Notes: generated by a model not told the origin, from the letters alone. Positions 1 to 44,918 are shown, counted from the stretch's first letter. The stretch is 44,918 nucleotides of DNA from Bdellovibrionota bacterium (GCA_963170185.1 CAUJGS010000134.1:1-44918), one strand, 5' to 3'. Numbers and translations are program-made.

Positions 1-1421
1 GATCCTTGTTGCGTGCGGCGTGGGCGAGAGGCTGCAACTCGAATCACGACCGAAAACGCGATAGCGGCGGCCATCACGATCCAGAGCCAGGTGTTGGCGT
101 CGGCTCCCCAAGCGAGACTGATACCGGCAAACCAGACAAACGGAACAAGAGCTTTGCGTGTGAGGTTGCGCAGATCCTCGCTTTTGATGATCCACTTCGC
201 GATGGTGGGACTCACGGCATAGTAGGATTTGACAAAGAACTTTCCGATTTTTGTCGGGATCAAAATCTGATCGCGGAAATCGCGTAAGGTCGTCAGTTCA
301 TCGGCAAACGACGAGCCGTAGGCGGCAGTGGCGATAAAACAATTTGTTTTGTCGAGAACGCCGACGACTTCGCTGGGTGTGACGACTCGGCAAGTGGTGT
401 CTCCTGGAATGCCGGAGTACTGGCAATCGGCGTCGGTGTCTTTTCCGCTGTAGAGACCGACGTTTCCAGCGGCGTCCACGGCCGCGACTTTGAAATAGTA
501 GGTTGAATCGTTGGTCAGACCTTCGATTCGGCGTGGGTTGACGTTGAACGTCGTGGTATCGGCTGCCTCAATAGGGAGATCGACATAGCTTGACGCCATG
601 TGGATGTGATTGAAGCCGCGGTTGTCGAAAAGGAAACGAAGGAATTTGTAGGTCGTGTTCTGGCCAGACGGGAAGGAGCTGCCGTCGGGTTTCTGCAGGG
701 ATTTTACAATGGCCTTTTCGTCGCCAGGCCCCATTTCAAAGTAGCAGATGCGTGGGTCGGTCGCCGCATCATCGCAGTCGGTGGCAATCGACGCGCCTTC
801 GGTTCCGCGCACGATCACGGTGACGGTGCGAAAGTCGTCGCCCGAACCGTTGAGCAGATCGTCACCATCGTTGGAGATACCAAAACGGAAACTCGCCGAC
901 GCGTGGCCCGAGATCGGTGCGCAAAGTGTAGCCCCTTCGCCGCCGCTGTTGGTGTCGACCGAGATCACGCGTGTGCAGATATCGCCCCAGCGAAACGCGA
1001 TCTGCCCGACATTGCCCTTGGTGAGATTTGCGGGGACGGTCACGGGTGCAACAGCCGAGTTGCCGTCGCTATTGGTCAGAGTGATGCGGCCGTCGACGGC
1101 GTCGCTGGAAACCGAGAGCACAAGTTGAAGATCGGGATGAATGCGTTGGTTGTTGCACGCGAGCAAAAGCGTGTCGGGGTCTGCGGCTGGCAGACCAGAG
1201 GCTTCACCCTCGGTGATGTTGCAGTTGTTGCATAATGCATCGGCTGCGGTCGTGTCGCAGCGGCCTAGCGAGCCTGCGACTCCACCGTAGATGGTCACGG
1301 TGGCTGTGCCGAGTCCTTCGACGCGAGATGCGCGCGCCACTTCGGAAACGGTGACGCCGGCATGAGCCGTCGAGAGATTGGTCGCTAGCAACATCAAGGA
1401 GAGAAGCATGCTGTTTTGCAT
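1..1421 (-). CDS. Secreted protein with C-terminal CFIATAAYGS box, partial (runs off left edge)
   Basis: The minus-strand frame is open from an ATG at 1421 to the window edge, with no stop in about 473 codons. The N-terminus is a Sec signal peptide (Met-Gln-Asn-Ser-Met, a Leu-rich core, then Ala-His-Ala). A fibronectin-III-like strand pattern (TYYFKVAAVDAAGN) lies near residue 308. At residues 361-370 comes the motif CFIATAAYGS, followed by a conserved-looking LRDFRD, a YY-SP segment and then a hydrophobic region rich in Trp and Ala near the right end. This box is known as a recurrent C-terminal module of secreted proteins in Bdellovibrio-like and other predatory or delta-type bacteria. Its function is not established; surface anchoring or sorting is my inference. 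ATG 1409 is an alternative start. The 3' end lies outside the window. Confidence 0.8.
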   Translation of the reverse strand, partial: MQNSMLLSLMLLATNLSTAHAGVTVSEVARASRVEGLGTATVTIYGGVAGSLGRCDTTAADALCNNCNITEGEASGLPAADPDTLLLACNNQRIHPDLQLVLSVSSDAVDGRITLTNSDGNSAVAPVTVPANLTKGNVGQIAFRWGDICTRVISVDTNSGGEGATLCAPISGHASASFRFGISNDGDDLLNGSGDDFRTVTVIVRGTEGASIATDCDDAATDPRICYFEMGPGDEKAIVKSLQKPDGSSFPSGQNTTYKFLRFLFDNRGFNHIHMASSYVDLPIEAADTTTFNVNPRRIEGLTNDSTYYFKVAAVDAAGNVGLYSGKDTDADCQYSGIPGDTTCRVVTPSEVVGVLDKTNCFIATAAYGSSFADELTTLRDFRDQILIPTKIGKFFVKSYYAVSPTIAKWIIKSEDLRNLTRKALVPFVWFAGISLAWGADANTWLWIVMAAAIAFSVVIRVAASRPRRTQQG

Positions 1422-1467
1422 GCCTCTATCTGAGCAAATGCAGCGCAAGGCAGCAACAGGTAATATA

Positions 1468-1577
1468 CGAAATTGCCGAGCCTTTGGGCGCAGGCACAGC
1501 GAAGGCGGAGCCGTAGCGGTATCGAAATTGCCGAGCCCGTGGGCGCAGGCACAGCGAAGGCGGAGCCGTAGCGGTAT
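1468..1577. repeat. Tandem duplication of a 55-bp repeat unit (two copies)
   Basis: Positions 1468-1522 and 1523-1577 are two adjacent 55-bp copies that differ at two bases (the tt/cg variation after CCGAGCC). Each ends in CCGTAGCGGTAT. The second copy stops two bases before the stop codon of asd, so the array forms its 3' untranslated region. The minus-strand reading contains GCCCACGGGC-type dyads, so a structured RNA end is possible. A related 55-bp unit occurs at 38043-38097, also abutting the stop codon of a minus-strand gene. Confidence 0.85.
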
Positions 1578-1579
1578 CT

Positions 1580-2665
1580 TTAGAGCCCGTAGAGCTTTTC
1601 GGCGATCTGGATGCCGTTCAGCGCGGCGCCTTTGCGGAGGTTGTCGGAAACCACCCACATCATCCACGTGTTGGCATCGTTGGGGTCTTTGTGGACGCGG
1701 CCGACGTACACGGGATCTTGGCCAGAGGCGAAGCTCTGAGTCGGATAGTCCATGCCTTCTGCGAACTTGAAGACTTCGATTCCCTCGCCCGATGAAAGCG
1801 TGGATTCGACTTCGTCCCGATTGTTGACAGGCTTTTTCAAAGTCACCCAAACCGTTTCGGCGTGCGAGTTCAGCGTCGGAACACGAACAGTAAAGGCCGA
1901 GACTTTGAGATCTGGAAGCGCCAGGATCTTGCGTGTCTCTTTCATGATTTTGATTTCTTCACTGCAGAAACCGTCGTTGGCCGAACCATCGGTCGTGAAC
2001 GAGCCAATTTGTGGAATCGAATCAAACGCGATGACTTTCGGGAAGGTTCTGCCTTTGGCAGGTTCTTCGCCCTCAACTGCGATTTTGGTTTGTGTGAGAA
2101 GCTCTTCGATTCCGTTTTTTCCAGCGCCGCTGACAGATTGATAGCTCGACACTCGCACGAACTCGAGGCCGTAGCGATCGGCCAAGGGTTTTAGCGCCAC
2201 CACGAGCTGGATTGTCGAGCAGTTTGGATTGGCGATGATTTGTGCGGCTGATCCGGGGCGTTCGCCACGTTTTAGCTTCGGCAGCAGGTGGCCGTTGACC
2301 TCAGGAACCGCGAGACTGATGTCGTGGTGCATGCGGAATGCGCCCGAGTTGTCGATGGCGATTGCGCCAGCTTTGGCCGCCTTGGGTGCCCACTCTGCAG
2401 AGATGTCGTCGCCGCTAGAGAAAAACACGATATCGAGGCCATCAAAACATCCCTCTTCCAGAACGCGAATTTCGATTTCGCGCCCCTCGAATTTTTTCTT
2501 GAGACCTTTTGAAGCGTCGCTTGCGAACAGGCGCAGTTCGCCGACCGGGAAGGCGCGACTGGCGAGAAGTAAAAGAAACGTCTCGCCGACAACACCGGTT
2601 GCTCCGACAACTCCGACGTTGATTCCGGGGGCGGTTGATCCGTGATGAGAAGATTGAGAGCTCAT
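1580..2665 (-). CDS. asd: Aspartate-semialdehyde dehydrogenase
   Basis: This protein reduces aspartyl phosphate to aspartate semialdehyde with NADPH, the branch point to lysine/diaminopimelate, threonine and methionine. The 361-residue product has the N-terminal Rossmann motif GVVGATGVVG (residues 18-27), the catalytic cysteine in NPNCST (Cys149) and the catalytic histidine in RVPTLNSHAE (His268). The length is close to that of the Gram-positive/archaeal-like ASD group. I chose ATG 2665 because a GGAG lies 5 nt upstream; the frame stays open upstream but the homology begins here. It follows pssA by 34 nt on the same strand and is probably cotranscribed. The stop codon abuts the 55-bp repeats. 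Confidence 0.97.
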   Translation of the reverse strand: MSSQSSHHGSTAPGINVGVVGATGVVGETFLLLLASRAFPVGELRLFASDASKGLKKKFEGREIEIRVLEEGCFDGLDIVFFSSGDDISAEWAPKAAKAGAIAIDNSGAFRMHHDISLAVPEVNGHLLPKLKRGERPGSAAQIIANPNCSTIQLVVALKPLADRYGLEFVRVSSYQSVSGAGKNGIEELLTQTKIAVEGEEPAKGRTFPKVIAFDSIPQIGSFTTDGSANDGFCSEEIKIMKETRKILALPDLKVSAFTVRVPTLNSHAETVWVTLKKPVNNRDEVESTLSSGEGIEVFKFAEGMDYPTQSFASGQDPVYVGRVHKDPNDANTWMMWVVSDNLRKGAALNGIQIAEKLYGL

Positions 2666-2699
2666 GGCGACTCCAATTGCAGGTCTAAATAGTCGTTGA

Positions 2700-3566
2700 T
2701 CAGATTTTCTTTTCTGTGTCGTCTGACGGGGAGTTTGAGTCTTCCTCAACCTCGTGCAGGTCGTCGCCCTCGGCGTGCAGGGCGGCTTCCATAGCTGCGC
2801 GTCTGCGTGGCTTACGTCCCCAGCCGAGGATCCCGAAGATCGCACCAAGCAGGGCATAGGTCATGAACAAGACGAAGAGCATGACCTCGGGTCGGATGGC
2901 GATCACGATGAATGCGCCGACACCCAACACCAGGTACCAAAACGGCAGGCGTTCGCGCAGATCGAGATCTTTGAAGCTGCGATAGCGGAACGTGGAAACC
3001 ATCACGAACGCGAGCAAGATGGCCATAGACAAAAGCAAGATGGACTGTTGCGGATCCCAGCCGAGATCGTTCCAGGCAAGAACCGACGAGGCGACGATGC
3101 CGGCGGCCATGGGAATTGGAAGGCCCTGGAAGTACGCCTTTTCCACGATGCTGGCTTGCACGTTAAATCGCGCCAGGCGAAGCGCGCCGCACGCTGTGAA
3201 GAGAAACGAGACCAGCCACCCGATTCGACCAAATGGCTGCAGCGCCCAGAGATAAAGCAAAACGCCTGGTGCGACGCCAAAGCTGACGAGATCGCATAAC
3301 GAGTCGTACTCGGCGCCGAATTTGGAGGTGGAATGAGTCATGCGAGCCACTCGCCCATCGAGCAGATCAAAAACAGCAGCCCCGACGATGGCGTACGCCG
3401 ACCAGACATACTCGCCACGAATGGCATAGATGAGGGCGAAGAAGCCGAAGAACATATTCAGCGTCGTGATCAAGTTTGGCAGGACGTAGATGTGCATGCC
3501 CATGCGTTGACGCAAACGGCGCACGCGCCCAGTAGGCTGGTTGGCGAGAGCTTGATCAGAGGGCAT
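2700..3566 (-). CDS. pssA: CDP-diacylglycerol-serine O-phosphatidyltransferase (phosphatidylserine synthase)
   Basis: This is an integral membrane enzyme of the CDP-alcohol phosphatidyltransferase family. It transfers the phosphatidyl group of CDP-diacylglycerol to serine, the first step towards phosphatidylethanolamine. The family signature is complete: D70-G71, A74-R75, G84, D88 and D92 in the stretch starting DLLDGRVAR. Several hydrophobic segments follow, and the C-terminal 40 residues are acidic and polar. The ATG shares one base with the stop of the upstream dolichol-kinase-like gene (TGATG), which indicates translational coupling. Pairing with another CDP- or CTP-dependent lipid enzyme fits a lipid-synthesis operon. 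Confidence 0.93.
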   Translation of the reverse strand: MPSDQALANQPTGRVRRLRQRMGMHIYVLPNLITTLNMFFGFFALIYAIRGEYVWSAYAIVGAAVFDLLDGRVARMTHSTSKFGAEYDSLCDLVSFGVAPGVLLYLWALQPFGRIGWLVSFLFTACGALRLARFNVQASIVEKAYFQGLPIPMAAGIVASSVLAWNDLGWDPQQSILLLSMAILLAFVMVSTFRYRSFKDLDLRERLPFWYLVLGVGAFIVIAIRPEVMLFVLFMTYALLGAIFGILGWGRKPRRRAAMEAALHAEGDDLHEVEEDSNSPSDDTEKKI

Positions 3567-4216
3567 CAGACAAATCCTCCATAGAGGTAAAACAAAGCCG
3601 AGAGTCCCAAAGCGCTAAGCACGGGGCAAGTTAGGTTGTCGTCGAGCTTTCCAATGGGAATGAGCTCGGTAGCGGCACCGATCACGCCCGAAATCGGGGC
3701 CACGATCAAAAGGCGCTCGGTCATGATGCCGTTTAGATAGTAGTAGGTTCCAGCGATGGCTGAACATGCGAAAAACGCGGCCAGTGTGCCTTGCAACGTT
3801 TTGTTTCCCAAAATGCGGTCTCGTCCGAAGCGAATGCCGAAGTAGCTTGCAAGTGGATCGGCGATCGCCAGAAACAGAAGACTCAAGATGATCACGTGCC
3901 GTTCAAAGAAGGCGAGGAGAATGATGCCGCCCAAGAGCAGGTACGACAGTCCTGAGAATGCCTTTTCCTCGTGTTGGCGCATCACCGGGCCGAAGACTTT
4001 CATGGTGGCCTGATTTAGCTTGGGACGTGTTTGTCTCAGCCAGTCGAGAGGAAAAAAGAATGCGGCGAGACTGAGAATGATCCACCAACTGCGTTCGGTA
4101 CCGAAGTAGTTGTAGAGCAGAACCATACCGACGATGCCGGTGCAGTGCCAGATCTTGCGAGCGAGGTGAAGGTCAGATTTGGAGCGCAGTTTGGTGCGTA
4201 TTTTTGATTGGGTCAT
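3566..4216 (-). CDS. Dolichol kinase / CTP-dependent lipid kinase family membrane protein
   Basis: This is a 216-residue polytopic membrane protein. The signature is a central ADPLASYFG, then GNKTLQGT, and towards the C-terminus an acidic DDNLTCPVLS. This combination is typical of the dolichol kinase, phytol kinase and yeast Dgk1 family, which phosphorylate prenols or diacylglycerol using CTP. An N-terminal LARKIWHCTG segment is also characteristic. The substrate cannot be told from sequence. It heads the run leading to pssA and asd, so diacylglycerol recycling to phosphatidate is a reasonable but unproven role. ATG 4216 is taken as the start. Confidence 0.8.
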   Translation of the reverse strand: MTQSKIRTKLRSKSDLHLARKIWHCTGIVGMVLLYNYFGTERSWWIILSLAAFFFPLDWLRQTRPKLNQATMKVFGPVMRQHEEKAFSGLSYLLLGGIILLAFFERHVIILSLLFLAIADPLASYFGIRFGRDRILGNKTLQGTLAAFFACSAIAGTYYYLNGIMTERLLIVAPISGVIGAATELIPIGKLDDNLTCPVLSALGLSALFYLYGGFV

Positions 4217-4519
4217 AAAGCGCGCTTGAAGCTAACGAACGCCCCCGGCCACGACAAGTTATGTCGGAACTCTGGCTGTGAAAGGCGACACTCCGCGCCG
4301 TTTTGACTAAGTTGTGACCAGGCCGTCAGCGCCTCTTTGGTCCATTTGTAAATATTTGTAATTACTCAGAAAATACATGCTGCCTCGGGTGCTGGCGCGG
4401 TGTCGGCCGTTTGGTGGGAGCAAAACGCGCCGAATTTGAAGGCAAGATTCAGATAAAAATCAATAGGTTAGCAGAGGACATGTCGGCCGACTCGGACCCA
4501 GAATTGCTCTAGGGACAGT
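4217..4519. other. Divergent intergenic region, no gene seen
   Basis: About 300 bases separate the dolichol-kinase-like gene (minus) and the secreted protein (plus). I see no convincing reading frame, tRNA-like cloverleaf or strong hairpin. An A+T-rich patch at 4337-4378 is the most promoter-like stretch for either direction, but I cannot assign a -35/-10 pair with confidence. Confidence 0.5.
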
Positions 4520-5356
4520 ATGATGGATCAGCTGACGGCGGCATGGGGCCGCTTTGCATTTCTGGTTGTAATTCTCGTGGCGAGCACTCTTGCGTCCTTG
4601 GACGCCGGAGCGGCGACTCGTTGGCGACGTGGTTACACCGATGATGTGAGGGGCGAACGTGAGGAAAAATCGCGCGAGTTGATCTGGGCCCCACGGCCCG
4701 CCGATGTGGCGGTGCTTCGCGATCGAATCTTCAATGAGGCCTTGAGTCGTGAGTTTCGCGAACGTTACCAGGAGCGATTTGGCCGGACTGAAGAAGAGCA
4801 GGTGGCTCTCGCGCCAAATCGTTTGAGTTACTACAACGATGTTTATGGGATGAAGGGGACGCCGCAGGAACTTCTTGATGAACGTCGCAAGTTCGGGGAG
4901 TTCATGGTTCGACGCCTGACCGAGTGGCATGTTGAGAACTATGCGAAAAGCGACCCCACCGTGCGTCCAATGTGGGAAGCCAAAGAGAAAATCTCGAATC
5001 TAAAAGTCGAAGTGGCGTCGTTTCGTGTCGATGCTCAGTACTCGATTGCTGGCAACATGCTCGACGTGAAAATGGTGAACCCGTGGGTGCAAAGCAAAGT
5101 CACCTTGATTATGAACCCCGATCAGTTTGGCCCTGGGCCCGTAGATGAAACGCTGTTGTCGGTGGTAAAGCCGGTGACTTCTCGTTACACAGTTGAAGGC
5201 CGCTGGCGAGTCACCGATGGAATCGTTTCGTTGATTCAATACCACCCGATTGGCCGCCACTGGAGCGGCAATTTGGTCACGTCGGCTGCGATCAAAGATG
5301 GTGGCACATCACCTCGGCAGACGCTTTGGCTGGCGGGTGTTTCTCGTGCTTTTTAA
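4520..5356 (+). CDS. Secreted protein of unknown function
   Basis: This is a 278-residue protein that I do not recognise. A hydrophobic signal peptide covers roughly residues 10-31 (VVILVAS core, ending DAGAA). The mature part begins with a charged, Arg/Glu-rich helical region (residues 35-130) and then has a more beta-like C-terminal half with no cysteines. The C-terminal 70 residues alternate polar and aromatic positions and end in Phe, which resembles outer-membrane or periplasmic beta domains. The ATG at 4520 follows a GGGACAG ribosome-binding site. It converges with the next gene, with a 10-nt gap between stop codons. Confidence 0.75.
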   Translation: MMDQLTAAWGRFAFLVVILVASTLASLDAGAATRWRRGYTDDVRGEREEKSRELIWAPRPADVAVLRDRIFNEALSREFRERYQERFGRTEEEQVALAPNRLSYYNDVYGMKGTPQELLDERRKFGEFMVRRLTEWHVENYAKSDPTVRPMWEAKEKISNLKVEVASFRVDAQYSIAGNMLDVKMVNPWVQSKVTLIMNPDQFGPGPVDETLLSVVKPVTSRYTVEGRWRVTDGIVSLIQYHPIGRHWSGNLVTSAAIKDGGTSPRQTLWLAGVSRAF

Positions 5357-5366
5357 ATTGCAAACT

Positions 5367-5972
5367 TTAGTTTCGATTGATGCTCAGCCACTGTTCGACT
5401 GAAGGTTGGTTTTCCAGGCTGCGGCTGATGCGGATGAGATTTTTGCCGTTTTCCAAGGTGATGAAGTCTGTGGAGATGCGGTCCTTTGCGAGGCGATCTT
5501 TGGCGGCTGCAGGAATTCGAAACACGGTGCCTTCGAAACCATTGGTTTCGTTTCTTACGTAGTATGCGGGTGTTTCGATTGAGGCTGGCGCCTTGTCGTT
5601 GCTGGGAGGAAGTGTGCAATCACTTAGCTGCAAGCGGAGGCTCTTCACATTTGCGGCTAATTCGATGTCGAGCCGCTGTTGGCAATCGATGCGAACTTCA
5701 GCCATGTGATCGTCGCCATCTGTCGCAAGTGGTACGACACCGGCGGCGGCTGGCTGACGAAGCTGATCAGAATTCTGACCGGCGATGCGAATCAACGGTT
5801 GGGCCGAGTCGCCGCGCTGATACGAGCTTTCAAACGGACGCAGCGCCGAGTACACATTGGCCGCGGTCAAAATTCCGATCGTCGCAAGTGTCCACACATG
5901 AAAGCTTCGCCACACGCGCGAGCGAATGGACGATTGGGACGTATGCTGAAGTGGACGGTTCGTGGCTTCCAA
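5367..5972 (-). CDS. Membrane-anchored protein of unknown function
   Basis: This is a 201-residue protein with one N-terminal transmembrane or signal-anchor segment (around residues 27-45, beginning FHVWTLATIGILTAA) and a predicted periplasmic domain with two cysteines (CQQ and SDCTLP). I recognise no family. The best start is a TTG at 5972. Its GGAG ribosome-binding site lies 9 nt upstream, inside the 3' arm of a perfect hairpin at 5978-6007. An internal GTG at 5915 has no ribosome-binding site. The hairpin doubles as the apparent terminator of the preceding minus-strand gene, so expression here may depend on readthrough or on hairpin opening. Confidence 0.65.
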   Translation of the reverse strand: MEATNRPLQHTSQSSIRSRVWRSFHVWTLATIGILTAANVYSALRPFESSYQRGDSAQPLIRIAGQNSDQLRQPAAAGVVPLATDGDDHMAEVRIDCQQRLDIELAANVKSLRLQLSDCTLPPSNDKAPASIETPAYYVRNETNGFEGTVFRIPAAAKDRLAKDRISTDFITLENGKNLIRISRSLENQPSVEQWLSINRN

Positions 5973-5977
5973 AAAAC

Positions 5978-6007
5978 AAAACTCCGATAAGTTCTTATCG
6001 GAGTTTT
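5978..6007 (-). terminator. Perfect 13-bp hairpin with U-rich tail, overlapping a gene start
   Basis: AAAACTCCGATAA (5978-5990) pairs perfectly with TTATCGGAGTTTT (5995-6007) around the loop GTTC. On the minus strand it is followed by TTTTGTTTTTT, the form of an intrinsic terminator for the gene ending at 6059. The U tract runs directly into the TTG start at 5972, and the hairpin's 3' arm contains the only GGAG for that start. Confidence 0.8.
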
Positions 6008-6058
6008 GAGCACGTTTTTCAGGTCACGAAGGTCAAGTCTAGCTAGGGGCCTGGACTA

Positions 6059-6733
6059 TTATCTGCCGGCCGGCTGTTTGTCGGCTTTCGGCTCTTTCAG
6101 CGGTGGCATTTGCTTGATCATTTTTTCGGCGGTCAGGCTGGGGGAGACGGGAATCGACATGGATCGAAGCAGGTTTTGCACCCGGGCCTTGTCTGTGATG
6201 GTGATTCGCGCATCGCGGATGCGTTCGAAGATCTTGCGGTAGGTCGGGTTTTCGAGAGCATCAGGCTTGAGCTCGGCCATCATGTTCTCGAGCAGCACGA
6301 TGTAGGTAGCCGTTCGTCGAGGTCCATCTTGATTGCGAAGCTCGGCGATGGATTCTTCGGTGAGTTCCATCAAGACGGTGTCCAGCGAATTGAGGTCGAC
6401 GAGTTCGCGGCGAACGCGACTATAAAGATTTGATCGAGCGCCATCTTGGTCAGGACGCGAGAGGGCGATTCGCATGGCGTCTCGCAAGTGGTCCAGTGCT
6501 TCTGGTTCGGCTTGAATTTCGCCGTCCTCGGTCTCCTCTTGTCGACTTTGAACTTTCTGAGCCTGGCGGATTTTTTTACGGATCATTTCGCTGACCTGGT
6601 CGGAGTTTTTGATCAGCAGCGAGGAGGAGTCGTACTCGACCTTCGACCAGGTGTTTGGCGCAAACAGCAAAAGTGCAGCGGCAAGTGCCAGCAAAGCGCG
6701 ATGGGCAGCGGGTTTCGTGGTTTGGTTGGTCAT
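6059..6733 (-). CDS. Secreted helical protein of unknown function
   Basis: This is a 224-residue product starting at ATG 6733, preceded by an AAGGAGGT Shine-Dalgarno sequence at ideal spacing. The frame extends further upstream but that part is non-coding in character. A signal peptide covers about residues 14-30 (Ala/Leu-rich, ending TWS). The mature protein is highly charged and almost entirely helical, with repeated Arg/Glu/Gln-rich segments and no cysteines. It ends in a Pro/Lys-rich tail (PPLKEPKADKQPAGR). I do not recognise a family. It diverges from the DsbA-like lipoprotein gene, with a 246-nt space between. Confidence 0.75.
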   Translation of the reverse strand: MTNQTTKPAAHRALLALAAALLLFAPNTWSKVEYDSSSLLIKNSDQVSEMIRKKIRQAQKVQSRQEETEDGEIQAEPEALDHLRDAMRIALSRPDQDGARSNLYSRVRRELVDLNSLDTVLMELTEESIAELRNQDGPRRTATYIVLLENMMAELKPDALENPTYRKIFERIRDARITITDKARVQNLLRSMSIPVSPSLTAEKMIKQMPPLKEPKADKQPAGR

Positions 6734-6934
6734 GATTGGGACCTCCTTGAAGCGGGCCGTAGTGGGTATTTTACTAGGGAAAACAGGCAAACGCGAGGGA
6801 CGATTTTGGGCACCTTTGTCGGCCGCTTTAAATTCTTGCGACGACGCATCTACGAAAGAATTCTTCCTGGAAGTACGTTGTGACAATCTTGGGAACCGGT
6901 CCCTCGGCCAGTGTGTCTTGAGCGACAGCAGTTT

Positions 6935-6965
6935 GATTTTAACGAGTTTCGATTTAACGAGTTTC
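6935..6965 (+). repeat. Short tandem direct repeat in a leader
   Basis: GATTTTAACGAGTTTC (6935-6950) is followed at once by GATTTAACGAGTTTC (6951-6965), which lacks one T. The pair sits just before the Shine-Dalgarno sequence of the DsbA-like lipoprotein. It may be a simple duplication or a paired binding site. Confidence 0.6.
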
Positions 6966-6979
6966 AATTGGAGGAAACC

Positions 6980-7810
6980 GTGCGCGTTCCAGTGTTCAAA
7001 CCTCAAATTTTCGTCTTCGCACTTGTTTCGTTGTTGGCGGCGTCCTGTGCGCCGAATGCGGCACAATTGAAATCAGCGATGGAATCGGATCCCGAGATTC
7101 TCTACGCCTCCATGAGAAAAGACCCGGCTCGTTTCATCGAAGTGGTGAACGAAGTCTCGGAATTGGCACGCACGCAGAAGGAAACCAAGGAGCTGGAAGA
7201 GGGTTTTTCGGATCGCCGCACTCCCGTTCTTGCGGAAACTCGCACCTACGATGGATCCAAGTCGGCTCCTGTGACGATCGTCGAATACTCGGACTTTCAA
7301 TGTGGCTACTGTGCGCAAGGCCACAAAACGGTGCAGGCGCTTCGTGAAGAATATGGCGATCGGGTGCGCGTGCTGTTGAAACACTTGCCTCTTGAGCGCC
7401 ACCCTCAGGCTCGCAAAATGGCGCAGCTCTTTGAGGCGATCGCTCAGAAAGATGCGGCGAAAGCCAAAAAATTTAAAACGATGCTCTTCGAACAGCAGGC
7501 CGGCTTCATGCCGAGTGATGCCGAACGGGCTTCGAAGTCGGTGGAAGAGGCGATGGCGAAGTACAATCGCCGCGTTGATGCGGACCTCAAAAAGGCCATT
7601 CAGGCGCTCGGTCTCAACTACGACGAGATCAAAAAACTTGCGGAATCCGACGCGGTTTCGAAAATTATCGAGGCCGATCGCACCGAGGCGCACAGCTTTG
7701 GTTTCACTGGCACGCCGGCCTACTTGATCAACGGCGTACCGGTTCGCGGGGCGCTTCCTGCGACAAGTTTCAAATACGTGATCGATCGCGAACTGGCGGC
7801 GAAGAAATAA
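6980..7810 (+). CDS. DsbA-family thioredoxin-fold lipoprotein
   Basis: The protein is a predicted lipid-anchored thiol-disulfide oxidoreductase of the DsbA/Thioredoxin_4 type. It starts at GTG 6980, five bases after a GGAGG site. The signal sequence ends in the lipobox LLAASC, so Cys23 would be lipidated. The active-site motif is CGYC (Cys108, Cys111) within YSDFQCGYC, and the cis-proline loop is the GTPAYLINGVPV segment near the C-terminus. An insert of helices lies between them, as expected. The N-terminal 80 residues are a charged helix that may serve as a tether. The gene precedes lipA by 80 nt, separated by a hairpin, so cotranscription is uncertain. Confidence 0.88.
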   Translation: MRVPVFKPQIFVFALVSLLAASCAPNAAQLKSAMESDPEILYASMRKDPARFIEVVNEVSELARTQKETKELEEGFSDRRTPVLAETRTYDGSKSAPVTIVEYSDFQCGYCAQGHKTVQALREEYGDRVRVLLKHLPLERHPQARKMAQLFEAIAQKDAAKAKKFKTMLFEQQAGFMPSDAERASKSVEEAMAKYNRRVDADLKKAIQALGLNYDEIKKLAESDAVSKIIEADRTEAHSFGFTGTPAYLINGVPVRGALPATSFKYVIDRELAAKK

Positions 7811-7819
7811 GGCCGTAAT

Positions 7820-7857
7820 CGACCATAGACGCCCTGTGTTATCCAGGGCGTAGGTCG
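7820..7857. other. Two-part hairpin between the DsbA-like gene and lipA
   Basis: ACGCCCTG (7829-7836) pairs with CAGGGCGT (7844-7851) around a 7-nt loop. An outer CGACC/GGTCG stem (7820-7824 and 7853-7857) is separated by an asymmetric bulge. No U tract follows on the plus strand, so it is not a standard intrinsic terminator. It could be a processing or regulatory structure. Confidence 0.5.
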
Positions 7858-7890
7858 ACAATTCCTAGGCGCTTGGCTATGACAGGCGCC

Positions 7891-8802
7891 ATGTCAGAAA
7901 CCGCTGCTCCCGCACCTCAAATTCGCAAGCCGGCTTGGCTAAAAGTCAAAGCACCTGGTGGCGAGAACTACACTCGAATCAAAGACATGTTGAAGACGCT
8001 GAATCTTGCGACGGTCTGCCAAGAAGCACGCTGCCCCAACATGGGTGAGTGCTGGAGTGGCGGAACGGCGACGTTCATGCTCATGGGCGAAGTTTGCACA
8101 CGTGGATGTCGATTCTGCGCGGTGAAGACCGGAAACCCGCGTGGTCGCATCGACAACGAAGAACCTGAGAAGGTTGGCTACGCCATCGCGAAGATGGGTC
8201 TTGAGTACGTGGTCATCACGTCGGTGAATCGCGACGATCTTCCCGACCATGGTTCTGAACACTTCGCCCGCACGATACGCACAATCAAAGAGGGCGATCC
8301 GAAATTGATCGTTGAAGTTCTGACGCCAGATTTTCGTGGCAACCGCGAATGGGTCGAAAAAATCGTTCGCGCTGGACCGCATGTGTTTGCGCAAAACATT
8401 GAAACTGTCGAACGTCTTACGCGCCGAGTGCGCGACCCGCGGGCCGGCTATCGTCAGACGATGGGCGTTTTGAAAATGGTGAAAGAGATCGATCCAACTC
8501 GTTACACCAAGTCGTCGATCATGATGGGACTTGGCGAGGAGCGAGAAGAGATCATGCAGACGCTTCGCGATCTTCGCGAAGTCGGATGTGACGTCGTGAC
8601 ATTTGGTCAATATTTGCAGCCGACAAAACGTCATTTGAAAGTTGAACGCTTCGTGTCTCCTGAGGAGTTTGCCGAGTGGCAAAAGATCGCAGAGGATATG
8701 GGCTTCCTTTATGTCGCAAGTGGTCCGCTGGTACGAAGCTCGTACCGCGCGGGCGAGTTCTTCATGAAGGGTGTCATCGAAAAATCGGAATTGAGAAAAT
8801 AA
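7891..8802 (+). CDS. lipA: Lipoyl synthase
   Basis: LipA is a radical SAM enzyme with two [4Fe-4S] clusters that inserts two sulfurs into octanoyl groups on lipoyl domains. All family motifs are present. Counting from ATG 7891, the auxiliary-cluster CX4CX5C is Cys43, Cys48 and Cys54. The radical SAM CX3CX2C is Cys69, Cys73 and Cys76 (CTRGCRFC). The C-terminal RSSY serine motif is present. The size (303 residues) is normal. ATG 7891 was preferred because of the nearby AGG; ATG 7879 and TTG 7873 are in frame and possible. The gene lies 20 nt before the E2 gene and clusters with lpdA and lipB, giving a self-contained lipoylation block. Confidence 0.97.
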   Translation: MSETAAPAPQIRKPAWLKVKAPGGENYTRIKDMLKTLNLATVCQEARCPNMGECWSGGTATFMLMGEVCTRGCRFCAVKTGNPRGRIDNEEPEKVGYAIAKMGLEYVVITSVNRDDLPDHGSEHFARTIRTIKEGDPKLIVEVLTPDFRGNREWVEKIVRAGPHVFAQNIETVERLTRRVRDPRAGYRQTMGVLKMVKEIDPTRYTKSSIMMGLGEEREEIMQTLRDLREVGCDVVTFGQYLQPTKRHLKVERFVSPEEFAEWQKIAEDMGFLYVASGPLVRSSYRAGEFFMKGVIEKSELRK

Positions 8803-8822
8803 GAATTTTAACAGGGGGAACT

Positions 8823-10196
8823 ATGGCAACGAAGAATGTGCAACTTCCAGAGTTGGGTGAAGGCGTCACGGAAGGTGAATTGGTTAAGTGGCTGGTAAAG
8901 GTTGGAGACAAGATTTCCCCTGATCAACCGGTTGCCGAGATGATGACTGACAAGGCGACAGTGGAAGTTCCCTCGCCAATCGCGGGCGTCGTCAAAGAGA
9001 TTCAGAAAAAAGAAGGCGACGTTGTTGAGGTTGGCGCTGTGATGTTGGTTGTGGAAACTGACGGCGCGAGTGCTTCGACTGGAGCGACAAATGGCGCGAC
9101 AAATGGCGCGGCGGCGAAACCTGCGGCACCGGCTGCGGCTCAGCCGGCAGCGATGACAGCCTCTCCTGCTGCGGCAACCACTCAGGCGGCAAAGGCTCCT
9201 GCGGCGGCGGCCTCGGGCGCAGCGGCAGATTTTTATCCTCCCGTGACTGATTCGCGTGTCCTTGCGACGCCGGCGACTCGTCGCTTAGCTCGCGAGACGG
9301 GTGTCGATCTCAATCAAGTTCGCGGAACAGGTCTCGCAGGTCGCGTGACTCGCGAAGATGTGATGGGTGCAAACGGTGCGGGTGCCGTAGCAGCTGGTCA
9401 GCCTTCTTTTGGTGGCGGCATGGCGGCGTTGCAAACTCCGTCGATTCCGCGTCCAGCATATCAAGGGCCAGCAGGCGCAGCCGAAGAGCGCGTGGCACTT
9501 CGTGGAATCCGTAAGAAGATTGCGGAAAACATGCAGATGGCCAAACACGTCGTTCCGCATTTCACACTGATGGATGAGGCCAACGTGACGGCTCTGGTTT
9601 CGATGCGCGAAGAACTTCGTGCGGTCGGCGAAAAAACGGGTGTGAAGATCACGTACTTGCCGTTTGTGATGAAGGCGCTGATTGCAACGATTCGTGAGTT
9701 CCCAATGTTCAATGCTTCGATCGACGATGCGGCTCAAGAGATCGTCTACAAGAAGTACTTCAACCTTGGCTTCGCGGCCGACACTCCGAACGGACTTTTG
9801 GTTCCAGTGATCAAGAACGCGGATCAAAAGACCATCATTCAGCTTTCGCGTGAGATCAACGATCTCGCAAAACGCGCACGCGATGGAAAGCTGGCATTGG
9901 ACGAAATGAAAGGTGCGACGATCACCGTGACGAACATCGGTTCGGTCGGCGGTCAGTACGCGACTCCGATCATCAACCATCCGGAAGTTGCCATCTTCGG
10001 CATGTACAAGATCCAAGAAAAGCCAGTCATCAAGCGCGATGCGGCAGGCAACATGAGCCTCGATTCGATTCGCACGATGGGCTTCACAGTCACGGCGGAT
10101 CACCGCCTCATTGACGGTGCGGTGGCTGCGAACTTCTTGAAGGCATTTATCGGTCGTATCGAAAATCCCGGCGTTTTGATGCTGGATATGATGTAG
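8823..10196 (+). CDS. 2-oxo acid dehydrogenase complex E2 (dihydrolipoamide acyltransferase)
   Basis: This is a 457-residue E2 subunit. A single N-terminal lipoyl domain carries the modified lysine in MTDKATVEV (Lys44). An Ala/Pro/Thr-rich flexible linker (about 80-140) leads to a peripheral subunit-binding domain (VLATPATRRLARETGVDL onwards). After a second Gly/Pro linker comes the catalytic acyltransferase domain with DHRLIDG, containing the active-site His427 and Asp431. The TEGELVKWLVKVGD lipoyl domain resembles branched-chain (BkdB-type) as well as pyruvate complexes, so the substrate is left open. The ATG follows AGGGGG at a good distance. No E1 gene is present in the window. It is in an operon with lipA, lpdA and lipB. 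Confidence 0.94.
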   Translation: MATKNVQLPELGEGVTEGELVKWLVKVGDKISPDQPVAEMMTDKATVEVPSPIAGVVKEIQKKEGDVVEVGAVMLVVETDGASASTGATNGATNGAAAKPAAPAAAQPAAMTASPAAATTQAAKAPAAAASGAAADFYPPVTDSRVLATPATRRLARETGVDLNQVRGTGLAGRVTREDVMGANGAGAVAAGQPSFGGGMAALQTPSIPRPAYQGPAGAAEERVALRGIRKKIAENMQMAKHVVPHFTLMDEANVTALVSMREELRAVGEKTGVKITYLPFVMKALIATIREFPMFNASIDDAAQEIVYKKYFNLGFAADTPNGLLVPVIKNADQKTIIQLSREINDLAKRARDGKLALDEMKGATITVTNIGSVGGQYATPIINHPEVAIFGMYKIQEKPVIKRDAAGNMSLDSIRTMGFTVTADHRLIDGAVAANFLKAFIGRIENPGVLMLDMM

Positions 10197-10220
10197 GCGC
10201 GCACCTTAGGGAGAATTGAT

Positions 10221-11681
10221 ATGGCAACTCAGAATTTTGATGTCGTTGTAGTTGGAGCTGGTCCTGGCGGTTACGTGTGCGCGATTCGTTCGGCGCAGAT
10301 GGGTCTTAAAACAGCGATCATCGAGCGTGAGTACATGGGTGGTGTTTGTTTGAACGTCGGTTGTATTCCATCGAAGGCGCTGATCACAGCGGGCCACTTC
10401 CTTCACAAAATGGAACATAATGCTTCGGACATGGGTCTCACTTTGCCAGGCAAAGTGAAGGTCGACATGAAGCAGATGCAAACTTGGAAGAAGTCAGTTT
10501 GCGACCGCATGGCGGGAGGAGTTGAACAGCTTCTCAAGGGCAACACCGTCACCATCATTCGCGGCGAAGCGAGCTTCAAGTCGACGACCGAGCTGACAGT
10601 CAAATCGAAAACCGGAACCGAGTCCGTGACGGCGAAGAACTTCGTCATCGCGACGGGCTCGCGTCCAATTGAAATTCCAGGTTTTTCATTCGATGAAAAG
10701 AACGTGCTTTCGTCGACTGGCGGTTTGGCTCTCGACGAGCGTCTTGAATCGGCTGTTGTAATTGGCGGCGGTTACATCGGTCTTGAGATCGGCTCGATGC
10801 TTTCGAATTTCGGCACCAAGGTGACGGTTGTCGAAGCCAACAAAGGTCTGTTGGTTGGTCTTGCCGATGCGGAATGTGTTCAGGTTGTCGCGCGTAAGCT
10901 GAAGAAAAACGGCGTCGACGTGATGCTTGAGGCGAAGGCTAAGGGCTGGAAAAAAGCCGGCAAGGGCGTTGAAGTCACCGTTGAAGTTGGCGGCAAAGAG
11001 CAAGTGCTAAAGGCCGACAAAGTCTTGGTGACCGTCGGACGTCGTCCAAATAGCGATCAAGCGAACATCAAAGGTGTTGGGATCGCGGTGGACGAAAAGG
11101 GCTTCGTGAAAGTGAACGCTCAACGTCGCACCTATGTTCCGCACATTTTTGCCATTGGCGACATCGCCTGCCAGCCGATGTTGGCGCACAAAGCCTCGCA
11201 CGAAGGTGTGATGGTTGCAGAAATCATCGCAGGCAAGAACCGCGCTTACGAAGTGAAGACGGTTCCAAGCGTGATTTTCGTTGATCCGGAAATCGCAGCG
11301 GCGGGTATGACTGAAGAAGAGGCGAAAGCCGCCGGATACACGGATCTTAAAATCGGCAAGTTCCCGTTTGCGGCCAACGGACGGGCGGTTTCGTTGATGG
11401 AAACAGATGGTTTTGTGAAGATCATCGCCGATGCAAAGACACACATCGTTCTTGGCGTGCACATCGTGGGACCAGAGGCATCGAATCTCATTTCGGAAGC
11501 GGCACTCGCAGTCGAAATGGGCGCTCGTCTTGAGGACCTCGCGCTGACGATCCATCCACATCCAACGTTGGGTGAGACCATGATGGAAGCCGCCGAGGCG
11601 ACTTTGGGCCACGCGATTCACATCATCCAAAAGCCATTGGGTGGTGCAAAAGCGGGTGCAGGACCACGCGCGCATGTTTGA
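10221..11681 (+). CDS. lpdA: Dihydrolipoyl dehydrogenase (E3)
   Basis: This is a flavoprotein disulfide reductase that reoxidises dihydrolipoamide on E2 using NAD+. The 486-residue sequence begins with the FAD-binding GAGPGGY motif. The redox pair is Cys43 and Cys48 in GGVCLNVGCIPSK. It has a second Rossmann motif (VVIGGGYIGLEIG) for NAD, the FAD segment ending FAIGDI, and the interface active-site dyad in HPHPTLGE (His447, Glu452). A Gly/Ala/Lys-rich tail follows. The start follows GGGAG, 24 nt after the E2 gene. The last codons overlap the start of lipB by 8 nt. Confidence 0.97.
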   Translation: MATQNFDVVVVGAGPGGYVCAIRSAQMGLKTAIIEREYMGGVCLNVGCIPSKALITAGHFLHKMEHNASDMGLTLPGKVKVDMKQMQTWKKSVCDRMAGGVEQLLKGNTVTIIRGEASFKSTTELTVKSKTGTESVTAKNFVIATGSRPIEIPGFSFDEKNVLSSTGGLALDERLESAVVIGGGYIGLEIGSMLSNFGTKVTVVEANKGLLVGLADAECVQVVARKLKKNGVDVMLEAKAKGWKKAGKGVEVTVEVGGKEQVLKADKVLVTVGRRPNSDQANIKGVGIAVDEKGFVKVNAQRRTYVPHIFAIGDIACQPMLAHKASHEGVMVAEIIAGKNRAYEVKTVPSVIFVDPEIAAAGMTEEEAKAAGYTDLKIGKFPFAANGRAVSLMETDGFVKIIADAKTHIVLGVHIVGPEASNLISEAALAVEMGARLEDLALTIHPHPTLGETMMEAAEATLGHAIHIIQKPLGGAKAGAGPRAHV

Positions 11682-12363
11682 GGTTCAACGATCGGAGCCG
11701 GCTTTGTTGAATGTCGAAGACTGGGGCCTCATTGCCTACAAGGAGGCCCTTTCTCGCCAGGAAGAGTACGTTGACCAAGTGGCTCGCGAGCTTCGGCGCG
11801 AGACGCTGGTGTTATGTTCGCATCCGCCGGTGGTCACTCTGGGGCGCGGAACAAAAGAGGGCGACGTTTTTGGATGGACAGGCGAAACCTTTGAGGTGAC
11901 TCGAGGAGGTCGTGCCACGTATCACGGCCCGAGTCAGATCGTGGCGTATCCGATACTGGACCTGAACTCGCGTGGGCGCGACTTGCATCTTTATATGCGC
12001 GCGCTTGAGGGCGCTGTGCTGGCGACGCTCGACTCATTTGGAATTTCGTCGGAAGCCAATGCGCTGCAGGTCGAAGACGGCGCGACAGAAGCTTCGCCGG
12101 CGACCGGTGTATGGATCGGAAAACGCAAGATTGCCTCAATCGGGATCGCGGTTCGAAAGTGGATCTCGTTTCATGGATTGGCGTTGAATGTTGAGCACGA
12201 TCCTGCGGCTTTTCAGGGAATGAAACCCTGTGGTTTTTCCCCGGGAAGCGTGATCTCGATGGAAGAAGTCCTCGGCGAAAGGCCGAGTCGAATCACGGTG
12301 CAAACGCGCCTCGAGCGAGAGCTGCGCCAGCGCCTTGAGCTGGGTCGCTCGGGTTGGGCTTGA
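11674..12363 (+). CDS. lipB: Lipoyl(octanoyl) transferase
   Basis: LipB moves the octanoyl group from acyl carrier protein to lipoyl domains, supplying the substrate for LipA. The 229-residue product has RGGRATYHGPSQ (substrate-binding region), the conserved lysine in GKRKIASIG, FHGLALNV, and the catalytic cysteine in MKPCGFSPG. ATG 11674 lies inside the last codons of lpdA (8-nt overlap). An earlier in-frame codon at 11641 would lengthen the overlap without homology support. It is the last gene of the lipA-E2-lpdA-lipB set. Confidence 0.95.
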   Translation: MFEVQRSEPALLNVEDWGLIAYKEALSRQEEYVDQVARELRRETLVLCSHPPVVTLGRGTKEGDVFGWTGETFEVTRGGRATYHGPSQIVAYPILDLNSRGRDLHLYMRALEGAVLATLDSFGISSEANALQVEDGATEASPATGVWIGKRKIASIGIAVRKWISFHGLALNVEHDPAAFQGMKPCGFSPGSVISMEEVLGERPSRITVQTRLERELRQRLELGRSGWA

Positions 12364-12466
12364 GACAGGGGGCAAGACCTCTGTCCAAGTTCGACCTACG
12401 TCTCGATCCCATAGCTATTTCACTGTAAAGATCAAAAATCCCGACGGTTTGTAAGAAACTGTCGGT

Positions 12467-13174
12467 ATGCGTCTTTCGGTGATTCAATCCGTCTTGATTC
12501 TTATTTTTGCGACGATTTCGCCGCTGCCTCTCTCGTTCTCTGCTTTTGCTCAAGAAGACGGGCCAAAGCGAGATGTCTATGATCTCCCGACGCCCGTGGC
12601 GATTCAGGGTCGAACAAACAATATCGACGAGAGTCTTTCGCTGAACATCGGCTACATTCCGACAGATTCGTTCAACCGGGGTTTTCCACTGACTTTGAAC
12701 TACGCCTACTATTTTCGGCCGTTCATTGCTTGGGAGGTTCTAAGTTTCGGCTACAACTTTAATCGCGAAACTCAGCTGAAGCAGGATTTCAAAAATCTAG
12801 GTGTGGCCGTACAGAATTTGGGATTTGGGGGAGTCATCGACTTTCCTCAAAACATCATCATGACGGGCGTCGTCTACACGCCGCTATATGGTAAGTCGTT
12901 GCTGTTCAATAAGTCGTTGATTCATAGCGAAACAAGTCTCTACCTTGGCGCGGGATCCCTGGTTTTCAACAAGGTTGGCCACATTCCGGCGATTGCTCCA
13001 GGCATTCAAGGACGATTTTTTCTCTCCCCACGTTCGGCACTTCGCTATTACATCCGGCAATTTTTTTTCAACGATTCCCAGCTTGGTCTAACGGGAATCA
13101 CGGATATTGGGATCGGCTATGAATTTCAGTTCAATTTCTTTAGCCGGCGAAATTCCGTCGCTGAAGACGAGTGA
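12467..13174 (+). CDS. Outer-membrane beta-barrel protein (Glt-locus type)
   Basis: This is a 235-residue protein with a clear signal peptide (cleavage near SAFAQ, residue 29). Its alternating aromatic/polar strands are typical of small outer-membrane barrels (for example LSLNIGYIPTDSF and NYAYYFRPF). Its last barrel-like strand is GIGYEFQFNFF, after which ten polar residues follow. It belongs by context to the class of outer-membrane barrel proteins found next to TPR and TolQR genes in delta-type bacteria, as with GltA, GltB and GltH of the Myxococcus gliding machinery. The stop lies 17 nt before the next start. Which of those proteins it resembles most cannot be decided by reading. Confidence 0.7.
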   Translation: MRLSVIQSVLILIFATISPLPLSFSAFAQEDGPKRDVYDLPTPVAIQGRTNNIDESLSLNIGYIPTDSFNRGFPLTLNYAYYFRPFIAWEVLSFGYNFNRETQLKQDFKNLGVAVQNLGFGGVIDFPQNIIMTGVVYTPLYGKSLLFNKSLIHSETSLYLGAGSLVFNKVGHIPAIAPGIQGRFFLSPRSALRYYIRQFFFNDSQLGLTGITDIGIGYEFQFNFFSRRNSVAEDE

Positions 13175-13191
13175 ATGGCGAGGGTGAAACA

Positions 13192-14799
13192 ATGGCCTCG
13201 CGTTTAAGTCGACTATTTCTTCTGCCAGCGGCAATTGTGTCGACTCTCCTCGGTGTGACGGCTTCGACCTATTCGGTGCAATCCTTCGCGAGTTCTGCGA
13301 CCGAGGGTGCAACATCGAATGCACGGGCATTGAAAGCTATTAAGACACCGGGACCTGTCGTTCTTGATCCTGTATTTGTCGAGCAGTTTCGAAATCTCAT
13401 TCCTTCGAAGAAAGACAAAGCATGGGATCTGCAGATTCCGTCGCGATCGGCAGTCGGCCCGGCATTGGAGGAGCTTAAGCTGCTTGTGGCCGAGGCCTTG
13501 CTCGCGAAAGGCTACGCACTTTCGGCGCAGGTTGTGTATCTCGATGTGGCTCTCCGTTCGATGGGGACCTCGCAAGGAACTTGGGCGTTATATGAGATGA
13601 ACCGCTTGGCGGCTCAGCATGAAATCGATGAAGACTTGATGGAGTCATTTGCATTCGATTTCGACGGCGCGATTGACAATACCAACGACCGCGCGGAAGA
13701 GCGCGCAATGGTGGCCTATTTCCGTGCGCGAGCACTTGTGAGAAGGGGCTACGAAGATTGGGCGATTCAAGAGCTTGGTAAAGTATCAACTGATTCGCAG
13801 TGGCATGCAGATCGACTGTTTGAACGTGCCGCTGAAGTGCTGGCTGACGGGCGAGCCGATGAAGCTGAAGCCATCTATGAGGAACTTTCCAAGCAAGAGA
13901 ATGTTCGTAAGCCGACAAAAGAGTTTGCAGTATTAAATCGTGCGCGCCTTGTCTTCGAACGAGGCAATTACGACGAAGTCTTGGAAACTGTCAAATCGGC
14001 CGACCTCCCGCTTCGTGAACGAGCGCGAGCATTGTTGGAGATGGCGTGGTCTCGATACTATCTGAAAGAGTACGGGAAAGCGCTTGGAGTTTTAAAGGTT
14101 ATCGATTCCGCTTTCTTTCAAATGTTGCGTTCTCCAGAGTCCGATCTCTTGCGGATGGTTATTGAACGAGATCTTTGCCGCTACGATCTGATCAAAGAAT
14201 CCGCTGCCGCTTTCCGAAGCCGCTATCAAGCGAGCTTCAAGCAGATTGAATCGCGTTTGAATCTTGAAGCTGATGAAAAGATCAAACAGTTGGCGCTGCA
14301 AGGTCGGAACTTGCAGAAGCGTGCGACGTTGATTCACCGGTTCCGAACGGAACTGAAGGATATGGAAGATGAGGATCTTCGCGCGGCCCCAAGGTTGCGA
14401 GAGGCCTTGATAAAGGGTCTGAAGATGGGTGCGTTTAAAACGGAGGCTTCGATTACACGATCGCTTCCCAGAGAAGTGGAACGGGTGGCAAGCCATCTGA
14501 TCGAACTTCGCGATCAGGTCAGTTTCCTTGAGTACGAGGCGTCGATTCGACCTTTGACGACGCTTCCGGTGGACGATGCTGACTACAAACCAATTGCGGC
14601 ATCAAAAACATCGTTTGACCGGCTGTATTGGCCGGTCATTGACGAGTCGTGGTGGGATGAACTTGATAATTACGAAGTATTGATTCGTGCACGGTGTTCC
14701 GAGCCGATTCCACAGAACGTGCTGAGACCGCCGGCTCCCAAAAAGGCCGCGCCTCCGCCGATTGAGGAAGAGGAAGAAGAAGAGGAAGAGGACGAATGA
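13192..14799 (+). CDS. Secreted TPR-like protein of a Glt-type envelope complex
   Basis: This is a 535-residue protein starting at ATG 13192, six bases after GAGGGTG; an in-frame GTG at 13171 overlaps the previous gene. A signal peptide covers about residues 8-30. The mature part is all-helical with degenerate tetratricopeptide-like pairs, for example in the ALVRRGYEDWAIQELGKV and YYLKEYGKALGVL regions. The C-terminus has a Pro-rich stretch and a run of nearly uninterrupted Glu before the final Asp-Glu. The position next to a 1166-residue TPR protein and a barrel resembles the GltE/GltD (AglT/AgnA) arrangement of Myxococcus. That assignment is an inference. Confidence 0.72.
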   Translation: MASRLSRLFLLPAAIVSTLLGVTASTYSVQSFASSATEGATSNARALKAIKTPGPVVLDPVFVEQFRNLIPSKKDKAWDLQIPSRSAVGPALEELKLLVAEALLAKGYALSAQVVYLDVALRSMGTSQGTWALYEMNRLAAQHEIDEDLMESFAFDFDGAIDNTNDRAEERAMVAYFRARALVRRGYEDWAIQELGKVSTDSQWHADRLFERAAEVLADGRADEAEAIYEELSKQENVRKPTKEFAVLNRARLVFERGNYDEVLETVKSADLPLRERARALLEMAWSRYYLKEYGKALGVLKVIDSAFFQMLRSPESDLLRMVIERDLCRYDLIKESAAAFRSRYQASFKQIESRLNLEADEKIKQLALQGRNLQKRATLIHRFRTELKDMEDEDLRAAPRLREALIKGLKMGAFKTEASITRSLPREVERVASHLIELRDQVSFLEYEASIRPLTTLPVDDADYKPIAASKTSFDRLYWPVIDESWWDELDNYEVLIRARCSEPIPQNVLRPPAPKKAAPPPIEEEEEEEEEDE

Positions 14800-17700
14800 A
14801 GCGTTGGACCTCTGCTTTTTCCGGTTTGATTGTCGGACTATTGATAGCAACTGTTCTTGTTGTGAACCCAGCACGGTCTCAAGAACGGGAAGGCCCCGTG
14901 CTTTCTCCGAAGGTTACAACTGGGCTTCGAAGAAACTACAGTGCCAACGAAATTGGAGAGCTTGAGGCGCAGCTTCGTGCCACCGACAAAAAGATCGCTG
15001 TTACCACAGCAGAAATTAAACGGGTCCGAGACACCGAGTTTCTGCCTGACCTCTATTTCTCCCAAGCAGATCTGTTTCTTCAGAAAAGCCGTCTGATGTA
15101 CTTGATCAAGGTCAATAAGAACAAAGGTGTTCCGTTGACGGAGATGGACTTCACGGCTGAGAAGCGGCCAAAGCAAGAAGCCATCGATATTTATCAGAAG
15201 ATCTACGCGTTTTTCCCAAAAAGTCGACTGCGCGATCGGGCCCTCTTCTTCAAAGCGCTTGAGCTACGCGACATCGGGCAGTCGGAAGCCATGATCAAAA
15301 CATTTGGTCAGCTCAATCAAGAATTCCCCGGTTCACAGTACCTGCTTGAGGCCAATATCATTCTTGGAGACTACTTTCTCGAAGAGAAAAAAGACCTTGA
15401 AGGCGCCCTTGAGGCCTTCCGCCGCGTCATCGCCAAAGAGCTCTCGCCCTATGCGCCTCTTGCGCACTATCGCATAGGTTGGGTGTTTATCAATCAGCAG
15501 AAGTACGCGGAAGCGGTGACGGCCTTTGAGGAGGCCGTTCGTACGCAAGGCTTAGTCAGCACAAATATCACGACAGAGCTTCCTGAACTTTATCGCAAGA
15601 CGGATATTCGCCGTGAGGCCATTCTCTCGATGGCCGTGCCGTACGTGGAAATCTACGGCGACTATCGGGCCTCACTGAAAGAGGAACAGCAGGCGGCGGC
15701 GAAGTCTGGCGAACAGCCGGTCGCAACTTCGGCGGTGGCGCCGAAATTTTTGCCGCAAAAAACCTCCGCTTGGGTCCGTCCAGGGAAGAGTCCGTCTCCT
15801 ACTCCGTCTCCTACTCCGTCTCCTTCTGTATCGAGCGTTGCTTCCGTCCCTGCCAAGAAAGCGCTTGCGGTGGTTGTTCATCCGGTCGAGTATTTCCGAA
15901 AAATTTCGGATGGCCACCAAACCTATCGCCGTGTGCTTTCTCGAGTCGGCCGCCGGCTTGCGCTAAAAGAGATGTGGCGTGAAGTGGCAGATGTCTGGAT
16001 TGAAGTTTTGGTTGCCTCCAGTGATCCCGAGCTGAAGTTTGAAGCGATCCAGCGTTGGAATGAAGCGATTAAAAAAACCAGTCAACCAACAGATCAAATT
16101 CGGTTTATTGAACATGCGGTCTTCACGGCACAAGAGGTTCGCGCTCGTGCTGTGGAACGCGGTGGAAAGTACAATCGCAAGGAAGCCAATCAGCTAAAGT
16201 TTTTGGAACTCGTCACAAGAGATATCGCAACTCGTATTCAGCAAACAGCTCGAACCAGAAATAGCAGAGAGGACTTTTCGAAGGCCGCTCAGGCTTATGA
16301 AATCTATCAAATCGGGTTTCCACAGAATCGGGACCTGGCAAAGATGTTGATCAATAAAGCGGAAAGCTTGTTCCGAGCCGAAGAATGGACAAGAGCGGGT
16401 CTTGAATTCGAAAATTTGGCGCGCACGATGAAGTCGAAAAAGCGTCAGTTTGAATTCCAGGAGTCGGCGATTCAGGCTTATGTAAATGCTTTGAAGGAGC
16501 CCGACAAGTTGACGTCTCTGGATTTGGTGCGATCGCGGCGAGGCGTGCGTGATGTCGGGACGGCCTGGGTTGTAAAGAACATGCGTCATCCGGCAGCGGC
16601 GTCGACGGCTTACAATATTGGACAAAGCTGGTACGAAGATCGACTTTTGCCTCAGGCGATTCAGTCATTCACGTTTTTCATCAAAAATTTCTCTCGCGAT
16701 TCTCGAGTTCGCGATGCCATCTTTCTAATTATCAATGCGTACTCACAGTTGGATGACTTTAAGGGGTTGATTGCCGCGGCCAAGCAGTTAGAAAAAACGC
16801 GAGGTCTTTCGGCTGACGATCGGCAAGCGATTCGAGACCTCAGTCGGCGGGCTCAGCTCAAGGACCTGCAAATTGCGGCAGGGAACTTCGGATCAAAGGA
16901 ATATGCGGAAAATTTGAAAAACCTCGCATCGAAATACTCAGACTCTTCGATGGGTTCGGCCGCGCTGTACGAAGCGTTCACGTCGCTTCGATCCAAGCGT
17001 GATCCCGAAATGTATGACGTCGGCGAAGCGCTCCTTGAAAAACACTCGGATTCGACCTTTACCAAAGAGGTCGTCAGTTCGATGGCGCAGATCGCGCTTC
17101 TCACGGCCGACTTTGAACGTGCGGCCCGTTACCTGTCGCGATTCTCGGATAAATATCCGACCGAAAAAGAATCGAAAGATTGGAAGAAAAGCGCTGCGCA
17201 AATTTATGAATGGATGGGGGACTTCAAAGAGTCCAAGCGTCTGTACTTCGCTCTGGGCGATATGGAAGCTGTGGCTCGTTCGGAGTATTTGGCCGGCGAA
17301 TGGGTCCTTTTGGAGAAGTCCTCCGCTCGTATGAATTCGGATATCGGTGCCTACTGGAATGCGTTGGCCCTGTGGCGACAGGGCCGACAAGCAGAAGCTT
17401 TGCCGAAACTGAAACAAATTGCATCGTCTGGAGATTTAGAACGATCGAGTCACGCGCGATTCCTCTTGGCTCAGCGAGCTCTTGAGAGTTTTCGGGCAAT
17501 TCGCATGCGAGATGGAGCCGATCAGGCGGCTCTGCTCAATAAGATCAAGTCGTTTCAATCGCTGTCGGCAGAGCTGAACGGGATCGCCAAGCTAGGTGCT
17601 GGTCGGTGGACGATTGCGGCGCTCTATCTGCTTGGCCAGGCTAACTTTGAACTTGGAAAATTCATCGCAGATTCTCCGCTGCCGGCTGGGTTAAAACAAA

Positions 17701-18296
17701 ACGAACAATCCATCTATCGCCGCGAGCTTGGAAAGCAGGCCAAACAGTATATCGATGGCGCAAACTCGGTTTTCTCTCAATGTATGGAGACGGCCGAGAG
17801 ATTTGAGGTCTTTACACGCTACGTTCAGGGCTGCCAGGAAAAGGGGCGAAAGCTCGTGAAGGAAGAGGCCGACACGATTCAGGTCGGCAATCAGAAGAAG
17901 TTTTCACCGCCGAAGTCGGCAAGATCCCTGCGAACGAAGCTCTACGATACACCTCGTGATATCTCGGTATTAAAAGAGCTTGCGAATGCGTACATCCAAG
18001 ATGGTCAGTACTGGGTTGCGATGACGATCTTCAATCGTATTCTCGAGATTGACGAGAAGAGTGCAGCAGCAATGGCGGGATTGGGATTAAGCCGCATGTA
18101 CGTGAACGATCTCGATACAGCCGCTGACTGGTTAAAGAAAGCGATGAAGGCGGATGCATCAGACGCAGTCGCCGTGTGGAATCTTTCCGGACTCTACAAT
18201 GAGTTTGGATTTAAGAAGAGAGTGAAGCAGCTTGAGAGCAAGCGACGTGCTGTGCCGAAGCCAAAGGTGCTTCACCCGATGGCACGAAAGCTTTAA
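14796..18296 (+). CDS. Large secreted TPR-repeat protein (GltD-like)
   Basis: This is a 1166-residue periplasmic protein. Residues 5-28 form a signal peptide ending in ARSQ. Many TPR helices follow, recognisable at residues 125-250 (AIDIYQKIYAFFPKSRLRDRA; FEEAV), 480-760, and canonically at about 1055-1140 (YWVAMTIFNRILEIDEKSAAA; LDTAADWLKKAMKADASDA). A Ser/Pro/Thr linker at residues 330-352 is encoded by a 12-bp tandem repeat near 15791-15823. The ATG overlaps the previous stop by four bases (ATGA). The 3' end overlaps the convergent ExbD gene by four bases at a TTAA. The length and architecture fit the long TPR component (GltD/AgnA) of gliding or sporulation-type Glt complexes. Confidence 0.78.
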   Translation: MKRWTSAFSGLIVGLLIATVLVVNPARSQEREGPVLSPKVTTGLRRNYSANEIGELEAQLRATDKKIAVTTAEIKRVRDTEFLPDLYFSQADLFLQKSRLMYLIKVNKNKGVPLTEMDFTAEKRPKQEAIDIYQKIYAFFPKSRLRDRALFFKALELRDIGQSEAMIKTFGQLNQEFPGSQYLLEANIILGDYFLEEKKDLEGALEAFRRVIAKELSPYAPLAHYRIGWVFINQQKYAEAVTAFEEAVRTQGLVSTNITTELPELYRKTDIRREAILSMAVPYVEIYGDYRASLKEEQQAAAKSGEQPVATSAVAPKFLPQKTSAWVRPGKSPSPTPSPTPSPSVSSVASVPAKKALAVVVHPVEYFRKISDGHQTYRRVLSRVGRRLALKEMWREVADVWIEVLVASSDPELKFEAIQRWNEAIKKTSQPTDQIRFIEHAVFTAQEVRARAVERGGKYNRKEANQLKFLELVTRDIATRIQQTARTRNSREDFSKAAQAYEIYQIGFPQNRDLAKMLINKAESLFRAEEWTRAGLEFENLARTMKSKKRQFEFQESAIQAYVNALKEPDKLTSLDLVRSRRGVRDVGTAWVVKNMRHPAAASTAYNIGQSWYEDRLLPQAIQSFTFFIKNFSRDSRVRDAIFLIINAYSQLDDFKGLIAAAKQLEKTRGLSADDRQAIRDLSRRAQLKDLQIAAGNFGSKEYAENLKNLASKYSDSSMGSAALYEAFTSLRSKRDPEMYDVGEALLEKHSDSTFTKEVVSSMAQIALLTADFERAARYLSRFSDKYPTEKESKDWKKSAAQIYEWMGDFKESKRLYFALGDMEAVARSEYLAGEWVLLEKSSARMNSDIGAYWNALALWRQGRQAEALPKLKQIASSGDLERSSHARFLLAQRALESFRAIRMRDGADQAALLNKIKSFQSLSAELNGIAKLGAGRWTIAALYLLGQANFELGKFIADSPLPAGLKQNEQSIYRRELGKQAKQYIDGANSVFSQCMETAERFEVFTRYVQGCQEKGRKLVKEEADTIQVGNQKKFSPPKSARSLRTKLYDTPRDISVLKELANAYIQDGQYWVAMTIFNRILEIDEKSAAAMAGLGLSRMYVNDLDTAADWLKKAMKADASDAVAVWNLSGLYNEFGFKKRVKQLESKRRAVPKPKVLHPMARKL

Positions 18297-18859
18297 TTTT
18301 CTTTTTGCGGTTCAACGACGAAGTTGATCGAAGTCCAACCAGCCACAGTGCCGGCTGCCATGCCTCTTTTGATATAAAGCAGGGGAGTGTTTTCGTCGGC
18401 CTGAAGGTTCAATTTTCCATCAAAGGCCGCGGGGTCCTTCTGTTTGATCTGATTCTGCAGATTTTGAAGTGCCTGAATAATTTTTTGCTGATTGGGAGAG
18501 TCGTCCTCAATTTTTAACTGTCCACCATCTGGAGTGAGGGCATCTAAATAAAACGTACCCTTTGCAAAGGATAGAAGTGGCGCGGTTTCCATCATTTTGG
18601 ATTCGCCAGCCTTTGGAAGGATGACACCCGGTTTCCCCATGAAAAACGGGTCGCCTGTCGCCGAGAAGTTCATCAGCAGGTAGATCACGAGAATCGAAAA
18701 CATATCGATCATCGCTGTCAGTGGAAGCTCTCCAGCGAGGTTGCCCTTGTGATTGTCGGTTCGCCGTTGTCGCAATCCATGAAGATCATGCTTGGGTCGG
18801 ATATGATACCCAGGCTTGATGATCTTTTCTGAATGTCCCCAGGAATCTCCGCCAGCCAT
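18293..18859 (-). CDS. ExbD/TolR-family protein (AglS/AglQ-like), second copy
   Basis: This is a 188-residue inner-membrane proton-channel partner. A 48-residue cytoplasmic N-terminus rich in His, Arg and Lys precedes one transmembrane helix, MIDMFSILVIYLLMNF, with the essential-type aspartate (about residue 52). The periplasmic domain follows. The start shares a base with the upstream stop (TAATG). One TolQ followed by two TolR-like proteins is the arrangement of AglR-AglQ-AglS, the proton-driven motor of Myxococcus gliding; the motor role here is inferred. The gene converges with the large TPR gene. Confidence 0.85.
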   Translation of the reverse strand: MAGGDSWGHSEKIIKPGYHIRPKHDLHGLRQRRTDNHKGNLAGELPLTAMIDMFSILVIYLLMNFSATGDPFFMGKPGVILPKAGESKMMETAPLLSFAKGTFYLDALTPDGGQLKIEDDSPNQQKIIQALQNLQNQIKQKDPAAFDGKLNLQADENTPLLYIKRGMAAGTVAGWTSINFVVEPQKEN

Positions 18860-19329
18860 TAGTTCAACGTAATTCCCACTTCGGGGAATTCTCCTGCAAT
18901 GAAAGTGTCCATCAATTGAATCAGATGTTTATAGGGAGCAAGATTCTCTGTCGCAAGTATGAGGTCTTTTCGCTCTGGATAGCGCTTTTTCCAGTCGGCC
19001 AACGTTTGTGACAATCTTGCGTAATCTGGTTGTCCATTGGTGTGTCGAATACTTTGCGTGTTGTTGTCCTCCCCTACATCGATTCGATCTGTGTAGAGGG
19101 TGACCGTCAAAGCCACTTTCGGCTTTTCCGGTTTCGCGGGTGGAGGCGGATCGTTGTCATCGCGCAGATCCAGTGACTTTGGCGGTGCCCCGGTGTTGAT
19201 CGACTCAAGCCCGTTCCACGCTGCTGTCATGAGTAGAAAGCAGATCAATACCGAGAACATATCGATAAAGGGTACGAGATTGAGCTCGACGTTGGCGGAT
19301 TTCCCGCCTCCTGGCATTGATGCGCCCAT
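18859..19329 (-). CDS. ExbD/TolR-family protein (AglQ/AglS-like), first copy
   Basis: This is a 156-residue protein with a short Gly/Ser-rich cytoplasmic N-terminus and the membrane helix LVPFIDMFSVLICFLLMTAAW carrying the conserved proton-path aspartate (about residue 23). It then has a periplasmic region with a Pro-rich DDNDPPPPAKPEKPK linker before the C-terminal TolR-like domain. ATG 19329 follows AGAGGAG. It is 21 nt downstream of the TolQ-like gene and overlaps the second ExbD. The two ExbD proteins are clearly diverged from each other, consistent with a heteromeric motor. Confidence 0.88.
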   Translation of the reverse strand: MGASMPGGGKSANVELNLVPFIDMFSVLICFLLMTAAWNGLESINTGAPPKSLDLRDDNDPPPPAKPEKPKVALTVTLYTDRIDVGEDNNTQSIRHTNGQPDYARLSQTLADWKKRYPERKDLILATENLAPYKHLIQLMDTFIAGEFPEVGITLN

Positions 19330-19350
19330 GGGCTCCTCTAACAGTTTCCT

Positions 19351-19995
19351 CTAGCGAGCAAACTTATCGCGATTTGAAATGATAAAGTTCAAAGTTGCGA
19401 CCGCTGCTTCGTGGACGTCATCGACGATTTCGGTTCCTCGTGTGGTCAACCAACCGTAGGCGCCGAGAAGTGGAATCGCCACAAGAAGTCCAAACGCCGT
19501 ACAGTTCATGGCCATCGAGATTTCTCCGGCGAGAACGGCGGCCTTTTCGCTGGCAGCAACTTTTGAGACCGCGCCGAAGGCACCGATCATACCGATCGTC
19601 GTTCCAAGGAGCCCCATCAGCGTGGCCATATTGGCAAGCATGGCAAGCAGGCTCGTGCGCTTTTCGATTTTCGGGATTTCACGAAGCGCGATGGCGTCCA
19701 TCGCGGTTTGCACTTCGTCGACGGACTTTCGCGAGGCGATGGCCATCAATCCGGCGCGAACAATTTTTGTAAGTGGTGTTGGGTTCTGATTGCAGAGCGC
19801 GATGCAACGTTCGAGATTCCCTTGCAGCACAAGTTGATTGAGTTGATTCAAAAACTCTTCCTTGCGAACAGCGGAGGCAAGGCTGAGATATCGTATGCGT
19901 TCCGCCATCAAGGCGAAGCCGGCAAACGAGATAAACAAAATGGGCCACATCCAGAAACCGCCCTGTTGAAACGCGGTGAGAATTTTTGTGATCAT
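19351..19995 (-). CDS. MotA/TolQ/ExbB proton channel protein (AglR-like)
   Basis: This is a 214-residue protein with three transmembrane regions: N-terminal GGFWMWPILFISFAGFALM, then the paired helices around LLAMLANMATLMGLLGTTIGMIGAFG and AMNCTAFGLLVAIPLLGAYGWL. The Gly-Leu-Leu-Gly-Thr signature of the family is present. ATG 19995 is the natural start; no strong Shine-Dalgarno sequence is visible, and translation may be coupled to the FHA gene ending 33 nt upstream. Together with the two ExbD genes downstream it would form a complete stator that energises the FHA/AgmX-C protein encoded just upstream. Confidence 0.9.
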   Translation of the reverse strand: MITKILTAFQQGGFWMWPILFISFAGFALMAERIRYLSLASAVRKEEFLNQLNQLVLQGNLERCIALCNQNPTPLTKIVRAGLMAIASRKSVDEVQTAMDAIALREIPKIEKRTSLLAMLANMATLMGLLGTTIGMIGAFGAVSKVAASEKAAVLAGEISMAMNCTAFGLLVAIPLLGAYGWLTTRGTEIVDDVHEAAVATLNFIISNRDKFAR

Positions 19996-20027
19996 GTAAG
20001 AAAGTGTATAAGAGACTTTGGAAATGC

Positions 20028-22004
20028 TCAAAGACGACCGAAGGGCAAGCCAATGGTCGGGGTCGTGGAGGACCCATTCTTCGCGACCGGAAACTTCATT
20101 CCGCGGAAGACGCCCTTCACGCAATCGAGAAGTCGGTCGCCGTTACGTAATGATGTTTCCTTCACGCTGACGGCCGAGACCGAGCCTTGAGCCGAAATTT
20201 CCCATTCGAACTCTGCCCGACCTGCTAGGTTGGGGTCGTCCATCAGGCTTCGCTCGTAGCACTGTTGGATCTGCGAGTGATGCTTTTGGACGACTTTCAT
20301 GACTTGTTCGCGAGTGAGGCCTTCGGTCTTGGCGATTTCCGTGTAGCTAGCTCCACCAATAACGGAACCAAGCACGTTTCGCTTACCGGTTTTCCCGGAG
20401 AAGCCAGTCGCGCCGTATCCGGACCCTCCGGTTGAGACCTTCAACGCCATGCCGCCGGCAACTCCGGACTCGGATCCACCTTCGACGATTGGGAGATCCT
20501 TCATCAACGCAGAGGTTGATGGTGCTGAAGATCCCGATCCTCCGCCATCCTCATTCGCTGCCGTTCGTCGCACGACAATTCGTTCGGTATTGGCGGTTTG
20601 AGGTGCAGGAGCCGAAAGTAAGGAGAGTGCCTTCAGTGCTCCAACACTCGACGCATTAAATGGACGCGGCGTTGGCGCGAGTGGAGCCTCGGTCTTTGGT
20701 CCAGGAGGTGGAGGATTCGACTTTGCTATGCGTTTGTCTTTCGAATCTGTATCCGCCTTGGGCGCAGCGCCTGCTTCTTCTTTTTTCGCGACCTTCGGAG
20801 GCTGTTTTTTGATCGGCACTTTTTTGTCCACGGGAGGTGGTGTCGCCTTCGCTTGAAGTTTGGGCGTGGGAGCGGGAGTCGGAGTCGCCTTTGCGACGAT
20901 CGGAGTCGGCGTGGGCGGAGGTGTCGGTGTCGGAGTTGCCATGGCAACCGGCGCCGGTGTCGGAGCTGGAGCAGGCATGATAATTTTGGCAACTCGTTCC
21001 GGCGGTGGTTCGTGAACGATCTGCTTGGGCGTGAATGTCAGGTTGGCGACGGCCACGGCTCCGTGGACGAGGCCCGATATGACCATGGGATCTATCAGCT
21101 CTTCCTCGATGAAAGGAACAACACCCGTACGACGATATTTGGATGGTGGTACGTATCGGGCGACGAGACTTAAGCCCCAATCTGCCGTCCAGACAACGGG
21201 AGTTGTCGGCAGCAGAATAGATTCTCGCCCTGGGCGGTTGCTAAACTGAGTTCCGTTTGGACAACGCACTTCCGAACGGTCTTTGCCGACCCGGCCTAGG
21301 CGTAGGAAAATTCCGTTCACCTCGACGATGATATCTTCTCCGGGAAGATATTCTTCGACGATGAGAAGGGCATCATGCCAAAAGACAGAGACCTGCACGG
21401 CGCGTGATTTCGCTTTTTCTGCCAATGGATGCGGCTCACTCATGAGTTCGATGGTGTTCACGTTCAACAGAGGCTTTTTTGCTGTCGATTTGCGGTGAGC
21501 CTGCGCAGCGCCGTCGTGTGAGGGGGCGTGTTGTTGAGGCCGCGGCGCGGACGCTGGTTCGCCGCTAGTATGAAGGCGTTTTCCAGCTGCCTGTTTGGGA
21601 TCTGGCCCGACAAGAGTTTCGTCAGTGGGTGAAATGAAATCGGGCGCCGTTTCACCGTTGTGGGCGTCTTGGTGCTGAGCGGGTTGCAGCTGCCGAATTG
21701 AAATCGTGACTGGTTTGAGATCAAAGCTTCCGCCGTCTGCGATCTCGGCCGAGCGCACCTGTTCCCCAGCGACTTTCACGCCATTCATACTCTTGAGATC
21801 ATTTAAGATCCATTTTCCTGAATTGAAGCGAAGTTCGCAGTGATGACGAGAGACGCTGTCGAACGGGAGAACGATATCGTTCTCGAGAATTCGACCGATT
21901 CGAATTGGAGAATGCTGGAACGTCTGTACCATCAATGGTCGACCATCTCTCATGATCGATATTTCAACGGGTATTTCTAAAACGTCCATTCCACTGCGGT
22001 TCAT
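20028..22004 (-). CDS. FHA - TM - proline-rich - AgmX/PglI C-terminal domain protein (GltG/GltJ-like)
   Basis: This is a 658-residue bitopic protein. A cytoplasmic FHA domain (about 13-105) keeps the phosphothreonine-binding residues Gly-Arg 37-38, SRHH 52-55 and SMNG 72-75. A second cytoplasmic beta region (about 195-290) is followed by one transmembrane segment (about 304-325). A long periplasmic Pro/Thr/Ala/Lys-rich linker (333-470) leads to a C-terminal TonB-like AgmX/PglI domain (about 563-655), recognised by REQVMKVVQKHHSQIQQCYER and a paired cysteine. This layout is that of GltG/GltJ, which couple the AglRQS motor to periplasmic and outer-membrane parts. It overlaps the upstream small gene by four bases (ATGA). 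Confidence 0.85.
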   Translation of the reverse strand: MNRSGMDVLEIPVEISIMRDGRPLMVQTFQHSPIRIGRILENDIVLPFDSVSRHHCELRFNSGKWILNDLKSMNGVKVAGEQVRSAEIADGGSFDLKPVTISIRQLQPAQHQDAHNGETAPDFISPTDETLVGPDPKQAAGKRLHTSGEPASAPRPQQHAPSHDGAAQAHRKSTAKKPLLNVNTIELMSEPHPLAEKAKSRAVQVSVFWHDALLIVEEYLPGEDIIVEVNGIFLRLGRVGKDRSEVRCPNGTQFSNRPGRESILLPTTPVVWTADWGLSLVARYVPPSKYRRTGVVPFIEEELIDPMVISGLVHGAVAVANLTFTPKQIVHEPPPERVAKIIMPAPAPTPAPVAMATPTPTPPPTPTPIVAKATPTPAPTPKLQAKATPPPVDKKVPIKKQPPKVAKKEEAGAAPKADTDSKDKRIAKSNPPPPGPKTEAPLAPTPRPFNASSVGALKALSLLSAPAPQTANTERIVVRRTAANEDGGGSGSSAPSTSALMKDLPIVEGGSESGVAGGMALKVSTGGSGYGATGFSGKTGKRNVLGSVIGGASYTEIAKTEGLTREQVMKVVQKHHSQIQQCYERSLMDDPNLAGRAEFEWEISAQGSVSAVSVKETSLRNGDRLLDCVKGVFRGMKFPVAKNGSSTTPTIGLPFGRL

Positions 22005-22255
22005 TTGGATTCAACCTCTTCTAGAGATTCAGCCGCAGGTAATCGTACGTCGATGCCGTCGATGATTTCGGGACGGAAGTTCTTGCGGTACTTCACGCGG
22101 TCTTGCACGCGAGTCGCCTCGCGTGAAGACATGCGCATGCGATTGTCATTTAGAAGTTCACCTTTGACAGACATGTCCTCAAGGTCCACACGCGCTTGCG
22201 CCGAGGCGTCGACGGAAAAAACGAAAGTTAGCAATGCCGCGATTAGAAATCTCAC
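22001..22255 (-). CDS. Small secreted protein heading the AglRQS-like operon
   Basis: This is an 84-residue product if translation starts at GTG 22255. The N-terminus is then a textbook signal peptide (VRFLIAALLTFVFSVDASAQA). The mature 63 residues are charged and lack cysteines (DLEDMSVKGELLND, then REATRVQDRVKYRKNFRPEIIDGIDV). There is no Shine-Dalgarno sequence. Instead a TACAAT hexamer lies seven bases upstream of the GTG, so leaderless initiation is possible. A longer frame upstream to 22366 looks non-coding. The stop overlaps the FHA gene start (ATGA). I do not recognise the family. Confidence 0.65.
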   Translation of the reverse strand: MRFLIAALLTFVFSVDASAQARVDLEDMSVKGELLNDNRMRMSSREATRVQDRVKYRKNFRPEIIDGIDVRLPAAESLEEVESK

Positions 22256-22571
22256 CTGAAAAATTGTACCCGAACTGAGACAGTTGTGATGTCTCAGTTT
22301 GAGATTCTGTCCGGTCGTTCCGGAAACAATTTTTGATCGAGCGTTTTCCAACTGCAGTCCCCCCATTTCTCAATCGGCAACTTCAGCTAGCGACATGAGA
22401 CGAGCGAGGTCCTGTCGAAACTCTTGACAAGTGATAAGCGAATTACGGCTATCTCCAATGAGAGGCCTTTCTAGGTGGAATCAATCTTGATCTAAGAGTG
22501 GCGTGGGGTCTTGGAATTTGATTCAGAATTTCGATGAGAGATTCCGATAAGAGAAGAGACGTGGGGGCATC
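22256..22571. other. Divergent control region between the AglRQS-like operon and the vWA lipoprotein
   Basis: This 316-bp gap has no supported gene. It holds a 10-bp dyad (22273-22299) next to the minus-strand start and an isolated perfect TTGACA at 22424-22429 facing the vWA gene. No good -10 element follows the TTGACA at 16-18 bp, so that promoter is doubtful. Confidence 0.5.
22273..22299. promoter_or_regulatory. Perfect 10-bp dyad, candidate operator or leader hairpin
   Basis: AACTGAGACA (22273-22282) and TGTCTCAGTT (22290-22299) are exact inverted repeats around a 7-bp spacer. The dyad lies 17 bases upstream of the GTG at 22255 and just upstream of a TACAAT hexamer on the same strand, which would place it across a -35/-10 spacer. 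Alternatively it could fold in RNA. No ligand or regulator is identifiable. Confidence 0.55.
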
Positions 22572-24239
22572 GTGTTTCGTGTTTCTGAAAACCTAAGGAA
22601 AAGCCTTCTGGCGGGCCTTGGCGCGTTTGGTATCGTATTAGGCTTTCAGAACTGCGATCAGTCTCGTTTGCTACTTGTAAATGAGTTGGCCTCGGCGAAG
22701 TCTGACGGAGAAATTTGCGCGATTGAACCATCTGCGCAAGACGTCTACACGAAAGTCATGTTCGTGGTGGATAAGTCAGGTTCAAACGGCACAACAGATC
22801 CGGGTGCGACTTACCGGGCTGGAACTATTGGGTCGTTTTACAATCTTCATGCTGCCAACCAGTTTACAAAGTGGGGCTTGATCACCTTTCAAGATGGTGG
22901 AGCGACTCCCGCGATCTTGGATGCGACGGGAACTGTCGGTGGATTTACTAACGACATGGCGACGGTGAACGCGGCGATTGGAACGATAGCAGACGGAAAT
23001 GCCGGAGCGACACCTTATCAAGCGGCAATTGCCGCGACCAGTGCGGCAATTACTCGCGACGTAGCGGCGAATCCCGGCGAACGAAGCATGTATGTGGTCG
23101 TTTTCATATCGGATGGTGCACCTCAGCCGGCAGTTACGGATCAGGTGTTGGAGTCGGATCTTCGCTCGCTTTTGGCGCTGGGGGATGTGACCTTTAATAC
23201 GGTTTATTATGGCCCACCCAACGACGAGACTTCGAGTCGAATGCTCCGCATGGCCAACTGGGGCCGTGGAAAGTTTCTTGATACCAATATTTCAGGACGT
23301 ATTCCGCTGGATAGTCTGATTGGATTTAGAACGGGGCAGCCGTGGTTAATCAAGAACCTTACTGTAACTAACCTGAATGCCGCCCCTTGTGACGATGGGA
23401 CGGTAGATGCGGATTCCGATGCCGATGGACTGTGCGACAAGGATGAAGTTCGCTACAACACAGAATTTCTATCTGATCCACAGAAGGTCGCTAGGATGGA
23501 AGGCAAGACTTTCAATCCAACGAATCGCAACAGCTTTGATCCGTATCTGAGCGACGCCGTATTTTATAAGCATATCGTGTTTGCCGAAGGTGTTCCTCGG
23601 GACTGCACGGCGGCTGATCTCATAGATGAGGATCGCGACTTAGCAAACCGCTGCGAGGAGAGATACCTATATTCTTCGTCGCCTTCCGGTCCAACTGAGA
23701 AATGGACTTCGGCTATGCAGCGAGATGCGGATCCTCTGAACTTTGATAGTGATGGAGACGGTTATCTCGACTTTTTTGAGTTCATGATGACGCGCAATCG
23801 TTCGTCTGGAATGGATCGCAACAACGTCAGTCAGCTTTTTCTGGGATATCGTCTGGACACGATTTTCAATAAACACCTGAACTGGCGAAACCCGCTGGCG
23901 TCTCCGGCCTATGACGGTATGTTTCAGTTCAAGCGTGTGAATGAGAGTGGGCAGAACTGCTACTCCTACAATCAAACGGTGTTACCGCTCTATGCGGTTC
24001 GACCAGTTTCGGTTGGCCAGGTCAGTGGAAATTCAAACCTTGTTCATGGTCAGAACGAAAACGTGGTGATGATTTCGTTTATTCAAACCCCAGAACAAGA
24101 TCCAAACGGAGCCGGGGAATTGCGATACACGTTTCAGCGCATCTCTGCTTCGTCGAATCACATTAAGCTCAATTTGAGAATTGAAGAGTATCAGTCGTAT
24201 CGAGTGCCGCTGGATGCTCGAGTGAATCAAGGGCCTTGA
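22572..24239 (+). CDS. vWA-domain lipoprotein with calcium-loop repeats (candidate CglB-like adhesin)
   Basis: This is a 555-residue predicted lipoprotein. The hydrophobic N-terminus ends in GFQNC (Cys28), an atypical but plausible lipobox. A von Willebrand A domain spans about residues 58-260. Its MIDAS motif is DKSGS (67-71) and a second metal-site aspartate lies in FISDGAP (Asp181). Two EF-hand or thrombospondin-type calcium loops follow: DADSDADGLCDKDE (279-292) and FDSDGDGYLDFFE (391-403). Seven of its eight cysteines are in the mature region after the lipid-anchored Cys28. GTG 22572 is the start, with a G-rich region just upstream. It diverges from the AglRQS-like operon, and Myxococcus uses the vWA lipoprotein CglB as its Glt-linked adhesin; equivalence is inferred. 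Confidence 0.85.
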   Translation: MFRVSENLRKSLLAGLGAFGIVLGFQNCDQSRLLLVNELASAKSDGEICAIEPSAQDVYTKVMFVVDKSGSNGTTDPGATYRAGTIGSFYNLHAANQFTKWGLITFQDGGATPAILDATGTVGGFTNDMATVNAAIGTIADGNAGATPYQAAIAATSAAITRDVAANPGERSMYVVVFISDGAPQPAVTDQVLESDLRSLLALGDVTFNTVYYGPPNDETSSRMLRMANWGRGKFLDTNISGRIPLDSLIGFRTGQPWLIKNLTVTNLNAAPCDDGTVDADSDADGLCDKDEVRYNTEFLSDPQKVARMEGKTFNPTNRNSFDPYLSDAVFYKHIVFAEGVPRDCTAADLIDEDRDLANRCEERYLYSSSPSGPTEKWTSAMQRDADPLNFDSDGDGYLDFFEFMMTRNRSSGMDRNNVSQLFLGYRLDTIFNKHLNWRNPLASPAYDGMFQFKRVNESGQNCYSYNQTVLPLYAVRPVSVGQVSGNSNLVHGQNENVVMISFIQTPEQDPNGAGELRYTFQRISASSNHIKLNLRIEEYQSYRVPLDARVNQGP

Positions 24240-24264
24240 AGCACCAAGGCCAGATTATATCCCA

Positions 24265-24675
24265 TCACTTCTTTTCGATACTGAAGGCGACCTTCTTGAC
24301 CCCAGCGGTTTTGATAATGTCGATGATCGCCGTCAGTGTTTCTAGCGTGACGGTCTTGTCGGCCTGCAGAATCGCGGCCGTGTCAGGCTTATCGGCGACG
24401 GCTTGAGCCGCAGTTGCCGCAAGCTGGTCCATGGTGGCGGTCTGTCCGTTGATCGCAAGCTGGCCATCTCGCCCGATGGCGATATTAAGAGGGGCTGGAG
24501 GTGATTCTTCGCCCGAGGACGCTTTCGGCAGATTCACATCAATCACTGGCTTGAGGACCAAGGGTGCTGTCACCATGAAAATGATGAGAACCACAAGAAT
24601 GATATCGACAAGCGGGACGATATTAATCGCCGCTATCGGTTCTTCGTCTTGTTGATTCTGAAATCCGCCGGCCAC
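24265..24675 (-). CDS. exbD: ExbD/TolR-family biopolymer transport protein
   Basis: This is a 136-residue protein with a short acidic cytoplasmic N-terminus and a membrane helix INIVPLVDIILVVLIIFMV containing the conserved aspartate (about residue 24). The periplasmic domain has the usual DGQLAINGQT and VTLETLTAIIDIIKTAGVKKVAF elements. It starts at GTG 24675, the base directly after the stop codon of exbB, so the two are translationally coupled. It is shorter and more canonical than the two ExbD proteins at 18293-19329. It converges with the vWA lipoprotein gene. Confidence 0.93.
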   Translation of the reverse strand: MAGGFQNQQDEEPIAAINIVPLVDIILVVLIIFMVTAPLVLKPVIDVNLPKASSGEESPPAPLNIAIGRDGQLAINGQTATMDQLAATAAQAVADKPDTAAILQADKTVTLETLTAIIDIIKTAGVKKVAFSIEKK

Positions 24676-25320
24676 TTAGTTCCCTTTCGCTTTCAGACTA
24701 TGGGACTTGGCGTAGGCCACGCAGAGTTCGCGAACCGAATCGATGCTTTGCATGATGCCGCGGACTTGTTTCTGAAACGCGTTGTAGGCGATGACGGCTG
24801 GAATCGCGACGATCAAACCGACAGCCGTTGCGACCAGTGCTTCCGCAATACCGGACATGACGGCCTCGTTGCCAGCCGAGGCATTGGCCGCGAGATCACG
24901 AAACGCTTTCATGATACCGAGAACTGTTCCAAGAAGCCCAACAAATGGCGCGTTCGAGCCAACAGTTGCAAGGAAGTTGAGTGAGCGTTCCAGCTGAGGG
25001 CGTTCCAGCAAAGCAAACGAATGAAAGATTTCGCTGAGTCCTTCGGTGCCGTTTTCACGAACGTGTCGCAGTCCGTAGGAAAGGGCTCGCCCCTCGAGAG
25101 AGTCGCGATCTTTGGAGAGATCTTCGAGATCCGAGAGGTTGTAGCTTTGAAGGGCTTCTCGCATCCGCGCGCGGTTCTTAGTGGTACGACTCACTACCGA
25201 CTTAAGTGCGATCCAGCGCTCGAGAATGAGGCCGACGCTGATGACACTGATGACCAAGAGCAGCCAAAGAATGGTCTCTGCTCCACCTTGCGCGATATTG
25301 AATAAACGTTCTGTTAGCAT
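24676..25320 (-). CDS. exbB: ExbB/TolQ-family proton channel protein
   Basis: This is a 214-residue protein with three membrane helices: an N-terminal one (TILWLLLVISVISVGLILERW), then LNFLATVGSNAPFVGLLGTVLGIMKAF and GIAEALVATAVGLIVAIPAVIAYNAF. The family signatures GLLGTVLGIM and ATAVGLIVAIPA are intact. It forms a pair with exbD directly downstream. No TonB or TolA gene follows; the nearest candidate partner with a TonB-like C-terminus is the AgmX-domain protein at 20028-22004. The start ATG 25320 is 52 nt from the divergent sulfatase-fold gene. Confidence 0.94.
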   Translation of the reverse strand: MLTERLFNIAQGGAETILWLLLVISVISVGLILERWIALKSVVSRTTKNRARMREALQSYNLSDLEDLSKDRDSLEGRALSYGLRHVRENGTEGLSEIFHSFALLERPQLERSLNFLATVGSNAPFVGLLGTVLGIMKAFRDLAANASAGNEAVMSGIAEALVATAVGLIVAIPAVIAYNAFQKQVRGIMQSIDSVRELCVAYAKSHSLKAKGN

Positions 25321-25372
25321 AAACGCAATTATTTCTAGGGGGCTCAGGGCAGGTCAAGGTAACATTGCTTGC

Positions 25373-27295
25373 ATGCGGTGTCCCGACCTCTATCTGCCCA
25401 ACTTCCATCTGGCTCTCATTTGGCTGTTCGCCGTTGTTCTTCTCGGCCAAACGGGTTGCACGTCGCGCGCACCGACTAGACCTTCCTATCTCATTGTCGC
25501 CGTGGATCGTTTGGGTGTCGGTTTCAATGTTTGTCCGTCTGAGTCTGATGACGCGACTGGTTCCGGATTTGGTGAAATCTGTCGTGAGGGGGTGCGGTTC
25601 ACTCATGCATTCACGACATCGACGCTGTCGGCGCCCGCGATGGGTTCGATTCTCACGGGTCACTATCCGTACCGAAGTGGACTGCGACACAATGGACGGG
25701 GCGAGTTAGGAACCCTCTCCGCCTCGGTCGAAACACTGGCCGAAACCGCACTTCAAAAAGGTTATCGGACTCTCTTTGTTTCAGGCGGCGCTCCGCTACT
25801 GCGCCGTACGGGTTTGCACCAGGGGTTTGAGGTTTTCGACGACAATATCCGACCTGGCCCGCGTCGCATGCATCGGCCGGCTCGCGAGGTGGTTGAAACT
25901 TTTCAGCGCTGGTTAGAGGGGCGCTTGCGTTTGGACGATCGTTCGAGGAACCGCACGGTTTCGGATCCGTATCTTGCGGTTCTACACTTGGCGGACTTGC
26001 AGGTTCCGTGGAGCCCGGCGCCTGATGAATCGGGTCGCACCAGAGAGAGCACCGTGCGCGCGCAGCTTGAAGAGATCGACGAAACTCTTGGTCGTCTTTG
26101 GGCTTACTTGCGTCGCAACCGTTTATGGGATTCTACCGTGATCGTCGTCGTGGGTCTTCAGGGCGAGGCCTCTGATACGAGGTTGGACGAGATTCCGGCT
26201 TTGGACCTTCATTCGGATATGACCCATGTCACGTTATTGGTTAAAGATGCCGTGAGTCCGGTAAAGCCGGGCCGCGCGACGGATCTGCCGACGGGACAAA
26301 CTGACTACAAATGGGCACCGAAGTCGTCATCGTTTGATGTGAATGTCAGCCTGGCGGATTTGGGTGTTACCCTTTTCGAACGAATTTCTCCGCGAAGCTT
26401 GCGAATGTTTGAAGGTGAAGAAGTGCGTTCTTTGGCGGACGCGCTGAAAGGACCCGGAGAACATCTCGAAGAGTGGAGACGTTCGGATCGCGCGATCTTA
26501 AGTGAGTCGGCATGGGCGCGGTGGCAGTTGGACTCGTCTCTTCCGATACGGGTGGCGATTCGCAAAGGTCCCTACTTGTACATTCACGACGGTGCGAAGT
26601 CGTCTTCGAGCCTCTACAACACGCTGACGGACGCTTTCGAGGTGTCGCCGTTGCCTCGGCGAAATGCGAGGACTATTGAATTGAAGTCAGAGTTTTCGGA
26701 ATTTGCGTCTTCGCTCGGTTATCAGGAATTCCCCGGTGTGAGTGCGCAGCAGCTCTTGGAAGAGCGCTGGGCACGGGCTTTTTTTTCGATACGCTTGGGG
26801 ATTCGAGCTGGCGAAGGTGCTCCGCATATCAACGAAACGGACCAGCAGCGAATCGAAATTTCGGGAGAGCAAAGTGCTCACGCGAGAACCTGGTTGACGC
26901 TGCAGAAGTGGGAGTCCGGGATCGAGGATCCGGCTCCTAACGTTTGCAGTCAGTTTGTTTTTGGAGCAAATCAGGCTGCAATGATGAGTGCGGGATTTGA
27001 GGTCGAGCTGCTGCGCGTTTGTCCGTTTCGAGGCGCCAAGGAGATCGCGAGATGGCTAAGGCTGCCAGAGGGTGTCGAGCGAGCCAGGGCATTGGATCAG
27101 ATCGTGCGTTTTGACCAACAGCGCTTAACAGGTGTTCGTGTCGCCGAGGCGTCGCATGCTTTGGGCCGAGTTTGGGAAACAGGAATGTCTCGACGGCGTG
27201 AACTAGAAGGGTTGGAGGTCTTACTTGCGCAACCTGAGGCAGGCCGATTGCGCAGTCAGCTCATGCGACGTCTAAGGAGCCAACCCGAGCCTTGA
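25373..27295 (+). CDS. Sulfatase-fold lipoprotein with degenerate active site
   Basis: This is a 640-residue product from ATG 25373, with a signal ending in LLGQTGC (lipidated Cys29). The alkaline-phosphatase/sulfatase fold is recognisable in order: SYLIVAVDRLG (normally an Asp-Asp metal site; only Asp45 remains), STLSAPAMGSILTGHYPYRSGL (normally Cys/Ser-x-Pro-x-Arg; here Ser86-Ala-Pro-Ala-Met90), LADLQVPWSP (normally a His before Pro-Tyr), and STVIVVVGLQGEASD (normally Asp-His/Asn-Gly). Most metal and formylglycine-site residues are therefore replaced. The last 200 residues are a separate helical region. Loss of catalysis and use as a binding or structural lipoprotein is my inference. The 3' end overlaps the convergent radical SAM gene by 35 nt. 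Confidence 0.8.
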   Translation: MRCPDLYLPNFHLALIWLFAVVLLGQTGCTSRAPTRPSYLIVAVDRLGVGFNVCPSESDDATGSGFGEICREGVRFTHAFTTSTLSAPAMGSILTGHYPYRSGLRHNGRGELGTLSASVETLAETALQKGYRTLFVSGGAPLLRRTGLHQGFEVFDDNIRPGPRRMHRPAREVVETFQRWLEGRLRLDDRSRNRTVSDPYLAVLHLADLQVPWSPAPDESGRTRESTVRAQLEEIDETLGRLWAYLRRNRLWDSTVIVVVGLQGEASDTRLDEIPALDLHSDMTHVTLLVKDAVSPVKPGRATDLPTGQTDYKWAPKSSSFDVNVSLADLGVTLFERISPRSLRMFEGEEVRSLADALKGPGEHLEEWRRSDRAILSESAWARWQLDSSLPIRVAIRKGPYLYIHDGAKSSSSLYNTLTDAFEVSPLPRRNARTIELKSEFSEFASSLGYQEFPGVSAQQLLEERWARAFFSIRLGIRAGEGAPHINETDQQRIEISGEQSAHARTWLTLQKWESGIEDPAPNVCSQFVFGANQAAMMSAGFEVELLRVCPFRGAKEIARWLRLPEGVERARALDQIVRFDQQRLTGVRVAEASHALGRVWETGMSRRRELEGLEVLLAQPEAGRLRSQLMRRLRSQPEP

Positions 27296-28043
27296 TTTTC
27301 AATCGACGATCCAGCCAGTGGCTCAGTCGATGAAGATCTTCTTCAGTCGCGGCTTCGAGACCGCTGACAGGTTGTGAAGGGTCGCGAAACGGCGCCTGTC
27401 CAAGTGTTAGAACAACTTCATTGGGCTTAAGCATCGCGATGACTTCGAGCCATTCATCCAACCGAGCAGGGGGTTCAAGCGAGGCATCGCCGGACAAGAC
27501 AGTCGTTTGGATTGAAAGGTTCTTCAGGGACTTGGCGCCATGAATGATTTTTTCAAGAGATGTTCGAGTGCGGGGGCGATTGAACTGTTTGAACGCCCGT
27601 TCGCCGCCGTAGTCGAGCTTCAGGTAAGTTTGGTCAAGCTTGTTGAGAGCGCTAACTGTGGCGTTGTCCGAAAGCCCTTCACCGTTTGTGAAGCACACGA
27701 TACGAAGCTGACTTGCCATCAGCTCGTTTCGTTTTTGCAGTAGCGCCGATACCAGTGCCGAGAAGTCGGGGAAAAGTGTTGGTTCGCCGTTTCCGGAAAT
27801 AGCCAAAGTCTCAAATTCGTTTCCGGGCTCTCGCATCGAGCTGCCTAGGATCCTACCGAATTCCGCGACCAGTTCCGTTTGTTCTGGAAAGCCACCGTAC
27901 TTTTTTAAGTCACTCAGCTTTATGGTGGACGGACCGAGATTGCAGTACGCGCAGTCGAAGTTGCAGATTTTTTCGGTCCCTAGGGGATTGAGTTCCAAGT
28001 AGCGACCTAAGAACTCGTGTTCACGGAAATTAAACGCCTTCAC
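27261..28043 (-). CDS. Radical SAM protein
   Basis: This is a 260-residue enzyme with the radical SAM cluster motif CNFDCAYC (Cys27, Cys31, Cys34) and the downstream glycine-rich SAM-binding GNGEPTLFPDF. The general layout resembles the COG0731-type (wyosine-related, single-domain) group, but I cannot assign a substrate. It begins at GTG 28043, overlapping the upstream stop by four bases (GTGA) with GGAG 7 nt upstream. It is the last gene of the tadC-FHA operon. Its coding end overlaps the sulfatase-fold gene on the opposite strand. Confidence 0.85.
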   Translation of the reverse strand: MKAFNFREHEFLGRYLELNPLGTEKICNFDCAYCNLGPSTIKLSDLKKYGGFPEQTELVAEFGRILGSSMREPGNEFETLAISGNGEPTLFPDFSALVSALLQKRNELMASQLRIVCFTNGEGLSDNATVSALNKLDQTYLKLDYGGERAFKQFNRPRTRTSLEKIIHGAKSLKNLSIQTTVLSGDASLEPPARLDEWLEVIAMLKPNEVVLTLGQAPFRDPSQPVSGLEAATEEDLHRLSHWLDRRLKIKARVGSLDVA

Positions 28044-28789
28044 GCAACATCTCCGCTGATGTTGGTGTTGGTGAGTTGAGTTTCCATAGCAGAAGCTTCG
28101 ATCTCGAGTAGGCCAAGCCAGAAAGCGGAGCGTGGGCTATGTTTGGCTAGCTGACGAACCATTTCATCCATCTTCAGCTGATCGGCTTTCCAGCTAAACG
28201 CGATCTCAGGAGTTTGTGAGTGATTGATCAGTAACAGCCGATCACCAGCGCGAGCGCGGAAACTATTGATGGTGAGGTTCACATTTGCATCAAGTCCCAG
28301 AAGCTGTGCGGGCAATGCCGGCAGCTCGTGTTTCGAACGCCAGTCGCGCAAGTCGAGCGCAAGGTCGATGTTGGCGCCGAGAGGAAGAAGGGATTGAGCA
28401 CCACGGCCGAGAAGAAGCTGCGGTCCCCCGACTTGGAGCCAAGAAAGCTCATTTTGGTAGAGCGTGGCCGCAAAGAGTTCGACGCCTGCTCGATACTCCT
28501 CGCGATTGTCTTCGCGGAAAATCATGTCGTTTGCCAAGAGCGCGGCTGTTCGGAGGTTGTTTGCGGCCGTCGAAAGGCAAGTCAGGCGAGGCAGTGGAGA
28601 CGTGGCTTCGCGATCTTGTGCCGCAAACGCCAGGTACTCGGTCATTCGGTCGATGACCTTCTTGGCGGCTTCGCGATTCCCCCAAGGCACGACGACGAAG
28701 ACGGAGTTCGTCGTCTCGTCGACGTGGATCTCGGGCGTGGGTCTCGAATTTTCGCCTGGATAAGGACGGTTTTGAAAACGTAACTTCAT
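28040..28789 (-). CDS. PP2C-fold pseudophosphatase-like protein
   Basis: This is a 249-residue protein whose segments line up in order with PP2C serine/threonine phosphatases, although every metal-binding motif is lost. SVFVVVPWGNREAAKKVIDRM (from 29) stands where VVADGMGGH-type sequence is expected, so Asp-Gly becomes Pro-Trp. YRAGVELFAATLYQNELSWLQVGGP matches the GTTLV-to-VGDS strand pair with Gly-Gly-Pro (121-123) for Gly-Asp-Ser. AGDRLLLINHSQTP (181-194) matches GDRLLLCSDGL with Asn-His for Ser-Asp. Alignment is by eye. The neighbours carry four FHA domains, so a phosphoprotein-binding role is attractive. It overlaps both neighbours by four bases. Confidence 0.6.
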   Translation of the reverse strand: MKLRFQNRPYPGENSRPTPEIHVDETTNSVFVVVPWGNREAAKKVIDRMTEYLAFAAQDREATSPLPRLTCLSTAANNLRTAALLANDMIFREDNREEYRAGVELFAATLYQNELSWLQVGGPQLLLGRGAQSLLPLGANIDLALDLRDWRSKHELPALPAQLLGLDANVNLTINSFRARAGDRLLLINHSQTPEIAFSWKADQLKMDEMVRQLAKHSPRSAFWLGLLEIEASAMETQLTNTNISGDVA

Positions 28790-30879
28790 GGCGACTGATC
28801 CGAGTAGTTCTTCAGTTTGATTTTCGATTTCAGGAAGTACTCGCCGTCGGTGGTGTCACGATCAATAATCTGACGCCACTTCGTCTGTGCTTCCTGAACC
28901 CGACCGACACCTTCGTAGAGAATCGCATCTTCGTAGATCGTACGCAGTTGTGCGTTAAGTTCTCGGCGAACTTTGCCAATGTACTCGGCTGCTTTTTCGC
29001 TTTTCGGGTCGAATTCTTTGGCGCGTTTGGCCGCTTCAATCGCCTCTTTATAGTTCTTCGATTGATAGGCGGCCTCGGCCGATGCGAGATACTCATCGAC
29101 ACGGTCTGAAATCATTTTTCGTATCTGCACGATGGAAGATTGCGAACGGGCTTTCAGACCATTGGGATCTGGAAAGTCAGAGGCAATGTGTTTACCGTAT
29201 GCATCGATGGCGGCATACCAGTCGGACTTCGCACGAAGTCCCTCGGCTCGTTCGAACATCGCACGACCACGACCCACGCGGTCTGAGTAGTCACGTTGCG
29301 AGGCCAGTTTTTGATCGCGCGCTAAAACGCGGCGCTCGACACGGCCAATGAGGTCCGCCACCAGGGGGTTCGTCGGGTCTAGCCCGATGGTCGGCGCGAG
29401 ACACTGGCGAATCTGTTCAACGTTCATGCTGGTGTCGGCAAGTCCGTTGCACTCGCGAATATTCCGATCGATCATGCGCTTTTGTTCTTCGACGCGTTTT
29501 CGTTCTTGCTCGACAAAAGCAAGCTGTTCGGCCGCCGCTCGTTGGGCCAAGCAGTCTTCTTCCATCGCCTTGGAGCCTTCGTAACCCTCGGGGATAATCT
29601 CGTGCAGTTTTTTTAGCTGCTCGTGAGCGTTTTCGAACTTTCCCTGCATGTAGAGGTTTCTAGCTGTTACGTAGATCTCTTTCACGAGTTGTCGCTGTTG
29701 AGGCGAGAGGCGGCTCATGGCATCGACTTTGTCATTCACCGACGGCGCTTTTTTGGAGTCTCCGCTGTCCGAACCGAACAGGGCATAAAGTCCGCCGACG
29801 ACGATCACGAGGATCAAGGCCAAGCGCATTGTGTTTGGCTTCTTTTTGTCTCCGCGTCCCTGATCATAGCCATGATCCATGCGGACCGCGCCACCACCAC
29901 CGGCACCCGCGGGTACCGGATAGTTGATGATTTCAAAACGCGGCATGGGGACCATGGCCGGTGCAGCCATGATCTCTTGTGGGATCGAGACCAAACGCTT
30001 TTCGAAATTTGGATCGCGAATTTCAAAGTAAAGCAAAAGCGAATTGACCGAAATCACGTCGCCACTTTGAAGTGGGCGAGGGTCTTCCGGAATCAGAGGG
30101 TCACCGTTGAGAACAGTTCCATTGGAACTGCCCATGTCGGTAATAAAGTAGCCCTCTGGAGTCGATGTGATTTCAAACTGGCGACGGCTGGCCTTGCGAT
30201 CGGGAAGAAAGATATCGCAGCTATCTTCGCGGCCTGCCAGCCATTTTTTTCCATCTAGTTCGATGCGTGATTCCACGCCGTCGGCTTTCACGATGCGAAT
30301 AAAAGGACGCGCGGGTAAGACAATCCCGACGTTCGTGGCTTCTTCGTTACCTTCAAACTGAGCGGGCGCAAACCCCTGGGGCATTGGCGATGTCGCGGCT
30401 GTTCCGGCGGCTCCGTTTGGTCCCGATGGCACCAGAGAGAGGGTTGCTGGTGGCCGCATGGCTGGCGCTTGCGCCGGATCGACCATGGCCTCTGTCGGTT
30501 GTCCAAGATGTTCCGCACCGGCGGCCATTGCGATGTCATGCGCGTCGCCGGCGGCCGTAGGTTGAGAGACGACTTGAGAACGTTCGTCGGTTTCCAAGAA
30601 ACGGAAATCGTACCCGGCAAGTTTGAAGACCGCGCCGTGCGTGAGCTCCACAAGCGGCACCGGCTGGCCGCCGTGGATAACCTCGCCGAATTTCGAAATA
30701 ACACTTGCGACCCACTGGCCAGATTCGTCGGAAACGCGGAAGTGTTGGCGAGAAATACCAGGTTGCTCGTCTAACTGAACGGCGCTTCCCTCTGCTCGGC
30801 CCAAAATGTATTCACGCCCAGGCTCGAGCCTCAGCGAAGACACTTCTTTTCCGTGTAGAAACACCTTTAACGTAGCCAT
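28786..30879 (-). CDS. Double FHA domain - TM - TPR protein
   Basis: This is a 697-residue bitopic protein. FHA domain 1 (about 4-96) has Gly-Arg 27-28 and SRQH 43-46, but the usual Ser-x-Asn-Gly is Ser-Lys-Phe-Gly. After a Pro/Ala-rich spacer, FHA domain 2 (about 192-288) has Gly-Arg 216-217, SRRQ 231-234 and an intact SSNGT 251-255. A Gly-rich stretch precedes one transmembrane helix (about 351-369). The 320-residue C-terminal part is helical with TPR-like units (ARNLYMQGKFENAHEQLKKL; AAYQSKNYKEAIEAAKRAKEFDPKS). The FHA domains are expected in the cytoplasm and the TPR part in the periplasm. The gene starts 9 nt after the single-FHA gene and overlaps the pseudophosphatase. Confidence 0.88.
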   Translation of the reverse strand: MATLKVFLHGKEVSSLRLEPGREYILGRAEGSAVQLDEQPGISRQHFRVSDESGQWVASVISKFGEVIHGGQPVPLVELTHGAVFKLAGYDFRFLETDERSQVVSQPTAAGDAHDIAMAAGAEHLGQPTEAMVDPAQAPAMRPPATLSLVPSGPNGAAGTAATSPMPQGFAPAQFEGNEEATNVGIVLPARPFIRIVKADGVESRIELDGKKWLAGREDSCDIFLPDRKASRRQFEITSTPEGYFITDMGSSNGTVLNGDPLIPEDPRPLQSGDVISVNSLLLYFEIRDPNFEKRLVSIPQEIMAAPAMVPMPRFEIINYPVPAGAGGGGAVRMDHGYDQGRGDKKKPNTMRLALILVIVVGGLYALFGSDSGDSKKAPSVNDKVDAMSRLSPQQRQLVKEIYVTARNLYMQGKFENAHEQLKKLHEIIPEGYEGSKAMEEDCLAQRAAAEQLAFVEQERKRVEEQKRMIDRNIRECNGLADTSMNVEQIRQCLAPTIGLDPTNPLVADLIGRVERRVLARDQKLASQRDYSDRVGRGRAMFERAEGLRAKSDWYAAIDAYGKHIASDFPDPNGLKARSQSSIVQIRKMISDRVDEYLASAEAAYQSKNYKEAIEAAKRAKEFDPKSEKAAEYIGKVRRELNAQLRTIYEDAILYEGVGRVQEAQTKWRQIIDRDTTDGEYFLKSKIKLKNYSDQSP

Positions 30880-30888
30880 ACTTTTAGA

Positions 30889-31896
30889 TCATCGTTCCTG
30901 GAGTAAATCGCATTCCTTTTTAATTTTTTCCGCTTCCTTAAATTTCAAATCATCTTTGTTCGTCATCAACACAAGGGCCTTTTCAATCGCGGCTGAACAC
31001 CGCGTGTACATGGCCTTTTCACGGTATCGACGTCCTTCGAGCAGAAGGTTAGTGATCGCTTCATCCTTCTGCTTCTGGGCTAGACGATAGTACCTCCTAG
31101 CCAAGACGTTTTCTGGATCTAGGCCTATGGCCGTTTCGAAAGCGCCTATGGCCCGCGGGTAGTTGCCCTTTTGATAATCGCGAAATCCACGAAGGTAGTG
31201 CTTCTGCGCTTCTTCGTATCGAGTCTTTTCTTCTTCTGTTCGAAACTGTCGCTTCTTTGCGATCGCATCGACGCGCGCCTCTGTTTCGGAGATCTCCTTT
31301 TCAATTTCCGATGTCGTGCGTAGGCCCGCGTCCAATTTCTTGGCCTTCTCTTCGCCAGAGCCGATGATGATAATGCCGCCGAGAACCAAAGCGACGATCA
31401 GATAGAGTGGGCCTCTGCCGCCTTTTTTCTGCGTTTTTCGGTTGGCCGGTTGCGCACCGCTATCAAAGCCTCCGCTTGGCGCGCCGGCAGGAGGAGCGCC
31501 GAAGCCGCCATTGCCAGGCAGTGCGGGGGCAAGTCCTCCGCCTTGAACGGGTGTGGCGGGAAGTTGCAAAGCTTCCACGATGAATACGAGTTCAGATTCT
31601 CCGATCTGAAGTACGTCGCCGCCCTTGATGGAGTGGCGATCGCCGGGGACACCGTTGACCGAGAGTTTTGATTTTCCACTGATGTCGAGTGCGACGATCT
31701 GCTCGGGAGTGAACTCGATCACCACCGCATTGCGGCTCACCCGTGGATCGTTGACCACGACATTGTTGGACGCAGGATCTCGGCCGATCGAAACGCGCGG
31801 AGGCAAAAGCTGATACGTCGCACCGGCCGCCGGGCCGCTGCGAACATTTATCACAAACTTGAATCCCGTCCTAGGGAGGGGGGCTACCGCACGCAC
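30889..31896 (-). CDS. FHA - TM - TPR protein
   Basis: This is a 335-residue protein starting at GTG 31896, with GGAGGAGG upstream that overlaps the end of the previous gene. The FHA domain (about 11-108) has Gly-Arg 38-39 but VSRNAVV where Ser-Arg-x-His is normal, so the conserved histidine is Ala. A Gly/Pro/Ala linker (110-160) leads to one transmembrane helix (163-180) and a charged coiled-coil segment (about 185-225). The C-terminal TPR pair (YEEAQKHYLRGFRDYQKGNYPRAIGAFETAIGLDPEN) extends to the end. The architecture is a shorter version of the double-FHA protein encoded next, which suggests an ancient duplication. Confidence 0.87.
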   Translation of the reverse strand: MRAVAPLPRTGFKFVINVRSGPAAGATYQLLPPRVSIGRDPASNNVVVNDPRVSRNAVVIEFTPEQIVALDISGKSKLSVNGVPGDRHSIKGGDVLQIGESELVFIVEALQLPATPVQGGGLAPALPGNGGFGAPPAGAPSGGFDSGAQPANRKTQKKGGRGPLYLIVALVLGGIIIIGSGEEKAKKLDAGLRTTSEIEKEISETEARVDAIAKKRQFRTEEEKTRYEEAQKHYLRGFRDYQKGNYPRAIGAFETAIGLDPENVLARRYYRLAQKQKDEAITNLLLEGRRYREKAMYTRCSAAIEKALVLMTNKDDLKFKEAEKIKKECDLLQER

Positions 31897-31902
31897 GTTG
31901 GC

Positions 31903-33594
31903 TTATCCTCCTCCGCTTAAAGTGATGAGATACCAAGAGGCCTCACCCGAGTTTCCGACGATGGCCTGTCCATTGATTTCGTATTTCAGACCCGAGAATG
32001 GAATCTCGCTAAAGGCGATATTGCCTAGCTGATCGCGCATGCGGGGAATGAGGTCCGCGAGGTTCGCTTGCAGGGCTGGGTCTGGAATTTCTAGCACAGG
32101 TCGCCCTGTGAGCTGAAGGCCTGAGCCGACCAAGGCATCGAAGGCGGAGTTCGTTGTGATGATACGGTTGTCGACCGCATTGATGCTGATTGCAGGAATG
32201 GGCAACATACGCACCACATTGGTCGCTTCGATATCGCGATTCAGTACGGCGTTGGGCGATTGATATCCACCGCCGCCTCCATGTGCCGCGCGGCTGAGCG
32301 CCGAGTTGACGTTGCTCACGAGCTTTTCTAGCAATGGCCATTGGTAGACAGTCGAGAGATCGTCTCGCCCTTCGCGAAGGGCATCGTCGAGTTGAAGTCC
32401 CAGGGTGGAAATCGGGTGCTCGACAACACGAACGAGGAAGAAGAAGAGCACGCCCCCGATAACGGCAGCCAAGAAAAAGATCTGAAGGAAAAGACCGAGA
32501 GTCTGCGCGGAATTCATCGCCTGAGCGCCCATGTCGTAGATAACGACAGCATAGGCGGCCGCCTCTTGTTGGCCAGCTTCTGGATTGTAGCGCGCGATAG
32601 GAACGGCCACACCGAGATTCGAATCGCCGATGAAGCCCTCTGTTTCACGCTCCTCGCGCCGTGCTTGATTCACGAACGGCAGCTTCGCGAACTCTCCACG
32701 CTTGTTGGCTGGCGCGAGAATTGTTCCGTCTTTGGCCATGATGATGGCGTTGGTGACGCCTTCTTCAAGTTCAGCGTGACGAACCGTGGCGGCGATTTCG
32801 TTTTTCTCCAAGATCGCTTGGCGGTTGATGAGTGCGAGGTTACGCGCGATCGTTTTGGCTCGGCGAACGCTTTCTTGGCGAATGCTTTTCTTGGTCAAGG
32901 TCACCATGGGAACGGTCGCGACGACCGTGACCATCACGACGTAGATCGCGATGAACATCATCAAGCTTTGGCGGTAAGACATCTTTTGAACGACTGCGTA
33001 GATGCCGGGCATGGCGACGTGATCGATGTAGATGCGGATGTTTTCAAAGAAGTCGAGAACCGCGTTGCCGGTGTATTGAGCTTGCGGTTTTTCCACTTCT
33101 TCGCGTAGAGCACCTGGGTCCGGCATGTGCTGCGAAGCATGCTCGTGCATGTGTTGGAAGTCTTGTGGGTGTCCGGAGGGCTGAGCGTATTGAGGTTGCA
33201 TCGCAACCGCAGCATTGCCGGCCCAAGACGGCATCGGCAGTCCGCCGCCGGGGGATGCTCCTGGCACAAACCGCGGATCGAAACCTGGCGGAAGTTCGAG
33301 GATGTCGATCACGACGTCATGGAATGTCAGTTTGTCTCCGGCCGCGAGTTTTTGGTTTTGTACCCGCAGACCGTTCACGAACGTTCCGTTTCGTGAGTTC
33401 ATGTCGGTGATTAGAACCTTGCCGTCTTCTGTCAGCAAAATAGTGGCGTGTTCTTTTGAAACGGAGTTGGAGGCGAGCTTGATCTGACAGGATGGGCTGC
33501 GGCCAATGATATTGTAACCGGCAGCAAGCGGGATGATCTGTCCTGACTGTGGGCCAGTGAGAATGCGCACCGCCCATGTGGCCTTATAGCCCAT
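31903..33594 (-). CDS. FHA - TM - periplasmic sensor - TM - PAS protein
   Basis: This is a 563-residue membrane protein. The N-terminal FHA domain (about 8-98) is canonical: Gly-Arg 31-32, SKEH 46-49, SRNGT 67-71. A Pro/His-rich linker leads to the first membrane helix (about 210-232), a periplasmic region of about 130 residues that looks like a PDC/CHASE-style sensor (IIMAKDGTILAPANK), the second helix (365-389) and a HAMP-like connector. A C-terminal PAS domain (about 462-555; LPIPAISINAVDNRIITTNSAFDALVG) ends the protein. There is no kinase, cyclase or GGDEF output. It reads as a signalling scaffold that senses the periplasm. The start overlaps DUF192 by 11 nt. Confidence 0.87.
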   Translation of the reverse strand: MGYKATWAVRILTGPQSGQIIPLAAGYNIIGRSPSCQIKLASNSVSKEHATILLTEDGKVLITDMNSRNGTFVNGLRVQNQKLAAGDKLTFHDVVIDILELPPGFDPRFVPGASPGGGLPMPSWAGNAAVAMQPQYAQPSGHPQDFQHMHEHASQHMPDPGALREEVEKPQAQYTGNAVLDFFENIRIYIDHVAMPGIYAVVQKMSYRQSLMMFIAIYVVMVTVVATVPMVTLTKKSIRQESVRRAKTIARNLALINRQAILEKNEIAATVRHAELEEGVTNAIIMAKDGTILAPANKRGEFAKLPFVNQARREERETEGFIGDSNLGVAVPIARYNPEAGQQEAAAYAVVIYDMGAQAMNSAQTLGLFLQIFFLAAVIGGVLFFFLVRVVEHPISTLGLQLDDALREGRDDLSTVYQWPLLEKLVSNVNSALSRAAHGGGGGYQSPNAVLNRDIEATNVVRMLPIPAISINAVDNRIITTNSAFDALVGSGLQLTGRPVLEIPDPALQANLADLIPRMRDQLGNIAFSEIPFSGLKYEINGQAIVGNSGEASWYLITLSGGG

Positions 33595-33973
33595 CGGTGC
33601 CTCCTACGGGTTCCATATCCCGAACAAGAAGCTGTTCGCCGACTCGAACGCCGCCCAGTTTTTCAAGGGTACCGGCCGGAAGCTCAAAGACGCTCGAGGC
33701 TTTCAGATGAAGACGGGTGATTCGCCACGGTTTCAAAGTATGGTAGATCGAAATGACTTTGAGATCATCGTCGACAAAGACCGCGTCGATAGGAAATTTC
33801 ATAAACACCGTGTGAATGGAATTACAGCGCTTGATCCAAAGGCCTTCGCCTTCTGGAAGGCTTGTCCTGCCAAGTAAACCCTTGGTTCGTGTCAGCAGGG
33901 TGTCGGCGATGCGAAGATCGCTTGCGAGGTCCACGTTGGACTCGGCCGGTTGCAGCTTGAGGCGGATGTTCAA
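33584..33973 (-). CDS. DUF192 family protein
   Basis: This is a 129-residue protein if translation starts at TTG 33973, which overlaps the tadC stop as TTGA and has GGGGGTGG upstream. The frame continues further but only as an antisense shadow of tadC. The domain is recognised by TRTKGLLGRTSLPEGEGLWI, CNSIHTVFMKFPIDAVFVD and VFELPAGTLEKLGGVRVG. DUF192 proteins are small beta-barrel-like proteins of unknown biochemical function; they often lie near Tad/Flp pilus or secretion genes. No signal peptide is evident. Confidence 0.88.
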   Translation of the reverse strand: MNIRLKLQPAESNVDLASDLRIADTLLTRTKGLLGRTSLPEGEGLWIKRCNSIHTVFMKFPIDAVFVDDDLKVISIYHTLKPWRITRLHLKASSVFELPAGTLEKLGGVRVGEQLLVRDMEPVGGTDGL

Positions 33974-34875
33974 TTGCCACCCCCGTAAATAAACTGAAGC
34001 GCGATCGGCGCAAAGACCATGATGAAAACCGCTGGCAAGATGAAGAGGACAAGTGGGATCAGTATCTTCTGCGAAGCCTGCGCACCGGCTTTCTCCGCGC
34101 GAACAAAACGCTCGAGTCGCATCTGCGCGGATTGATCTTTCAAAACCTTGGCGATACTGACGCCGGTTGCGTCCGAGTCGATGACGACGTTCACAAGTGA
34201 GTTGACCTCGTTGATATCGCAACGAGCCTTGAGCCCAGTCAGGGCGTCGGCACGCGAACTACCAAGCGTGATATCGCGAAGAACCTGATTGAACTCGTCG
34301 GCAAGAACGCTGTCTTTGCTCGCCTTCTCGACTATCGCTTGAATGGCGCCTTGGAAGTCTTTGCCGGCTTCCACGGCGAGAGCCAGCAGATCCACATAGA
34401 AAGGGAGTTCGCTGAGGATCGCGGTTTGTCGTGTTTGGCGCATTTTGTTGGCGTGCATGGTGGGCATCTGCCATCCCAGAAGTCCCATGAAAAGAAACAC
34501 AGGAATCGGGAAGTTGAATTGCAAAGCGAAGTTCAAGACCAAGCCGAGGATCGGCATGACCACGCCCCAAAGTAGCTTGAGCCCAAGAAACTCGTCGATG
34601 TTGAGTTCGGCGGTGAGGCCGGATGTGATCAGTTGTCGCTCGATTCGCTGGCGCATTTTTTTATCCTTTATGCGCACGGCGTACTGAATCGTGAACTGGT
34701 GAACCAGTGGACGAGAGAACTCGATCAGAGGAGATTGGGATTTTGCTGGCGCGCTTCCTGAGGCCCACGACAAGGCGTTCGCACCTTCGTCTTTTGCCAT
34801 AAGCGCAGAGACAAAGAAGTACACCGCGATGCCCGTTACCAGGATCAGCACCATTGGTAGTAATTCACTTCCCAT
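33970..34875 (-). CDS. tadC: TadC-like type II secretion F-family membrane protein
   Basis: This is a 301-residue inner-membrane platform protein of the Tad/Flp (GspF-like) family. ATG 34875 has AAGGTG upstream; an earlier ATG at 34905 would overlap the divergent maf start. The N-terminal helix (4-25), central helices (about 95-135) and C-terminal helix pair (about 270-296) flank a cytoplasmic T2SF domain, with SELPFYVDLLALAVEAGKDFQGAIQ typical of TadC. In Tad systems TadB and TadC form the membrane base below the ATPase TadA. Neither TadA, TadB nor a pilin is next to it here. It is the first gene of the FHA operon. Confidence 0.87.
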   Translation of the reverse strand: MGSELLPMVLILVTGIAVYFFVSALMAKDEGANALSWASGSAPAKSQSPLIEFSRPLVHQFTIQYAVRIKDKKMRQRIERQLITSGLTAELNIDEFLGLKLLWGVVMPILGLVLNFALQFNFPIPVFLFMGLLGWQMPTMHANKMRQTRQTAILSELPFYVDLLALAVEAGKDFQGAIQAIVEKASKDSVLADEFNQVLRDITLGSSRADALTGLKARCDINEVNSLVNVVIDSDATGVSIAKVLKDQSAQMRLERFVRAEKAGAQASQKILIPLVLFILPAVFIMVFAPIALQFIYGGGN

Positions 34876-34903
34876 CAAGCACCTTCCGTGATGTAAGGGA
34901 GTC

Positions 34904-36247
34904 ATGCAGCATCGACATCTCGTCTTGGCTTCGCAGTCACCGCGTCGGCGGCAGATTCTGACGATCTCCGGTTTCGAGTTCGATGTTCTCCCTTCTCAAA
35001 TATCGGAAATTCCGGACGAAAACCTGAATCTGAGCGCGAAAATTCGACAGCTGGCCGCAGACAAGGCCCGAGCGTGTCTCAAAATGAGAACGGACTCGAA
35101 AGGACTTGGCTTTTTGGTGCTCGCGGCGGACACGGTCGTGGTTCTAGATGACCAAATCCTGGGCAAGCCCAAAGACGAGAATGAGGCTCGATTATTTCTT
35201 AGACGCCTCTCAGGCCGCTCTCACTCGGTTGTCACGGGTGTCGCGATGATCGACAGCTCGACGTCCATCGAGTTTTTCGGTCATGCCGAGACCACAGTGA
35301 GATTTCGCGATTTAAGTCCGGACGAGATTGAGACCTATGTCGCGACCAAGGAGCCTTTCGATAAAGCGGGTGGTTACGGTATTCAAGGGGCGGCTTCGCA
35401 TTTCATCGAACGGCTCGATGGACCCTATGACAATGTCGTTGGACTTCCGATGGAAATCGTCGAAGAGGGATTGCGCTTTTTTGCCGAGAAGATCGCCGGG
35501 TTTTCGATCGCAAAGAATTCGCGCGTGAAGGAAGTCGGCGATCAGATTCGTTTCTTCGAACAAAAGCTTAAGCGACATGAATCATCGCGCACGAAACGGA
35601 TCGCGGCTAAATTGATCGCGGTCACAAAGACAAAACCAGCCACGGATGTCGTGATGGCGTGGTTGGCCGGACAGCGTGTGTTCGGAGAAAACTACGCGCA
35701 GGAAGCCATCGAGAAAAAAAACGACGTCGAGCTATTGGTGCGTTCTATTACGCCAAAGCCATCTGGTATCCAGTGGCACTTCATCGGCCATTTGCAGTCA
35801 AAGAAAGTGAAGTCTGTCGTCGGAGAATTTGATCTCATCCATTCGGTGGATCGGCTGAGCTTGGCAGAGGAGATCTCCAAGCGTGCCGTCGCTAGGGGAA
35901 TCGAGCAGGCGATTTTGTTGCAGTTGAATTTCGCGGACGAGAAATCCAAATCAGGCGCGACTCCGGACGAGTATATTGAGTTGGCGAAGAGCGTGTGCGG
36001 GCTGCCGGGAATTTCGCTTTGCGGACTCATGGCGTTGCCGCCGCTCTTGGATTCCGAAGAGGAAACCCGCACGCAGTTTCAAGAAATCGTGCGGGTGTTT
36101 GAAAAAACCAAGGCGTCATTGCCGACCGAGTATGCTTCGCAGTTCAAAGAACTCTCGATGGGGACGACCCATGACTTTCGCCAGGCTCTCGAGGCCGGTG
36201 CGACGATGGTGCGTATCGGAACGGCGATCTTTGGTCACCGAAGTTGA
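34904..36247 (+). CDS. Fusion of Maf nucleotide pyrophosphatase and YggS PLP-binding protein
   Basis: This is one continuous 447-residue frame that joins two families. Residues 1-195 are Maf: LASQSPRR (8-15), AADTVV with Asp76, GKPK, GYGIQG (158-162) and NVVGLP. Maf proteins hydrolyse non-canonical or m5U/Psi-type nucleoside triphosphates. A helical linker (200-230) leads to YggS/PLPBP (about 232-447): VTKTKP with the PLP lysine Lys242, FGENYAQEA, WHFIGHLQSKK, IHSVDR, LSMGTTHDF and VRIGTAIFGHR. YggS controls vitamin B6 and amino-acid homeostasis. proC and divIVA follow, the usual neighbours of yggS, so maf appears to have been fused to the front of the set. No stop or frameshift lies between the halves. 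Confidence 0.9.
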   Translation: MQHRHLVLASQSPRRRQILTISGFEFDVLPSQISEIPDENLNLSAKIRQLAADKARACLKMRTDSKGLGFLVLAADTVVVLDDQILGKPKDENEARLFLRRLSGRSHSVVTGVAMIDSSTSIEFFGHAETTVRFRDLSPDEIETYVATKEPFDKAGGYGIQGAASHFIERLDGPYDNVVGLPMEIVEEGLRFFAEKIAGFSIAKNSRVKEVGDQIRFFEQKLKRHESSRTKRIAAKLIAVTKTKPATDVVMAWLAGQRVFGENYAQEAIEKKNDVELLVRSITPKPSGIQWHFIGHLQSKKVKSVVGEFDLIHSVDRLSLAEEISKRAVARGIEQAILLQLNFADEKSKSGATPDEYIELAKSVCGLPGISLCGLMALPPLLDSEEETRTQFQEIVRVFEKTKASLPTEYASQFKELSMGTTHDFRQALEAGATMVRIGTAIFGHRS

Positions 36248-36320
36248 GCTCGAAATGTGAACTCGGAATGTGAACGGAAGAGTTCTTGCGTCGTCGCATG
36301 ACCTACATCATGATTGTTTT

Positions 36321-37178
36321 ATGACAAACGACTCGACCCCCAATACCCCCCGTGAGTGGCGCAAGATCGGCTTCATCGGGACAGGGCACATGGGGCAAGC
36401 CCTTATTCAGGCTCTTGTCGAGGGTGGCCGCGTTTCGCCGGCGAAGATTTTCGCGACTAATCGCTCGCCTGGAAAACTTAAGAAAGTTCAAGAGCTGTTC
36501 GGTGTAACACCACTTGCGACCAACGAGGAGCTTATCGACAAGTGTGAGATCGTGATCATTGCGGTGAAGCCGCAAGATCTGACCTCGGTGATCGAACCGA
36601 TTGCGAGCACGTTTCTGCCAAATCAGATCGTGATTTCTTTGGCGGCTGGCTTTTCGCTTCGTTCGCTGCAAAAACTTTTGCCGAAAGTGAAGGCCTTGAT
36701 CCGAGTCATGCCCAATACCCCTGCGACGATTCGCAAGGCCGTTGTGGGTTACTGCCTTGGTCCGGAGGCTTCGGCATATGGGCCGATGATGGAAGATCTG
36801 CTTTCGCCTATGGGTCTTGTCGTGCACGCTCCGGAGGGTGAGCTTTTTGAAGCTCTGACCGTGGGATGTGGCAGTGGACCGGGTTTCATTTTCGAACTTA
36901 TGCAGTATTGGCAAGAGTGGATCGAGGAGCACGGGTTTGAACCCGAAATCGCGCGCCAGATGGTCGTTCAGACATTCTTGGGTGCAGCTCAGCTTGCGGT
37001 ACGTGCAGAAGACACGCCTCTTCATGATCTCCAAGAGCGAGTGGTTTCAAAAAAAGGCGTAACGGCAGCTGGACTTCAGTCCATGCGTGAACTCGAGATC
37101 GAACGCGCGCTTCGTTATAGCTTCGAGAAGGCCGTACTCCGCGATCAAGAAATCTCGCGCGGAACAGCCAAAGATTAA
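36321..37178 (+). CDS. proC: Pyrroline-5-carboxylate reductase
   Basis: ProC reduces 1-pyrroline-5-carboxylate to proline with NAD(P)H. The 285-residue product has the Rossmann motif GFIGTGHMGQAL, the VIIAVKPQ strand, VISLAAGFSL, VMPNTPA and the C-terminal helical dimer domain with the GSGPGFIFE and TAAGL elements. The length is slightly above the usual 265-275. ATG 36321 is taken as start, although no Shine-Dalgarno sequence is clear; a GTG at 36270 would add 17 residues without family support. It lies 73 nt after the Maf-YggS gene, in the same direction. Confidence 0.94.
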   Translation: MTNDSTPNTPREWRKIGFIGTGHMGQALIQALVEGGRVSPAKIFATNRSPGKLKKVQELFGVTPLATNEELIDKCEIVIIAVKPQDLTSVIEPIASTFLPNQIVISLAAGFSLRSLQKLLPKVKALIRVMPNTPATIRKAVVGYCLGPEASAYGPMMEDLLSPMGLVVHAPEGELFEALTVGCGSGPGFIFELMQYWQEWIEEHGFEPEIARQMVVQTFLGAAQLAVRAEDTPLHDLQERVVSKKGVTAAGLQSMRELEIERALRYSFEKAVLRDQEISRGTAKD

Positions 37179-37298
37179 AGGCGTGGGTCCGGAATGCTTT
37201 CTGGACCAAGGGCCGTTGTCGAAGGTCCAGCGAATCTCTATCCTGATAAAGAATCGTCTATCGAAGGATCGGTGGACGTGACTCCAATGGAGGGAATC

Positions 37299-37949
37299 GT
37301 GAGAATCGCGCCAATTGATATCGCCCACAAGAATTTCAATCGTAAAGTTATGGGCCTTGATCCAGACGAAGTGGCCGCGTTTTTGCGCGACATCGCGGAT
37401 CAGATGGAAGAGCTCGTTCGTGAACGCAACGCTCTGAAAGAGTCGGTTCGCCAAAAAGAGATCCAACTCATGGAGTACAAAGAGCGCGATGAAACGTTGA
37501 AGGCAACGCTTTCGACAGCGACGAAGATGTGTGAGCAGATTCGACACGATGCCGAGCGCGAAGCTCAGCTCATCATCAACGACGCCTCTCAGAAGGCCGA
37601 GCTTGTGATGCGCGAAGGGCGTGATCAGCTAAAGCGCATGTATCAAGAGATCGCGGATGTAAAAAAGCTTCGTATGCAGTTTGAAGTGAACTTGCGTGCG
37701 CTTTGTCAGTCGCACATGCAGATGATCGAAACCAGCCATGTGTCGATGCCAGATCCGCAAATCAACCTCGCTCACGCGGCGACGGTGACAAGTGCGGTGC
37801 AGGCATCAAACGCGGCCGTCAATCAGGCGATTCAGCAAAGCCAAGCGGCGGCGGCTCCGGCGCCGACGAACACCGCACCGCCTGCTGGCGCGACCGCGGG
37901 TGCGCCAAAAACAATGGCTCGTTTCCGTAACCCTCTGGCCAATAGCTAG
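37299..37949 (+). CDS. divIVA: DivIVA-domain protein
   Basis: This is a 216-residue protein. Its N-terminal DivIVA membrane-binding domain begins VRIAPIDIAHKNFNRKVMGLDPDEVAAFL. It is followed by a long coiled coil (about 35-150) rich in Glu, Arg and Gln and an Ala/Pro-rich tail ending FRNPLANS. The GTG start at 37299 lies just after GGAGGG and gives the family's typical N-terminus; an ATG at 37287 and a longer frame upstream are less likely. DivIVA proteins mark curved membrane at poles and septa and recruit growth or division factors. The yggS-proC-divIVA order is widespread. A strong terminator follows. Confidence 0.9.
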   Translation: MRIAPIDIAHKNFNRKVMGLDPDEVAAFLRDIADQMEELVRERNALKESVRQKEIQLMEYKERDETLKATLSTATKMCEQIRHDAEREAQLIINDASQKAELVMREGRDQLKRMYQEIADVKKLRMQFEVNLRALCQSHMQMIETSHVSMPDPQINLAHAATVTSAVQASNAAVNQAIQQSQAAAAPAPTNTAPPAGATAGAPKTMARFRNPLANS

Positions 37950-37983
37950 AACCGAGAAGCATTAGCAAATCGGTGTAAGAAAT

Positions 37984-38017
37984 AAAAAAAGCGGCTCAGT
38001 GATGAGCCGCTTTTTTT
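37984..38017. terminator. Bidirectional intrinsic terminator after divIVA
   Basis: AAAAAAAGCGGCTCA (37984-37998) pairs over 15 bases with TGAGCCGCTTTTTTT (38003-38017) around GTGA. U tracts exist on both strands, so it can stop divIVA transcription and that of the convergent nuclease gene. Confidence 0.95.
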
Positions 38018-38021
38018 ATTT

Positions 38022-38097
38022 GGGGCAGCGCCGTAGCGGTATAGAAAACTGCCGAGCAAGCCTGCGAGGCAAAGCGCAGGCAGCGCCGTAGCGGTAT
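38022..38097. repeat. Dispersed 55-bp repeat family, one full and one partial copy
   Basis: A full unit at 38043-38097 is preceded by the end of another (38022-38042). Both finish in CGCCGTAGCGGTAT, as do the units at 1468-1577. Within the unit, CCTGCG and CGCAGG can pair, and flanking CTGCC/GGCAG extends the fold; on the minus strand it is followed by TTTTCT. It ends two bases before the stop codon of the nuclease gene. Confidence 0.8.
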
Positions 38098-38099
38098 AT

Positions 38100-39014
38100 T
38101 TAGAAATCGCTGATCTGTGACACCAGTTCTGGATGATCGATGAACGGGTTGCGATTGCCTTGGATCTTAAAGATCTGCTCGTTGCGATCGATCTCGTTTT
38201 GGTCGACAGGATCGTTTTGGTGCCACTTCTTCAAGAAGGCTTCTTCTTGCGGGTCGATGCGAAGGCGGTAGCGAGTCGCGAAGTAGAAGAGTGCGCGAGC
38301 GACGTTTCCTTTGTGACCAACTGGTGGTTCGAAGATGTCTTCGTGCGAGCCCTTTGCCGTTCCGTACTTCGACGTTGAGCAAGGAAGCGCGCGATCAGGT
38401 ACATCGACGTCGCCGAACTTGTGGTTGCCGCGAATCGAGTTCATTTCCGACTGAGTCGGGAAGAGATGATGAAGATCGCTCTTCTGAGTGTCTTTGCTCA
38501 TGCCGCCGTTGAAGCGGCTTTGCGGCCATGTGTGCTCGGTGTTGAGCATCGTGTTTTTAGGGATGCGACCCGGGCCGATTGCTTGGCTGCCACCGAAGTC
38601 ACGATTCGTGAACTCGATCTCGCAGTAAACGTCTTTTACAAAGTACTGTGCGCCATCGTTTTCGAGATGGATCTGGCCCATCAAGAGACGGCGAGCTGTT
38701 CCGTAGCCGACCGATGTGTGCTGATAGCAGTCGCGGCTTGCGGTGTCGCAGTTCGCCCCGACTTTGTCGAAGTCGCCAGAGACGCGCTGGTGGCGGCTTT
38801 CCAGAATTTTTCTTAAATCTTCGATGAGGTCTGTGTCGCGAGTGCCGGAGGCAACAGATTGGTAGAAGTCGCGGCCGTAGTAAGGATTTTGATTGGAGAG
38901 AGAAAGAGCTTGAACAGGTTCGGGAGATAGTCCGGTATAAATTATCGTGATTGCTAAACAATGTGACAACAAGTTAGCGAATCGAACACGCGAAACGAAC
39001 CCTAGACCGCTCAT
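38100..39014 (-). CDS. Secreted endonuclease I family nuclease
   Basis: This is a 304-residue protein related to EndA/NucM-type periplasmic or secreted nucleases that degrade DNA (and often RNA) non-specifically with a beta-beta-alpha metal site. ATG 39014 has GAGGGGTG seven bases upstream and gives a signal peptide (hydrophobic core about 14-30). The catalytic region has NTEHTWPQS (His161 as the likely general base) followed by SDLHHLFPTQSEMNSIRGNHKFG, the family signature, and later GNVARALFYFATRY. Four cysteines in the mature part could form disulfides. In a predatory lifestyle such nucleases digest host nucleic acid, but predation is not shown by this sequence. Confidence 0.92.
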   Translation of the reverse strand: MSGLGFVSRVRFANLLSHCLAITIIYTGLSPEPVQALSLSNQNPYYGRDFYQSVASGTRDTDLIEDLRKILESRHQRVSGDFDKVGANCDTASRDCYQHTSVGYGTARRLLMGQIHLENDGAQYFVKDVYCEIEFTNRDFGGSQAIGPGRIPKNTMLNTEHTWPQSRFNGGMSKDTQKSDLHHLFPTQSEMNSIRGNHKFGDVDVPDRALPCSTSKYGTAKGSHEDIFEPPVGHKGNVARALFYFATRYRLRIDPQEEAFLKKWHQNDPVDQNEIDRNEQIFKIQGNRNPFIDHPELVSQISDF

Positions 39015-39156
39015 GCTTACACCCCTCGTAAGAAGCCTCAACGGACACCTTCCGTGTTAGTCGCTGGGCTCTAGTCGGGCAAGATTTTCAATTTTAGAGT
39101 TCTGTTTAGACACTCTGCGTTTATGATTTTGGGCAGAATGAAGGGCGGAGGCAGGA

Positions 39157-39212
39157 CTGGCAGAGCGTGCAGAGCCACCTGCTTGGGTGGATGTTTTAGG
39201 TGGCTCTGCCAG
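39157..39212. other. Nested inverted repeats in an intergenic region
   Basis: GCAGAGCCACCT (39169-39180) pairs perfectly with AGGTGGCTCTGC (39198-39209) around a 17-nt loop. A second, partly competing pairing is CTGGCAGAG (39157-39165) with CTCTGCCAG (39204-39212). No U tract follows on either strand. It lies between the dienelactone-hydrolase gene and the promoter region of the nuclease gene. Confidence 0.65.
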
Positions 39213-39225
39213 AGATTCGGAAGGG

Positions 39226-40017
39226 TTACTTCAGCGCTTCGGCGAAGATCTGTTTCATGGCTTCCCAAGAACGAGCATCCGCGCTGGCGTTGTAGGCCGC
39301 ACCTTTTGAGTTGTCGTTTCCGGCGGCTTTTTCTGTGAACGAGTGAACAGCGCCGCCGTACTTGATAAGTTGCCAATCCACTTTGTGATCGCGCATTTCT
39401 TTTTCAAACGCGGCAAGTTCTTCGTCTTTCACAAATGGATCGTCGGCGCCATGAAGCGCGAGGACGCGTCCTTTGATCTTGGCGCCGTCGGCTGGCTTTG
39501 GAGAGTCCAAGCCGCCATGGAAGCTGACGATGGCCTTCACGTCGCCTCCGGCGCGGCCAAGTTCAAGCGCGGCCGTACCGCCGAAGCAATAACCGATCAC
39601 CGCGATCTTGTTTTTATCGACATTTTTTTGTTCGCGAAGAACTTTGAGGCCTTGATGCATGCGATTGCGTAGCGGCACGCGATCTTTCTTGAATCCCGAA
39701 GAGATGGCCGCAGCCTCTTCGATATTTTTCGGACGAGAGTTTTTGCCGTAGATGTCGACCGCGAACGCGACATAGCCGAGTTCGGCGAGTTGGTCGACTT
39801 TGCTTTTTGTCTCGTCGGTCACGCCCATCCAATTGTGGGCGACAAGAACCCCTGGGCGTTGGCCTTTTAGGGCGTCGTCGTACGCGATGTAGCCCTCATA
39901 CTTTTTGCCCGCGAGATTGTATTCGAAATCTTTTTTTACGATTGCGGCGTCGCTGATGGCTGGCACGAGAGCGCATACTGCGACGAGGAACGTTAAACGA
40001 ATGAAGTGTGATACCAT
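39226..40017 (-). CDS. Periplasmic dienelactone hydrolase family protein
   Basis: This is a 263-residue alpha/beta hydrolase. A signal peptide covers residues 1-24 (cleavage near SDAA). The catalytic triad of the dienelactone hydrolase family is in place: cysteine nucleophile Cys144 in GYCFGG, aspartate in HGADDP (Asp192 or Asp193) and histidine His225 in AVHSFT. The oxyanion region is VAHNWMG. Many exported members have unknown ester substrates. ATG 40017 follows GGAGGAG at good spacing. It is 48 nt downstream of the outer-membrane protein gene on the same strand, so the two may be cotranscribed. Confidence 0.93.
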   Translation of the reverse strand: MVSHFIRLTFLVAVCALVPAISDAAIVKKDFEYNLAGKKYEGYIAYDDALKGQRPGVLVAHNWMGVTDETKSKVDQLAELGYVAFAVDIYGKNSRPKNIEEAAAISSGFKKDRVPLRNRMHQGLKVLREQKNVDKNKIAVIGYCFGGTAALELGRAGGDVKAIVSFHGGLDSPKPADGAKIKGRVLALHGADDPFVKDEELAAFEKEMRDHKVDWQLIKYGGAVHSFTEKAAGNDNSKGAAYNASADARSWEAMKQIFAEALK

Positions 40018-40065
40018 GGAAGACTCCTCCTCTTTCGAAGGAAAAGCCCACCACTGATCACTTCA

Positions 40066-41193
40066 TCAGTCAAAGAGTCGTTCGGTTTCGTTGAGATCGT
40101 CGCCGCGCTGAGGCTCGAAGTCGTTGCCGGGAGCGATGACTTCTGGGTCGGCTGTCTCCGAGTCGAGCCGGAACTCGCGCGTGTTGCCTGGCGCGGAGAT
40201 GCGGTCGCCGCTGGGACGTGTACGGAATGTACGTTTAGGAATCGAACTGAATACGACATTCAAGGTGAACGCCGAGCCATTGGCGTCGCGAAGTCCGGTG
40301 AGGGCCTGCATATAACCGGCGCGGATCTCAACCGTCTTTCCTGGCTTAAAGCCAATCCAGCCGCGTGCGCGCAGGATGGCCGGATCAAACGAGCGATATC
40401 GTTGGCTTCCCGCGTTTGCAGACACATTGGTGACATTTCGTTCCGCCGCCGTCAGCTCGTCGTTGATCAAGACTTCGTGTCCGTCGATCCCGCCGCCGGC
40501 CATTAGGAAATCTCCGATGGGAAATTCGCCGTAAACGCCGTAGAGAAGACGCTTGGCGAGCCCTTCGCTGGGAATGTGCGTGCCGACGTAACCGAAGAGA
40601 TAAGCCGGCCCGAGATTGCGGCGCATGTGCAAGATCGCGCGCGCGTAGTAGGCGCCGTCAGCGATCAACGGTGTCGTTTGGGTTTTCGAGAAATTGACAA
40701 GTGGTCCGCCGGCGTCGAGAGGCATCCCGGCTTCGATCTCTGCCACCATCAAGAGCCACTTGCGCCAAACCGTGAAGTGGCCACCTAAGTAGGCCTCGGT
40801 GAGACCGCTGTTGGTTTTTTCATTCACCTGGTCCACAGCGCGCACTTGGCTTACGCCAAAGCCGCTGTACATCGAGAATTTCGGCCAAAAAGCGTAACGT
40901 CCGCGTACCCAGGTGTTGAAGTCCGTCAGGCTGTTGTCGCCAGCAAGGCGTGAGAACTCTCCGCGCATGGGACCGAAGTTCGCGTTTGAGGTGAAATACT
41001 CGGTGGTGGAGGAAATTCCAAACGAGCCTTTGCGCCACGACCAAGGCGGGGTTTCGATGGGGCTTGCCGCCAGACTTTGGCCGCATTGGAATAGAGGCCC
41101 GAGAAAACACCCTAGGGAAACGACAAGTGCGAGGGCTTTCGCGGGACTCGTAAGGGCAGATTTATTCAGAGAAGAAGGCGTGTTACGAAGCAT
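40066..41193 (-). CDS. Outer-membrane beta-barrel-like protein
   Basis: This is a 375-residue protein from ATG 41193 (AGAAG upstream); an ATG at 41292 would place a basic extension before the signal peptide and has no ribosome-binding site. The signal peptide lies at about residues 12-35 (ALALVVSLGCFLGPLF, ending SLAAS). The mature part alternates short aromatic strands with loops (FGISSTTEYFTSN, YAFWPKFSMYSGFGVSQV, TVEIRAGYMQAL), as in alginate/MipA-style or transporter-type barrels. The C-terminal 60 residues are a polar, Asp/Arg-rich tail rather than a terminal strand. I cannot name the family. Confidence 0.7.
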   Translation of the reverse strand: MLRNTPSSLNKSALTSPAKALALVVSLGCFLGPLFQCGQSLAASPIETPPWSWRKGSFGISSTTEYFTSNANFGPMRGEFSRLAGDNSLTDFNTWVRGRYAFWPKFSMYSGFGVSQVRAVDQVNEKTNSGLTEAYLGGHFTVWRKWLLMVAEIEAGMPLDAGGPLVNFSKTQTTPLIADGAYYARAILHMRRNLGPAYLFGYVGTHIPSEGLAKRLLYGVYGEFPIGDFLMAGGGIDGHEVLINDELTAAERNVTNVSANAGSQRYRSFDPAILRARGWIGFKPGKTVEIRAGYMQALTGLRDANGSAFTLNVVFSSIPKRTFRTRPSGDRISAPGNTREFRLDSETADPEVIAPGNDFEPQRGDDLNETERLFD

Positions 41194-41388
41194 GGCTTCT
41201 GCCAAGTTAGCACGAAGATCATTCTTGTAAAAACCGTCGAAGACTGTGACGAAAAATCGGGACTTTCGATAGGAGAAAACGACGTTTTTCATTCTGATAC
41301 GCTGGACTCGGCCTCGGACTAGATCGCACAGGATCTCACCAAACCTTCCGAAAAGACGCTAGAATATGGTTTTGGGGGAGAGTGTCCT

Positions 41389-42690
41389 ATGCGGCATATT
41401 CGAACACTTTGGATCGCGTCACTATTGGTGATCACTTCAGCGCTGACCGCGTGTAAGACGGAATCCAATTACTTCGTCGACGAAAACGCGTCTGGTGGAG
41501 ACGGCACAGACAACGGCGCCCCCACCACAGCAACCGGCTTCCGCGTCCGGCTTAAAGCGAAGACGGGTGTCGAGAGTTTCCTTCATAAATTTGGCGACGT
41601 AAACGCACCTTGTGAAATCGCGAAAGCAGACGCAAACAATCCTGGCGAGATGTACTGCATGCTAAACATGATGGAGTACGATGTTTGGTTTCATGGATTT
41701 GAGTATGAACTCAACGTCCCAGAAGGTTTTTGCCACTATATTGAGGAACGACCGTATCAGTACTATATAGCTCCCCCAGGTAAACCTCCGGAGTCAGTGG
41801 AGATGGTTGTTAACAATGGAGTTGTTACGAGTTGCCAAGTGGGAGGGGTTCCTGTTCCCATTCAAGGCTTGGCTTGTAACACGGGAGAAGGACTCTTGTA
41901 TGCCAACGGCTCCTTTAACTGTGCTTACAATTATAGCTTGGCGGACGCGCGACTACCGAATTGTTGCGAGGGTCGTATGAATACGACGATCACGACATAT
42001 ACGCCAAATGATCAGGGGGTTTTGGTAGGAGTGATTCAAATTTCGGAGGTCGTCGGTGGCGGTCTGATGGAGAACTGCTATGATACTCCCCATTTCTACA
42101 TTACCACATGGCCTAAATACAGTACGACGGGCCTACCTGCGACGTCCTATCTCGAACTAGCTAATCAAACGTACACTCGTACTCAGAAAATTCCTTCCGA
42201 ATACGATGTGCGAGCCGAACGTGGGGTAACAAAGTCGGTTACCTTCCTGGCGGGGTTTCATGATTGGGCGGCGTATGCGGCGGACCCATTGACATGGCCA
42301 TCTACCCGTACGATCCCCAGATCTTTCGCGCCGGTTAACGATCGCGGGATTGCGGGAGACTTTTCATCTGGATCCGCAGTCGATGCGGCCGGCGATGGAA
42401 GTTATCAGTTTTCATGTTTGGGTCCAGCCGGTGAATTGCGGCACCGGATTCGACTGTACTTAAACGAGTGGAACACGGTTGAGGACTTCCAAGCCTTTAG
42501 GCAGGACGGTGATCCGACTGCGGTTGACCCGAATCGTACGGGATTGGCTGGAGTAAATTGCGCGGCCGTAAATACTGGTCTGAAGTGTAACACGTATTGG
42601 GGATTTGACGACTTGATTACTCGCCATGGCGCCGGAGATCCCGGGGCATATGTGTTCCCGGCGAGTTACTGGACGGATACGCCGGATTAA
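41389..42690 (+). CDS. Large lipoprotein of unknown function
   Basis: This is a 433-residue predicted lipoprotein with a signal sequence ending in the lipobox SALTAC (Cys22). A Gly/Asp/Thr-rich tether follows. The mature domain contains ten or more cysteines (for example VNAPCEIA, MYCML, LPNCCEG, MENCYD), many aromatic residues and beta-like strands, consistent with a disulfide-stabilised surface domain. No family is recognised. GGGGGAG precedes ATG 41389. It diverges from the outer-membrane protein gene and is followed by a terminator at 42735-42761. Confidence 0.8.
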   Translation: MRHIRTLWIASLLVITSALTACKTESNYFVDENASGGDGTDNGAPTTATGFRVRLKAKTGVESFLHKFGDVNAPCEIAKADANNPGEMYCMLNMMEYDVWFHGFEYELNVPEGFCHYIEERPYQYYIAPPGKPPESVEMVVNNGVVTSCQVGGVPVPIQGLACNTGEGLLYANGSFNCAYNYSLADARLPNCCEGRMNTTITTYTPNDQGVLVGVIQISEVVGGGLMENCYDTPHFYITTWPKYSTTGLPATSYLELANQTYTRTQKIPSEYDVRAERGVTKSVTFLAGFHDWAAYAADPLTWPSTRTIPRSFAPVNDRGIAGDFSSGSAVDAAGDGSYQFSCLGPAGELRHRIRLYLNEWNTVEDFQAFRQDGDPTAVDPNRTGLAGVNCAAVNTGLKCNTYWGFDDLITRHGAGDPGAYVFPASYWTDTPD

Positions 42691-42734
42691 GAGTCGGCGA
42701 GATTCATTAAGAATTTCCTACAGGGATTGCGAAG

Positions 42735-42761
42735 AAAAGGAGGGGTTTGACCCCTCCTTTT
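42735..42761 (+). terminator. Intrinsic terminator after the 433-residue lipoprotein
   Basis: AAAAGGAGGGG (42735-42745) pairs exactly with CCCCTCCTTTT (42751-42761) around TTTGA, and the stem ends in a T run. Confidence 0.93.
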
Positions 42762-42845
42762 TCGTTAGATTTGCGCTGACGGTGCCGCTTTTGGTCCCGG
42801 AAATGCTTCTCTCAAGAGAGAAGTTTCCTGGCGAAAGGGGATGGC

Positions 42846-43067
42846 ATGAGAAGTTTTCGAGCAGGTCTAGCGATCGCGTTTTTGGCGATGGGTCTTATGG
42901 GCATCGTTGTTTTTCGTGTGCAATCCACGTCCGCGGAAACTCAAATCGTCTACTCTCTTCCGGCTTCTTCGGTTCAAGCATTGGAGCAGGCCGAGTGGGA
43001 TTCTCCTGAGAGTGATCTTAAGACTGAGCGCAGCAAAGTGCTCAGCGGAATGGAAGCTAGCTTCTAA
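42846..43067 (+). CDS. Small secreted protein of unknown function
   Basis: This is a 73-residue protein with a good signal peptide (residues 1-31, hydrophobic core ending TSAET). The short mature part is acidic and Ser/Glu-rich (SSVQALEQAEWDSPESD). It has AAGGGGA upstream of ATG 42846. It lies between a terminator and valS and could be monocistronic. No family is recognised. Confidence 0.6.
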   Translation: MRSFRAGLAIAFLAMGLMGIVVFRVQSTSAETQIVYSLPASSVQALEQAEWDSPESDLKTERSKVLSGMEASF

Positions 43068-43146
43068 ATATTTGGAAGGCGAAATGTACGGCATCCTCGC
43101 ACGCACGCGTTGAGGCTCAGCCGGGTTTAAGTGTAAGCTCTTAAGG

Positions 43147-44918
43147 ATGAGCACCACACCAAATTCTCCGAACCACGCATCCAACACAGGCCTCTCCGAT
43201 CGTTACAACGCTCAAGACGTTGAAACTCGTATCTACAAGTGGTGGGAAGAGTCGGGTTACTTCAAAGCGGCTGACAAGAGCACGAAGCCCCCGTTCTCGA
43301 TTATTCTTCCTCCGCCTAACGTGACCGGTCAGCTTCACATGGGTCACGCACTTGATCACACGATTCAAGATCTTATCATTCGTTGGAAACGCATGAGCGG
43401 TTTCAACACGCTCTGGCTTCCGGGCACGGACCACGCCGGTATTGCGACTCAATCGGTTGTCGAACGTGAACTCAAAAAAGAAGGCAAAACTCGCCGCGAA
43501 ATGGGACGCGAAGAGTTTGTTGGAAAAGTTTGGGAGTGGAAGCATCAGTACGGGAATCGCATTTACGGGCAAATGCGTCGTCTCGGTGATTCGTGCGACT
43601 GGGATCGCGCGACGTTCACTCTCGACGAAGGCGTTTCGAAAGCTGTTCGCAAGGTTTTTGTCGATCTTCACAAGCGCGGCATGATCTATCGCGGAAAACG
43701 TCTCGTGAACTGGTCGGGTCCGCTAGAGACCGCGATCTCGGATCTCGAAGTTGAACATAAAGAGACAAAAGGAACTCTGTTCCACATCGCTTATTCGGTG
43801 GAAGGAGACCCTTCGACAAAGCTCGTGGTCGCGACGACGCGTCCGGAAACCCTTCTTGGCGATACCGCTGTTGCGGTTCACCCGGAAGACGAACGTTACA
43901 AGAAGCTCATCGGCAAGCGGGTGAAGTTGCCACTAACGGATCGCACGATTGAGATCATTGGCGACACCTATGTCGATAAAGAGTTTGGAACGGGCGTTGT
44001 GAAGATCACTCCAGCGCATGACTTCAACGACTACCAAGTCGGTGTTCGTCACAAGCTTGAGATGATCAACATCTTAAACAAAAACGGCACGCTCAATGAA
44101 AACGCCGGTAAGTTTAACGGCCTCAAAGTGCAAGAGGCTCGCAAACAAGTTTTGCTGGCACTTCGCGAAGGTGAGTTCCTTGTTAAAGAAGAGCCGTACA
44201 CGCACTCGGTGGGCTATTGCTCGCGCTCGGGTGCTGTTGTTGAGCCGTTTTTAAGCGAACAGTGGTTTGCACGCATGTCGAAGATGGCCACGACAGCAAG
44301 ACACGTTGTTGAAAACGGGTCGCTGACGTTTGAGCCTGAATCGTGGACGAAGGTTTATCTTCACTGGATGTCGATCATCGAAGACTGGTGTATCTCGCGT
44401 CAGCTCTGGTGGGGACACCGTATTCCGGCTTGGACGTGCGAGGCCTGCGGCCACGTGACGGTTGCGGAAACAGATCCGACATCCTGCGAGAAGTGTCAGT
44501 CGTCAAAGATTTCTCAAGATGAAGATGTTCTCGACACCTGGTTCTCATCGGCACTTTGGCCATTTAGCACAATGGGCTGGCCGAACGACACCGAGATGCA
44601 GAAGACGTTCTACCCAACCGATGTTTTGGTTACGGGTCACGACATCATCTTCTTCTGGGTTGCGCGCATGATCATCATGGGTTGCGAGTTTAAAAAGGAC
44701 ATCCCTTTCCGCAAGGTCTACATCCACGGTCTTGTTCGCGACGGTGATGGCAAGAAGATGTCGAAGTCGACGGGCAACGCACTTGATCCGGTTGAGCTTA
44801 TCGACACCTATGGGGCTGACGCCCTTCGCTTCACGATCTTGGCGCAGATTGCATCAGGACGCGATTTGAAGTTTAGCGAGAGCCGCCTTGAGGGTTACCG
44901 CAATTTCATGAACAAGAT
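43147..44918 (+). CDS. valS: Valyl-tRNA synthetase, N-terminal part (runs off right edge)
   Basis: This is a class I aminoacyl-tRNA synthetase that charges tRNA-Val and edits threonyl-tRNA. The visible 590 codons start at ATG 43147 with AAGG just before it. The HIGH-type motif is [15 protein letters not shown], with [10 protein letters not shown] following. The CP1 editing domain begins at [16 protein letters not shown]. An [12 protein letters not shown] element and a Cys-rich zinc-like knuckle (CEACGH, CEKCQ) come next. The KMSKS motif is [15 protein letters not shown] near the edge. The C-terminal anticodon-binding and coiled-coil parts lie outside the window. Confidence 0.97.

Follow-up and report, generated by a model that had tools for sequence, protein, structure and literature searches.

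The TadC-FHA operon of a Bdellovibrionales genome is very probably the detached half of a split Kil-type Tad system and encodes a predicted inactive relative of PP2C phosphatases

The role of the FHA proteins found around prey-killing Tad pili is open; the authors who described the Kil system suggested a T6SS-like signalling cascade and reported homologs in Bdellovibrionales (PMC8460266). In B. bacteriovorus HD100, the bd0470::tn mutant (TadC) fails both to attach to prey and to kill it, whereas the bd0474::tn mutant attaches without killing or rounding the prey; both were complemented (PMC6561027). Bd0474 interacts with Bd0075 in a two-hybrid assay, and a contact between Bd0473 and Bd0475 has been modelled (PMC12034629). 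The TAD locus of HD100, bd0109-0119, accounts for TadA, TadB, RcpA and RcpC (PMC5430801), and tadC (bd0470) has been classed among the type IVb genes and is regulated with other pilus genes (PMC3818213). In Agrobacterium, the T6SS is activated when Fha binds the phosphothreonine of TssL (PMC3953482).

The locus studied here lies in a stretch of 44,918 nucleotides (the window), which is contig C134 of a draft Bdellovibrionales genome. A check of the open reading frames and their junctions bore out an earlier note on this DNA, which had described seven coupled minus-strand genes, from tadC to a radical SAM gene, at 27261-34875 (Table 1). The tadC stop and the DUF192 start share a TTGA (33970-33973), the DUF192 gene overlaps the gene for the 563-aa FHA protein by 11 nt (33584-33594), gaps of 6 and 9 nt flank the FHA-TPR gene (335 aa), and the 2xFHA/PP2C-like and PP2C-like/radical SAM junctions are ATGA and GTGA overlaps, respectively. 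Pfam and hydropathy also agree with the claim of three membrane FHA proteins with four FHA domains, two of which are in the 697-aa protein. By hydropathy, the 697-aa and 335-aa proteins have one transmembrane (TM) segment each, which separates the FHA from the TPR part, and the 563-aa protein has two. Judging from the charges around the TM segments, the FHA domains would be on the cytoplasmic side, which matches the published model of Bd0474 (PMC12034629). The additional modules that had been proposed fared less well. TPR repeats scored over the Pfam cut-off in the 697-aa protein but below it in the 335-aa protein, and a Pfam search of the 563-aa protein recovered no PAS domain. No signal for a FliA-type promoter was seen upstream of tadC, where the mean best motif score was 8.3, against 8.2 in shuffles.

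Table 1. Genes of the operon in the window, in order of transcription.
Feature	Coordinates	Strand	Evidence and counterpart
TadC inner-membrane platform protein	33970..34875	-	Pfam T2SSF 6.9e-13; Bd0470 counterpart
DUF192 protein, TTG start	33584..33973	-	Pfam DUF192 1.9e-19; Bd0471 counterpart by position
FHA - TM - periplasmic region - TM - cytoplasmic C-terminal region, 563 aa	31903..33594	-	FHA 1.2e-18; Bd0472 counterpart by position
FHA - TM - TPR, 335 aa	30889..31896	-	FHA 2.7e-7, TPR_2 below cut-off; Bd0473 counterpart by position
FHA - FHA - TM - TPR, 697 aa	28786..30879	-	two FHA stretches, TPR_2 over cut-off; Bd0474 counterpart
Predicted pseudo-PP2C, 249 aa	28040..28789	-	profile and hhalign; Bd0475 counterpart by position
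Radical SAM protein, CX3CX2C motif	27261..28043	-	Pfam Radical_SAM 2.4e-7; optional operon member

We compared 40 loci from 40 genomes of the order, using as queries the window genes and the tad genes of a second contig, C89. The order TadC-DUF192-FHA-FHA/TPR-2xFHA-PP2C-like was kept in every sufficiently long locus; six loci (L029, L034, L035, L039, L046 and L049) are truncated by contig ends within the gene set or just where it stops. With an order this constant across the Bdellovibrionales loci, the six-gene arrangement is not a matter of chance, and it is not the peculiarity of one strain that the earlier note had named as telling against its reading. The radical SAM gene, present in only 13 of 41 order loci, is therefore outside the conserved core; thus, the suggested co-conservation of seven families holds for six. 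All seven genes are present in L007, from a Bdellovibrionales MAG. The DUF192 slot is constant across the loci of the order and of the phylum. The divergent neighbours of the operon in the order are Maf/YggS-ProC-DivIVA, and the opposite flank carries, in most order loci, a sulfatase-like gene and ExbB/ExbD. In the window, the sulfatase/phosphodiesterase-like gene (25181-27295) is convergent with the operon, a position conserved in most order loci. A fourth FHA gene (658 aa) and the ExbB/ExbD genes lie farther downstream (20028-25320), and the ExbB/ExbD pair stays beside the operon in most loci of the order.

A TadC of the window type was found in 57 of 60 order genomes, and some match in 59, two of which (G011 and G016) have a TadB-type match only; G009, which is 57% complete, gave no TadC match. 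True loss of the operon was considered for G016 and set aside: ProC of the window also gave nothing there, in a search run without a positive control, and a draft gap is therefore likelier than loss.

The operon is the counterpart of Bd0470-Bd0475 of HD100, an orthology assessed by residues for Bd0474 and by gene order for the other genes. The 2xFHA protein of locus L048, from a relative in the order, is 674 aa long, the published length of Bd0474, and it matches Bd0474 at 12 of 12 published residues. The earlier note did not know this set as a described system. That can no longer be maintained, since the counterpart Bd0470-Bd0475 has already been tied to predation (PMC6561027; PMC12034629) and an FHA-rich Tad machine has been described as Kil (PMC8460266).

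The window gave no match to the other tad families that served as queries, and no other tad gene adjoins the operon in the Bdellovibrionales loci. Contig C89, on the other hand, has a tad locus with TadV, pseudopilins, CpaB, the CpaC secretin, a TadZ-TadA fusion, TadB and then an RHS-type gene, but no TadC. These names rest on sequence and position (locus L008), except for the fusion and the RHS gene, which were named by Pfam; TadV, CpaB/RcpC and CpaC are conserved in relatives. In the fusion, a 739-aa protein (L008:8010-10229), TadZ (ParA-type) is joined to TadA; it matches T2SSE (1.6e-59) and TIGR03819 (1.5e-93, which is below that model's own cut-off), and its N-terminus is a ParA/CbiA domain, with no FHA domain. 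Whole or in pieces, the fusion occurs in almost every one of the 60 order genomes; six drafts in all have it fragmented or, in the case of G005, not convincingly present. The only other short T2SSF protein of the genome is TadB on C89, and the remaining T2SSF proteins are two-domain proteins of about 411-413 aa. A TadA-type ATPase (the fusion) and two platform proteins (TadB on C89 and TadC in the window) are thus present. In most order genomes, a second, weak TadC match adjoins the TadZ-TadA gene. Among the single-contig genomes compared, match coordinates place the FHA/TadC locus between about 145 kb (G047) and 755 kb (G020, if circular) from the tad locus. As a separate observation, the RHS/YD-repeat gene that follows TadB (L008:11133-12851) is also found in most sister-class tad clusters; by its position, it may be the counterpart of Bd0109 (hit locus) of HD100.

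That the tad partners are at a distant locus explains why TadC looks alone, and the idea of a lone TadC needs to be amended: no tad gene adjoins it in the order, but TadB and TadA partners are encoded at the remote tad locus. A different view is that TadC and its neighbours form a membrane signalling complex of their own, independent of any pilus. The isolation of the operon from other tad genes in Bdellovibrionales is what such a complex would predict. Against it, the remote TadA/TadB have no other TadC to work with than that of the window, and tadC of HD100 shares its regulation with other pilus genes (PMC3818213). The arrangement in the sister classes of the phylum argues further against independence. 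We examined 38 loci of genomes that do not belong to the class and two, L121 and L122, from inside it; 4 of the 38 reach a contig end, which leaves 34 informative. With linkage counted from gene lists, and with loci drawn from the high-scoring part of the list rather than at random, the operon is directly upstream of tad genes in 24 of the 34, usually CpaB, CpaC, TadZ-TadA and TadB (in L115 the ATPase match is partial only). It is unlinked to tad genes in the other 10, seven of which are family f18, and inside the class no locus has the operon contiguous with tad genes. On this synteny we reject a stand-alone system, which we consider very improbable.

Because the operon is contiguous with tad genes in the sister classes, the window holds half of one split Tad system; linkage is plausibly the ancestral state. 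The earlier note had also named a complete tad locus in related genomes, with these genes as ordinary accessory parts, as an outcome at odds with its reading. The first part of this holds in the sister classes, where tad genes directly follow the operon in 24 of the 34 informative loci. The accessory role does not fit, as the FHA genes are conserved as widely as the Tad core, the 2xFHA family (697-aa protein) being found in 287 of 291 phylum genomes. With associated FHA-domain proteins (four FHA domains) and contiguity of operon and tad genes in sister classes, the operon resembles Kil, although an N-terminal FHA domain on the ATPase was not found in the C89 fusion. We conclude that the operon is very probably the detached half of one split Kil-type Tad system, the other half of which is on C89. 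The TadC of the window would pair with the TadB of C89, and the operon would be the platform-and-signalling half of a single Tad machine.

The last gene of the conserved core codes, as far as its sequence tells, for a true relative of PP2C phosphatases. The window protein alone has no Pfam match. However, the PDB chains matched by a 41-member profile were without exception those of PP2C (tPphA; E about 2e-4), and hhalign of this profile with the active PP2Cs of the order gave 166 columns at E 4.4e-4, against 0.06-0.89 for 14 unrelated control profiles. AlphaFold2, run on two sequences only (window and L007), gave a pLDDT of 37, too low to be of use. For the catalytic positions we use the numbering of tPphA, in which these Asp residues are metal ligands and D119 is the ligand of the third metal. 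No Asp is found at the positions of D34, D119 and D193 in 41 of 41 Bdellovibrionales copies, loss being scored at these three positions since D231 is not confidently aligned. At the level of sequence, this agrees with the earlier description of a PP2C-fold protein without a metal site.

In the sister classes, 6 of 10 slot proteins tested scored over the Pfam PP2C or PP2C_2 cut-off and one more over that of SpoIIE, while 3 of 10 were below the cut-off or had no match. Among 36 such proteins, D34 is kept in 34, D193 in 16 and D231 in 15; all three are kept in 14, and D119 in none. As D119 is absent throughout, the proteins of the sister classes, too, may have little or no phosphatase activity. 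The slot thus appears to be that of a phosphatase that decayed to a predicted inactive copy in Bdellovibrionales, which is the new detail of this analysis; in the openly accessible literature we found no paper that names a PP2C in the operon. One PP2C_2 protein is encoded elsewhere in the genome. Bd0075 had been considered as the counterpart of a 960-aa gene beside an active PP2C, and was dropped when that gene turned out to be a transketolase relative.

The phosphothreonine-binding residues of the FHA domains, as predicted from alignments, are largely invariant while the PP2C slot decays. In the 563-aa protein, G31, R32, S46, H49, N69 and G70 are invariant in 38 of 38 copies, and in FHA2 of the 697-aa protein R217 is kept in 39 of 41, S231 in 40 of 41 and N253 in 39 of 41. 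FHA1 of the same protein has R28, S43 and H46 in 41 of 41 copies but lacks the usual loop Asn. In the FHA-TPR protein, S54 and R55 are found in 40 of 40 copies, R39 in every one of the 38 rows that have a residue at this position, and the loop Asn in 22 of 40. Since this Asn is missing in FHA1 and often absent from the FHA-TPR protein, some of the FHA domains may not bind phosphate.

It could be argued that phosphorylation plays no part at all. The FHA proteins and the pseudo-PP2C would then serve only as a scaffold for the inner-membrane complex of the Tad machine, and the FHA folds would mediate contacts between proteins, as they do in the type III secretion ring of YscD/SctD. Yop-YscD_cpl is a further Pfam match of each of the three FHA proteins, FHA1 lacks the loop Asn, the phosphatase has decayed in Bdellovibrionales, and a motif search of the loci found no linked kinase, all of which a scaffold would accommodate. 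It would account less readily for a full binding set that does not vary among the copies of the 563-aa protein, for a near-invariant one in FHA2, or for a slot PP2C with three catalytic Asp residues in 14 of the 36 sister-class loci. We therefore regard a purely structural role as a serious alternative, at odds somewhat short of even.

A regular expression for kinase motifs, not a profile, found none in the scanned order and phylum loci (about 6 to 20 kb) or in the 44.9-kb window, and the scored PP2C Asp residues are absent from 41 of 41 order copies, in line with the statement that the operon encodes neither a kinase nor an active phosphatase. Four kinases over the Pfam cut-off are encoded elsewhere in the genome. 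In another genome (G004), a Ser/Thr kinase gene and an active PP2C gene are within 7 kb of each other (L147:3037-9785), about 30 kb from the FHA operon on one contig; they form a candidate pair for an FHA switch.

An FHA operon with a PP2C relative that decays in one lineage, where the FHA residues persist, gives the signalling idea a concrete form. We propose that the inner membrane anchors all three FHA proteins, whose FHA domains face the cytoplasm; two of the proteins would extend TPR arms into the periplasm, and the third would have a periplasmic region. In line with the suggestion of the Kil authors, they would most likely read phosphothreonine on cytoplasmic parts of the Tad machine, set there by a kinase encoded elsewhere, and this reading would couple prey contact to the assembly or firing of the pilus. 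The original product of the PP2C slot was probably a phosphatase that removed these marks again, and in Bdellovibrionales the pseudo-PP2C probably serves the FHA proteins as a structural partner or a decoy. Phosphothreonine binding in the cell, the kinase, gating by contact and the role of the pseudo-PP2C are what we infer from these patterns. Whether the inner-membrane platform of the Tad machine carries a phosphothreonine switch that is read by FHA domains, comparable to the Fha pathway of the T6SS, seems to us an evenly balanced question. Of the phosphoprotein scaffold on a Tad platform that the earlier note had envisaged, the FHA-rich membrane module tied to a Tad-type platform stands; the notion of a system of its own does not. 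As a whole, the best explanation is the half of a Kil-type Tad system with phosphothreonine-reading FHA proteins and a pseudo-PP2C, to which we give a probability of roughly 0.6. It is a more tentative thought, and on balance a somewhat doubtful one, that the Tad pili of Bdellovibrionota have a built-in phosphothreonine switch of membrane FHA readers and a dedicated PP2C within the tad cluster, and that in Bdellovibrionia the module broke away, its phosphatase became a pseudophosphatase and an FHA/pseudo-PP2C reader now gates the attack on prey.

The threonine-phosphorylation pathway of the T6SS (PpkA, PppA and Fha) likewise has FHA readers and a gene of the PP2C family encoded together with an envelope machine that works by contact; here, however, the operon has no kinase, the PP2C is inactive in the order by its sequence, and the machine is a Tad pilus. 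In the operon of HD100, as in the window, TadC comes first, FHA proteins are in the middle, and the 2xFHA-TPR protein Bd0474 is followed by a 228-aa hypothetical protein, with YggS-ProC-DivIVA nearby by HD100 numbering (PMC7186360). The window differs in its additional, optional radical SAM gene, and the PP2C relationship of Bd0475 is not named in the accessible papers. With Kil of Myxococcus xanthus (MXAN_3102-3108, MXAN_4648-4661), the system shares a Tad machine in two loci and many FHA proteins. Kil is needed for contact-dependent killing (PMC8460266); among the counterparts of the present genes this is known for Bd0470 and Bd0474 of HD100 (PMC6561027). In Kil, a single cluster encodes the two platform proteins, and the ATPase, KilF, begins with an FHA domain, whereas in the present genome TadC and TadB are encoded at separate loci and the N-terminal domain of the ATPase is of the ParA/TadZ type. 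A predation-linked Tad/FHA module was thus already known; the decaying PP2C slot is the new detail, and the split accounts for the solitary look of TadC.
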